In this document: positions 1 to 64,000 of the stretch, piece by piece
How positions within the stretch are numbered: position 1 is the first letter of the stretch
How the letters are laid out: each line of letters opens with the position of its first letter
Source of the DNA: Mesocentrotus franciscanus
Taxonomy: Eukaryota > Echinodermata > Echinoidea > Camarodonta > Strongylocentrotidae
Assembly: GCA_037976565.1 (NCBI GenBank)
Contig: CP137674.1
Coordinates: 2,724,762 to 2,788,761 of the forward strand
Reading direction: 5' to 3'
DNA length: 64,000 bases
The notes under the pieces: model-generated
The model's input: the letters and a program-made list of their open reading frames with translations, nothing else
Told to the model about the DNA's origin: nothing
Database searches by the model: none
Program-made: the position numbers and the translations under genes

Positions 1-267
1 TTCTCCCACCCAACACATCAAATTAATTAATCAATTAACTCAATTAATTATCTCAAGTTTGTTTTATTTACAACCTTTAGAAGACCATGCAGAATACATG
101 AATATTCAAAAGTACAATTTGCATATTCATAACAAGTGAAATGCAACTATAGTGAACATTCTCCAAGGTTACACAAAGCAGAGAGTTAATAAATAAAACA
201 GAGTCCACATGTTGATGCACCTGTACAGCCATGGGTATCATCTAGCTTAAGTTTATTGCTATTCGGT

Positions 268-929
268 CAGGGGGGTGTTTCACAAAGATTAAGATCGACT
301 TTAAGTCGGACTTAAAGAGAAGGTCGAGTTCTGGGAAAAGTTGAAAAATGATTTGTGAGCGTTATCATTGTTATTATGCAAGTGTGGAAGAACATCAAAT
401 ACAAAATATTCCCTGAAAAGCATGGCTCTTCAAATGCCTTAATATTCCATAATTGGTGTGTAACAGCATAAAAATCGGGACGGATTTCTATGCCACATGT
501 TCCTGTAGTCCCATATACATCTTTCTGTGTACAGTGCTTGTAACTTTACCAAGACTGGGCCAAATTTCTTATCATTTTGATGATTCCAGAACCTTGCAGT
601 ACACACCAATACTTATATGCTAGATGATCAACCTTTTCTGATCGATTCCACACCGTTTCTTTCACAATGTACTTGCATGACCAGAACTCAACTTTATCTT
701 TAAGTATAGCAGGCCGTTCATGCCATTGTTTGCTCTCATCATTTACTGCTATTGGTCTTACAAATTGGATGTACAAATCATGGTAAAAAAATCTACAAAA
801 CTTACATTTTTTGATAATGAAAAAATATTATCTAAAGATCATAATGGTGAGATCAAACAATGGCACGAACGGCCTGTTATACTTAAGTCCAACTTAAAGT
901 CGATCTTAGTCTTTGTGAAACAACCCCTG
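268..929. mobile_element. MITE family 1, copy 1 (TIR element, no transposase)
   Basis: The left end (268-316) begins CAGGGGGGTGTTTCACAAAG and the right end (about 885-929) is its reverse complement with few mismatches, so the two ends form terminal inverted repeats of about 45 bp around a 660-bp element. No transposase reading frame is visible inside. A second copy of the same family lies at 53103-53398, and an inverted fragment of the interior lies at 1598-1795. Short open frames inside are incidental. Confidence 0.8.
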
Positions 930-1202
930 GTTTAGTGCTCTTGATTGTTCTAGTTTTACTATCCACGCCTACTATATTCCGGCCTTATTAACTCACTTTA
1001 ATTAATCTCGGAAAAGGGTTGAAGCGTTACTCATAAGTATTATGTATACTGATCAAAGATACAATCATCCAAACCGGTCACCTGTTAGTTGTATAACTCT
1101 CCTGATGAGAGACAGAATGATGCTACGTTTACATAGAGCTACTTTCTTCTGGCTTTCAACTGTTCAATATAATTTATATTGCCCATCCCTTAAATTATAG
1201 TT

Positions 1203-1488
1203 ATTACTACTAATAATAATAATGGATGTTTATACAGTGCACATATCCACCACGGAAGGTGCTCAATGCCCTCCACTATTACCCTGGCTCTGCTAGACTA
1301 CCGATTTCGGTGCTCGCAGCATTCAAGGAATTTCTTCCTACTTGTACCCATTTAACACCTGGGTGGAGAGTGGCAAATGTAGATTAATGTCTTGCCAAAG
1401 GACATTAGTGCCGCGGCGGGACTCAAAACCGCGAACCTTGTGATCGACAATCCGACGACGTATACACTAGACCACGATACCTTTACTA
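1203..1488 (-). mobile_element. tRNA-derived SINE, minus strand
   Basis: Read on the minus strand there is a pol III A-box-like stretch (GTGGTCTAGTGTATACG, about 1459-1475) followed by a B-box-like GGTTTTGAGTCC (1419-1430). Behind it comes the CCACTCTCCACCCAGGTGT-like body segment shared with the SINE at 3198. The element ends in an (ATT)-type tail at 1203-1225. The tRNA half is too degraded to be a working tRNA gene. Confidence 0.75.
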
Positions 1489-1597
1489 AGCGAAATCAAC
1501 GTTCCTAAAGATTATATTTAAAGTACTTGTCATCATTCGATATTAAATAGATAGGTTTAAATAGATGTCATTATGCACAAATCTTAAAAATATTTTA

Positions 1598-1795
1598 AAG
1601 ATAAAGACCAGTTCTGGTCATGCGATTGCATTGTGAAAGAAACGTTGTGGAATCGATCAGAAAAGGTTGATCATCTAGCATATAAATATTGGTGTGTACT
1701 GCAAGGTTCTGGAATCATCAAAATGATAAGAAATTTGGCCCAGTCTTGGTAAATTTACAAGCAATGTACACAGAAAGATGTATATGGGACTACGC
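1598..1795. mobile_element. Inverted fragment of MITE family 1 interior
   Basis: About 190 bp here is close to the reverse complement of 495-705, the interior of the MITE at 268-929. Both carry, in opposite orientation, the segment around AAGACTGGGCCAAATTTC. The terminal repeats are missing, so this is a truncated copy or the product of a local inverted duplication. Confidence 0.7.
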
Positions 1796-2555
1796 GATAT
1801 CTATCCAGTCCGGATAGATATAATAATTTACCAAATATATCAATTAGGCGGTTTCCCGACTTTCCCGGCAAAATTTGTATCATCACGTATTAGTCAAAAC
1901 ATATTCTTTCACATGAATTGTAATGAGAGCTTCCATTTCATTTTTTTTTAGAGAGAGGGGCGTTTCCAAAACTGGTCTTTATAAAAGTGTCATGAGTGTA
2001 GTGTAGTTTCAGTTGATTTCTGCCTGGATACGACTCGTCTTATATGTTTTTCCAGGCACACTAAATAATAATGTTTCGCTCAAAACTTGTCGTTGCTGTC
2101 TTCAAATTCCTTGGAAAATGTTCATATATATATAAGAAACATTGAAAAGACATCAAAAGTTCATCAAACTCTTATATTGTATTTTCTTTCGATATACCAT
2201 GGAGGGTTTTCTTCAGCTTGCGCGATCTTCCCACGCCATCCAAGTTAATTTTTTTAATTCATGCCACCGTTGTATAAGCGTGACATAACTGTATTATGAT
2301 TGTTCTATAAACTAATAACATGGTTGGATCTCCCGTTATATGGATCTCATTTAATAGGATTTATGATTTATTTCATGAAATAAATCAAAGAAAGAATGAA
2401 AAGTGATGTATGAATCTCGCAAATCTATCAAATCTATCATTTTCTTTAATATTTTCATGACACCATTTTCATTAATATTTTCATTACACGATTTTCATTC
2501 TGCCCACACAGCTTTTTATTCATTCTCTTATCATTCCTTGCTCTCTATCCCCTTC
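1796..2555. other. Intergenic, no feature recognised
   Basis: AT-rich sequence without a convincing exon or repeat boundary. There is a short perfect inverted repeat near 1798-1824 (ATATCTATCC and its complement). Confidence 0.4.
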
Positions 2556-2632
2556 TTCCCCTTTTTTTCTCTCTCCCTCTCTCTGTCTGTCTGTCTCTCT
2601 TTCTCTTTCTCACTCTCTCTCTCTCTCTCTTT
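2556..2632. repeat. (CT)n/(CTGT)n microsatellite
   Basis: Imperfect pyrimidine repeat made of CT and CTGT units. The open frame across it encodes only S/L/F-rich low-complexity peptide. Confidence 0.9.
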
Positions 2633-3197
2633 CACTTCAATCCACTAGGCATTAATCTCTCACTCCGCGTAGAGCCTTATGGCTTAAGTAGCTCACACAT
2701 CGTGCTAGTTGATCACTTAGCGTGTAAACCAACTACTTGCCTTGATGGATGGATGAACAAGGAAGAAGTGACTGGTACCCAAACCTGAGAGCTACAGATA
2801 AACCCCGCCTTGTCCATTACCTATAATACCCTGGGGAAAACAAGAATAGATTCCAGTCTATTTTCATGAAGAATCCTGAAGTATTTATGACAGCGTTGTG
2901 AGGATGCAGAAGAATGTTCCATCTAGGATGAAATGTCATTAATACAAGGGTAAACAAATGATCGTGTGAACAACCTATAAGCGGAATAAAACAAGGCAGT
3001 CCATATTTTCATATACTATTTATAGAGCTATGATCTTGCCGACAATATATATATTTTTTTTCACATGACGTGAAGAGATCAATGAAGATGAAATAGTATT
3101 TACCATTCTACATAGTATACAACACACCCCAAATTGAAAATGTGCACCATTATTATGTTTTTTGTGCCCCCTTTCAAATTTAATACCACCAACTGTA

Positions 3198-3470
3198 GAG
3201 GTATCGTGGTATAGTGGATACGTCACCCGACTGTGGATCTCATGGTTCAAGGTTCGAGTCCCGCAGCAGAAATACATTAACCTACATTTGCCACTCTCCA
3301 CCCAGGTGTCAAATGGGTACCAAAGTAGAATGCGAACGTTATTACGGTTGGATTGGCATGCGTGCACTTGTAAAATGGCGTCTGGCCGGAATACTCCACC
3401 GGGAGTGGAGCGCGTACAGTATCATGTGCGGATTAGCAATTGAATCCAATGACCAGGGTAGCTATTTTCA
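3198..3470 (+). mobile_element. tRNA-derived SINE, plus strand
   Basis: A-box-like TGGTATAGTGGATACG (about 3210-3226) and a canonical B box GGTTCGAGTCC (3251-3261) show a tRNA-derived head. It is followed by the CCACTCTCCACCCAGGTGTC body that recurs in the SINEs at 1203-1488 and 20763-21062. The open frames that cross it are incidental. The 3' boundary is approximate. Confidence 0.8.
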
Positions 3471-4005
3471 TACAAGCAGTTGGGCAATGAGTTTACCCCT
3501 TAAATGTTTGTCTGTCATAGAGTATATTAATAGGATCTAAAATATGAACCCTTTTTTCTATTTTTGCTCGTCAGGTTTTTCTTTCTCGGAATTAAGTCCT
3601 CCTTGCAAAGCTGGTGCTTATACAGGCGCCATAACTTGCTGCATACTCAGATGGCTGTGGTTTGTAAGTTTGTTTACTGCATTCCATACCCATGCAGATA
3701 TGATCTATCTTATCAACCTTCAATAATTGATATCACCTTTATTTCAATTGATTTCGGAAACAAGCAATAATTGACACATGACGATTCATAGAAATTCTTC
3801 ACCCAGTATATAAGGTAAGGCAAGAACCTTCATGCAGTGTACTAACGATTTCACACGTGACTATCATATACCATGTAATATTGACTGACAATATTGACTG
3901 ACATATAAATGCGTGTTCAATCAATAAAGAGAACGGGGCTGGGTGTTGATTAGTAAAGGCAACCAGATGTCAGTTCTTCAAATAAAATTAACGTTGAGCA
4001 TGAGT

Positions 4006-4011
<6 letters not shown>
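3471..4011. other. Intergenic, nothing recognised
   Basis: No convincing exon. A short direct repeat (AATATTGACTGACA, near 3880-3905) is the only structure seen. Confidence 0.35.
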
Positions 4012-4038
<27 letters not shown>

Positions 4039-4083
4039 GTGGAGAGGTGAAGCGTGTGTGTGTGTGTGTGAGAGAGAGAGAGA
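4009..4083. repeat. (GA)n and (GT)n compound microsatellite
   Basis: Runs of AG dinucleotides flank a short GTGTGTGT tract. Confidence 0.9.
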
Positions 4084-6600
4084 AATCAAGATGCATGTGC
4101 ACTGGAATTTAGTGATGACAGAGAGGGGTAAAACAGATGGAATGTAAGGAAAACGTCAAGACCTGGGGATGCATCAATGAGACAAAAGAACATGGAAGTT
4201 CTGAGAGTCAGTGGACATCTATCAGGATAGAATACTATTCTCATAAGCCCAAAGGAAACTCGCTTCTGGCAATTGGATAGACCGACCTCTATCATGTCAA
4301 TTCACTCTCAATTAAATGTAAAGCCCTGTCTCATTTCCGTAGATGATAGTTACGTTCACATCCGATGTTCTATTGATTTGCTCAATACGATGTCGCGTTC
4401 GTATTAATGATGTGCCAATGCATTACTCATTAAATACATTGAACGTTCATATTAACGAAATACCATTGCTTTGCTTACTAAGATGTGAGGTGACATTACT
4501 ATGTGACTTTCTCACGATTACACCACGATGTATCATTACGTTACGTCCATATTACGATGTGTCTTTACTTCTTCCATTGATGATGATCTGAAGCGTTCGT
4601 ACACTGTAATGGTTCACCACATAACAGATTGCGGATGGCATCTAATTCTACTGTCATGTGTTTGATTAAAACCGTAAAGAATTACGATGAGTTTGGAAGG
4701 AGGCAACTATAGGGACATCTGTCACAGTAGATTGACACTTTGACAACTCTGTTTAAATAGAACGCGAAATCAGTATACAAACAAAAGGCCATTTACTTGA
4801 AATCAATCATGTAGACGCCTAAACAAATATTTGTTGAATAACTTAATGTGTCATTTCCCTTGTGGTTTCTGCTTTCCGTCACCTCAAGAAAGTTATCATT
4901 CATATATAGCTAAAGGAAGGGAGAAGAGAGAAACAAGATGTTTAATCTTAATTAGCTGTGACATAGATGATAAAGAGCGGTCCAAGATGAAAACAATACC
5001 AAGGAGGAAAATCATTTCCGATTGCAATGACTGATGAAACATTTCATTGCTTGAAGGTAAATGACGAACCATCCCTAGATAGAACCAATCTGCAGTTGGT
5101 TACCTAATGTAATTGTTAGCATCCTTGTGATGTGACAGGTATCCCCGCATGTCAATACTTTACTGTCATTCTTTTCAGGTTCCATAAGAAATTATTTAAG
5201 ATCATTTCGAAACATCTCATTATTTTGTATCATCTATTTGAAAGTAATCGCGATTCTTGAATTATTACTTCTATAAATATCTTTTTTTTTTAAAGTTTCA
5301 TGACTGCATTGCCGGTTGGGAATGGTACTCCCACCATGCCCACCAGGCCGCCCCAAAAAATGAAAATAAGGAATTCTGATTCCAAGATATAAGATATAAG
5401 AACTGGACTTCCACATATGGTACATCCGTCCCTTCTCCGCTTTTCAATTCTAAACCCTGTAACCATGGTAACTACGCAGGAATCTGTACACATCCAATTA
5501 GTCTCCATCGACCACTGGTCCTCTTACGGTAGTTTTTTATAATGACTGAATAGTCCTTGAATTTAGTATTTTTCAAATTTGTATATTTTCCAACCTGTCA
5601 TAAAACCTGTGGTGTTTTTTTTTTCTTCGTGGGAACACTCAGACTGATGGTTGGAGGGGTCATTGTCACGTTTGACCTCTGAGTGATCACGTGATCACTC
5701 CCTCTCTTGTTGGATTAGTAGTTCATAGTAGTAGTTCATAGATGAAAACCCCTCATCTACGTGTTCCTTAGAACAACATAGTATTGCTAAAAATAGAGCT
5801 AGGAAAAACACCCTTTTTTCCGTAGTGAAATCTTTGGTTTCTATGTCGGATGGTAAGCAGAGCGATGATGGGAACCATCAATGTCCCATCTGAATAATTC
5901 ATAACAATAAATTCTATTTTGAGACCTAGTATTGTGTATGTGGCTCTTAAGACCCTCTCTTTTTGTTTAATACTAAGAATATGTAGTAGTACTAGTTTGA
6001 TAAAGGTACCCATATACATATAATGTGTTCATACTTCAATTCGGTATCTTGTGACAATAACTTAATGAAACGGAGAAGTGTACTACCTCCGTGTTGCTTG
6101 ATTTGAACATACAAACCAGCTGGAGACAAAAGAAAGATAGATCCTTTAAAACTAAATTATCAGAGTTAACTTATTGATTGATGAATGCTTCGATTCATGA
6201 ATAAAGGAAAACCATTACACTTCGAAGACTCGAAAGCGATATGATTGAGGCTATCCATTCATTTCAAAATATTAAATAATATAATTTTTAAAAACCCATC
6301 CATTTAACTGTCCATTGAAACTACATGGCTTATGAATATATAAGAATATACACATCCATCTGTATAACAAGGCGTCATGATAAGGCCTTCTTGTCAATCT
6401 GAGACATCTATACCAGGATAATACGATATCGATGACGTCATTTATTTCTGATTTCGCCATGATAAAGCACGAATCTGAATTAATGAGCTTTATAATCCAT
6501 CTCAAATGGCTTACGGCATGTTAGGAGAGACGAGAACAGTTAGGTTGAGTGAAAATCCTGACTGTTCTCTAACCCAACGACCTCCAGTGATGGCCCTATT
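4084..6600. other. Intergenic, no gene supported
   Basis: Only short open frames without recognisable domains or splice context. The stretch 4340-4570 has recurring GATGT and ATTAC words that might be a decayed tandem repeat. A perfect 20-bp palindrome lies at 5681-5700. Confidence 0.35.
5681..5700. other. Perfect 20-bp palindrome centred on CACGTG
   Basis: GAGTGATCACGTGATCACTC reads the same on both strands and has an E-box core (CACGTG) at its centre. Whether a bHLH factor binds it cannot be told from the sequence. Confidence 0.5.
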
Positions 6601-6603
6601 TAA

Positions 6604-7100
6604 AGGGGAAGTCCACCTTGATATTAAAATCGGTTTTATTAAAGCAGAAAAATGAGAGAAACAGATTTGAAAGTTTGAGAAACATCCAATCAGAAATAGA
6701 AAAGTTATGAACTTTTGAAGTTATCATCAGTGAAACACAAATTGGCAACACTGTGACGTATCATTTGCTCCGTACAGAAATGTTCATAAGCTTTCATTTT
6801 CTAAGTTATTCATGACGGAAAAAATTGTTTCATACAAGGGTTATATATCAACATATTTGCAATACTTATATTTTGGGTGAATGTATAATTGAAAAGTTTC
6901 TGAATGAAAAACATATACTGTTAAAGTTTTTTAGTACAGGGCAAAATGGAGGGGAGCTCGCAGGATACGTCATAGGGTTGCCAATTTGGGTTTGATTGAT
7001 CACACCTTCAAAAATTCATAACTTTCTTACTTTAATCGGTTTTTGCTCAAACTTTCACTTGCTTCTATTAAAACCAACTTTGACCTGTCAACAACAACAA
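6604..7100. mobile_element. Long-TIR nonautonomous element
   Basis: The left 150 bp (from AAAGGGGAAGTCCACC) and the right 150 bp are imperfect inverted repeats of each other. They share, in opposite orientation, words such as AAATTGGCAAC, TGACGTATC, AAAGTTATGAA and GAAAGTTTGAG. No coding capacity was found between them. Confidence 0.7.
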
Positions 7101-7615
7101 AAAAGAACCCCCAAAAATAAAAAAATAAAAAATATCTGCTCTAAATCTAGATAGCGATTTGTGCTTACATATTAGAAATCACAATAGTTCTATGGTTAAG
7201 ACCAGCAGACGCCCTCGTTCACACACGCGCAAGGGCCGGCTCGGAAGGAAACTTTCACGCGTGTCTTGTGGACATATTTCCGCTCTTGCTAATAAGTTTG
7301 AGAAGGCGATGTTATGTCTGTAAGGATATGAACGATTTTCTGTCTGGTTTACTCCATTGTTGTAACCTTCCATTGTCATTTTACATCCTTAGGCAAGCCG
7401 GCATTTCATCAATAACTGACTCTCTTGACCCTTGTGTACTGGATGGGTATACCTATCATTTTGAAAATTCTTGTCCTAAATATGATGTACTGTTTACTCT
7501 CGGATGCTAAAGCTAGTTAGGATAATATAATTTCAAAAACTCAAAAGGATAAATTATTATGAATCCACAACACCAGACTGTAACCGTTGAAAACTTTGAT
7601 TACTTCTCTCTACAG

Positions 7616-7808
7616 CCAAATTTCATCCAGTTTTGTCGGAGTGACTATGAATGTCGATGGCGATCACCTAGTCGAAAGTTCTGTATGGGTGGTGAATGTG
7701 AAAGATGGTATCAACTAACACCTTGCCGATCAGACAGTGATTGTACTAACTTCCGTAATGGCAGATACCGACTGTGCCGTAATATGTACTGCAGGAAAAC
7801 CAAGAATT
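7616..7808 (+). CDS. Candidate internal exon of a cysteine-rich secreted-type protein
   Basis: The exon is bounded by a strong acceptor (TTACTTCTCTCTACAG) and a strong donor (GTAAGT at 7809). Its 193 nt are open in one frame (phase 0 in, phase 1 out). It encodes two tandem four-cysteine repeats: C-x5-C-x9-C-x4-C, then C-x5-C-x10-C-x4-C. Both repeats begin CRSD, and the peptide is rich in Arg and aromatic residues. The pattern resembles small disulphide modules of the EB/WAP-like kind, but I cannot name the family. No signal-peptide exon was identified upstream and no partner exon downstream, so the gene model is partial. An ATG upstream at 7559 lies in frame before the acceptor and is probably intronic. 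Confidence 0.5.
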
Positions 7809-7862
7809 GTAAGTTATTCCCCATTTTCAACCATTCATAATTTTCAAAAGACCATTTTTAAC

Positions 7863-8163
7863 AAGACCATTTTCGCAATGTAATCAAATTTAATGTATAC
7901 GGAGTTGTGAAACGCCTCGTTACAAATTATTTCATTCACCTTTTAGTATTACGAATATTTATTTTTAAATAGTCAGAATGCTAATTGCACGAGTAGTTGT
8001 TGCTAGCTTGGAAAAACATAATGTCTTGCCCTTCCTAACAACAGGTGATTTTCGCAATTTGCATTTTTTTTTTACTATTGAAATACAATTAGTCGTATCA
8101 GGTAAATGAATTAATTCGTATAAAGAGAGGCACTTAGCAAAGGCGTATGCATTAAATTTGAAC
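7863..8163. mobile_element. MITE family 2, copy 1 (palindromic)
   Basis: The left arm (from CCATTTTCGCAATGTAATC) and the right arm (to GTATGCATTAAATTTG) are inverted repeats over most of their length, with TAGTCAGAATG and ACTATTGAAATAC near the centre. A second, better preserved copy is at 17036-17339. No coding capacity. Confidence 0.7.
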
Positions 8164-8990
8164 AAGAACAAAACAAAAAAAATCATCTTGTCATATACTG
8201 CACAGAATGAATATGTAAGTAGATATTTCCAACGATAATTGTACAGTATAACTGTAAATGGATTTCAGTCCAATTGTTCCTAAATAATTCAATTCCCTAG
8301 GCCTCGTCCAAATATCCTTGTTCTTATTGTTCTATGTGTACTTAATAATTGAAAGCAATATTTCCTCCTTTGCTCAATCATATTTCTTTCCATAAAACAA
8401 AAGGTCAAATATTTTAGCAGACAAAATTGTCGTTAGTTTACTCGGTATTAATTTTAATGGGTACTAAATTTGGACCGCATTTGAGAGAAACTGTCGATAA
8501 GTTATTCTGAATTGTTGATCTATACTGGGACTCCTTGACCAAAAGTGGCTTCGGTTTTCAAAATTACAACAAAATGTTAAAGCCCTCCAACAAAAGCACA
8601 AGCACAGATTGTAATTTGGAATCAGTAAAAATAGCTGCAGTGAGGTTGCATAATATAAATCTTAAAGGGACACAACACAACAAAAAATTAATTACTGATC
8701 GTATAGCGGTAGAAACGTCTCAGATTTTTAAAAGTCTGAATTAGGGGGCATTTATTTTCGACCTACTTAGGAGCGTTTTCCTCTTCCGTTTAAAACATGA
8801 TAGAATAGTCAAATTAATGGGGGAAAAAATATTTTTATATTTTGACCCCTGTTATCTTAGAACACGGCCTCTAAAAGCTCACTGCTTGCATTTTCCAGAG
8901 ATCACGTTGATCTTGTTTTTGTTTTAATCTAATAACTAAAAACTGGTTTAATTAGAATAGAAAATCAAAACTGCTTTAAGAGAAGAAAAA
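8164..8990. other. Intergenic, nothing recognised
   Basis: AT-rich, no supported exon. A 69-codon open frame at 8535-8744 has no recognisable domain. Confidence 0.35.
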
Positions 8991-8995
8991 AAAAT

Positions 8996-9196
8996 CGAAA
9001 GAGAGAGAGAGAGAGAGGGAGATAGAGAGAGGGGGAGAGAGAGAGGGGGAGAGAGGGGGAGACTGAGAGAAAGAAAGAGATAGAAAGAGAGAGGGAAAGA
9101 GGGAGAGAGAGAGACAGAGAGGGAGAGAGGGAGAGAGAGAGAGAAAAGGAGAGAGAGGGAGAGAGAGAGAGAGAGAGGGGGAGAGAAAGGGAGAGA
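8996..9196. repeat. (GA)n microsatellite, ~200 bp
   Basis: Imperfect purine repeat with GAGAGG and GAGACAG variants. The long minus-strand frame is an artefact of the repeat. Confidence 0.95.
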
Positions 9197-10494
9197 TCAT
9201 TGTCCGTGGGTGGGAGAAGGGAAGCGAACTATGATAGTTGAATGAACTCGCTTGTTAAAATGGATGTACCCCCATAATTATAGGTTGACTGCATCTTCAA
9301 GTTGAATTAATTCACGGCTAAATGGTTGAGATAGAAAAAAATAATGGGATGAGTTCCTTCATCATCCATTATCATGCCGCTTTCTTTCTTCAACTTTACC
9401 GACCAACAATCATTCCATGATCTTGAAGCAAGAGCATCTATGCATGCAATTAGGGGCTAAGACGGTCTTCTCGCCTGTTATCATTATACACCGGCATTCA
9501 CATGTTCGGGGGGTGGGAGGGGGGGGGGCTGATTATTTTTTCTTCAGCTTTGGCACCTTACTGTGTGGTTATATGGTAGCAGCATTTATTTTCACGATAC
9601 CCCTTAGTAAGTTTAATGTAACTATTGATATTAAGAAAGGATAACCTATCTTTATGCAGTCCTTACTAGTAGTTACTATCGCCCAATTTAGCTAGGAAAA
9701 CATTTTCTTACATTCTTTTCACAAGACTAGTCATACAAAAACTGATATTGAGGCTTTATTCCCTTCAAAATATCATTGGTAATATCAAAATATTAAATGT
9801 TTTTATTTATAACTTGCAAACATGATTATAATAAATTAAAAGAATATTTCATTTTACAATTTCAGGGCTGTTGTTTATTTACATTATAAGACCACATATG
9901 ACTAATTCAGCTCATTTTACTAATGTTAAAATGTAATTCTTAATACATCCTTTTAATTTTGCTTTCATGTTTTAATAGATATGTGGATATAAAATTATTT
10001 ATATGTCATCGATAGAAGACAACAAAATATAATTCAATTGTTGCACAATCATTTTTTTTTCCTTCATTTTCTTATCCTGCAGTCGGGCGGTAACATCCTT
10101 TCCTCAACAAAGACAGTGTTAATCCATCTCAATCAACATCATCACCATGGTAACAGGCTTCTCATCCTCTTGTTGTGACGTGATGGTGTTTGTACTGATG
10201 ACATCACATTATGATCTTTCCTCAAATGAATGCGGGTGCAATTTGTTTTCATGATGTAAAGGCATGTCATTCATTTTTATTTGTCTGTATTTGAGCCTAA
10301 GAATAATCAAAAACTGTGAATTTTCAAAACAGTAGATTTGAAGAAGAAAAAACACAACGACAACTTAAATAAATTTCAATCGACTAGGCAGTTATCCTGA
10401 TTATAACCGTTTTAAACTGATTTCGCTCGTCCATTTCTCTTCCTCTTTCTCTTCATCAATCCCTTTCCACCTCTTCCCCACCGAGTTTTACCTT
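9197..10494. other. Intergenic, nothing recognised
   Basis: AT-rich sequence with no exon or repeat boundary that I can support. Confidence 0.35.
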
Positions 10495-10520
10495 CTTTCC
10501 TCCTCCTCTCCCCCTCTCCC

Positions 10521-10553
<33 letters not shown>

Positions 10554-10664
10554 TCTGTCTCTCCCTCTGTCTCTCTCTCTGTCTCTCCCTCTGTCTCTCC
10601 CTCTGTCTCTCTCTCTCTCTATCTGTCTCTCCCTCCCTCCCCCTCTCCCTCTCTCTCTTACACA
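10495..10664. repeat. (CT)n/(CTGTCTCTC)n microsatellite
   Basis: Pyrimidine repeat with a recurring CCCTCTGTCTCT module. Confidence 0.95.
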
Positions 10665-11928
10665 CTCATCTCCCTAATACCTTCTACTCTCCTTTAACTA
10701 AATAAAGAACTCAAATGCGGTGACCTGTTTGATGTATTCAGGAAGATGAGAACACATCTTCCTGATGTATTTCATTTTAATTCTATCTGGTATGGCAAAT
10801 GACTATTCCATCAATATTGAGGGCGCCATAACCAAACCTGAGACAGTGACATCGTTTCCTTCATGTCCAAATTGACACCCACGTTTAGTCGTTAATCTTT
10901 TACATCAAGTACAATATGTTCGTTTGTTCCGCCACGGGAACGCAAACTCTAATATATTAATTTCTTCTCAGTGGCCGTAGTTATTCCTACAATTTTAGGC
11001 ATTAAAGCCTTTAAAGGCCTTTGTGATTAAAAACTCACCAATGTACATTATGTGAATGCCGTTTATCACGACGAGCTCCGTTTTGAGGAGAGTAGTATTT
11101 TAGTGATCAAACATTTTTGTAACAACTCAGCATATAACAGAGTGACCTCCATGCATGTTACATATAGTGTGATCATTGTGATTCCTTTTCTTTGATTGGT
11201 CATTCATTGCACATCAAAGAGTTTATTACATCTCCATATTGGAGCTCTTCTGGCCCTGCATTTGATTGGCTGAGAGCAAATATGTCATATAATTTTAGCG
11301 TATGTTCTCGATTACAAAATTTATAAAACATGGCCCTACTTGGTAATTCCATGATATAGAAAAAAAGCAAGCCTTGTTGACTGATTTGTTTTAACGACAT
11401 GAAGTTATTGCATTTTCAATCCTCATTGGGATCCTCATTGGGGTGGAGAAATATAATTTCATACCATGTTTCTTTCATGTTATGGCTAGAGGATAATGCA
11501 TAATCACTTTCAATATATTTGTACATGTTCCATGTCTTGTATTCGATTAATAATTGCATGTCTGTTGTATAGTCCAACAAAGTTTACCAATATTTATTAT
11601 ATTGTCATATGGATTTACAGAAAAAAAAACTTCATCCCGTGGTAATACTGATCTCGGTTTTTTTTACTTGATAAGATAAACAAGTGAAATAAAATAAAAT
11701 AAATTGTCAACATGTTATATAATTACTATTACTCTCTTTTTAGAACAGAACATAATGATTGGTACACTGAAAGTTGGAATGTCTTCTTAACCAAACCGTT
11801 TAAAAGAAAAACTAGAAACCAAATTAAAGTTGAATGATAAGATAATAAGAGAATAATCTTTATAAAGTATTTTCGTTGTGAAAGTCAAATACAATGTTGA
11901 TCAAAAATTATTTTAATATTCATGCCTC
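10665..11928. other. Intergenic, nothing recognised
   Basis: No supported gene. A (AAAAT)-type run near 11688-11703 could be the tail of an old retroelement. Confidence 0.3.
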
Positions 11929-12026
11929 TAATACTCTAAACAAGCGGATAGCGTATAGAGGCATGCTATTATGCCTATGTGCTATGCGCTATACAAAAAC
12001 GTTTAAATATTATTATTATTATTAAC
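11929..12026 (+). mobile_element. SINE 3' end remnant
   Basis: A GCGCTATAC-like segment followed by an (ATT)n tail matches the 3' ends of the SINEs in this window. The tRNA head is absent. Confidence 0.45.
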
Positions 12027-13157
12027 AACACAATCGTGTACATATTTGTCCATTATACAAATTTACTTGATTTTAGACTAGAAAAGACGTATGTGAACTT
12101 GTAAAATATATAGTTGAAATTCAGAGAGAAAGCCCTAACTATATTTGATTGGCCAATTTGATGCAACAATATGTAAATGAAAGTTTGAAGCAATCAGCCT
12201 GCTTTAATATGCATGTTTGTCATGCTTGGTCACTCCTTAAACATGGTACATTAATTATGTTTATTGTATCCAGAATAACACTTCCTCAGACATGTCCAAT
12301 TATTAAATGGTATCTATACAGGAATGGCAGGGATTTGTTTCCTGATAAACAAATAAATCAAGAAAATTTGGTACTTTCGGACGGTTATTCAATTGATCTG
12401 TTTTGTATATTATAATGCAATTTGAAGAGTATGTATTCATGTTGTTAGATCTACCATGCAGGCAGGCATATATCTGTGTGGAGCCAGAAGGGCGTTAACT
12501 CGTATCCTTTACTACACAGTTACCATCCTTCTGGCTCTAAACACATTCATCTTTGATAGATTTTGATGCATATTATGATAATAAAAGACATGTATATAGA
12601 TATCTAGAGTCTCCCCGTCTTGTTAGGAGCTTCTTTTGTACGCATGTTGCTGTACCTCTGACTTCGGTTGATAGATATTAAAGCTTACGAGGAATTCATT
12701 TTGTGAGTAAAAATATTTGAAATGACTCTCTAAACGTTCATTTTATATATTATATCACACATGTAATTGTACTAATAAGAAAGAAAAATAAATTGTAAAC
12801 GTTTGATCATTACTTAAATTTGACATCCTGGGCCGGGGAGGTGGTAGGGTAGATATCTGCTGTTACAATTAAGTAATTACAAAAAGTATATATATTATAT
12901 GGAGCCTTTATATGGCAAAATAGTTTTAATCAGATATAATATAAGTTGTTATTTCATCAGTAAGTTTTAAGATTCCGCTTACGACTCTTGAAATTCAAAA
13001 CTTTGTTAAATGATAATAAGATCAGTCAAAGCAGAAAAAAAATGTTTAGAATTGATCTAAATGGATTGTTCATACGAGACCCGTTCTTGAATCCTTTACA
13101 AATTCCTCAAATTAGCCGTTTGTTTTTGGTGGTGTTGTCGACTTGTCGCTGTTGTTT
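12027..13157. other. Intergenic, nothing recognised
   Basis: No supported gene. An imperfect hairpin lies at about 12483-12538 (AGCCAGAAGG pairing with CCTTCTGGCT). Confidence 0.35.
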
Positions 13158-13396
13158 ATGACGATTATGATGATGGTGATGATGATAATAATGATGATAA
13201 AGATGGTGATGATGATGATGATGATGATAGTGATGAATATGATGAAGATGATGATGCTGATGTTGATGATAAAGATTTTGTTGATGATAATGATGTTGGT
13301 GATGGCGCTGAGGATGATGATGTTGACGATGATGATGATTATGATGATTATGATGTTGAGGACGACGACGTTGATGGTGATGATGATGAGGAGAGA
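13158..13396. repeat. (GAT)n trinucleotide repeat, ~240 bp
   Basis: Imperfect GAT/GATGATAAT trinucleotide array. It gives a Met-rich or Asp-rich open frame that is low complexity and has no other gene evidence. Confidence 0.95.
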
Positions 13397-13881
13397 ACAG
13401 CGATAAAGTTCATGGTGATGTAAGAGATGATAGTTCAGTATATATATATAGTAATGTGCAAGACAGGGATAATCAGGAGTAAACTACCATCAGGGTATAT
13501 TAATCTTGTTAGAGGTAAACTACCATGGTCATATTGACCTTGTTAGAGGTAATTGATAAAGTAAATTATTGAGTGTTTTATATTAAGATACACCTATGGG
13601 AAAAGAGCGAAATGCCCGAAATAACATTCGGAACACCTGTCTTTTCGAGTCGACAAAAAGGTATTGGTTTATTTTAAGGATGTACCCGTCATCACTAGAT
13701 ATTTTTCGGGTCTGGTTAACCTGGTTGTCCTCATATTTGACTCGTTTTCCATTTCAGTTTTATAAACAGCCCTACAAAACATATATAAATGGGAAGGTAA
13801 CATACCAAGGAAGGTATTGGTCACAAAAAATTGACAACATAAATTTCTCAAATTAGCAATTAAAAATAAAATCTCATCTCT

Positions 13882-14186
13882 GGCTCTACTGAATACCTAT
13901 CACTCTAAAAACTGATTTTTGGCACAGATGTTCTCTATTTATATCTCTAGGAGGTTATTGAATCAGAATTTGTTATATTTGACTTCATTTCTGTTCAATG
14001 ACACAATTTCTTTCTATTTTAATTGTTTTGCAGCTAATCATATATTCATGACAGTATTACAAGAAAACTAAAACTATAAATAAAGTAAAATAACGATATT
14101 CCGATTCACTCCCCTCCTAGAGATATATATAAAGAGCATCTGTGCCAAAACAAAACTTTTTAGAGTGATAGGTATTCAGTAGAGCC
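13882..14186. mobile_element. Palindromic MITE
   Basis: The ends GGCTCTACTGAATACC and GGTATTCAGTAGAGCC are perfect inverted repeats. Pairing continues inward through CTATCACTCTAAAAA, TTGGCACAGATG and TATCTCTAGGAGG, about 75 bp per arm. No coding capacity. Confidence 0.85.
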
Positions 14187-14551
14187 TGATGTAAACTGGC
14201 TAATTTGCATAATATATGATATTGAGCAATTTATGAAGAATAAAATCTGAATTAACATGTACTGGTAAAAATGGATTCGTTCAGATTTAGTCTCTTTTTT
14301 TCTTTTCTATTTTTATAGAAGAGGAGTTACCATAGTGTGATGATAATATATATGTATATATATTTTATAATTGTTGAAAGCAGTCATTTAGTGGTTAATG
14401 AAAGATAGCATCTCTCTGCCGTAGATGGCATAGTTCTCATTCTTTTGATGTCATTTGATTGAGTCCGGCCTATAGTCTAGTCAGAGTGTTATGAGTGAGT
14501 GAGGTCAGGTGGGGAGATCCTCATTCTCTCTTACAGCATTTCTCTCTCTCT

Positions 14552-14565
14552 TACAGCGTTCCCCC

Positions 14566-14592
<27 letters not shown>
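14552..14592. repeat. (CT)n microsatellite
   Basis: Uninterrupted CT dinucleotides preceded by CCCCCCTCTC. Confidence 0.9.
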
Positions 14593-14596
<4 letters not shown>

Positions 14597-15184
14597 GACC
14601 TGTTTTGCTCTCATTGAAGGTAACATAGCATACACCAAGACTAATCATCCGTATGGTGGCGTCAAGACGAAAATCGCAAAACAAAACAATATATACATGT
14701 ATTATGGTCATGACATACTACTTGATAAATGCATCTTAATTAACTTTGATTTATCTGTATATTTATTTCTGATAATTGTTATGTTTAAATATACATATTA
14801 TATATATTGGCCATTTACATATATTATATATCAATTGATTAAAATAGTTAATTAATTAATTAATTTGTTTATTTATTTCGATTTAATTACATGTTCACTC
14901 ATACTGATTATCAAGCATTTGATGTATGAAAATAACAACGGATGACAATGATACTGGGCCCTTGCACAAAATGATCCGATCCACCCCCCTCCCCCCCCCA
15001 TCATGACGGGGGCATGGTGCTGTAATATATTAGTTGGCGATGAGCTTTGCATTAAAAACAATTTTTTTTCTATTAATTGCTCAGTATTACAAGGTACTAC
15101 TCGATTGTTTAGAAACCAAGAAAGGAAAATCACAACCTAAAAAAAAAGAAAGACAATGAAAGCGTGTTCGGCAGAGTTCTTAAT
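14593..15184. other. Intergenic, nothing recognised
   Basis: AT-rich with a TTAATTAATTAAT run near 14848 and a short C-rich tract near 14984-15000. Confidence 0.35.
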
Positions 15185-15432
15185 GCCTCAGTCACACCTT
15201 TGCGTATTTGGCTTGCGTATTGCTGCGTATTTATGGCAAGCCGTTTTAACATTTATTCCTATGTCTTGATATCAAGAAATGGTTTTCTGTTGTAAAGCAA
15301 TGGTCAAGAATTCGATTTCTTAATGTCAAGAATTCGATTTCTTGATATCAAGAAATAGGAATAAATTTTAAAACGGCTTGCCATAAATACGCAGCAATAC
15401 GCAAGCCGAATACGCAAAGGTGTGACTCAGGC
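15185..15432. mobile_element. Palindromic MITE, ~248 bp
   Basis: The two arms pair almost completely: GCCTCAGTCACACCTTTGCG at the left with CGCAAAGGTGTGACTCAGGC at the right, then GGCTTGCGTATTGCTGCG and its complement. A small direct repeat (TCAAGAATTCGATTTCTT) sits in the centre. No coding capacity. Confidence 0.9.
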
Positions 15433-16450
15433 ATAAAAGGTGATTATAAATTTGTTACCAACAGAAGAGGATTTTTTAAATTTTAAAGTTGCGTCGTTTG
15501 GTTAGCTATAAAAACAAATTCATTGAATTAATGACAACCATGGTAACGCTGAAGAAGAAGATGAGGGGATGGTATATGGGTACTAAAAGAGAAAGAACTT
15601 TGTAAAATCAATAACTTGCCCTTTATCGTGTTAAGCTAATGCATTTTCCTTGCAAACTTACTAAACAATACATACACCTGCAAAGGAACCTCCTATCGAT
15701 TGACATTTATTTTAGGTTTATTGGTTTATGAAATAGAAAGAGCAGAGTGCATAAAGTAAGTCGGTGTGAACGAGTCGATTAGATGAATAATGTACTTGTA
15801 TTTCTACATGTACAAGAAACAGGAGCCTCGCTGTGTTTATAATGGGGTAATGAATCGAAAACGTAGAGAAATGTTAAGAAACCAAAAAAATCAAACACTT
15901 ATTGGCATAGCCATGGAGATACTTTGTTGCAACAATAATTTATCAACCCGGTTTTGAGTCCGTTCCATGGACGTGGCAGCCAGGAGTAACGGGGTATACT
16001 AGCTCACTGGGGGTACTGTCAGTGACTTTAGCAGTGAAAAGGCACCCCCATAAAATGATGATCTTCCAGACACACTATACCCTAAGCACGTCTAAATCTT
16101 TTCCAAACTCTTCTGGAAACTGGAACTGGAAATGTCAGCTTGAGTTCAGGTTTAGAGCAGAACGTCATTTCCTCTTTCCCCCAACTCTATCCTCATGTTA
16201 TTACATGATTAAGGGAGAATAATTGAATCAAATCACAATCGTCAGGAAGAAAACCACGCTGTCTGTAAAATCTGTCGCCTGTATGCACTTTACAACCACC
16301 TTCAATGCGAAAGGGCGCGGTTAGATCAATCAAGCGAGAGAAAGATTACGCCACTATTTCTGCGTTGTACAAAGTACATGGACGTACAACTTTGAGTAAA
16401 GTAGAGTGCTGGACAATCTGGTTTGCTGCCTTGAGTTTGAGAAAAGGAGG
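15433..16450. other. Intergenic upstream of a putative promoter
   Basis: No supported exon or repeat. It precedes the TATA-like motif at 16452. Confidence 0.3.
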
Positions 16451-16451
16451 C

Positions 16452-16459
16452 TATATATA
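16452..16459 (+). promoter_or_regulatory. TATA-box candidate
   Basis: TATATATA inside GGAGGCTATATATAGTC. A start site about 30 bp downstream would give a short 5' leader before the ATG at 16509. Support rests on the motif and its spacing to a possible first exon. Confidence 0.35.
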
Positions 16460-16508
16460 GTCTAGGTTGCCTTCAAAACATTCTTAAAGAGAGCGAGTAA
16501 GCGTAGAA

Positions 16509-16562
16509 ATGTACGACACATCGAAGCGCCCACAGTCATTACCGAGCAAGAAGGCTAAGAAG
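16509..16562 (+). CDS. Possible first coding exon (18 codons)
   Basis: ATG at 16509 lies about 50 bp after a TATA box. It opens a basic peptide beginning MYDTSKRPQSLPSKKAKK, followed by a possible donor (AAG then GTAGCT at 16563). If that donor is not used the frame closes after 32 codons at 16605. A second, stronger donor (GTGAGT at 16731) could end a non-coding first exon instead. No downstream exon was linked to it, so both the gene and its identity are unknown. Confidence 0.25.
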
Positions 16563-17035
16563 GTAGCTACTTATCTGGATCGCAAAGACTTGTGTTTTTA
16601 TGTTTGACGTAATACGATTATCGGCCTAATGATCTCTACAGTGACCGTGATCATTCCATGACAAAATGTGATTCATCTTTAGCCGTTCACATGTAGACAG
16701 GATCGACCTCCATGTCTCTCAAACCAATAGGTGAGTGAAATATCCATCACTTTATTACCATGATTTTAATTATTGCTGTTCATGCTACTCTTGTATACTA
16801 TTGATATTTGATGGTTTGTATAAGCGCATCGACGCATCACACGACTGAAGTGTCTTCTTTAAATATGAATAATCAATCAAGTTTGTTTTAAAGAAGCAAG
16901 TGTTTCTTTTTAAAGAACAACGCCAGTTAGTTTTATATAACTGCAAAGTTACGATGGATAATTTGAAATATACGTTATTTTCATATAGAATGTAGACGTT
17001 CGGAAACCTTTAATTTAATTTTTTTTACAAAATAA

Positions 17036-17339
17036 GCCATTTTCGAAATGTAACCAAATTGAATGCATACGTCTTTGAGAAGTTCCCCGATACGAATAAT
17101 TCCATTCACCTGTCACGAATAATTGTATTTCAATAGTCAGAATATAAATTGTATATATTACGTGTTGTTAGGTAGGGCAAGCCATAATTTTCGTCCTACC
17201 TAGCAACAACTAATGTATACAATTCGCATTCTGACTATTGAGATACTCTTTTCTGTAACAGTTGAATGAAATGATCTGTATTGAGGCACTTCACAAAGCC
17301 GTATGCATTCAATTTGATTACATTACGAAAATGGCATAT
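17036..17339. mobile_element. MITE family 2, copy 2 (palindromic)
   Basis: The ends GCCATTTTCGAAATGTAACC and ATTACGAAAATGGC pair as inverted repeats, and pairing extends through GAATGCATACG, TATTGAGATAC/AATAGTCAGAAT and GTTAGGTAGG near the centre. It is the same family as 7863-8163. Confidence 0.8.
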
Positions 17340-20300
17340 CAAAAGTAACTCAAGTTATATGAATACACCTGAAGCTTTGATGTGTGATTGCTCGTTATCA
17401 CGGTTGCACTCATCCAATTAACATTACCTTCGAAGCTTTCGTAACTATCAATAGAAACATTTCTGTAGTATTATGAGGGAATTTCCTTTAATAGGTAACC
17501 AAGTCACGGAAACGGATGAAGAGAGACCCATTGTCCTTCGTGTTATTTTCGTCACTGTATCAACTACGTAAAACGATTGATAAACATTTCATTTTCGTTT
17601 TCCCATCGCCGTGGGGGGTTGCATGTCATCTTTAAAAGAACAGGATATGATTTACTACAAAGACCTGAATATTACCTGCATGGCATATTCATATCTAAGA
17701 CTTATCAATTCACTGATGCATGATGAACAAGGATTATATTGCTTCTACATGGTGACACAAATGTATGTACTTTGTAATCTCAAGCGCAATTTGGCAAATT
17801 TTTCTCTCTGACTGTTTCTTAAAATACCACACAACAAAACAAAACAATTATAAATAAATGACAAAACAACATCAAAAACAACAAAAACCAAACGAAAAAA
17901 AGTATTAAAAAAGACTCCCCAAAATCAAATTCAACCATAGCGATCGAACCAGTAATAAATAATAAATAAAATTCAGTAAAAATATAAAATAGATAAATGA
18001 AAACAGACAATTAAGCCTAATTAGACTTATAAGAAATCCTATTTTCGGGTGTCTCCTGTCTCTGTAATATATTTTACATTGATCACTGGGATAATACAAA
18101 ATGTTTGGATGATTATACAAACAGGTCGCTTCTTGCAATAATTAGATTCATATCACAATAATGGTTGCTGTATGTATAACACATACAGTTCTGGTTTATC
18201 ATCATCACATGAGAATCGATTGATGCCCGCTTCTCGTGATGTTTTTTAAATTTATGATGGGAATAAATATAATTGACTTAATTTTAAGAGATTTAAAAGT
18301 ATTTATTCTCTAGATTTTGTCATACAAGCCTTGTCAAAAATAATTGGTAATCTAAGATTTGTGATGTAAATCGTGACATCTATGAATTGTATCTTCTAGA
18401 TTGACTATAGCTTGTAAGATAAATGTTAGTTTTAGATAAATAATATGTAGTGTTAAGAATCCAAGCTAGGTTGTCACAGATGATGCGAACATACAGCCGT
18501 AATCCTTTTCGGAGATGTGTTATAACTGACAAATAACACCACATCCAATAATTTATATTATAATTTGAGTAAGGAAATCCTTTGAAATTTAAAAACTTTT
18601 AGAGTTTTGCATGCCTCGGATTGAAAAAAATTGCACGTGTCATTCGTTTGGACTGCAGATCACTGTAAAGCTTGGGATTTTTTTCAATAAGTTGTTTGAA
18701 ATCTCGAAATGAAATATAAAAACTCAAAATAGTTCCTGAAAGAGGATGGCAACGGATATCGGTACTTGCACTGTTGAGCAAATGTACACTTTTCAAATTG
18801 AGAATAATAAAATAAGCGATAACTTCAGCATGTATAAAAGAATGGTTCCGCGAGAGAAAATGTCTGTACTGGTCTATGTGATTTCTTCTCGCAACGTTTT
18901 CACTGATAACTGAAATAAGCAACAATTTCATAGTACTGTTGCGTTCGCTGGTGCCTTCATCTACGTGGAAAGCGAATACGAAAGCTGTGATTGTTTACGC
19001 GCGCTCAATCTATGTATTTGGTTAATCTACTTTTTCGTTTGCGTTGATCTGATCATGTGAAAATTATACAGTTGTGAAAATTCCCAGTTGTGAACATTAG
19101 TGAAATTACAAATATATTTTGATTTTCTGGGACAGGATAAGATTTTGTTACATCTGTAGTGACCATATACGACCCTTGATATTTGTGTCGATCATCTATA
19201 TTAAATCGTTGATATTAATTATATAATCTATATTGTTTGATTTGTTTGAGTGTGGTTTGTTCCTCATGAGATCGTCAAGTTAAAAAGTACGACCCTCGCC
19301 CTGGGAGTTCTACACATCAGTTGATCAGTGTCCTCTTAACTTTTTATTAAGCAGTCTCGTACTGTATTGCAGATTTGGTAGTTCTATATTTCTTAGGTGC
19401 TGAATGTACGTGAAAAATGAAGTAACATGATTAATAATGAGAAACATGTCAACAAATAGGACAAAAGTTAAAAATGAAAAGCACATAATACAATTTAAGT
19501 TTCTCTATTTGTCTTCCTTTTTAATTTAATCACGGTGTCAAGATAACATGAACAAATAGTCGTTTACCAATTAATATCTATCAACAAATTCATAATTTTC
19601 CAAAGTTATGCCATAATTATTATTGAGACATATTTTTGACAGCTCAAAATGATAAATTAAAAAAATAGTGACTACACGACACATATCTTGACACGATGTA
19701 ATATCTAATAGTATAAGAACATTTCCATTTGAGTAATAGTGGATGCTGGAATCATTAACTGAAATGTAAGATTCTATGAATGCTGTATCTATACGATACG
19801 GCCGGACTAAAATTAAGAAACCAAATTACATTCCAAAAAGTAGCCCCCGTCATGAAAAGAACCCCCATGAGAAACCTCAAGGGGGCTTTTTTGTAAATTA
19901 AAAAAGAGCCCCCTTGGAAGAAAAAAATTGATGGTTGATTGTCACAAAAAGTAACTACACTCCTAAACAATTGCTCATAATTTTATAACGTAGAATCGTT
20001 TCAAGATTTCGTCTTGCAAAAATATTTCTATGGTAGTTAGGAAAACAATGTGTAACAATAAGAGGTTATCATTGATCCATGGTTGAATAAGCATACATTA
20101 ATGAATTTTTATTTTCATATTTAAAAATTCGCAAAAGTAATATTATCATTGCAGTTTACTGAGTATTAAACAATTTCAAAATGCACTGTTTTACAATTGC
20201 AAATAATGCATTTATAACCACATGTGCCATTTACAAATAAATATGGATGGAATATCAAAAAGCATTGTTTCATATAATCAATGCATTCAGTCATGTGCTG

Positions 20301-20762
20301 TGTCACAACAATGTACAGGCACGCACAGTGTCCAGTGACTTTTCAATTGGGCCATTTTGTCTTTAATCTGTGCTCATTCTGCCATACAGTGATGGATATC
20401 TCTGATTTTCACACAAAATGTACCTAACGACTCTACCAATATGAGCAATTCTTCAGGGGGTAGTTAGTAGTTACTTCTTGTGTTCTGTTTACATGTACAT
20501 GTATGTGTAAATGTAGTGTTACCACCTGCAAACAGATTGGCTCATTTTTCTTTTAGGCAAAATTCAATTAAAAAAAACCATGAAAATACAAAACAAATAT
20601 CTGATATATTTTGTTCACTATTTATGTTTATTTTACTCCTTTTGTTGGGGGTGGGGGGGAATGCGCTTCTTTTACTTGCATCAAATCAAATTTTACGGCA
20701 TCAAATCAACTAAAAATAAGAATGGATTTATTATTGTACATGTATTAGGTGCACACGATCTG
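17340..20762. other. Intergenic, no gene supported
   Basis: AT-rich sequence. A 110-codon minus-strand open frame (18599-18931) has no recognisable domain, signal peptide or splice context. A hairpin-forming stretch (AAGGGGGCTTTTTTG with AAAAGAGCCCCCTT) lies at 19878-19916. Confidence 0.35.
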
Positions 20763-21062
20763 GAAGCGTCATAGTGTAGTGGTTCTGACTCACGTCTTTC
20801 AATCATTAGGTCGTGAGTTCGAATCCCACTCCAGGACGTTGATTTCCTTCAGCAAGAAATTCATCCACATTGTGATGCACTCCACCCAGGTGAAGTAAAT
20901 GGGGATCTAGCTGGTAGGAATTTATTCCTTGAAACGCAGAGCGCCGCGTGACAGCTGCTCTGCTAAAGCCATGCAGAGTAGTTATGCTGGATTATTGCAG
21001 AGCGCTTAGAGACTTCCAACAAAGTAAGTGTTCGGCGCTATATAAGCACATAATCATTATTA
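20763..21062 (+). mobile_element. tRNA-derived SINE, plus strand, near complete
   Basis: A-box-like TCATAGTGTAGTGGTTC is followed by a B box AGTTCGAATCCC (20816-20827), then the CTCCACCCAGGTG body segment shared with the other SINEs. The 3' part ends GGCGCTATATAAGC and an (ATT)n tail at 21050-21066. This is the most complete SINE in the window. Confidence 0.85.
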
Positions 21063-22049
21063 TTATAATTCTGTATGGGAAAGCATTCACCAACTTCTTT
21101 TGTTTTTGTTTTACCAATCCACCATTCAACATGTCAACTCTCAAGTACGTCCTTTCAACCCCTTATATCGCTCACAAAATGCGCGCGAAAGGCCGCCGAA
21201 CCTTTCCCTCCCCTCTCTCTCTCTCTCTCTCTCCCCTTGTCATGTTTAACTCCACTTCTCTCAATCTCCTCCTTCCATCCTCATCTACCTCTCTTTCATA
21301 TCCGTTGACATTTCATCAATAGTACACCACCATATCCTTGATCGCACTTCGGTCATTATATTATATTGGAAATCATTTTCATATTAGTCAGTGACATTGG
21401 GGAGTGTTTATACACTACAGGTCTGTATTATTAGATATCCTGTTGTGAGTTCTGTTAACATGATATTTCACACATGAATTCATTCTGCTGAGCAATGTTA
21501 GTTTGATTTGGCTTATGTTGCACAAAATAATACATCCATTATGCATTTCATTTTCTATCATCGATTTCTCTGAAGATATTCAAGTGAATTCAAATTATTA
21601 TATTTCTCATGCAAAACATAATACAATGAAATTGCAATGTTATTTGCAATTTGATATAAGTATATATCAACAAAAGAATATACATTGAAGCAAGACAAAT
21701 ATAATAGTAATGGTACGAGAAAAGAGGAACTAAATGGAAGCAGAGCTCGTTGAAGTATTAGTTCCTCGGAGGATGTTTTACAATACGTCTTGAAAACAAA
21801 GTATACATAGAAAAAGAAAAAGTTACAAAATATGTAACAATAAAGAAATTATGAATTTGAGGAAGGAGATAAATCGGGAAAATATAGAAGAAAGCAAAAA
21901 AGAAAGAAAGATAGAAAAGGAAAAGGAATGTTTGCAAAAGCTCTAGAAAGAAGAGGTTAGATCAGCAGAAAGAGGGAGAAAGAGATTGTGTCGAGAGTCA
22001 AACAAACCGAGATTCATGCATACCGACGTGTCAATAATGTCAACAATGT
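21063..22049. other. Intergenic, nothing recognised
   Basis: Includes a short CT tract at 21208-21232. No supported exon. Confidence 0.35.
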
Positions 22050-24350
22050 AGAATTTAATTTTCAGGTTTTTTTTTAAATATGTATAGACTGGTACTTTGT
22101 TTAAGAGATGGCTCTATGTTACTCCAAAACACTGGACCGGTGTAAATAATTGTGTTTTGTGCGAAAGCTTTTCTCATTCGAGGAGGGTGAAATTGGTTCG
22201 ACTGTCCAGTGGGATATGAATGTATCTCGTTATTTTTGGAAAAATGTATGAAATCGGAAGAGGTAACTCATTTTAAATAAGTTGGAAATTACCGAGGTAC
22301 CAAGAATACAAATCATAAATTTTAAGAATGTTGTCTTGTAAAAATAAGTGGTTAGTGTGGGAACGAAGGTAGACATTATGGATTAGTCTCAATGCACGCT
22401 TCTGCAAAGTTAATATTCGATCAATTAAAGTCTTACAAGAATTTCCCTCTGCTAAAATCCCATAATTTAGGTAAGGCAAAATAAAGCTTGTGTTCAGTGA
22501 TAATGAAACCTGTAAAGGAAATGAAGTTTTAACATGATTTATGACACCAATGTTTCTTTATAACAATTTACATAAATAATTAATATGCACTTTCCATGTC
22601 AATTTGCGATCAACATAAATTCCAAGTCATTTAGTACTCTGAACACATTCTAGTTCGATACCATTTATTTGAATTGGAAGATGATCGATAGTGTTGAAAA
22701 ATATCATATAATTTTTTTTTAATGTTCAATGATAGTTTGTTGCTTGTATCCAACTTGGAACCAAAACTAATTCCGAATTAATTGTATCTAGGAAAGTTTG
22801 TGGGTCATGGCATGAGAGAAAAATATTAGAGTCATCAGCAAATAATATGAAAGATAAAAAATTAGATCGTTTGAAATCATGTATATATAGTATGAAAAGA
22901 AGAGGGCCAAGAAAAGAGCCTTGAGGCACCCCACAGGTAATATTTTTAATTGATTACTGAAAGTTATTTAAAGAGGTATATTGTGTTCTGTCTGAAAGGT
23001 AGCTTCTAAACCACTCAAGGGCCTTCCCTCTGACACCTTAGTGAGAAATTTTATAAAGAAAATCATGGTCAATTGTGTCGAAAGCCTTTGAGAAGTCTAG
23101 AAATAAACCTATTGTGTGAGTTATCAATTGCACTAACAATTTTATTAATGAGTGTTAACAAATAATGGCATGTTTCTGTCTCAATCCAAATTGAACATCA
23201 CTAAGTAAATTGTTTTGTGTAAGGAAATTCATAGTTCGTGTTTACACAAGTTTTACTAATATTTTGGGAAAAGAGGTAAGTAAATAAATTGGCCTATAAT
23301 TTCCCTGTACACGTGAGTCACCTGTTTTAAATTCAGGTATTAAGTTGGCTCTTTTCATATAAAAGAGAGGTTGAATATATGGGTTAGTGGGAACAATTTT
23401 CGGAAATAATATGATTAAAGGTAATACAAAGTTTTGGGAAATTTTGAAAATTGGCTGGATAGTGATTCTTAACAATTTTGATATATTAGGATACCCCTGT
23501 AAATGTATTATAAGCACTAGAAAATTTAGCCCCTAAAACACTTCTGCTTTCGAGAAAAATTGAATATCAAAATTTACCGGTGCTCCCGGTAAATTTTGAT
23601 AAATTTCAAATAGCGCCGGCCATACAATGGTAGCTGCGACCATTAAAATCTCAGAATATGCAGTTGTGATATATAATTTCCAAACGGGAATAGCCAATCG
23701 GTCCATTTTAGTCAAGAAACATTGTTTTATAGCTAAATTAATATCTTGATCTTGAGAGGGAGCTAAACAACATAAAGAGTTTATTATTTACAATTTCATC
23801 ACTTTAGACTCGATTTTTACCGCGACAACGAACTCTGAATATTATAGGATCGCATATGCTTCCAATATGTTCATTTGAACCAAATTCAAGACCCCATAGC
23901 AAAACTTTGTATTACCTTTTAAGAAGTATATTTGAAATGCCATCATACCCAGCGCTCTTTTACTCTTTAAATTGTTAATACTATCAATAACCTCTACCTC
24001 TAGTACCGGGACAAGAATAAAGTTTCAGGAATTCGACGATCAAGACATGAATGAAATGAATGATTTGAAGTGGGGATGGCATGTGCAAGATTTTGACCTA
24101 TATTAACAAAGTAACCATTGAGACTCTCAGCAATAGAAGCAGGGTCTTGAAAGCATGTGTTACCGACTAAAATCTCTTGAATATCCTGGTTATGACTGTT
24201 TCTATTAAGTGCATGGTCAATTAGATTTCAAGTGTTTTTAATGTCATTTCTATGAACTTCTATGAAAGTTCTATGAAAATTGTTTAAAGAAGTAATCTTA
24301 TTTTGCACAACGTAAAATACTAACTAGAGTATTTTATAAGTCTTATATTT
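22050..24350 (-). pseudogene. CR1/L2-like LINE, reverse transcriptase part, degenerate
   Basis: Reading 5' to 3' on the minus strand, pieces of a non-LTR retrotransposon ORF2 appear in order but in shifting frames. First comes a GYFVNIGQNLAHAIP-like segment near 24120-24070. Then an SINNLKSKRALG-like segment leads to IPEFKTGD and NYRPIYLLTSFPKIL (about 23350-23245). Next are PQGSFLGPLLFILYIHDF and the catalytic FADD box (22927-22820). After these come the LQKRALRLIHNVYLRSH segment (about 22400-22350) and a final FAQNTIIYTGPVFW segment near 22170-22120. Several frameshifts and stops make it a dead copy. The motif order assigns it to the CR1/L2/Jockey group. No poly(A) tail or target duplication was defined. 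Confidence 0.85.
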
Positions 24351-25058
24351 GTTTTCGTTTGACTCTGTTGGCTTGGACTTGAATTGGTAAAATAATTTCT
24401 ATAATTTGAGTTCCTATTTTTATTTGAACAAGAATGCATCTTCATAAACCGAGGAAGAGAAGCTAGGGGGAGGGAGGAAATCGTGTCTTCTTTGAAGCGT
24501 ATAGAGAGAGGAAATGAGAGCAAAGAAAAGCTCTGACATCTTTTCTCCAGGGATTAATTTTTCTTTCCAGCTCGGATACCCGCTTGCTCTCAAATTCAAT
24601 TGATTCGGCGAGGTTACTCTCAACGCGTGTGTTAATCGACAGCCTTCTTTATCATGCCTTCAAAGCGCTCCGTAGCTGTCTTGAAGTATTGTTGCATGCT
24701 AACAATGCTCACATTACTTGTATCCAAATTTAGATAAACCAATAATTTGTTTTTAACCGGTAGGAGATTAATATAATAGCATGGCTGATTGCCGTCTTGG
24801 CAACCAATCAATCACAATTTTTGGCTTGCTTAACATTGTCTGGGTCCAGCATTCCGTGGTGACGAAGAGTTGTGACGCCATTCTTTGTCGCTCTGTTATT
24901 TTGCATACTCCAATGACCTGTGATTTGTCTTCATTCTATACACGGTTTCACTACCTCTCACACAGATCAACCTGGTTTCGCACTCACCCTAATCATTGCA
25001 TACTTTTAGACCATTATATTTCTTACCTCGAGTCGTTTTGAAAAGGTTTATTCCTTCC

Positions 25059-25595
25059 AAAAAGTCTCCATTCATGGACTATCGTAGAAACCAGGTAAGT
25101 TCTTGTGACAGGTTGTCCTTCATTTTGCAATAACCTCACTTGTTTAAGTCTTGCCTTAACTTTATAACCTTGATTATACGGCTGATTCGTTTGATATTAG
25201 TATACTTGTTCTATTTATTTTATAATATATGATTATTTGAGTAATATTCTGTCCACCTTATAATCGAGATTTTCCTTCAACAATAATTTATTTTATAATG
25301 GTAATTCCTTTTATGACACGATTAAAAAAGTCTCCATTCATTTACTATTGCTGAAACCAGGTCAGTTCTTGCGATCGGTCGTCCTTCAATTTGAAATTAT
25401 TAACTTATTTTAATTTTTGCTTTGATTTCATACCCTTTATTATACGACTAATTCGTTTGATCTTATGTTACTAGTGCTTCTATTTATCTTACTATTATAA
25501 TTATTTACAATTTGATATTGTATTTTCTTGCGTAATATTCTGTCTTTTAGCTGAGATTTTCCTTCAACAATAATATATTTTCCAATGGTTGCCTT
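25059..25595 (+). repeat. Two tandem ~266-bp repeats, probable LINE 5' UTR monomers
   Basis: AAAAAGTCTCCATTCAT at 25059 recurs at about 25325, and the two units align over their full length (shared words: GAAACCAGGT, TCGTTTGAT, TTTTCCTTCAACAATAAT). They stand directly before the LINE reading frame at 25877, the place where many LINEs carry tandem promoter monomers. The promoter role is inferred from position only. Confidence 0.65.
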
Positions 25596-25876
25596 GCTAT
25601 TAGCATACTGTAACGTCATTATATTGTTTCCTCTCGCTTGTTTGTCATGCCAACAGTGTCTCAATATGTGTTCATGTCTATTCTCTGTTAGTGTTTTATT
25701 TTTCCCTTCCTACCTACTGCAAGTGGTGGTTTGTCATTGTCCTCTCTGGAGCTCCCTGTGTCTGCACCGATTATTCCCTTTTATGACATTTTCCTTACTT
25801 TTATATGCGAATCTTGCATTGATGTTGATATGCTTTCGGGTTTTGGTTACTCATATTTTGTTTTTGTTTATTTATT

Positions 25877-26290
25877 ATGGCTAATTTAGATCACCACTTA
25901 CCTTTTCAGTCTGTGAGCGACGATGACCTTTTTGATTTATGAAGACCCTTTCAAGCTAATAATCGATCCTTTGTTAATTTCCCAGGAACCTTTGATGAAA
26001 TTGTTGTTGAAAATATAAATTCATCATCCAAAGAATTGAATTTGAATTTTGGTCACGAGGATCCACCACAACATTCTTATACAAAGTATATTACAAATGC
26101 ACAATTTTATAAAGTAGTTAAAGATATTAATAGTGATACATTCTCTTTATTGCATTTAAATATACGAAGTTTAAATAAACATTTTGATGAATTGCAATAT
26201 TGTTTTGATAACCCTTCCAATAAACAGCCTTCTTCAATTGGACTAACAGAAACTTGGTTATCACATGCGACCAATGGACCACGGAACCAT
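25877..26290 (+). pseudogene. CR1/L2-like LINE, ORF2 start with endonuclease N-terminus, truncated
   Basis: From the ATG at 25877 one frame runs to about 26290 with a single internal stop, TGA at 25940. It encodes an acidic N-terminus and then LLHLNIRSLNKHFDELQ and IGLTETWL. These are the first two conserved blocks of the apurinic/apyrimidinic-type endonuclease of CR1/L2-group LINEs. The frame breaks off at about 26290, where a different element (26314-26854) begins. It lies on the opposite strand from the reverse transcriptase half at 22050-24350 and may be the 5' part of the same insertion. Confidence 0.75.
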
Positions 26291-26313
26291 ACTTAATGCA
26301 ATCATAAGAAAAG

Positions 26314-26854
26314 CTTTAAAGATACTATGTCCCTTTTGCAGCCAACATCAAATTCTGTAGAACTTTGCAGGAATTATGAATATGTCATGTATGTCCTATC
26401 TGTGAAATTTAAACGTTAGCAGTGTCCTAATATTCAAATTATGCAAGGAAACCCGTTTACTTGCTAGACTTCACTGTCAGACACTATTGAGTGACTGACT
26501 GGCTTTTTCATCTTTGGTAATAACATACATAAAATGAGCTGTAAAGGGTACATGAGCATTTGTCTACATCAATAACCCACTTCTTGTAATGGCCAAAATT
26601 AAACTGATTGAATCTTTGCGCAGCATAAAACGTACGACCATTCGGTACAATGGTCTGAAAAATCAGACTATTACTTACTGGCTCTATAGCTCCTAAGTCG
26701 ATTCGACAACTAATAGTCATTATTTTCCCACTTAAAGACATTTTCAAGCCCCCTTTTTTAAAAGGAAGTTCTAAATTAGTATTGTCTTTCAAATGCCGTT
26801 GGAATTTAACCTTTTCATTTTTTTGGCCTGCAAATGGGACATAGTACCTTTAAG
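26314..26854. mobile_element. MITE family 3, copy 1
   Basis: The ends are inverted: CTTTAAAGATACTATGTCCC at the left and GGGACATAGTACCTTTAAG at the right. A second copy in the same orientation lies at 42150-42680. The interior has no conserved reading frame. Confidence 0.85.
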
Positions 26855-27258
26855 GCTATAAGAGAGGAAAAACAAAGAACTTAATAGGGAAAGAGAGGCA
26901 TGGAGAGAAAAGAAGTGAAAATAACTCTTTGATAACTATTTAAAAAATAAAGAAGAAAACCAAATAAATAAATAAATACCTGATAGATAGAAGGAAGATG
27001 AATGAAGGAAATGCAAGAAGAGATATTAAAAAATAGAATAGAAAATGATAAGACAAAAATTACATGAGCAAATACAAAGAGAGGATAGTAGAAAGAGAAA
27101 AGGAAGAAAATGCAAAAGTCAGGATAGAAACAGAAGATGTAACAAAAAATGGTAAAACATCATAAAGATAGATATGCAAAGATAAAGAAAAAAAGATGTG
27201 AGAATAATGAAAAGCAAAGGAATTAAAATGCACATATTGAAGGCCCACTGAATGACAC
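26855..27258. other. A-rich intergenic stretch
   Basis: Purine-rich, AGAAA-laden sequence with no exon signal. Confidence 0.35.
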
Positions 27259-27493
27259 TAGGGACTTTTAGATTTGCACGACGAGAACGTGGACTGTGTG
27301 TGTGTAATTGGGTTTTTACAGACGTGTATCAATCAGAACGTGGACTGCTACGGGGACATCCTTTTAAGGCAATGTGACGTCCTTTAAGGCACACTGCAGG
27401 GCACTGCCAGTGCCTTAAAAGGACGTCACATTGCCTTAAAAGGACGTCCACGTAGCAGTCTACGTTCTCGTCGTGCAAATCTAAAAGTCCCTA
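27259..27493. mobile_element. Palindromic MITE
   Basis: TAGGGACTTTTAGATTTGCA at the left end has its perfect complement at the right end, and GAACGTGGACTGCTACG and AAGGCAATGTGACGTCC also recur inverted. The left arm carries an extra ~50 bp including a GTGTGTGTG run, so the arms are unequal. Confidence 0.85.
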
Positions 27494-27864
27494 TTGTCGC
27501 CCTCGTTTACCCTCCTGCAAGTTGTTAAAAACGTTCAAGAGACCGACTGCCGGCCTCACATACTCCGTACAGGTTAGAATGCTGCCCTTTTCGGTCTTGT
27601 CAGCAGTTAGTCTCATACGCTGTAGCTGATAGCGACCTATTCACTCAACTATGCTGTAATAAAGGGCAAAGAGACAAAAAAGAGAGAGGCCCACGACTAA
27701 CAACGGTAACATGGTGAAACTATTGGTTCACGCGCACACGTCATTACTTCTATTCTAATCTCAAGTTTGTTACCGGTTCAATGAAATGCTCACATGAATG
27801 TTCAATTACACGAACTGCCTAGGCTGTCAAACATGAATTGTTGAAATAAAAAATAAACCAAGGG

Positions 27865-28030
27865 TGTGTTCATGCGCTAAGCTTTTGGAAGCGAGCCGTA
27901 CCGTACCGACCCGTGATGCTCCAATGCGTACCATGCCTAGGGGTTCGTTTTGCGAGCATTCAGGCGCTTATGTCGGAAGCGTATCTCCGAGCAGGGAGGT
28001 GGGAGTTCCGAGGTACCTGTTTACTAACCT
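27865..28030. repeat. Dispersed repeat with CCGTA tandem core
   Basis: The stretch around GCGAGCCGTACCGTACC resembles the reverse complement of 34228-34310, which carries CGTACGGTACGGCTACGG. Both sit next to a GCGCT-containing segment, which suggests two copies of one dispersed element. Boundaries are unclear. Confidence 0.4.
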
Positions 28031-28239
28031 ATTCATATTTATGGATGTTTTTCCTAGGGATCAAGTGACGAGGAATTCCATTAATCTGTTATTAATGAAT
28101 GAACTACAATCCAATCTGCATACAAGATTGGGTTATTCAGGTTGTCAAGAACAACCTTTGTTTAAAAGGTTTGCATACAATTCGAATATAGTAAACCGGT
28201 CTTTGCACTCGAATCCGGTGTGGGGGGAGGGCGACACGT

Positions 28240-29170
28240 TGCGTAGCAACATATAGCAACGTGTCAAAAATGAAGTATTTATCGAACTATCGAGCCGCCC
28301 GGGCCCCGCCCCCCCCCCCCCCCCCCCACTCCGGGGTCGGAGGGACCGCATTCGTGTTCCCAAAATCTCCGGTAAAGGGGTACTTTTCGCGCGACAAAGT
28401 CCGACCCGAGAAGTGTAAAAAAAAGGGGGTGTATTGACTTTTCACCCGGAGATTTCTTTAAAAAGGGGGTGTTTTACTTTTTCTCTCTTTGGATTCCTGA
28501 GAAATTAAAAAAAAGGGGTCATAAAATATCTTGAATATCATAGATAGGGAGGTACATTGAGCAGTGTTCCGGATTTAAAGGGGTCTTCAAGGCAGGAAAA
28601 GCCCGCGAAAACCCGCGAAAGGGGGGTTCAGAAATGTCGGCAGTCCTCAAGGAGAGGGAACAAGCATACGCGTGCCCTAAATAACACTGAGTGGGGGGGG
28701 GGGGGCCGGGCGGCGTCTTATTTGTTCGTACCATAGCGAGCCCAGATTGAGCTCGTGAAGGAAACCTGCACATGCGCACTCGCGAAGGAAACCAGAAAAA
28801 GGAGATTTATTAGAAAAGAAAAGGGGCACATGTCATAATAAACCTCGAACCTGAAAAGGGGCACTCACCAGAGATGAAAAAGGTACTTATGAGAAAGGAA
28901 AAGGGGCACCTATCAGATTTTAATAGGGGCATTTGTCAGAGGTGAAAAGGAGTATTTATGAAAAGGGGAAAGGGTTGTTATAAAACAGGGAAAAGTGGCA
29001 TTTATCAGAAGGAAATAGAGTAATTAATGAAAAGGGAACACGTGTAAAAATAAAAGAGGCACATATCAGAGGTGAAAAGAAGCACGTATTAGAAGGGGAA
29101 GGGAACTGCTTAAAAAGGAAAATGTCACTTTTCAAACGTAAAAAGAGGCACCTTTTGCCCCCCTAGGGAG
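28240..29170. repeat. GC-rich degenerate repeat region with poly-C and poly-G tracts
   Basis: There is a C run at about 28308-28327 and a G run near 28693-28704. From about 28800 to 29150 there is a decayed tandem array with recurring AAAAGGGGCAC and TATCAGAGGTGAAAAG words at roughly 30-40 bp spacing. No gene. Confidence 0.55.
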
Positions 29171-29364
29171 CGCCGCCCTGAGCACAAAGTTTTAACGTGC
29201 ATGTCTTTATTTCCCAATCTGTTTTATTTTCTTCTTTTGTTTGTTTTCCTTTTGATGTCTTTCTTCATTTCCTTCTCTATGTGTTTGGCAAAATGTTCCC
29301 TTTAGTTCACCTTTTCCCGTTTTTTCTCTAGTCTCTTTCTTGACATTATATTTGTATCTCCTCT

Positions 29365-29373
29365 ATCTTTCTC

Positions 29374-29407
<34 letters not shown>

Positions 29408-29412
29408 TCTTT
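29365..29412. repeat. (CT)n microsatellite
   Basis: CT dinucleotide run interrupted once by ATCACTC. Confidence 0.9.
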
Positions 29413-29469
29413 CACGCGTGTATAATGCGTAGGCCAGGGGTTCTCAAACGTTTTTCTTTGACGGTTCAG

Positions 29470-29772
29470 TGGGGGGTGTTTCATAAAGCTGTTCGTAAAG
29501 TTACGCATGACTTTGCGAACGACTTGAATATGAAGTGCCAGATAGGATGCCCAAAGTTTTTCCTGATGTTTTAACAAAGTGTGACTATATTTCCAATAAC
29601 CTCAATTGAACTATGGCTAAAAATATACTTTGCATTACAAATGTTTGTTATAAACAGTTCAACTTTAGTTGATGCAGATAAAAATGATTGAGCATCCCAT
29701 TTGGCTTTTCATATTTAAGTCATTCGTAAAGTCATGCGTAACTTTACGAACAGCTTTATGAAACACTCCCCC
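29470..29772. mobile_element. MITE with TIR GGGGTGTTTCATAAAG
   Basis: The left end GGTGTTTCATAAAGCTGTTC and the right end GAACAGCTTTATGAAACAC are perfect complements, followed inward by GTAAAGTTACGCATGACTTT and its near complement. The terminal sequence resembles family 1 (268-929), suggesting related transposase recognition. No coding capacity. Confidence 0.9.
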
Positions 29773-30119
29773 AGCAGTGATTTCTATGAAAGCTGTAAGG
29801 TCCGAAATGACACTTGTATACTGAAGATAATGAGGCTTGTTCTTGGTCTATATCTGAGCCAAGGAGAATTGTTACAGTTTTAAAAAACAGAGCCGCCAGT
29901 GCTTCCACTCGTTTAAATAGAGTTTTCTGAAAAAGAACACCCAATTTCCTGGAATTTGAAGGAATTTCCTAAAACTTTCAAAATGCCTCTTACGTGGATT
30001 TTTTTATTTGGATGAATCGCTATGACGTTTGAATATATATTAATTATTGAGTGGGCTTATTTTGCTTTCTAATGGATCCGTACAACATGGCAGAGCTTGA
30101 GGGGCCTGGCAGAGCCCCA

Positions 30120-30262
30120 GGATGCTCTCGAGTTTATTTGACTTTCAAGAAAGAAATTGTCTTGAGGAGAGACAAAGAGGTTACTTCTAAAATGAAATGA
30201 AAGGGCTATTTGACTTTCAAGATAGAAAATTGACTTAAAGAGAGAAAGAGAGGTTATTTCTA
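30120..30262. repeat. Dispersed repeat unit, inverted relative to 31500-31700 and 32100-32200
   Basis: The segments ATTTGACTTTCAAGA and AAAGAGAGGTTATTTCT occur here twice. Their complements (AGAAATAACCTCTCTTTCTC) occur at about 31523-31545 and 32155-32180, so a family of short inverted units flanks the LINE at 30263-31470. Confidence 0.7.
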
Positions 30263-31470
30263 TCGCAAATTGGATCAGAAGCTGACAGTGCGCAACTCCA
30301 GGAAGACATCAACTCACTGGAGCGATGGGAAGCCGACTAGCTAATGGAATTCAACCCGAAGAAATGTCAGGTCCTCCATGTCTCCAACAAACGTAAGCCC
30401 ATCGTCAAGTCATACATCATTCATGGACACACTCTGGAGAATGCAGACACAGTCAAATATCTTGGAATACATCTACACAAGAAGCTTAGTTGGAATTACC
30501 ACATCAACCAAGTAACAAAAAAAGGCTAATTCCACCCGAGCCTTTCTCCAGAGGAACATCAGATCATGCCCACGTAAAGTCAAAGTGCTCTGCTACCTAA
30601 CCTTACTTAGACCAGTCATGGAATACGGAACCATCATCTGGGATCCCTTCACCCAAGCCAACATCAGGAAATTAGAGATGATCCAAAGGAGATATGCACG
30701 CTTTGTCTGCAATGACCATCACAGAACAAGCAGTGTCAGAGCCATGCTTGACCAACTACAATGGCCATCTCTGCAAGAAAGGCGAGCCCAGGCGAAGGTA
30801 ACAACGATGTTCTGCATTAAGAATTCACTGATTTCCATCCCCCTGGCAGCTCTGACTCCATCCCTACCTGCTTCGCAAGGCAGGGGCGGATCCAGCCGGC
30901 GGCAAGGGAGGGGGCCTAAAAAGGGGCCCGTGGGAAAATTTGAAAATCGTGCCGGTCGATTTTTCGCTCAATGGGGGGTCGGGAGGGGAGTAGTGAGCAC
31001 AATTTTTGGCACCCGAAAAAATTCCCTACGGAAGGGTAATTTTTTCCACCGCCACCCCCTTGGGCGCCAGGAGGGGCCCATCTTCTTTTTTTTCAAAAAA
31101 GAGTGTTTTTACCTGGTTTTTTGCTAGGGGAGGGGGCCGGGCCCCCGCCCCCCCCTGGATCCGCCACTGTCGCAAGGAGGCAACGACCAGAAACTCCAAG
31201 TGCCATATGCCCGGACACAAGTACTGCAAAGGAGTTTCTTTCCTGATGCCACCAGGCTCTGGAACTCACTACCTCAGGCCGCCGTCACCTGCACCTTTCT
31301 GCCAGAGGTACTCAAGATCCAGCTCCGTTAAGCTACGGATGTCTTTTTAGCTGCACATAGTTCTGTGTAGGCCTTTTACTGAGTCACTATATATAAACAT
31401 GCACAGCACCTACATCAGTACGAGAATACACCCGACGGTGGCCTGTACTTTTAGCGAAGAAGAAGAAGAA
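30263..31470 (+). pseudogene. LINE 3' part (Jockey/CR1-type), interrupted by a MITE
   Basis: The frame at 30344-30529 encodes MEFNPKKCQVLHVSNKR and later VKYLGIHLHKKLSWNYH. The frame at 30585 onward encodes LLRPVMEYGTIIWDPF and IQRRYARFVCNDHH. These are the post-catalytic thumb and C-terminal blocks of Jockey/CR1-group reverse transcriptases. A stop (TAG near 30339) and a frameshift near 30524 break the ORF, and a 289-bp MITE interrupts it at 30881. The remaining C-terminal coding continues after 31177. It ends with a (GAA)n tail near 31455-31470. The RT palm is missing, so this is a 5'-truncated dead copy. Confidence 0.85.
30881..31169. mobile_element. hAT-type MITE with 8-bp target site duplication
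   Basis: The ends CAGGGGCGGATCCAG and CTGGATCCGCCACTG are inverted repeats with one mismatch. The element is flanked on both sides by TCGCAAGG (30873-30880 and 31170-31177), a perfect 8-bp direct repeat. CAG-starting ends with 8-bp duplications are typical of hAT-superfamily elements. It sits inside the LINE coding sequence, so it inserted after that LINE. The interior is GC-rich and non-coding. Confidence 0.9.
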
Positions 31471-31575
31471 GGATGAAATGGAAGTGCTTCTGTCAAATCT
31501 GAGCCCTTTCATTTCATTTTAGAAATAACCTCTCTTTCTCTCTTATAGACAATTTTATGAGATGGAATGTTCAAT

Positions 31576-31790
31576 CAGAGGGCTTTTTGTGCTCTTTGAA
31601 AGGAGTAAACAATCGGGGCAGTGCAATTTAAATTTCAGGGGATGGATTAGAGTTTTTATCGCTCTTGAAAGTCAAATAGCCCTTTCATTTTATTTTATAA
31701 ATAAACTCTAATCCATCCCTCGATATTTAAATTGCACTGCCCCTATTGGGGCTCTTTTTAAAGAGCACAAAAGAGCCCTCAGATTAGGCT
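31576..31790. repeat. Inverted repeat (arms ~80 bp)
   Basis: GGGGCAGTGCAATTTAAAT and GGATGGATTAGAGTTT in the left arm reappear as complements in the right arm (about 31698-31790), with AAGTCAAATAGCCCTTTCAT between them. The structure is probably a small foldback element. Confidence 0.75.
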
Positions 31791-32436
31791 GCAATTAGCA
31801 GAACACGCCCGTAATACTGGACACAACATTCAATGGGATGATGCCCACATCATTGAGTTTGAAACGCACTTCTGGTCAAGAATAGTAGGAGAATCCATCT
31901 GCATAAAAGGATAAATCCTTCACTGAATAGGGATTCTTGCTATACATTGTTACCTTTCTTCGCTCCAGTGATATCGAGGCAGCAGACAGCAAGAAATTGT
32001 GTAAATAATTTGCCTTTGCCGGGAGTCTTGGGGCGGAGCCCCATCAGGAAGTTCTTGAATTTTTAAAAAAATTAGGAAATTCAAAATGGTCGTCACGAGC
32101 GATAGAAAATATAATTTCCTCCTTGAAAGTCACATAGTCTCTTTAATTTCATTTTAGAAATAACCTCTCTTTCTCTCTTAAAGACTATTTTATAGAACTT
32201 CTGTTTTCGTATTATTGTACTTTCGTCCGCAGACTTCTTAGGCACATGTCGAGCCAACTCAGTCGGAAATGTAATCTGTAAGTGTAAATTTAAGTTTCAT
32301 GTTCTTCCTTTTTTTCTTCTTTTTTTCTCTCTCTCCCTTTCTCTGTCTTTCTCCTTTTCCCCCATCATCTATCTTCTTCTGTTTTACATTATTTTCTCTT
32401 TTCTTCTCATTTTTTTGTGTGTGACATGCGTTAGGC
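31791..32436. other. Intergenic with one more unit of the dispersed repeat
   Basis: AGAAATAACCTCTCTTTCTC recurs at about 32155-32175, and a T/C-rich tract lies at 32306-32420. No exon supported. Confidence 0.4.
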
Positions 32437-33302
32437 GTAGGGGAAAGTGAGATAAGATGAGCCAGTTTTTACATGTTGGCTTCGTACTACCAATAGATAA
32501 GTACTACAGGTATGGGTTAAATACAGTAATTTAGTACAACTACCATTCTCACTTTTCCTCTATTCACCTGTGAAGCAACTCATTTTATATGTGTCTGGTG
32601 GACCGCCAAAAAAAAAAGGTAATTTGGATTAATTTTCCCCAGTCATGGGGTATGTTGATCCGTGGCATTTCGTGCACATGTTGGCATCTGAAATGAAATT
32701 ATTAGAATAACACCAAATTTCCTGATATGGATAATAAATGATTATACTTATACTTATACTTATACTTATTACATGTATACATCAAGGCATGTATTGCTGT
32801 CAATCACCATTTCTTCCTTTTTAACTTAAATGTTTTAAAAAGTAAAGAATGATTAACACAGGGGTAAGATGAGCCACACAATGGTTAAGCAAGGGCTCAA
32901 CTTGCCCCAACGGACAGTCCCATCTTATCCCGCACACGCCATTTTGAAAACTTGACACAGCGTTTTTTTTTAAGTTCAATGAGGCTCAGAGGTTTTTACA
33001 CAAAAATAAGCTTTAATCTATAGCATCCATTCACAACAAGCAATTTTGATAGATCCCAATTGGGAAGGTATATTCACTCTTTATCTACAATAGTAAGAAA
33101 ATATCAAAAAAACTGTGTGAACCCCCCAAATAACGACAAATTTCTTATCATTCTGCCCGCATGTGAAAAAGGTAGTTCCAGCGATGTAAAGTGATGTCCT
33201 TAATGTCCTGAGGGCCCAAACCAGTTTTCACTTTGTACAGTTTCCTAGTAACAAGGGGTGGCTCAACTTACCCACTGGCTCATCTTACCTCACTTTCCCT
33301 AC
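32437..33302. mobile_element. Nonautonomous TIR transposon, ~866 bp
   Basis: The left end GTAGGGGAAAGTGAGATAAG and the right end CTTACCTCACTTTCCCTAC are inverted repeats (about 27 bp, continuing into GATGAGCCA/TGGCTCATC). Internal copies of GTAAGATGAGCCACAC and ACTTGCCCC are further variants of the end motif. No transposase frame was found. Confidence 0.8.
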
Positions 33303-34040
33303 GTGTGACATCGCACATAAATGCCAGGTGAGATTCCCCATCTAACGATATGTATTGATCTAGATTTCAAACAAATAATAACTCTCTCATTAATTCTATT
33401 TCCGATTTTTCTAATACTTACACGAATCTTCCATTTTTTTTAAATCGTCAACTTCCTCTCAAGACAACGTTATATAAAGGATTCATTCCTCAACTAATGC
33501 AAGGCTATCTCGCGAGTCATATCTCGATTTCAATAACTTCTTGCTTTCCTCATCTCCCAGTCTCTCTTGCTTTAATATTCCTCGTTACTTCCTTCCAATT
33601 GAGCTCCAACTTGATTTCTCCACATCTCCATATATTTCATTTTATGCACTGTATCTATTCTTCAACGACAGTTAGATGCAAATATTACTCAAAATCCATT
33701 ATATAAATCACACTCAGGATACAGCCAATTGACGAGAATTGCTTCAATCTATATTTTACATGTATCATTAATATATGGTTATGCAATGGCTATGGTGATG
33801 AGATGTCTAGGTAATATGTTGATGTGTTTGTTAAAATGTATTACCATGGTGCACCATCTTGGTTAAAAAATATAGTTGTATGTATTAACGTAAGTTCATG
33901 CCTTTACATACCACAGTAGAAATCAAATATTTTATATTTGATGCAGAATAATATTAATATTTGAAGATTAGAAACACAAAAAGGTTCCATAACCATTCAA
34001 GTGTTTCAAGAAAAAGTTGAGCAAACTTTGTCCTCGTTGT
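33303..34040. other. Intergenic, nothing recognised
   Basis: AT-rich, with no supported exon. Confidence 0.35.
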
Positions 34041-34340
34041 AAATTCACACTACAGTATAGCACGAGCGAGCTCTCCGATCCAGTCGAGACTCTTCGCGAG
34101 CGGTTTCATTGGAATTAATCGAGAAATTCCCCTCGCTAGCGTGTAAATACAGGCGCTCGTCGAGGTTTGGTACGGTTCGCCATGGCACACTCTGGGCCAC
34201 CTCGGGAGGTAGTCCGCCGTAGTACGGTAGGTTCGTTAAAGGAGCGTTCAGGCGCCTCCTCTGGCGCCGTACGGTACGGCTACGGTACGCTTGAAAAGAG
34301 CGCTTAATCACCCCCATGATTTCGTCGATAGTATAGGGCA
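34041..34340. repeat. GC-rich dispersed repeat, CCGTA-type core
   Basis: The stretch is GC-richer than its surroundings and shares the CGTACCGTA-type core with 27865-28030 in opposite orientation. A 98-codon minus-strand frame (34045-34341) is Arg-rich but resembles no protein I know and falls within the repeat, so I do not call a gene. Confidence 0.4.
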
Positions 34341-34639
34341 AATAAATATAATTCCTAGTTTCTCGTCCGGGTTTTTACGAAACGAAGAGAGGGTTCCAAA
34401 AATATTTGATATTTGATTTTGTTTTCCTGTACAAAAGAATGCTATCGGGTCAAATTCAACACATAGTTTATTGGGTTTTTTATTTTGTAAAGCACTTCTG
34501 GGGCTGAAAGAAGATAGAGTTGCATTATAATAGCTGTCTAGCTGGCCTCAGATTGTTATTCATCTTCATTTCAGAACGAAAATATCAAGTAAAGAGGACG
34601 AAAAACTAGGGATTAATTTGGTTTGGCCTTGTCCTCAGT

Positions 34640-35031
34640 TCGTAGTTAAGTCCAAACCCGTTATAGGTCCTGATGCCAACCAGTGTCTTACATAATTATG
34701 TCTCAAGTTCATCTTTATTCAATTTGCGCACCCAACAAATGTTATACCTATGTCAGTCCTTCTTTCCTCAATTTTGTTATGATCAACGAAATGGATATTG
34801 CATATCAATTGAAGCCAGTGCTTACTGTGATAGCCCTTCTTCTGCAGATGTCTTAATGAATCATTCTTGGTAGTGTGTTATCAGTTACATTTTGTTTTAA
34901 CGTCAACATTTTTATTAGTATTATATTGTGTACACTTTAAAAAAATCTATATTTTGTATATGTTGTATCGCTGAAATGTAATTTGATTTGTATGTTGCAG
35001 AAGTAAATCAAATTCAATTCAATTCAATTCA
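34640..35031 (+). pseudogene. LINE 3' end remnant with (AATTC)n tail
   Basis: Near 34670-34760 the translation contains LHNYV and NLRTQQM spaced like the C-terminal region of CR1/L2-type LINE proteins. The segment ends in an AATTC/AATTCA tandem tail at 35008-35030, as CR1/L2 elements often do. The upstream part is unrecognisable. Confidence 0.5.
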
Positions 35032-36929
35032 ACTGAAACTTGAAAGTCTCTGGGAACACACAATGATTACATGCACTTACCTCCAACCGGGCGATAATAA
35101 GTGGACAGTGACTGTAAAATCATTTATCGTTGAAATATTAAAGAACTTCCTATTTATTGAAAGAAAAAAATTACTTTAATACTAGCGACAGGTTTACATT
35201 CTACCTGAATACTTTATGTTAAAGTTTCCGTCTTTATTTGTTCTATTGAAGCTTCGAAAATTGCAACGGAATGATGAAAATGTTTCAACATGTTGGAGAT
35301 AATCAAAATTAAGATCAATAGGTTTCCCCATTTTCCGATCTTTGAACAATTTTGAAACCCGGTTAACAACAAAGCTTGTAATTCAAGGGCTTTTGTGTGT
35401 AAGAAAAGAAAATATCAAGCGACACGGTTGATTCCATTAATTGAGCTTCGGACTTTTTACTTGCTAACATCTCAAGGTGAAAGATTTATTTTTGAAGAGT
35501 ATATCCATACCAAACTGATCAGGCTGACAATCCAGTGACACTATTTAATCAATATAGCCCTACTCCTATCGATGCAAGGTTTTCTGAGGGAAAACAAGGT
35601 TTTCTGACCTTCCGATTAATAATTGTGTATGGCCTTTTCAAATAGGTCTATTATAAAAAATATAAAAAAATATGCACGGATAACTGTACTTGCGACCTAT
35701 TTTGTTTTGTTTATCGTGCTCTTAACATTAGTATTTCAGCTACGGAACTGATTCGATGAATTTAGATGCAATGATGTCGGTCATATAGACCTCTTGAATC
35801 CCAAAAAGAAAAACAAACACAAATCTTTAGAATTGTATGTAAAGAGTGCGCTGTTCGGGTGTGGGAGGAGAATATTTGTCCAGCCTTACATAAAAGATTA
35901 GTGCATTGTTTTCATGGTTGTACTGTCCCTTTCATATAATCGCATCCCAACGCAGGAACAAATATAATCAAATTACTGTCGCAGCAAAATTTGACCAACA
36001 CTTTATTATGCTTGACTTTGAATGCTTTTATTCTGGTTGAACCTTTCTATTAAACATTGATCACAGTTTGCTCTGAAGCGTATTTGTCTCGGCTGATTTA
36101 TACCAAGTAGCGTACTTCCCGGTTATTTCCAGCTGACATTTTACAAGAGCTATCATTTTTTTTGTAAAACAAAAACATCCCTTGAAGATTATTGAGATAG
36201 TAAATAAATATATATTATTTTTGGTCTTACTCTTCTGTGTTTTATTTTCATTATTCGAGATTTTTTTCTATAGATATATAGAAAACAAGTAATACTTTAA
36301 AATGAATACTCCGCGTCTCAGATGCATATAATTTTGTGTGTATTCCTTTGTTTGTTGTTTGTCTTTGTATTTTTTTGCTTTTGTTTTTTACCTTTAAAAT
36401 AAAAGGAACGAATAAAACGTTACATTAAATTTGAAGATCATCTACAAAAATCAGTTACTAGATATAGCGACGTTGTTTAATTGGGATGTGCACATGGCAG
36501 TGATAAGAAATGATACCTTTCCAACTAAATGATAAAAAACACATTTTGCACATGTAAAGTGTTGAAAAGCTGTTATAAAAATTAGTCATAATAAAAAACA
36601 AAGGTAAACAAAAGAACCCAAAGCAAACACAACTTAGAAAACAAACAACATGCATGGATTTAGGCGCCTTCTGAAATCCATCGCAAGACAACATTTATCG
36701 CTTATGGTGGAGAACACATACAAAATATATTATGGTGGAATATATAACGTAATACTTATGATTTAAGAATGTTTTGAAAAGAGGAAATACTAATGGTTTT
36801 CTAGGTAGTAACTGGGCTTTGAGCTTTAAAAATTAATTCAGGATTTATTCCGATTGATTGCATATTCACGTTTTTGAATTTTTGTTTCGCTTTATCTCAC
36901 CACAACCTTTTGAACATTTAACTGGGTTC
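35032..36929. other. Intergenic or upstream intron of the 7TM gene
   Basis: AT-rich with no exon supported. Because an acceptor sits just before the 7TM ATG, part of this stretch is probably a 5' intron. Confidence 0.35.
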
Positions 36930-36951
36930 TTTTAATTCTCTTTAATCACAG
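36930..36951 (+). other. Splice acceptor in front of the 7TM start codon
   Basis: The pyrimidine-rich TTTTAATTCTCTTTAATCACAG ends one base before ATGGCG. This suggests a 5' UTR intron and an upstream non-coding exon. Confidence 0.55.
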
Positions 36952-36952
36952 T

Positions 36953-37984
36953 ATGGCGACAACAAAAAGTGACGAAGAAAACGGAACGTCAGTCTACAAT
37001 GAAACCACGAGTGCTCCCACCAAGGTACCAGTTCTACCCCGGTGTAGGTGGCCTGCGCCACATCCAGACTGGGATGTAGCCTTTGCGGCTTGGGGAAGCA
37101 CCTGGACAGCACATATTATCATCTTCGTCATAGCTTATGCCATTGTTGCCATCTATACTTGCTCCGTGCTGTGTTATCTTGTGTGGAAGCGTTGTAGCTC
37201 TGTGCGTGGGACCCATGATGGTGCTCTTACAAAGCGGCTGACTAACCTCAGGATTGCTCTGCATTCTCTGGTGTTCGTTGCGTGCTCGGCCAGGACAATG
37301 TCTCTTGGAATCGACCCTTACGGAACGAGGAAGATTCTGAAATGTCCAAGTGGTGTGGTTCTTTGGTCACTGGGATGGCCATCCTTAGTGTCATCTTTCA
37401 GTATCCTGTTAATGCTACTCTTGGAGACAACTCGTTTGTCATTGGCCCCACCTCGAATCCAACGTCCCTCCGTCCTAGGAAGCATCATTGCCGTCAGCCT
37501 GGGGTATGTCCTCTTTTCCGATTTCTTGGTGGCTTACGACAACTCCACCAAGTATGCGGTCAAGGTTTGCCAGATGCTTTTCATCATCTGGGGAGTGTTG
37601 CTATTCTTCGGGTTCGTCTACGTCTGGTGGAAGATACACAGTAACTTGACGGCTAGTTCACGGGGTCAGACGCAAACATCCTCCCAGCGAGATAACAGCG
37701 ACAATTCTAAGATGCGTAAACTCAACACCATCATCTTCGTGAGTGCAGCTATTGGTATCTGTCTCACTGTCACCAATCTCTACTGGGTATCCGCCACGCT
37801 TGATAAGTCTTATCGACATGAAGCTCTCAGACCATGGCCGTGGCTGGTATTCAGCACTTGTCAGAGGATCTTAGAAGTCAGTATCTCTATCATGATCCTG
37901 TTGACAGTGTCGAAGAGTGGTCAGAGCAGTAAAGTCGACGATAATGCCAATTCTAACAACACTATCCCTACTGCCACAGCTTAA
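36953..37984 (+). CDS. Seven-transmembrane protein, PRRT3/PRRT4-like membrane domain
   Basis: A 343-codon frame with an unbroken coding signal and base composition clearly richer in GC than its surroundings. The N-terminus (1-50) is polar with NGT and NET sequons, then a PDWDVAFAAWGSTW motif. Seven hydrophobic segments follow at about 53-78, 100-120, 133-158, 173-194, 203-226, 257-281 and 296-320. The loop ISLGIDPYG-like region (about 115-126) and the SSFSILLMLLLETTRLSLAPP region (about 147-167) resemble the conserved C-terminal membrane domain of vertebrate PRRT3/PRRT4. The long Pro-rich ectodomain of those proteins is absent. The C-terminus (321-343) is a Ser/Asn-rich tail. An intron acceptor abuts the start codon, so the coding region may be one exon of a spliced transcript. 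Function in this animal is unknown, and the family assignment is from motif memory and could be wrong. The gene itself is solid. Confidence 0.85.
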   Translation: MATTKSDEENGTSVYNETTSAPTKVPVLPRCRWPAPHPDWDVAFAAWGSTWTAHIIIFVIAYAIVAIYTCSVLCYLVWKRCSSVRGTHDGALTKRLTNLRIALHSLVFVACSARTMSLGIDPYGTRKILKCPSGVVLWSLGWPSLVSSFSILLMLLLETTRLSLAPPRIQRPSVLGSIIAVSLGYVLFSDFLVAYDNSTKYAVKVCQMLFIIWGVLLFFGFVYVWWKIHSNLTASSRGQTQTSSQRDNSDNSKMRKLNTIIFVSAAIGICLTVTNLYWVSATLDKSYRHEALRPWPWLVFSTCQRILEVSISIMILLTVSKSGQSSKVDDNANSNNTIPTATA

Positions 37985-38807
37985 ATTGTTAAAAAAGTCG
38001 ACGTATCGACATAGACTTTGCCTGGTAATCACTGTGAATGATGTTGCTTATGCGATTATGCGTGTTACCTAAATTATTAAATATTTTGTTTTCTTCTTAA
38101 GATTATAGTCACTTCTCGCTCTTTATTTAATCTTACTATCTTCTCTTTCTCACACTCACTACCTTTCACTGTAATATCTGCCCAAATCGGTCATTTTCAA
38201 GATAAAACTATGACAATTTTTTTGACACGTTTATTTTTCTATAAGTCATGACTTCTACGCACCTGGTAAAACTTCACTTATCTATCCTAAACAAGTTCTT
38301 TATGTGTTACAGATAATTATGAGAAAAATATTACATTTTCATGGAAAATCGTAAAAGCATATTTCCATTAAAACAAATTAAGTAGTACTTTGTGATTTCA
38401 GTTTCAGGAGACCTCCATCATGTCTATTTCATAATTTATGTCTTACGTCAATGGTTGATATTACTTCAGTAGGTTGCACAATTAATTGTCAATTAGGAAT
38501 GGGCAGTGATCAGTATCATATCAAGCCAAATTGTTTACTAAATTGTGATTATTGTGTCCAGTGTGATGGATTCTACAATACACGGTGATTATGTGTAACA
38601 GTCAATCAATGACCACTTCTGCTTAATTACTCTACACCTGCCGGTAGAAACGGTAAATTGACGACATGGTTTTGAAATGAATACGTTGAATAGGCTTTAC
38701 ACCTTGCGGTAAACTGTTTAATGTTTTATGCATTTAGTATCAGGGGATTATAGCAGTACAATTGATTTTTTTTTGGTCAAAGAGAAACGATCTGCAGAGG
38801 GAACGAA
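37985..38807. other. Spacer between convergent genes (7TM and PLA2 A)
   Basis: Holds the 3' ends of a plus-strand and a minus-strand gene. ATTAAATATT near 38076 may serve the 7TM transcript, and CATTAAAC on the minus strand near 38720 may serve PLA2 A. No other exon seen. Confidence 0.4.
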
Positions 38808-38956
38808 TTAACATCTTATCTGTAGATATCTGATGTAGTCTGGGTTGAACGTGGGTCTCATACGATGAAAGCATTCCGCACCAGCCTTGTCGCAAGCACA
38901 CATAGCCATAGCACAGTCTGTGTACTTGTAATCTGAGTCATAGCTGCTTGCGTCCA
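38808..38956 (-). CDS. PLA2 gene A, exon 4
   Basis: Acceptor CTTTGTTTAG; 149 nt ending in TAA (38810-38808). It encodes [15 protein letters not shown], the second disulphide-rich helix of secreted PLA2, with a C-terminal Cys just before the stop. Confidence 0.9.
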
Positions 38957-41900
38957 CTAAACAAAGATAGAATAAATGGACATGATTAACTCGTACTTCT
39001 GTGACAAGTGATTAGTACGTAGGAATACTTCGTGTATCTGCAATTTATATTGATTTTATTTTATTTTATTTACCAAATATAAAAACATATAAATAACAAC
39101 ATACATGATAACATGAGAAAATAACATTGGATGGATCGCCATGCTCAGCTGTGCCAGTGCAGCACAGCCGTTCTACCGAGGGGTCCAGTTTACAATACAA
39201 AACAAACTAGGGAAAATGATATATCACAAATTAAAATTCTTAACATATTGGTATAATATTAAAAAACCAACATCGTTTACACAGTATCATGCCCCCACCC
39301 ACTCAAGAGAAAAACTCAGGACCCCCACCCACCATATTATTGATCAATATTAAAAGTAGAAAGCTAAATAATATGAGATAATCGGCCAAACATGTTTTAC
39401 TTCTTAGTTATCTATAAGGTGTATATCGATTGATTTTGTTAGAAATCAAAGGATAGAGTTTTATCTCTCTATTTGATTGTTGAAATTCAAACCTGACCAG
39501 ATATCGTCATTATTTCGAAGCCATATTTTATACATATCTTGCCAAAACTGCTGCATCTTCAGTTATTATATCATATTATATAGTTTATATTATATTCAAT
39601 ATGAAAATTAAAATTAATATGAAATAAAGAATTATATTAATGTGTATATTACCTCAAAATAACATGATTTCCTTTTTGTTAAAGTGTTATTTATCGATAT
39701 ATCACTGGGCATTCCGGGCGATAGGGTTTAAAAAGTTATAATGAAATTGTCCAACCTGACCCTTAATGCATTGATTGTTTTATTTAAAATTAGAGCTATT
39801 CATTTTGTGGGCATGAGTTTGATAACTATTTGCCACATATTCATAGCTATAATTCAAGGCATGGAGAACGTTAAGGAATGAAAGCTACGGGTCATATCAT
39901 GCAAGTTTGAATACGGTTATAATTCAAGTGATGTATTTTTACAAATTATATTATAAATCCATTAATTGAGGAGGATATATAACAATTTTCCACAAACCAT
40001 TAAATCACATAACCCATTATTGACTTCGATTAATTGTTATAATTTATTGCTGCCAATGCCAATTAGATACATATATTATAATACTGACATACGCGAATTT
40101 GAAATCATAAAGCACCAATAATGAATAAACCAGTAATTGTAATGCAATTTGATATTCTGACCTCGTTTTTGTTCACCGTTCCGAGTCTTCAATTAATTGT
40201 ATCACAGTTGTTTTCATTTAAGAGCCAAATGGCATTTTTTTTAAAATCTCACCATCTCTAGGAGAAATAGATACCCTATATTTTTTTGTATTTTTCATCA
40301 TTCATCATTGATATGATAAGATGAGATAGCAATAAACAGCTGTTGTGTTCAATCAAAAGAGTGTCCCATTATTGTTTTAGAGAAGAATATGTATAAGAAT
40401 GTATATAAAGCTTACAGCAGGTAATCTCCGAACGGTATGTCCCACATTGGAAGGCTTTGTAGTTGTAGGGAATGATGTAAGCATGGTTGTAACCTCGGCA
40501 CATGTCGCTTGTTTGTACGACTGTATAGCAGTCATCGTGGACTTCACAACACCTGATAAAAACATAATCAATACATTAATTAATCCACTCGTCTGCTTCT
40601 CCTGGGTATATTTTATACTTGACAATACAGCACTTCTGTTCAGCGTGCACCATAAGCCTAGCATCCAATGATGAAAGCATCAAACTACAATGTTACAGTC
40701 ATTATCAACAAACCTTTATTTTAGAAACATCCATACGGACTATACTGATATGTGTTGATATTACAGAGGTTCTGGTAAGACAGGTTTATGTTCTCATGCC
40801 ACAGGCAACCCTATATCCGTAAGATATGATGACACATTAATGTCGATTTAAAGGAATCATTTTTCCTATCATAAATTAAGCAATGAAAAGAATGACAATT
40901 TTTAAAAGTTGGGTAAATTTAGTTGGGTAACAGATAGTTGGTTAAAATGTTGGCCCAAAGTTGTGTTACTCTTTCCCAAATCTGGTCAAGATGAATTGAC
41001 CACCTTGTGTAAAACCAAGTCTTATTCTTACCAACCCTTTGTGGGCATATTTGTTTTGGGCAAACTTTACTCATACACTTGGGTAAATCTATTAACATGC
41101 TATTTATTATTGAGTAAACTCTACCACACTTGTGTAAATCATTACCTGAATTTGTGCACAAAAATTATTTTAACAAATATGAAGGTAAGGTTTGCCCAAT
41201 CGATGTGCATAATTGCATCAAACGATTTGGTAAGTTTTCCACCAGAAGTAATGATAATAAAATAACCCAAAGTTATGTAACTCTTGTCCAAATCTGCTGG
41301 TAGTTCGACCGATTTATGTTAAAGTAACACCTACCCAAACGCTGGTCACATTGTCACCAATATTTGGTGTACTTTTTCAGCAAGTTATACTCAACTGTTG
41401 GTAACATTTTAACAATGTGCACTCTTAACATGCTGGGTAAATTTAGTTGGGTAACAGATTTGTTTTTCCTTTTCAGAGGTTATTTATTCAATAATTTTAC
41501 AATTTAACAACATTAACAACATTTAAAGAGTTTGCAAAATGAATATAAACACACGCAACAGCAATAATAACATTAAGAGGAGCTAAATACGTAATTCATA
41601 ATCATACACTTTACATTGAGAAAAAAGGGTAAAATATCATAATCAGTTAAAATCCCGGAGTAAAACGTTGAAAAGCATTTGATAATGTGACTTTATCTAA
41701 ATGCAGTTCGTTTTCAAAAAATGTGCCATATCGAAAAGCTATTGCACGTTTTTCCTCGAAAAAAAATTAACATATACATTTTATATGTTGCGTATGGTGC
41801 GTTGTGCGTATTGTGTGTAATGACTATATTTATATCTTTAGTATTTGAGCAATTAGAGTCTATACCAAGAATCAAATGTTCATTTAATATCAGTGATTGT

Positions 41901-43505
41901 TTGAAGTTACAGTGAATAAATGCAACAATGCGTTTCCAGAACAATGTTACTTTGGGGCATTCTAACAAAACATGAACAAACGATTCTGTTGTCTTGCAAA
42001 ATTTTCGCTTACAATTTTCCATTTACATAAATTATACATGAAGGGTAGTATACGGGGAAGTGCTTTAACATTCGATTGTTACAGATAGTTGGTTCAAAAT
42101 ATACCCAAAGTTGTGTTATTTTTGAACAAATCTGGTGAAGATGTACTGACTTAAAGGTATTGTATCCCTTTTTCAGCCAACATCAAATTCTATTGAACTT
42201 TGCAGGAATTATGAATATGTCACGTATGTCCTATCTGTGAAATGTAGACATTAGCAGTGTCTTAGTATTCAAATTATGCAAGGAAACCCATTTACATTGT
42301 AGACTTCACTGACTGACTCCTTTTTTTCTTTGTTAATAACATACAAAAAATGAGCTGTAAATGTACATGAGCATCCGTCTACAAACTCTACATCAATAAC
42401 CCACTTCTTGTAATGGCCAAAATTAAACTGATTGAATCTTTGCGCAGCACAAAACATATGACCATTCGGTACAAGGGTCTGAAAATCAGTCTATTTACTA
42501 AAGTGATTGCAACCACTAAAGTCGATTAGACAACGAATGGTCGTTATTTACTCACAAAAATTCATTTTCAAGCCCTTTCTTTTTGAAGGAAGTTCTAAAT
42601 TAGTATTATCTTTCAAATGCCATTGGAATTCAACCTATTCATTTTTTTTGGCCTGCAAATGGGACATAGTCCCTTTAAAGTTTAAACAAAAAGAAGCAAG
42701 GTGTGGATCTTTGACTTACCTATCTGTATCATCCAGAGGAACACCATCACCACCAAAGCCACAATAACAGCCATAGCCGATATAATCAAGACTAACTTCT
42801 ATTACACTCTTTCCAAGTAGACACTTTAACATCATTCCAAACTGACCCAAGTGTGTTGTATGAGGAATACACCTGCAACCTGGAAGATAAAAGTGTATTT
42901 CTGAACTAATAATTGGTCTTATTTACTAATTGGTCATGTCGGTTTAGACTAATTTCTGTCTTTGCATTTTCATCTTAATTCCTCTACAAGGTTATCACCT
43001 CTTATTTCCACTGGCGGACTTATGTTTTTAAGGGAGGGGGCACGGTCGACCCTAGCGCCCTTTTTGAAACCCAAGTGGCAAACGTTTAGTACACAAGCGA
43101 AATAATCCCTTTTACTGATCCCTTTTATTTATTTTATTTGTTTAATTTTGGCTTGTCAATTAATTTTATGAGTGAAAGAAAAGGACCGAATATTCCTAAT
43201 GACCAGGGAGGGGGACCAGAAAATCCTGTTGATATTTTTCAGGAATATTGTGCCCTCTCTGCTATTTGTGCTTTCTGAATATTGAATAAAATTGTTGTGA
43301 CGCTCCGACTCCTAATCTCCAACTCCTGCGTCTCAACACATCATATTACTTTATTACGTAGTCATATTCTCATGTAGCATGCACATTTTATTATTATTTT
43401 TTTATTAATACGTTTTGAATGGATTGAAAAATAAGTAAGAGATAGGATGGACTTACCTGTAAGAAGAACAGAGAAGCAAGCGATGTAGGCAAGGAGTTTC
43501 ATCAT
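38808..43505 (-). CDS. Secreted phospholipase A2, gene A (four coding exons)
   Basis: Exons on the minus strand: 43505-43457, 42879-42720, 40552-40416 and 38956-38808, totalling 495 nt (164 residues plus stop) with intron phases 1, 2 and 1. Exon 1 is a signal peptide (MMKLLAYIACFSVLLTG). Exon 2 has the calcium-binding loop YGCYCGFGG, exon 3 the active site CCEVHDDCY with the His-Asp pair, and exon 4 the [16 protein letters not shown] helix. These are the diagnostic elements of the secreted 14-kDa PLA2 family (group I/II type), which hydrolyses the sn-2 ester of phospholipids with calcium. All key residues are present, so it should be active and secreted. Intron 2 (2.2 kb) is swollen by an L1-like fragment and a MITE. 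It is the most diverged of the three genes and has a single active-site exon. A digestive, immune or venom role cannot be told apart here. Confidence 0.92.
39050..39345 (-). mobile_element. Possible retroelement tail inside PLA2 A intron 3
   Basis: On the minus strand the segment ends GGTAAATAAAATAAAATAAAA, a tandem tail of the kind left by LINEs or SINEs. The body is not recognisable. Confidence 0.3.
40416..40552 (-). CDS. PLA2 gene A, exon 3 (catalytic)
   Basis: Acceptor TTTTTATCAG, donor GTAAGC; 137 nt. It encodes CCEVHDDCY with catalytic His and calcium-binding Asp, then SDMCRG and the YNY segment. There is no duplicated copy of the catalytic segment upstream, unlike genes B and C. Confidence 0.9.
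40908..41459. repeat. TGGGTAA-rich repeat in PLA2 A intron 2
   Basis: TAAATTTAGTTGGGTAACAG occurs at about 40914 and again at about 41437, roughly 521 bp apart, with further TTGGGTAA/CCCAAAG variants between. The second copy is interrupted at 41459 by an L1-like fragment and resumes at about 42078 (AGTTGGTTCAAAAT). The whole looks like a decayed tandem or nested element. Confidence 0.6.
41460..42077 (-). pseudogene. L1-like LINE 3' fragment
   Basis: A 102-codon minus-strand frame begins near 42022. It contains CKRKFCKTTESFVHVLLECP and FWKRIVAFI, which match the C-terminal Cys/His knuckle region of L1/Tx1-type LINE proteins. It splits a TGGGTAA repeat copy, with ACAGAT present on both sides (41454-41459 and about 42082-42087) as a probable short target duplication. 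Confidence 0.6.
42150..42680. mobile_element. MITE family 3, copy 2, in PLA2 A intron 2
   Basis: It aligns with 26314-26854 in the same orientation and keeps the right end GGGACATAGTCCCTTTAAAG. It ends about 40 bp from the exon 2 donor of gene A. Confidence 0.85.
42720..42879 (-). CDS. PLA2 gene A, exon 2 (calcium loop)
   Basis: Acceptor TTATCTTCCAG, donor GTAAGT; 160 nt, the same length as in genes B and C. It encodes LGQFGMMLKC and the loop YGCYCGFGGDG. A second AG 7 nt downstream (TTGCAG) would shift the frame, so the upstream acceptor is the one that fits. Confidence 0.9.
43457..43505 (-). CDS. PLA2 gene A, exon 1 (signal peptide)
   Basis: ATG at 43505 with a second ATG codon immediately after; 49 nt to donor GTAAGT. 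It encodes a hydrophobic leader (KLLAYIACFSVLL). The first ATG is chosen because it is upstream and in frame. Confidence 0.8.
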
Positions 43506-44105
43506 GGTGTATTTTAACCGTTTTCTCTGTTCCTTCTGCGTAATGATATTTTCTAGGATCAACACTTCCTCAGTATGATGTGTCGAATTAAAATGATATG
43601 TTATTCATATGCAAGGTTAAGGATCGATAAGGCAAAACAGTTGTCAATCAACGGAAAAAATATATGATTTGCATTTGTCTGGTTAATAATTAGACTAGAC
43701 GTGGAGATAATTCTTACATGATGGGTTTTAAAACACCTGTTGCCTGTAATATTATTATCAACATATATCTTGATTTGGTATACTGTGTATGGAAATGTTT
43801 TAGGGTTTAGATGAAAATAGATCTTATCAGTTAATTACTCATTAATCATATATCCAAAAGCATATCCATTATGACAAAGTTCATTGACACCAAACTTCAC
43901 GATGGTATGATCACAGATGCATAAGAGCCAAATTTAGAATCATCTTTCATCTAAACATGTGGTTTATAGTTAAACTGGGTAGGAAACAGATATAAATTTA
44001 TATATAATCAGCAAATTGAAAATAATATATCGAGGATCGTTGCTGAAACTTTTGCGGGGACAAGGCTTCTTTTTAGAATGTTCATTTTTTCTAACTTACC
44101 CTACT

Positions 44106-44211
44106 TTCTTTCTCACTCCCTCTTCTCTGTCTTTCTGTCTGTCTGTCTGTCTCTCTCTCTGTCTGTCTGTCTGTCCCTCTCTCTCTCACTCTCTCTGTCT
44201 GTCTGTCTATC

Positions 44212-44243
<32 letters not shown>

Positions 44244-44245
44244 CC
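44106..44245. repeat. (CT)n/(CTGT)n microsatellite
   Basis: The homologous array at 54758-55030 in the next duplication unit is about twice as long. Confidence 0.9.
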
Positions 44246-44474
44246 TTACCATTGTTACAATTCTTTCCTTTGCACGAGTAGTAGATTAGTATACAAAGAA
44301 ATTGGTTTAAATACACTCTTTTGAGTCTCCTTCGGGACCTTGTCTCAGTCACACCATTAATCATGAAGCATATTTAAAATGAAATTCAAATGACAATGGA
44401 TAAGATTTTTTCCCTCGTCTATTTTATTCCAACTTTATCTACAGCATCTAAAGTGACCTAATAATTGGGTTATA

Positions 44475-44827
44475 GTATACAAATAATACACAGCAGTGAG
44501 GGCATTAGTAAGAATTACCCACACAAGGTACCTTTGGAACAGTCTAACACGCCCGAGGCGATAGCCGAGGGTGTTTGGACTGTTTTGAAGGTACCGAGTG
44601 TGGGTAATTTTACTAATGCCCGAACAAAATGATGTGTATTATTTGTTTTATAAGATTATGTTTTGTTTGTTTTATAAAATGATGTTTTATAACATGATTT
44701 TACTAATGATCGGTCATTAACATTTGATAATGACCGGTCATTATCAAAATTACGTGTTAGGCAAAATCAATGCCTGGTCACGTGTACGCTCTCAACCAAT
44801 CATTTGATTAGGATCCACGTCATCATC
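44475..44827. mobile_element. MITE with palindromic left half, empty site known
   Basis: 353 bp flanked by TTATA on both sides (44470-44474 and 44828-44832). The homologous position in the next unit (near 55230) reads TTATAGAACACAATT without the insert. The left part (44478-44645) folds on itself: AATAATACACA, GGCATTAGTAA and AAGGTACC recur inverted. Confidence 0.8.
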
Positions 44828-45280
44828 TTATAAAACACAATTATAGACTATTACCCTGCAGAGCATGGACAGGGAACAAGTATTACCTTGGACAAGTATC
44901 CCCACGTCACTCAATTAAGTTCGATTTTGATACGCATACTTTTGATTAATGCATTTGTTTAATGGACAATCATAGAATCCATAATATTTGGCGATAGATC
45001 ACATGATTACACAACGATAATGTAACATGAATTCCCAATCACAAACACAACTGCACATACATACGCACACAATCGTATATGAAGTTAATTCGAATAAACA
45101 CTCTTTGAGTTACTCAAGATCACAAGCAGGGCAAGTACATCTAGTGATAAGGAGAATGTACGTTATTTTAAAGTCCTGAATTTGAAACAAATATTAATTT
45201 TCTATTGTAGTTGAAAAGAAATGGACGAGGACAATCAGTATTAATCGATTGTTTGTTGTTTCTTCTATTTCCTTATAGTA

Positions 45281-46609
45281 TTAGGATTTCCCGGCAAAAT
45301 TCGCGAGTTTCTCATTAAAATTAATTTGTCTTGCATTCAAATTCGACGGTTTTAGTGCTGTCAGGTATATATCGGGTTTATATTCCCTTTTCTAGTTTTC
45401 AAATCTATGAAGTTTTCGTTAGAATCTATGTATTTTTCATTCAAATTAATGAACAATGTGCTTCTTTCGCTATTTGGTCATTCGATTTGGCGCAACACGA
45501 TTTTTTGACATCGCGACGGTGTACTTCTAGCATTCTAATTCATTGTAGCATTCAAATTAGCACTCTGTGCACTTAAATTGATGGTCAATATACGTTTATC
45601 GTTTATTACACACTTTTTATAGCTCATTCTTTTTCTTTCAAGATTGTTTTTTTTTTCATGTGTATTTCATCATATTTTATTTTCTTGCATTTTTACACTT
45701 ATACTTATTAGATTAATCTGATATTCATCAGCATTTAAGTTTGATTGTTAAAACAAAACGACTTGCATCTACGGCCTTGATGGTCTCAATATGTTTGTAA
45801 ATGTTCATGTAAGGACGTTGTTTGTCTTGTGTTTCATCACAAATTTATCATAATTTCATCATAATTTCATTATGGAGGAAGGGTACAATATTGTGACTGG
45901 GGTAGGGACTAGAGTCACACAATTTGAGCATGATTCATTATTTAGCCAAGTCTTTAGCCATCGATCTGCTGGCGGGCAAGGCATCGGGGGATGTAGGTCT
46001 CAAATGGCGAAGTCACAAGTAAACTATGAAACTCTTTTAGGGTGTGCTGGGTGTAAGAGACGATGTGAATTACTTTTGTAAAATTCCAAGTCTGTAGTAA
46101 AAAGGGGCGATTGAGGGTGCCCCCACCTTTCCCGGGTATATGAACATGTCCGTGCAGAAATGCCATATCCCTTGATTTCGCCCCTTCTTTATTTAATGTC
46201 TGACTACACCCATATGCATTGTCCTGAAAATGAATAAATGGAATAACAGAATAGACCTCAATGGCAAATCATGCATTTTAATTGCATTATTTTAAAACTG
46301 TAAACGTGTGTTGCATTTCGTCCCCCTAACATTCCTAACTTGAATAAACACATTTCGAATACAAATGACAAGTGTTAATTTAAATGATAAAAATGACGCC
46401 TCGACAAGTGACGATTAATTTGAATGCTAATTGAGCAGATTCTAAATTAAATGACAGATCTATGAAACCCTTCGACCAAAATCCTAAATTAAATACAAAA
46501 ACGGGAAAATTGAATGATAGTTGGCATGGCAAAGTCGATCTGCGCTAACTTAAATGCAAAGTAAATGAATTCGAATGACAAACTCGCGAATTTCGCCGGG
46601 AAATCCTAA
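45281..46609. mobile_element. TIR transposon (TTAGGATTTCCCGG), copy in unit B
   Basis: The left end TTAGGATTTCCCGGCAAAAT and the right end, complement of TTAGGATTTCCCGGCGAAAT, define a 1.33-kb element. The TIR continues as TCGCGAGTTTSTCATT. TAGTA/AAGTA flanks it as a likely target duplication. Towards both ends the word CATTCAAAT (or complement ATTTGAATG) recurs every 30-50 bp. A 69-codon frame (45872-46081) ending in a CAGCKRRC segment is broken by a stop in the copy at 55678-57015. The element ends 36 bp downstream of the PLA2 B stop codon. Confidence 0.85.
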
Positions 46610-46645
46610 AGTACAATAATAAATTCAGAGAGAGATAGGCGTCTA

Positions 46646-46794
46646 TTAGCAGCTATCCTTGTCATATCTCTTATAATCTTCGTTAAAGGTTGGTCTGTAA
46701 CTATGGAAGCATTCTGAGCCGGCCTTGTCGCAAGCACACATAGCCATAGCACAGTCTGTGTACGCGTAATCTGAGTCATAGCTGCTTGCACCAG
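46646..46794 (-). CDS. PLA2 gene B, exon 4
   Basis: Acceptor CTTTTTTCAG; 149 nt to TAA at 46648-46646. It encodes [15 protein letters not shown] and a C-terminal DKDSC. Confidence 0.9.
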
Positions 46795-49700
46795 CTGAAA
46801 AAAGATAGATAGAAAGAAAAAGATTGCAATTTATAGGAGATATTGGAATACAGGTACCACTCAATTTACTATCCACAACATTCTAAGATTAGTATCATCA
46901 AATAATACACTCTTGCATTATCTTAGATTAACCAAGAGAAATTATATGTGGACTTTGGCATTAAATATATCTCAAAGTAAATCCATGACATTATATCTTT
47001 CTTTAACATATGTGGGTCTAAATAAAAAATGATAGACCACTTTTCTTGCTAAGTAATGATGCAATTATCATGTAGCAATTCAGTATTTGAATGATAATCC
47101 GCATGTTATTTAGTTTGATGTATTGATTGCTTCTTCTTCTTCTTCTTCTGTTGAAGACATCCTTGTCCTGTCGTGAAACCATCCGAGTTAAGTTATTAAT
47201 AAATAGATGTCGTACTATTATTAATTTTGAAATAAGTCATCTGTAGCATAATATAAGTATGATTAAGTTGATTTATTTATTTATCTGTAACATACTGTAC
47301 TTTTTTTGAATAATATTGTGTAATCGTGGTGCTGTCGTCCCGGCTTTTATTTCGTGTAAGGACAGCGCTTCACTCAATGGCTGCTGGGACAACAGCACCA
47401 CTGCGCCTAGAAACAAAGTATTAGGCGCGTTATAAATGTGATCTATTATTATCTATTATCATTATTAAGAATAAAGAAATGAAAGATATTAGTGGACTTG
47501 GATATCAATTAAGTATAACAACTTTTTCTTTAGACTCATTAGCTTGTGTATCCAAAAGTGCATACAAAAGCCATTTATGTATATCATTGAGCTGTTCGTA
47601 ATTATTTGTATCATAGTCTATTTAACTTAAATAAACTAAAATATAAAATGTGTCATCCCTGAATTAATTTTATATTCCACTTTCCTTGTTTTCTTTTTAA
47701 TAAAAGTTTCCAACTTAACAGCTTTTTCAATGATAGTGGCAAACATCAAGTCTGTTTTGTTTAAGGTGAATCGTGCACGTTCATTTGCTAACGCTCTATG
47801 TTACATGTGAATATTAAAAGTAAAAATATATAACACAAACTTACAGCAAACGACCTGTGCACCATTGGTTCCACATTGCAATGTATTGTAGTTATACACA
47901 ATGGTGTAGGCTTGGTTGCTATCCCGGCACATATCACTGGTTTGTACGACTGTGTAGCATTCATCGTGGGTCTGACAACAACTGACATAGCAACAATTCA
48001 TTATATCAATGATCTGTACTTTATTGTAGCAGTCATCATGTGTTTGACAACGCCTTAAATAAGAACAATTCATTCTATCACATGAAGAATTCGGGGCCTT
48101 AGTCCACTCTGGTTTCAGAACAGCGCTTACTTTGTGTAGCTGGCTTGAATTCTTAAAGCAAACTCATCAGATTTCATGAACGCCAGAGTTGCGGAACATT
48201 GTGAGCCTTTCCGCTCAATAAAACAACCGATTAATTTCAATTCAGTTACAGTCTTGGCACTGTTCTGATGCTCAATAAGGTTCGCATTCGATTAGACCTT
48301 TCTCCGAAGGGAAGGCCCACAGCGACTAACAATTCTAATCTCGACATGACTGTTCGACTATTCCCAATCTAAATCAGAGTTTTAAATAAAAACAGACAGA
48401 TGATCCTTGAAAGCTGAGTTTATTTATTAGGTTTAGGATTTCACAATGTGATGAGAAGTCCTGAAAATAACTATTGGATTTAAAAGAGGATAGATGAGTA
48501 AAGAGAGAGGAAGCGAGAAATAGTCTTTTTCGTTTTATCCTACTGGGTAATACTGAGAGAGAAGTAGAAAAATGAGGGTTATCCTTTTATGTGTGGGTGA
48601 AGTCCTGAAAAGGACTAGTAAACCTGATCATAAATACATAAAGAGAGAGAGAGAGAGATAGAGAGAGAGAGATAGAGAGAGATAGTGAGAGAGAAAAGTG
48701 AATGTTCGTCATCCAATTTAGTTAGATCTTCACTTTTAAAGCTCCAAAACTTGGTCGTAGTGAGATGTCTTCTGACTTACCTATCTGTATCGTCCTGAGG
48801 AACACCCTGACCTCCGAGGCCACAGTAACAACCGTATCCATTGTAATCCAGACCCGCCTCTACTGTACTAATGTCTAGAAGACATGAAATCATTAGTCCA
48901 AACTGACCAACATTTCTTGTCTGGGGCATCGTCATACAACCTGCAAACAACCGAAACATTTATAATCATTTCTTCTTTTTCATCGTCAACTAATTTATCT
49001 TCAATTTTGTTCTTCTTCTGCATGTGAGTATGAGTGTTTGTTCATCTTGAAACGTTATTTGAATTGATTCCAATTTATTTCAATCGATTTTGTTGATTCT
49101 GATTTTTTTTTAGATTCTGATTGTTTTTTTTTGTTTTTTTTCTCATTTACCTGAATGCTAAGAAAACATGTGTATGCGTGTAAAAAGCAACCTGGTGACT
49201 GACGACATTAAGTTCTCTCCGAGGGAGTTGGTAATGAGGATTAATGCCTTACCAAAGGGCACTAGCGCATCGACTTGGTTTCGAACCCACCCGAGACCTC
49301 CCATTTACGCGACCACTGCTCTACCACTGAACCATTGCGCCTCCTCTTTTGATTCTTCAAGTAAGTAATACTTTAAAATAAAAATAAAAACCTTTAACAC
49401 AAAGGGGAAATAAGTGTAACTTGGCAGGAGAAGCCAAGGAGATCATTTTCAATGTTGTAAAATTCAATAAACCAAGGCTTATCCTCAAGACTATTATGTA
49501 ATAACAATACCCTTCTCATCGTCACCGATCATGTGTAGCAAATGATTCTCAGAGATTCACTGACTGTTCAAAGCAATCATTATGATCATATGAGAATATT
49601 AAGATGAAAATTGTGTGTATACTTTATATAAAAACACAATATATGCATTTTAGTAATGGATTACCTTGCCTATTAATCTACAAGATTCCCCAGCAATGTT

Positions 49701-52279
49701 TATGGGAGAGATATAAAGCAAAATATTCTTAGCGCAATGTAAAGTTTCTCAACACGACATGGGCATCTCCATTTACTTGATAACGTGACGTACTATGCGA
49801 AGTCAGTTATCGAGTGAATGCATTCACATTTATGGATGCTTCCTTTCCACGTGTGTTCGGTGAAGAAATATTTCATTCACCTGCTCTTATATTTTGTATT
49901 ATATACCTCACTTTAGATGTGATTGGTCGAAATTGGAGTCCTGATTTTAGCCATGCCCGCCTACCAGTCAATAGTATTTAAAAAAGTGCCCTCATACCCG
50001 CCTACCAGTCAATAGTGTTTTAAAAAGTGCCCTCATACCCGCCTACCAGTCAATAGTCTTTTAAAAAGTGCCCTCATACCCGCCTACCGGTCAATAGTCT
50101 TTACAAAAATGCCCTCGTGCTGCGATCCCCATTGGTTTACGTGTTAAAATTTTCTTTGTGCGAGCGCGGATACCATACAGTGCTTTTTGTGTGCGATTCC
50201 CAAGTGATTGTAAGATTCAGTCATCTTTCCAGCGAAGATTAACAGACAGTGTCTCAGATTTTCTGTGATGTTTTAACCAATCTTTACTCAAGAAAAGGAT
50301 AAGGTAAGAATTCTTGGTAGATTTTTGTGTCAATTCAGTATATAAAGATATAATGACTGTTTTAATATTCGTGGCATATTTGTTTATATAGGCTCTCGGA
50401 GACGTTACATCCTGCCATCACCCCTCGGCACGCCTCGGGGTGATAACAGGATGTAACGTCCCTTGAGCCTAAAAAAACAACTATCCCTCTCATAGCAGTC
50501 ATTATATCTATACTATAATTTTCAGAACGCAACTTGCATAATTAAGTCGTTTTTTTCCTGGGGTTAAGTTTTCGGATAAATGAAATAGATTTGTCAACTG
50601 CTATACTAGAGTATCTTTAAATGAATGTGTTATGATTTTTCCCTATTATATATGTTAAACCAAATATCATTTTTACCTTCCTAGCTATGAATAGTCCTCA
50701 TTGAAGAGTATATGTCTTGTTATTGAATTAAAATGTCTCTATAACTATAGCTTGGTGCATGATACATGTACAATTTCGTCTGGTACGTCACATCATCAAG
50801 AATATGCGCCCTTGTAACTCGAGTATAACCCTAACCTCATTATTTTTTTTTAAATTTGTTGATGGCGTAGCTATCTTCCCATAAATACATAAGGTGACTA
50901 TTCAAATAATAAATACTGCACTGATTTCAATTACAATTTATTTGAAGTGCAAAGCTACCATTTTGATTAAAATAGTGACGTCAGAGTATAGTACAAGTCT
51001 ATTATCCTGCATGAATTGGATAAGGTGTTGCAAATAGCAGCCATCTTGTTACCTCGGCATCTCAAACAGGTTATTCCTTTAAGCGATTCTATGTACGTCT
51101 TTGTCAATCTTTTGAATAATTGAGGAGATTTGTCTGACCAAGCAACAATGTATGCATGTCAAAAATTGCTTAACACAAGCAGGGAGGTGAAAGAAAGGAG
51201 TGGAAACTCTTGTAATATATTCAAACGCATTCGTGAGTTCTAAAGCGTAACAATGGGATGTGTAACATTCCACTAAGTTCCATGCTCCGAGCCGCTCTTC
51301 CACTGCGGGGAATTTCGGAGGCTAGGCACCAGTTTCACATTTATTAGAAAATATTAAATTACCGGCAAAATTTCAGTGTAAATTATAAACTTTATATGGG
51401 GATTGTATTGGGAATAGTGCATCAAACACAAACAAAGCAGCGAAGCAATGGCTCGCTCGCACGTACAAAGCACTATAACGGTAGCGTGCATGCAGCCTTA
51501 TGGCAGGATATCAGTTAATCCATGATTTACAATCTTCGATAACTTTAGGTTTGCTAATGCGTGTTTTCGCGTGTTTTTTTGTATTTTTGCAGTTGGAAAA
51601 AGGATGAAATTACACAAGTTTGTGTTCGCTTGTTCTACTCATTAGACATTCAACAATTGATGAAAAATCATTGAAAGGGGCCGCGAACAGTTGCTGGGAT
51701 ACCATTTTCTGATGTAGGAATTCTAAATCCTGATATTTCATGCGCTCTTTTATCTCACCACCTGGTCAACAGTTGCAAATTAGCGCATAACTTTTCGGCG
51801 GCTTGGAGCATGTGGTCAAAAGGAAAGCGGCTTGATTCCACTCCTTTCTTTCACCTCCCTGACACAAGCAACTGCTCAACTGTTTGAAACAGCTGAACCA
51901 GGGAGGTGATAGAGAAGGAGCGGAATCAAGCCGCTCTCCTTTGACCCCATGCTCCAAGCCGCCGAAAAGTTATGTACTAATCTGCAACTGATAAAAGATC
52001 AGGATTTAGAATTGGAAGGAAATGAAGTTAAGACCCAGCTGTTTTTCACTAAAACCGATTAAACTATTTGCTTAAATAATGTAATTATATTCTAGACCTA
52101 GGGCCATATTTGTGCTTGTGACACCAATTTTGTCAGATTTTTGTATTATGAATAATAATTAATGGAAGGCACCCAAATATTGTGGTCAGAGTACTTAAGA
52201 AAAGAGGAATATAGAAAGAGTGCGTGACATTACCTGTAAGAAGAACGGCAAAGCAAGCGAAGAAAGCAAGGGACCTCAT
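46646..52279 (-). CDS. Secreted phospholipase A2, gene B (four coding exons, duplicated catalytic segment)
   Basis: Exons: 52279-52234, 48940-48781, 47981-47845 (or 48053-47845) and 46794-46646. The short form is 492 nt, 163 residues. Intron phases match gene A. Exon 1 is a signal peptide ([16 protein letters not shown]). Exon 2 has the calcium loop [11 protein letters not shown], exon 3 the active site CCQTHDECY, and exon 4 [16 protein letters not shown]. Everything needed for a calcium-dependent secreted PLA2 is present. Uniquely, 72 bp containing the end of intron 2 and the start of exon 3 are duplicated in frame, so a second acceptor would insert 24 residues with another HDDCY. A TATA box lies at 52393-52401. 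The stop codon is followed after 36 bp by a transposon that must supply the 3' UTR and poly(A) signal. Confidence 0.92.
47325..47460. repeat. SINE-like hairpin segment in PLA2 B intron 3 (second copy at 57764-57898)
   Basis: GTGGTGCTGTCGTCCCGGC pairs with GCTGGGACAACAGCACCAC, followed by GCGCGTTATAAATG and an ATT-rich tail like other SINE 3' ends in the window. The same segment is present in gene C intron 3 because the whole region is duplicated. Confidence 0.45.
47845..48053 (-). CDS. PLA2 gene B, exon 3 with two alternative acceptors
   Basis: Short form 47981-47845 (137 nt, same as gene A) begins after GCTATGTCAG and encodes CCQTHDECY. Long form 48053-47845 (209 nt) begins after TTCTTATTTAAG and adds a 24-residue copy with [10 protein letters not shown]. 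Both are in the same frame. The first copy has Arg in place of the first Cys of the CC pair, so the short form is the better canonical enzyme. The donor is GTAAGT at 47844. Confidence 0.85.
48640..48694. repeat. (GA)n microsatellite in PLA2 B intron 2
   Basis: AGAGAGATAG repeats; the homologous tract in gene C is 59059-59103. Confidence 0.9.
48781..48940 (-). CDS. PLA2 gene B, exon 2 (calcium loop)
   Basis: Acceptor TTGTTTGCAG, donor GTAAGT; 160 nt. It encodes [12 protein letters not shown] and [11 protein letters not shown]. Confidence 0.92.
49185..49352 (-). mobile_element. tRNA-derived SINE in PLA2 B intron 1
   Basis: On the minus strand: A box GGTTCAGTGGTAGAGCA, then a B-box region GGGTGGGTTCGAAACC. 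The homologous copy at 59720-59884 has an unaltered GGGTTCGAAACC; the copy here has a few extra bases beside it. Confidence 0.75.
49956..50119. repeat. 41-bp minisatellite, four units
   Basis: Unit begins CCCGCCTACCAGTCAATAGT and ends GTGCCCTCATA; four units occupy 164 bp. The paralogous locus (62614-62859) has six units. Confidence 0.95.
50390..50470. repeat. Short foldback (arms ~35 bp) in PLA2 B intron 1
   Basis: GACGTTACATCCTG pairs with CAGGATGTAACGTC around a CCCCTCGG/CCTCGGGG stem. It is duplicated at 63131-63211. Confidence 0.85.
51771..51989. mobile_element. Palindromic element in PLA2 B intron 1
   Basis: The arms AGTTGCAAATTAGCGCATAA and its near complement enclose further pairing through CTTTTCGGCGGCTTGGAGCA and GCGGCTTGATTCC. 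A related, shorter sequence (GGGAGGTGAAAGAAAGGAG) lies at 51180-51205. Confidence 0.8.
52234..52279 (-). CDS. PLA2 gene B, exon 1 (signal peptide)
   Basis: ATG at 52279, 46 nt to donor GTAATG. The hydrophobic leader [11 protein letters not shown] matches gene A's exon 1 (CFSVLLTG), including the phase 1 donor. Confidence 0.85.
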
Positions 52280-52392
52280 GATGTACGTGTAGTTCTCACT
52301 ACTCTTAGGATAAATCAAACTAATAACAATTCTCCGATCAATGGACAGCTTTGTACTATTATAACTATTATAAACGCAAGTACAAAGGCTTG

Positions 52393-52401
52393 ATTTATAT
52401 A
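52393..52401 (-). promoter_or_regulatory. TATA box of PLA2 gene B
   Basis: TATATAAAT on the minus strand, 114 bp upstream of the ATG. With normal spacing, transcription would start near 52365, giving an ~85-nt leader. No equally good TATA was seen at gene A. Confidence 0.5.
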
Positions 52402-52998
52402 TAACGTAACAACTAGAACACGAATAATAGATGATCTGCGTCAATGTCATGGTTAATGATTACATAAATCGAATGTTTTATCCTCGAGATACAAGGTTAT
52501 ATTGGGAACACCTGTTAATCGTTCTAAAGAATTAGATACTACGTTAAGGACGTTTCTTATCTCAAGAAATGGTACAGACTGGTACCCATAAATAGATCAT
52601 CTTAAAGAAGAAAGCCTACTACACGCATCGTTATCGGGATAAGCTTTTATTGATATCCTGGATTATATTCTTTGTCTAGACTCATGTATACTCAACATGT
52701 TGCATTTTTACTGATGTTAATTTATTATTAACTAATGTATCCATGTTTATCTATTCTGATTGTAAAAAGAATCTGCAATTCAGTCATTTAGACGCGAATG
52801 ATTCCTTATCAATAAACATTTTAAAATGAATACAGAAAGAAAGAAAGGGACTAACTTTCAGAAACGTTTGGAATGAAATAAAACAGTTTGTCTTTTATTC
52901 TTATTCATAAAAAACACAATTCTGCTATTGTTTAGAAATATTTGCGAATGAATAGGATGAACAAATATTATATCTAATTAATGATATTAAAATACTGA

Positions 52999-53514
52999 AT
53001 AAGCTGTGCTTAATAGCAAAACTAAATGCAATTCAGATTTAATCTCACTTATTCAGTGAAAACTTGAACATGAAGGACAAAGTACTGATAATTATATAAG
53101 CCCAGGGGAGTGTTTCACAAAGACTAAGATCGACTTTAAGTTGGACTTAACTATGGCAGGCCGTTCATGCCACTGGTTGCTATCACCATTGGTCTCTCAA
53201 TTATGATCTTTAGATAATATTTTTTCCTTCAATAATGAACTATCAAAAAAAGTTAAATTCTGTAGATTTGTGACCACGATTTGTATGTAACTTGAGAGAC
53301 CGATGCCAGTAAATGGTGAGAGCAAACAGTGGCATGAACGGCCTGCCATAGTTAAGTCCAACTTAAAGTCGATCTTAGCTTTGTATAACACTCCCCTGGG
53401 CTTATACCAATTATCAGTACTTTGTCCTTCATGTTCAAGTTTTCACTGAATGAGTGAGATAAAATCTGAATTGCATTTAGTTTGGCTATTAAGCACAGCT
53501 TATTTCCAATCACA
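52999..53514. repeat. ~515-bp inverted repeat centred on a MITE
   Basis: About 105 bp to the left of the MITE (from AATAAGCTGTGCTTAATAGC) is repeated as its complement to the right, with few mismatches. These outer arms join the MITE's own TIRs to form one long hairpin. Confidence 0.85.
53103..53398. mobile_element. MITE family 1, copy 2
   Basis: The ends CAGGGGAGTGTTTCACAAAG and its near complement are the TIRs, followed inward by ATCGACTTTAAGTTGGAC and GCAGGCCGTTCATGCCA. It is a shorter internal variant of 268-929. Confidence 0.9.
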
Positions 53515-53751
53515 CACAGCCGCATACAATTATATACGCACACATTTATTTGAAGTTAATTCAAATAAACACTCTTTGAGTTACTCAAGATCACAAGCAA
53601 GTTAAGTACACCTAGTGATCAGGAGAATGTACGTTATTTTAAGGTCCGGAATTTGAAACAAATATTCATTTTCTATTGTAGTTGAAAAGAAATGGACGAG
53701 GACAATCAGTATTAATCGATTGTTTTTTGTTTCTTCTATTTCCTTATAGTA

Positions 53752-54346
53752 TTAGGATTTCCCGGCCAAATTCGCGAGTTTGTCATTTAAATTAATTTGT
53801 CTTGCATTCAAATTCGACGGTTTTAGTGCTGTCAGGTATATATCGGGTTTATATTACTTTTTTAGTTTTCAAATCTATGAAGTTTTCGTTAGAATCTACG
53901 TATGTTTCATTCAAATTAATGAACAATGTGCTTCTTTCGCTATTTGGTCATTCGATTTGGCGCAACACGATTTTCTGACATCGCGACGGTGTACTTCTAG
54001 CATTCTAATTCATTTGTAGCATTCAAATTAGCACTCTGTGCACTTAAATTGATGGTCAATATACGTTTATCGTTTATTACACACTTTTTATAGCTCATTC
54101 TTTTTCTTTCAAGATTGTTTTTTTTTTCATGTGTATTTCATCATATTTTATTTTTTTGCATTTACACACTTATACTTATTAGATTTATATGATATTCATC
54201 AGCATTTAAGTTTAATTGTTAAGAAAAAAACGACTTGCATCTACGGCTTTGATGGTCTCAATATGTTTGTAAATTTTCATGTAAGGAAGTTGTTTGTCTT
54301 GTGTTTCATCATAAATTCATCATAATTTCATCATAATTTCATTATG
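53752..54346. mobile_element. Left part of the TTAGGATTTCCC transposon, truncated
   Basis: Matches 45281-45872 (and 55678-56270) and then breaks at ATTATGG, where sequence homologous to 43731 onward begins. This marks a duplication junction inside the transposon. Homology also extends left to about 53515, matching 45045-45280. Confidence 0.85.
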
Positions 54347-54757
54347 GAAACACCTGTTACCTATTATATAAATATCAACGTATATCTTGATTTGGGATAC
54401 TGTGTAAGGAAATATTTTGTTAACAAATACAGAACATTTCAGGGTTTAGATGAATATAGATCTTATCAGTTAATTACTCATTAATCATATATTCAAAAGC
54501 ATATCCATCATGACAAAGTTCATTGACACCAAACTTCACGATGGTATGATCACAGATGCATGAGAGCCAATCAAGAATCATCTTTCATCTAAACATGTGG
54601 TTTATAGTTAAACTGGGTAGGAAACAGATATAAATGTATATATAATCAGCAAATTGAAAATAATATATCAAGGATCATTGCAGAAACTTCTGCGGGGACA
54701 AGGCTTCCTTTTAGAATGTACATTTTTTTCTAACTCATCCTATTTTCTTTCTCACTC

Positions 54758-55030
54758 CCTCTTCTCTGTCTGTCTATCTGTCTCTCTCACTCTCTCTGTC
54801 TCTCTCTGTGTCTGTCTGTCTCTCTCACTCTGTCTGTCTGTCTGTGTCACTCTCTCACTCTCTGTCTGTCTGTCTCTCTCACTCTCTATCCCTCTCTCTG
54901 TATGTCTGTCTGTCTCTCTCACTCTCTCTCTGTCTCTCTGTCTCTCTCTCTCTGTCTGTCTGTATGTCTGTCTCTCTCATTCTCTCTCTCTATCTCTCTC
55001 TCTCTCTGTCTCTGTCTCTATCTCCCTCTT
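54758..55030. repeat. (CT)n/(CTGT)n microsatellite, expanded
   Basis: Homologous to 44106-44245 but about 270 bp long. Open frames across it are artefacts. Confidence 0.95.
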
Positions 55031-55677
55031 ATCATTTTATTATTCTTTCCTTCATATTATTCTTTCATTCATATGAGTATGATCTTCAGGATCTTGCCTT
55101 AGTCACACCATTAATCATAAAGCATATTTTAAATGAAATTCAAATGACAATGGATAAGATTTTTATCCCTCGTCTATTTTATTCCAACTTTATCTACAGC
55201 ATTTAAAGTGACCTAATACTTGGGTTATAGAACACAATTATAGACTATTACCCTGCAGAGCATGGACAGGGAACAAGTATTACCTTGGACAAGTATCCCC
55301 ACGTCACTCAATTAAGTTCGATTTTGATACGTATACTTTTGATTAATGCATTTGTTTGATGGACAATCATAGAATCCATAATATTTGGCGATAGATCACA
55401 TGATTACACAACGATAATGTAACATGAATTCCCAATCACAAACACAACTGCACATACATACGCACACAATTGTATATGAAGTTAATTCGAATAAACACTC
55501 TTTGAGTTACTCAAGATCACAAGCAGGACAAGTACACCTAGTGATCAGGAGAATGTACGTTATTTTAAAGTCCTAAATTTGAAACAAATATTCATTTTCT
55601 ATTGTAGTTGAAAAGAAATGGACGAGGACAATCAGTATTAATCGATTGTTTTTTGTTTCTTCTATTTCCTTATAGTA

Positions 55678-57015
55678 TTAGGATTTCCCGGCCAAATTCG
55701 CGAGTTTGTCATTTAAATTAATTTGTCTTGCATTCAAATTCGACGGTTTTAGTGCTGTCAGGTATATATCGGGTTTATATTCCTTTTTTTAGTTTTTAAA
55801 TCTATGAAGTTTTCGTTAGAATCTACGTATGTTTCATTCAAATTAATGAACAATGTGCTTCTTTCGCTATTTGGTCATTCGATTTGGCGCAACACGATTT
55901 TCTGACATCGCGACGATGTACTTTTAGCATTCTAATTCATTTGTAGCATTCAAATTAGCACTCTGTGCACTTAAATTGATGGTCGATATACATTTCTCGT
56001 TTATTACACGCTTTTTATAGCTCATTCTTTTTCTTTCAAGATTGTTTTTTTCATGTGTATTTCATCATATTTTATTTTCTTGCATTTATACACTTATACT
56101 TATTAGATTTATCTGATATTCATCAGCATTTAAGTTTGATTGTTAAGAAAAAAACGACTTGCATCTACGGCCTTGATGGTCTCAATATGTTTGTAAATTT
56201 TCATGTAAGGACGTTGTTTGTTTTGTGTTTCATCATAAATTTATCATAATTTCATCATAATTTCATTATGGAGGAAGGGTACAATATTGTGACTGGGGTA
56301 GGGACTAGAGTCACACAATTTGAGCATGATTCATTATTTAGCCAAGTCTTTAGCCATCGATCTGCTGGCGGGCAAGGCATCGGGGGACGTAGGTCTGCAA
56401 TGGCGAAGTGACAAGTAAACTATAAAACTCTTTTAGAAAAACAGAGGGGTGTGCTGGGTGTAAGAGACGATGTGAATTACTTTTGTAAAATTCCAAGTCT
56501 GTAGTAAAAAGGGGCGATTGAGGGTGCCCCCACCTTTCCCGGGTATATGAACATGTCCGTGCAGAAATGCCATATCCCTTGATTTCGCCCCTTCTTTATT
56601 TAATGTCTGACTACACCCATATGCATTGTCCTGAAAATGAATAAATGAAATAACAGAATAGACCTCAATGGCAAATCATGCATTTTAATTGCATTATTTT
56701 AAAACTGTAAACGTGTGTTGCATTTCGTCCCCCTAACATTCCTAACTTGAATAAACACATTTCGAATACAAATGACAAGTGTTAATTTAAATGATAAAAA
56801 TGACGCCTCGACAAGTGACGATTAATTTGAATGCTAATTGAGCAGATTCTAAATTAAATGACAGATCTATGAAACCCTTCGACCAAAATCCTAAATTAAA
56901 TACAAAAACGGGAAAATTGAATGATAGTTGGCATGGCAAAGCCGATCTGCGCTAACTTAAATGCAAAGTAAATGAATTCGAATGACAAACTCGCGAATTT
57001 CGACGGGAAATCCTA
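55678..57015. mobile_element. TIR transposon (TTAGGATTTCCCGG), copy in unit C
   Basis: Same element as 45281-46609, with intact TAGTA on both flanks (55673-55677 and 57016-57020). It ends 39 bp downstream of the PLA2 C stop codon. Confidence 0.85.
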
Positions 57016-57054
57016 TAGTACAATAATGAATTCAGAGAGAGATATAGGCGTCTA

Positions 57055-57203
57055 TTAGCAGCTATCCTTGTCGTAAAACTTATAATCGTCGTTAAAGGAT
57101 CGTCTGTAGCTTTGGAAGCATTCTGAGCCGGCCTTGTCGCAAGCACACATAGCCATAGCACAGTCTGTGTACGCGTAATCTGAGTCATAGCTGCTTGCAC
57201 CAG
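57055..57203 (-). CDS. PLA2 gene C, exon 4
   Basis: 149 nt to TAA at 57057-57055. Compared with gene B it changes HSYRPTF to QSYRRSF and NEDYKRY to NDDYKFY. Confidence 0.9.
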
Positions 57204-59497
57204 CTGAAAAAAAGATAGAAAGAAAGAAAAAGATTGCAATTTATAGGAGATATTGGAATACAGGTACCACTCAATTTACTATCCACAACATTCTAAGATT
57301 AGTTTTCATGAGTTATATCCTTCAAATAATACACTCTTGCATTATCTGAGATTAACCAATAGAAATTATATGTGGACTTTGGCATTAAATATATCTCAAA
57401 GTAAATCCATGGCATTATATCTTTCTTTAACATATGTGGGTCTAAATAAAAAATGATAGACCACTTTTCTTGCTAAGTAATGATGCAATTATCATGTAGC
57501 AATTCAGTATTTGAATGATAATCCGCATGTTATTTAGTTTGATGTATTGATTGCTTTCTAGTCCAGCCAATTCTATCAAAATCTTCTGTTGAAGACATCC
57601 TTGTCCTTTCGTGAGACCATCCGAGTTAAGTTATTAATAAATAGATGTCGTACTACTATTAATTATGAAATAAGTCATCTGTAGCATAATATAAGTTAGA
57701 TTAAGTTGATTGATTCATTTATCTGTAACATACTGTAATTATTTTGAATAATATTGTGTAATCGTGGTGCTGTCGTCCCGGTTTTTATTTCGTGTAAGGA
57801 CAGCGCTTCACTCAATGGCTGCTGGGACAACAGCACCACTGCGCCTAGAAACAAAGTATTAGGCGCGTTATAAATGTGATCTATTATTATCTATTATCAT
57901 TATTAAGAATAAAGAAATGAAAGATATTAGTGGACTTGGATATCAATTAAGTATAACAACTTTTTCTTTAGACTCATTAGCTTGTGTATCCAAAAGTGCA
58001 TACAAAAGCCATTTATGTATATCATTGAGCTGTTCGTAATTATTTGTATCATAGTCTATTTAACTTAAATAAACTAAAATATAAAATGTGTCATCCCTGA
58101 ATTAATTTTATATTCCACTTTCCTTGTTTTCTTTTTAATAAAAGTTTCCAACTTAACAGCTTTTTTCAATGATAGTGGCAAACATCAAGTCTGTTTTGTT
58201 TAAGGTGAATCGTGCACGTTCATTTGCTAACGCTCTATGTTACATGTGAATATTAAAAGTAAAAATATATAACACAAACTTACAGCAAACGACCTGTGCA
58301 CCATTGGTTCCACATTGCAATGTATTGTAGTTATACACAATGGTGTAGGCTTGGTTGCTATCCCGGCACATATCACTGGTTTGTACGACTCCGTAGCAGT
58401 CATCGTGGGTCTGACAACAACTGACATAGCAACAATTCATTATATCAATGATCTGTACTTCATTGTAGCAGTCATCATGTGTTTGACAACGCCTTAAATA
58501 AGAACAATTCATTCTATCACATGAAGAATTCGGGGCCTTAGACCACTCTGGTTTCAGAACAGCGCTTACTTTGTGTAGCTGGCTTGAATTCTTAAAGCAA
58601 ACTCATCAGATTTCATGAACGCCAGAGTTGCGGAACATTGTGAGCCTTTCCGCTCAATAAAACAACCGATTAATTTCAATTCAGTTACAGTCTTGGCACT
58701 GTTCTGATGCTCAATAAGGTTCGCATTCGATTAGACCTTTCTCCGAATGGAAGGCCCACAGCACCTAACAATTCTAATCTCGACATGACTGTTCGACTAT
58801 TCCCAATCTATATCAGAGTTTAAAATAAGAACAGACAGATGATCCATGAAAGCTGAGTTTATTTATTAGGTTTAGGATTTCACAATGTGATGAGAAGTCT
58901 TGAATATAACTATTGGATTTAAAAGAGGATAGCTGAGTAAAGAGAGAGGAAGCGAGAAATAGAGACTGGGTAATACTGAGAGAGAAGTAGAAAAATGAGG
59001 GTTATACTTTCGTGTGTGGGTGAAGTCCTGAAAAGGACTAGTAAACCTGATAATAAATACAGAGAGAGAGAGAGAGAGAGATAGAGAGAGAAAGTGAGAG
59101 AGAAAAGTGAATGTACGTCATCCAATTTAGTTAGATCTTCACTTTAAAGCTCCAAAACCTGGTCGTAGTTAGTCTAGTTCTGGACCCTTTTTATTGATTT
59201 TTTTATTTGCCGACTATACGCGTTAAGCCGAGTGATTGCGCCACCACTCGGCTTAACGCGTATAGTCGGCGAATAAAAAAATCAATAAAAAGGGTCCAGA
59301 ACTAGACTAGGTCGTAGTGAGATGTCGTCTGACTTACCTATCTGTATCGTCCAGAGTAGTACCCTGACCTCCTAAGCCACAGTAACAACCGTATCCATTG
59401 TAATCCAGACCCGCCTCTACTGTACTAATGTCTAGAAGACATGAAATCATTAGTCCAAACTGACCAACATTTCTTGTCTGGGGCATCGCCATACAAC
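57055..59497 (-). CDS. Secreted phospholipase A2, gene C (exons 2-4 seen, exon 1 not in window)
   Basis: Exons 59497-59338, 58420-58284 (or 58492-58284) and 57203-57055 match gene B in length, phase and splice signals. The calcium loop [11 protein letters not shown], active site CCQTHDDCY and [16 protein letters not shown] are intact. As in B, the catalytic segment is duplicated. Coding differences from B include VPQ to TTL after the calcium loop, ECYT to DCYG at the active site, and several changes in the last 20 residues. No exon 1 equivalent of 52279-52234 occurs before the window ends. It may lie beyond 64000, or the duplication may have left it out. Intron 2 carries a 141-bp palindrome and intron 1 a 2.1-kb foldback element, both absent from B. 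Confidence 0.88.
58284..58492 (-). CDS. PLA2 gene C, exon 3 with two alternative acceptors
   Basis: Short form 58420-58284 (137 nt, [12 protein letters not shown]); long form 58492-58284 (209 nt) adds the [14 protein letters not shown] copy. The duplicated intron-end/exon-start unit is 72 bp, as in gene B, so the duplication predates the B/C split. Confidence 0.85.
59059..59103. repeat. (GA)n microsatellite in PLA2 C intron 2
   Basis: Homologous to 48640-48694. Confidence 0.85.
59169..59309. mobile_element. 141-bp near-perfect palindrome, inserted MITE with 8-bp duplication
   Basis: GGTCGTAG flanks it on both sides (59161-59168 and 59310-59317), while gene B has a single GGTCGTAG at the same place (near 48754). 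The arms (TAGTCTAGTTCTGGACCC, then CGACTATACGCGTTAAGCCG) are complementary over about 63 bp with a ~14-nt loop (TGATTGCGCCACCA). Its near end is 28 nt past the exon 2 donor of gene C. Confidence 0.95.
59338..59497 (-). CDS. PLA2 gene C, exon 2 (calcium loop)
   Basis: 160 nt between TTGTTTGCAG and GTAAGT. Identical to gene B except for the TTL triplet after GGQG, one Thr to Ala change near the start, and a silent Leu codon. Confidence 0.92.
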
Positions 59498-59659
59498 CTG
59501 CAAACAATCGAAACATTTATAATCATTCTTCTTTTTCATCGTCAACTAATTTATCTTCAATTTTGTTCTTCTTCTGCATGTGAGTATGAGTGTTTGTTCA
59601 TCTTGAAACGTTATTTGAATTATTTCCAATTTATTTCAATCGATTTTGTTGATTCTGTT

Positions 59660-59683
59660 TTTTTTTTTTTTTTTTTTTTTTGG
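59660..59683. repeat. Poly-T run
   Basis: A longer T run than at the homologous place in unit B (49107-49141). Confidence 0.9.
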
Positions 59684-59719
59684 GGGTCTCATTTACCTGA
59701 ATGCTAAGAAAGCATGTGT

Positions 59720-59884
59720 ATGCGTGTAAAAAGCAACCTGGTGACTGACGACATTAAGTTCTCTCCGAGGGAGTTGATAATGAGGATTAATGCCTAACCA
59801 AAGGGCATTAGCGCATCGACTTGGTTTCGAACCCGGGACCTCCCATTTACGCGACCACTGCTCTACCACTGAACCAGCGCGCCT
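59720..59884 (-). mobile_element. tRNA-derived SINE in PLA2 C intron 1
   Basis: Homologous to 49185-49352. A box GGTTCAGTGGTAGAGCA and B box GGGTTCGAAACC are intact on the minus strand. Confidence 0.8.
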
Positions 59885-60336
59885 CCTCCTTTGATTCTTC
59901 AAGTAAGTAATACTTTAAAATTAAAAAAAAACCTTTAACACAAAGGGGAAATAAGTGTAACTTGGCAGGAGAAGCCAAGGAGATCATTTTCAATGTTGTA
60001 AAATTCAATAAACCAAGGCTTATCCTCAAGACTAATGTAATAACAATACCCTTCTCATCGTCACCGATCATGTGTAGCAAATGATTCTCAGAGATTCACT
60101 GACTGTTCAAAGCAATCATTATGATCATATGAGAATATTAAGAGAAAAATTGTGTGTATACTTATAAAAACACAATATATGCATTTTAGTAATGGATTAC
60201 CTTGCCTATTAATCTACAAGATTCCCCAGCAATGTTTATGGGAGAGATATAAAGCAAAATATTCTTAGCGCAATGTAAAGTTTCTCAGCACGACATTGGC
60301 ATCTCCATTTACTTGATAACGTGACGTACTATGCGA

Positions 60337-62443
60337 TATGGAAGCTTAAAAGTGCCACCCAGATGTTGAGATAATTATCTTCGGAAGTCGACATCTTGCT
60401 AGCGAAAAGATCAGATGACGAGATCTCGGACCTCATCATGTCGACATCCTGTAGAAGAGATGATCAGATGACAAGATCCCGGATCTCATCATGTCGACAT
60501 CTTTAGAAGAGATGATCAGATGACAAGATCCCGGATCTCATCATGTCGACATCCTGTAGAAGAGATGATCAGATGACAAGATCCTGGATCTCAACATGTC
60601 GACATCTTTTAGAATAGATGATCAGATGACAAGATCCCGGATCTCATCATGTCGACATCCTGTAGAAGAGATGATCAGATGACAAGATCCTGGATCTCAT
60701 CATGTCGACATCTTTAGAATAGATGATCAGATGACAAGATCCCGGATCTCATCATGTCGACATCCTTAAGAAGAGATGATCAGAACTGATGACGAAATCC
60801 TTGACTAATCCCCCTAAACTAATTTTCTTACACCATGCATTGCGAACTTAATGCGGCGCTAAATTATGGAACGCCAGGCTGGACACAATTCGTCACCGAC
60901 GGTACATGGTACGTACGCCAATTGATGTGTCCAGATAGCGGAAAATAGTGTGATTATGTTGAAAGAATAAAAGAAGAAGGAGGAGGAGGAGGAAGAGGAG
61001 AAGAAGAAAAAGAACAATAAAAGAACAAGACGAACAAGAGGAAGCAGGCGCGGTTCTACGGGTGGGCTATGAGGACTCAAGCCCCCAAAAAAAAGACCAC
61101 AAATCCTATATATGTCGTTAAGTGCTCTTGAAAACTTTAACGATTCAAATTCGAAAATTTTCTCGCTTAGTTGTTACATGTTCCCGCAAAATAATATCTA
61201 AACTTACAATACATTAATGCTCTAATGATGTGCGACTATAGTAAGCCAATGATTTCCCTGTACGTACAATACAGTAAACTACTGTGCACACACCCTGTTA
61301 AATATAATTGAGTGTCAGCAATACATAAGGAGCGAGAAACAATTTTTTTTTTCAAAGTAGCCCTCCCCCTCCCCCGTCCCCGAAAATCAAAATAGGCCTA
61401 CCAATGTAAAATAGAAGAATAAACCCTGAATTTTTCAATTTTGGTCAAAAGCGCTCTGAATCTTTGCCATTCTTCAGTAGTTTCCTGTTGAGAAATGGAA
61501 ATTCTCACGGCTCGGTCGCTATTATGCTCTCTGACCTACTAGTAGAGTGAAGTGCCCCGGGGGGCATGTCCCATTGAGACCTGTAGGCCTACAGCATGCG
61601 CGAAAATCACTTTCTGAAAAGCACCCTAAACGGGATATCAGGAGCGGTAGTTTTGTTACCCTAAATGGGAAAATCACTTTAAATCACCCTATCAGGATCA
61701 GTAGTTTTCATACCCTAAAACCGGGACCCTAATCGGGAAACATGTTTTTAATATTCAATTTCATACCCTTGACGGATAGTTTATCTTGTGTGTTATTTAG
61801 TCAAGCAATTGCTCGTTCGCTACGCTTTCTCGCGTATGAATAATTGGAACGCCTGGAGAGGGTAACAACACAGACCCCTTCCTCATTGCCAGTCTTGTCC
61901 CCTTATCATGGAACTAAATCACAGGTCCGCAGATCTTGTCATCTGATCATCTCTTCAAAAGGATGTCGACATGATGAGATCCAGGATCTTGTTATCTGAT
62001 CATCTCTTCTAAAGATGTCGACATGATGAGATCCGGGATCTCGTCATCTGATCATTTCTTCTACAGGATGTCGACATGATGAGATCCGGGATCTTGTCAT
62101 CTGATCATCTCTTCTAAATGATGTCGACACGATGAGATCCGGGATCTTGTCATCTGATCATCTCTTCTAAATGATGTCGACATGATGAGATCCGTGATCT
62201 TGTCATCTGATCATCTCTTCTAAAAGATGTCGACATGATGAGATCCGGGATCTTGTCATCTGATCATTTCTTCTACAGGATGTCGACATGATGAGATCCG
62301 GGATCTTGTCATCTGATCATCTCTTCTACAGGATGTCGACATGATGAGATCCGAGATCTCGTCATCTGATCTTTTCGCTAGCAAGATGTCGACTTCCGAA
62401 GATAATTATCTCAACATCTGGGTGGCACTTTTAAGCTTCCATA
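60337..62443. mobile_element. Foldback transposon, 2.1 kb, arms built of ~55-bp subrepeats
   Basis: The element starts TATGGAAGCTTAAAAGTGCC and ends with the complement; TGCGA flanks both sides (60332-60336 and 62444-62448). Unit B has the empty site (ACTATGCGAAGTCAG at 49792-49806). Each arm has ~60 bp of unique end sequence, then about seven to eight tandem copies of a ~55-bp unit with GATGATCAGATGACAAGATC and CATCATGTCGACATC. The copies at the right (61926-62380) are inverted relative to the left (60400-60790). The centre (60790-61925) has no transposase frame. The architecture is that of foldback (FB/TU-type) elements. Confidence 0.93.
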
Positions 62444-62613
62444 TGCGAAGTCAGTTATCGAGTGAATGCATTCAAATTTATGGATGCTTCCTTCCCACGT
62501 GTGTTCGGTGAATAAATATTTCATTCAGCTGCTCTTATATTTTGTATTATATACCTCACTTTAGAAATCTAGCCATGTGATTGGTCGAAATTGGAGTCGT
62601 GATTTTAGCCATG

Positions 62614-62859
62614 CCCGCCTACCAGTCAATAGTATTAAAAAAAGTGCCCTCATACCCGCCTACCAGTCAATAGTCTTTTAAAAAGTGCCCTCACACCCGC
62701 CTACCAGTCAATAGTATTTAAAAAAGTGCCCTCATACCCGCCTACCAGTCAATAGTCTTTTAAAAAGTGCCCTCATACCCGCCTACCAGTCAATAGTCTT
62801 TTAAAAAGTGCCCTCATACCCGCCTACCGGTCAATAGTCTTTTAAAAAATGCCCTCATG
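62614..62859. repeat. 41-bp minisatellite, six units
   Basis: Homologous to the four-unit array at 49956-50119. Confidence 0.95.
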
Positions 62860-63130
62860 CTGCGATCCCCATTGGTTTACGTGTTAAAATTTTCTTTGTG
62901 CGAGCGCGGATACCATACAGTGCTTTTTGTCTGCGATTCCCAAGTGATTGTAAGATTCAGTCATCTTTCCAGCGAAGATTAACAGACAGTGTCTCAGATT
63001 TTCTGTGATGTTTTAACCAATCTTTACTCAAGAAAAGATTAAGGTAAGAATTCTTGGTAGATTTTTGCGTCAATTCGGTATATAAAAGATATAATGACTG
63101 CTTTAATATTCGAGGCATATTTGTTTTTAT

Positions 63131-63211
63131 AGGCTCTCGGAGACGTTACATCCTGCCATCACCCCTCGGCACGCCTCGGGGTGATAACAGGATGTAACGT
63201 CCCTTGAGCCT
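63131..63211. repeat. Short foldback, duplicate of 50390-50470
   Basis: Same stem sequences as in unit B. Confidence 0.85.
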
Positions 63212-63670
63212 AAAAAAACAACTATCCCTCTCATAGCAGTCATTATATCTATACTATAATTTTCAGAACGCAACTTGCATAATTAAGTCGTTTTTTTCCT
63301 GGGGTTAAGTTTTCGGATAAATGAAATAGATTTGTCAACTGCTATACTAGAGTATCTTTAAATGAATGTGTTATGATTTTTCCCCTATTACATATGTTAA
63401 ACCAAATATCATTTTTACCTTCCTAGCTATGAATAGTCCTCATTGAAGAGTATATGTCTTGTTATTGAATTAAAATGTCTCTATAACTATAGCTTGGTGC
63501 ATGATACATGTACAATTTCGTCTGGTACGTCACATCATCAAGAATATGCGTCCTTGTAACTCGAGTATAACCCTAACCTCATTATTTTTTTTAATTTGTT
63601 GATGGCGTAGTTATCTTCCGATAAATACATAAGGTGACTATTAAAATAATAAATATTGCTCTGATTTCAT

Positions 63671-64000
63671 TTCTCTTAAAGGGATCCGGTAACTTTGTCT
63701 CAGATTCTGAAACAAAATCCTGGATTTAGCTCATGCTGCAATGATAATTATAAACCTTTAGGTCAGTAAGGAACCCCATGACTTTTACAAGCCGATCGCC
63801 TGTCTGATTATCAAGATATTTATGATTGGAAATCGAAATCGAATTTTGCGTTTTCCTAACGGTTTTCATAACACTACAGTCTATTGGGGAAAATGAGTAT
63901 GGTAAAACCGGTCACTCAAAGATTTTTACTTTTTTGAGGCACTTCATGATCATTTTGAAGCGCAATTTTTTCAGGGCTTCATTATTACACCATATCACAG
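63671..64000. other. Non-homologous sequence at the right edge
   Basis: Homology to unit B stops at about 63670. The new sequence starts CTTAAAGGGATCCGGTAAC, which looks like the end of another repeat. No exon seen. Confidence 0.4.

What the first reader, a model, noticed from the sequence alone, without database searches (positions are those of the whole stretch)
47845..48053. In-frame 72-bp duplication of the intron end plus the catalytic exon start in PLA2 gene B
GAATGAATTGTTCTTATTTAAG followed by a CGTTGTCAAACACATGATGA segment is repeated 72 bp downstream as AATGAATTGTTGCTATGTCAG followed by TTGTTGTCAGACCCACGATG. The duplication carries a complete splice acceptor and the HD active-site segment, so the gene can make a normal PLA2 (downstream acceptor) or a form with 24 extra residues and two active-site motifs. 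The first copy has Arg where the first Cys of the CC pair should be. Gene A has only one copy. I know of no described PLA2 with this layout, but I could not search.
Basis: partly seen in the sequence, partly recalled or inferred. Interest (0 to 1): 0.85.

Follow-up and report, generated by a model that had tools for sequence, protein, structure and literature searches.

The report
Duplicated splice acceptor in urchin phospholipases
Two neighbouring sea-urchin phospholipase A2 genes carry a small old copy of the start of their catalytic exon just upstream of the real one, most likely a leftover of a local duplication rather than a working two-active-site enzyme.

Summary
The 72-bp in-frame duplication is real (59 of 78 positions match at lag 72; score 30.5 against at most 12.5 in 200 shuffles). 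It is not unique to one gene: the tandem neighbour at 58.4 kb carries it too. Two other neighbours, at 40.5 kb and just outside the window, have a single copy. The closest proteins found are from sea urchins. The single-copy neighbour D matches the downstream copy almost perfectly (21/21 intron end, 46/48 exon start) and the upstream copy poorly (17/21, 35/48). So the downstream acceptor is taken as ancestral; it gives a complete secreted PLA2. The upstream copy has diverged and lost a conserved cysteine. TGATA stands at 72-bp intervals around the unit, as slippage or unequal exchange would leave. None of 121 related proteins read has two HDxCY motifs about 24 residues apart (at least 470 matches exist). 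The long form with 24 extra residues stays possible: the two acceptors score alike, the stretch is open, and the copy's catalytic motif kept its residues mostly through silent changes (weak evidence). No RNA data were available. Verdict: a real but modest oddity.

The parts
48003..48080 (-). gene B, upstream copy (copy 1) of the repeat: intron end, acceptor 1 (AAG, exon would start at 48053), exon start with R-C-Q-T-H-D-D-C-Y
   Evidence: 59/78 identity at lag 72; codon table
47931..48008 (-). gene B, downstream copy (copy 2): acceptor 2 (CAG, exon starts at 47981), [10 protein letters not shown]
   Evidence: 21/21 and 46/48 identity to single-copy gene D
47845..47981 (-). gene B catalytic exon 3 as read from acceptor 2
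   Evidence: donor GTAAGT after 47845, phase fits exons 2 and 4
47982..48053 (-). gene B 72-nt optional stretch between the two acceptors, open, 24 codons
48781..48940 (-). gene B exon 2 (calcium loop YGCYCGLGG)
46646..46794 (-). gene B exon 4 with stop codon
52232..52279 (-). probable signal-peptide exon 1 of gene B
   Evidence: tblastn with the S. purpuratus leader, E 2.5e-6; assignment to B by position
58442..58519 (-). gene A, copy 1 of the same repeat (acceptor 1 exon start 58492)
58370..58447 (-). gene A, copy 2 (acceptor 2 exon start 58420)
59338..59497 (-). gene A exon 2
58284..58420 (-). gene A exon 3 from acceptor 2
57055..57203 (-). gene A exon 4 with stop codon; a leader exon that fits A by position lies just beyond the window
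40416..40552 (-). gene C exon 3, single copy, single acceptor
42720..42879 (-). gene C exon 2
38808..38956 (-). gene C exon 4 with stop codon
43455..43502 (-). probable signal-peptide exon 1 of gene C
   Evidence: tblastn with S. purpuratus leaders

Best explanation
Genes A and B are ordinary secreted phospholipase A2 genes in a sea-urchin tandem array. In an ancestor of both, a 72-bp piece reaching from 27 bp before the acceptor into the catalytic exon was duplicated head to tail, probably by slippage or unequal exchange between two short TGATA repeats. The downstream copy kept the working acceptor and makes the normal enzyme. The upstream copy is now mostly a decaying remnant at the end of the intron, which at most gives a minor long isoform. 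Shown: the repeat, its presence in A and B and absence in C and D, the near-identity of copy 2 to D, the TGATA spacing, the complete active-site motifs of the short form. Inferred: the duplication mechanism, the decay, and which acceptor is used.
For: Gene D, the next tandem gene, has one acceptor and presumably uses it; its last 21 intron bases are identical to copy 2 (21/21) and its exon start is 46/48 to B copy 2, against 17/21 and 35/48 for B copy 1. B and D otherwise align at 77-84% outside exon 3 (pieces partly hold exons), so 21/21 suggests that copy 2 was kept as a splice site. Gene C is also single (12/21 and 39/48 to B copy 2). TGATA stands at 48080, 48008 and 47936 in B and at the matching places in A. 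Short-form B scores 80.5 bits in one stretch for PF00068; the long form scores 78 bits in two stretches. The Cys column that copy 1 has lost is invariant in the alignment of 9. Of 121 relatives read, 112 have one motif; 8 of the other 9 have motifs 90-173 residues apart (doubled domains) and one has a chance second match 10 residues on; none has about 24.
Against: Acceptor 1 is not visibly dead: with rough recalled weights it scores 3.15 (4.09 with the first exon base) against 2.77 (1.83) for acceptor 2. The first exon base of copy 2 is T in A and B where D and C have G, which by those weights weakens acceptor 2 and puts Ser for the usual Arg. Copy 1 has no stop. In its 10-codon motif it differs from D by 4 silent and 1 changed codon (P of that many silent 0.0026), over 17 codons by 5 and 5 (P 0.020); with an ancestor polarised by gene C, 3 and 1 (P 0.015) and 4 and 5 (P 0.07). 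Copy 1 differs from D by 25% (52/69 alike), more than a neutral branch since the A/B-D split should give, so it is older than that split or came from elsewhere.
Confidence: 0.7

Rival explanations
1. Both acceptors are used (or acceptor 1 mainly), so A and B make a long PLA2 with 24 extra residues, four extra cysteines and two catalytic motifs, besides or instead of the normal enzyme.
For: Stretch open and in frame in both genes; acceptors score alike, and the first exon base of acceptor 2 is worsened by recalled weights; silent-change excess in the copy 1 motif; the extra cysteines are even in number, 19 against 15.
Against: No relative with this layout among the 121 read. The insertion falls inside the conserved catalytic stretch next to an invariant Cys pair, and copy 1 lacks the first Cys. 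An open copy 1 is not telling: neutral simulation over its 17 exon codons met a stop in only 37-38% of runs.
Confidence: 0.15
2. Copy 1 did not arise from copy 2 by slippage but was carried in, with its intron flank, from another PLA2 paralogue by ectopic exchange, and is the stump of that gene's exon.
For: 25% divergence and silent-change excess; B window 48630-48006, which carries copy 1, has no aligned counterpart in gene D.
Against: At protein level no other fetched gene resembles copy 1 more than the A/B/D exon does: of 23 loci, 8 hold the catalytic exon of A-D, 7 hold that of other genes, and 8 showed no such exon, so the check is partial. Copy 1 shares the intron end of A/B/D (17/21), less that of C (12/21). 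TGATA boundaries fit local duplication. A whole-genome search with 48014-48630 did not complete.
Confidence: 0.12
3. Assembly artefact, or A and B are two haplotypes placed side by side.
For: A and B blocks are about 95% identical, within what sea-urchin heterozygosity could give (recalled).
Against: The repeat has the same bounds in both loci with different substitutions, and copies 1 and 2 differ at 19 of 78 positions, which a local assembly error does not make. The A and B blocks have unequal spacing and unmatched sequence between them. Even as alleles, both would carry it. Read depth was not available.
Confidence: 0.03

Closest known systems
Secreted phospholipase A2, Pfam PF00068, echinoderm AP-PLA2-I-like genes
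   Same: Pfam score 80.5 (B short) and 86.4 (C) bits against cut-off 32.1; up to 71% identity to an S. purpuratus AP-PLA2-I; tandem clustering as reported for 7 of 8 crown-of-thorns sPLA2 genes on one scaffold (passages of PMC10448888)
   Different: Second, diverged acceptor and exon start inside the intron of A and B; Ser for Arg before the Cys pair
Long-chain three-finger toxins with a shifted intron 2 acceptor
   Same: A changed splice boundary adds a short cysteine-bearing segment (passages of PMC2711939)
   Different: There one inserted base shifts the site; here a 72-bp duplication doubles it, and use is unproven
Alternative splice sites born from tandem duplication of a boundary (recalled class; paper searches listed no paper on it)
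   Same: Head-to-tail duplication that copies an acceptor
   Different: The copy is old and diverged; use unknown

Membership tests
Secreted PLA2 (PF00068) | profile match above the curated cut-off | tested here: met
   80.5 (B short), 78 in two stretches (B long), 86.4 (C) against 32.1 bits
Secreted PLA2 (PF00068) | calcium loop YGCYCGxGG, CCxxHDxCY, CxCD (motif roles recalled) | tested here: met
   read in A, B, C and largely invariant in the alignment of 9; met from acceptor 2, copy 1 has R-C instead of C-C
Secreted PLA2 (PF00068) | signal peptide | tested here: inconclusive
   leader exons found by similarity for B and C, and outside the window for A and D by position; no signal predictor was run
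Secreted PLA2 (PF00068) | phospholipase activity | not testable with these tools
   needs an assay
Alternative 3' splice site pair | two AG acceptors with in-frame spacing | tested here: met
   48053 and 47981, 72 nt apart
Alternative 3' splice site pair | both sites of usable strength | tested here: inconclusive
   alike with rough recalled weights
Alternative 3' splice site pair | both used in transcripts | not testable with these tools
   no RNA reads on hand
Two-domain (doubled) PLA2 | two complete PLA2 domains | tested here: not met
   only the exon start is repeated; the 8 doubled proteins read have motifs 90-173 apart

The most novel reading that the evidence does not exclude
A and B splice to both acceptors, and the long product is a folded secreted PLA2 variant with two catalytic helix starts, kept by selection since before the A/B split.
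Probability: 0.1. Interest if true: 0.55.

Novelty: new member of a known kind. Interest (0 to 1): 0.25.

Why it matters
If only the downstream acceptor is used, this is a clear snapshot of how a duplicated splice boundary decays beside its working twin. If both are used, it would show how one duplication can add a cysteine-rich segment to an enzyme's catalytic region, and it is easy to test by RNA-seq.

Tried and rejected
Rfam and tRNA scans of the window, and blastn against phages, gave nothing. A protein search and a PDB search with the 69-residue exon alone found nothing; for the protein search the candidate-length limit probably explains it. The short form did match solved PLA2 structures (4bp2, E 2.4e-21). 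A mutually exclusive mini-exon (an internal GTACAG donor in copy 1) was rejected because it would leave an intron under 40 bp (read by eye). Positive selection between A and B: dN/dS 1.2, not above chance (P 0.51), although coding sites differ more than the sampled introns, 4.3% against 2.1% (one-sided P 0.014; introns from two stretches, 1450 bases, where conversion may lower the figure). Structure prediction was not run: the spliced protein is not a letter-for-letter translation of the window. Paper searches answered: (19, 57 and 58 listed none); no listed title or abstract start described a PLA2 with this layout. Of papers I saw only passages of PMC2711939 and PMC10448888.

Full report
What is there. 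On the minus strand the window holds three tandem secreted PLA2 genes: C (exons 2-4 at 42879-42720, 40552-40416, 38956-38808), B (48940-48781, exon 3 ending at 47845, 46794-46646) and A (59497-59338, exon 3 ending at 58284, 57203-57055). A fourth, D, lies just beyond the window (L023; exon 3 starts at C9:2792228). In the scripts these exons are numbered 3-5; with the leader exon I call them exons 2-4. The window is C9:2724762-2788761 of a 773-Mb genome in 21 contigs. The best protein matches are sea urchins: S. purpuratus 71%, L. pictus 66%, Diadema 52%. No species name was shown, so 'sea urchin' is inferred.

The duplication. In B, 48080-48003 and 48008-47931 match at 59 of 78 positions at lag 72; 200 dinucleotide shuffles of 421 bases, each searched over lags 30-199, never exceeded 12.5 against 30.5. 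Gene A has the same structure at 58519-58370 (60 of 78). Between A and B the 72-nt stretch differs at one base and exon 3 at three.

Which copy is original. D has one acceptor. Against D, copy 2 of B matches 21/21 intron bases and 46/48 exon bases, copy 2 of A 21/21 and 44/48; copy 1 of B 17/21 and 35/48, copy 1 of A 17/21 and 36/48. Outside exon 3, B and D align in pieces of 77-84% identity, some of which hold exons. So copy 2 looks like the conserved, working boundary. TGATA occurs at each 72-bp step (48080, 48008, 47936), so one slippage or unequal exchange between two such repeats explains the unit; this step is inferred.

Consequences. From acceptor 2 the protein has the calcium loop, the CC-xx-HD-x-CY stretch and CACD, and scores 80.5 bits for PF00068. 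The residue before the Cys pair is Ser in A and B, but Arg in C, D and P0001-P0006, and Thr in P0007. From acceptor 1, 24 residues are inserted (171 against 147; 19 cysteines against 15), the first motif lacking its first Cys.

Is copy 1 used? Against: the ancestral site is downstream; 0 of 121 relatives read have two motifs about 24 residues apart. One search had 470 matches and listed 120; with one more that makes 121, and the rest were not read. Whether those proteins rest on transcripts was not checked. For: acceptor scores are alike, with weights that I recalled, not trained on urchins; copy 1 is open; its 10-codon motif differs from D by 4 silent and 1 changed codon (P 0.0026), and over 17 codons by 5 and 5 (P 0.020). 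With an ancestor polarised by C these are 3 and 1 (P 0.015) and 4 and 5 (P 0.07). The motif boundary was chosen after looking, and some silent changes may lie on the copy 2 side, so I treat this as weak.

Age. Copy 1 is 25% from D (52/69 alike). If the duplication arose after the A/B-D split, a neutral copy should show about half of the 16-23% distance seen between B and D. So it is older, with loss in D, whose intron has nothing aligned to 48630-48006, or it evolved fast, or it came from another paralogue. Among the 23 loci fetched, 15 showed a catalytic exon and none resembles copy 1 more closely than the A/B/D exon does, at protein level. The whole-genome search for the intron flank did not complete.

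Limits. No RNA evidence was available. A and B are about 95% alike and might in principle be haplotypes placed in tandem; depth was not available. The finding is ordinary in kind: a duplicated splice boundary in a tandem gene family.

Noticed in passing
window 59161-59309 (minus strand, intron 2 of gene A): A near-perfect foldback insert (judged by eye) absent from gene B and flanked by the direct repeat ACTACGACC, like a small inverted-repeat transposon.
   Followed up: partly
window 57055-59497 against 46646-48940: Coding sites of A and B differ more (4.3%) than the sampled intron stretches (2.1%), dN/dS about 1.2; reminiscent of venom PLA2 genes (recalled), but not significant as positive selection.
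   Followed up: partly
window 45031-45876, 53502-54348, 55428-56272: Three copies of a 0.85-kb unit, 94-95% identical, around the PLA2 genes.
   Followed up: no
window 60387-62393: Inverted and tandem repeat block, matches 90-94% identical.
   Followed up: no
window 36953-37984 (+): Intact 343-codon open frame with hydrophobic stretches (by eye), no Pfam family above its cut-off.
   Followed up: no
G000 contigs C9, C10, C11, C13: 18 PF00068 matches in the genome, on four contigs, i.e. a larger PLA2 family.
   Followed up: no
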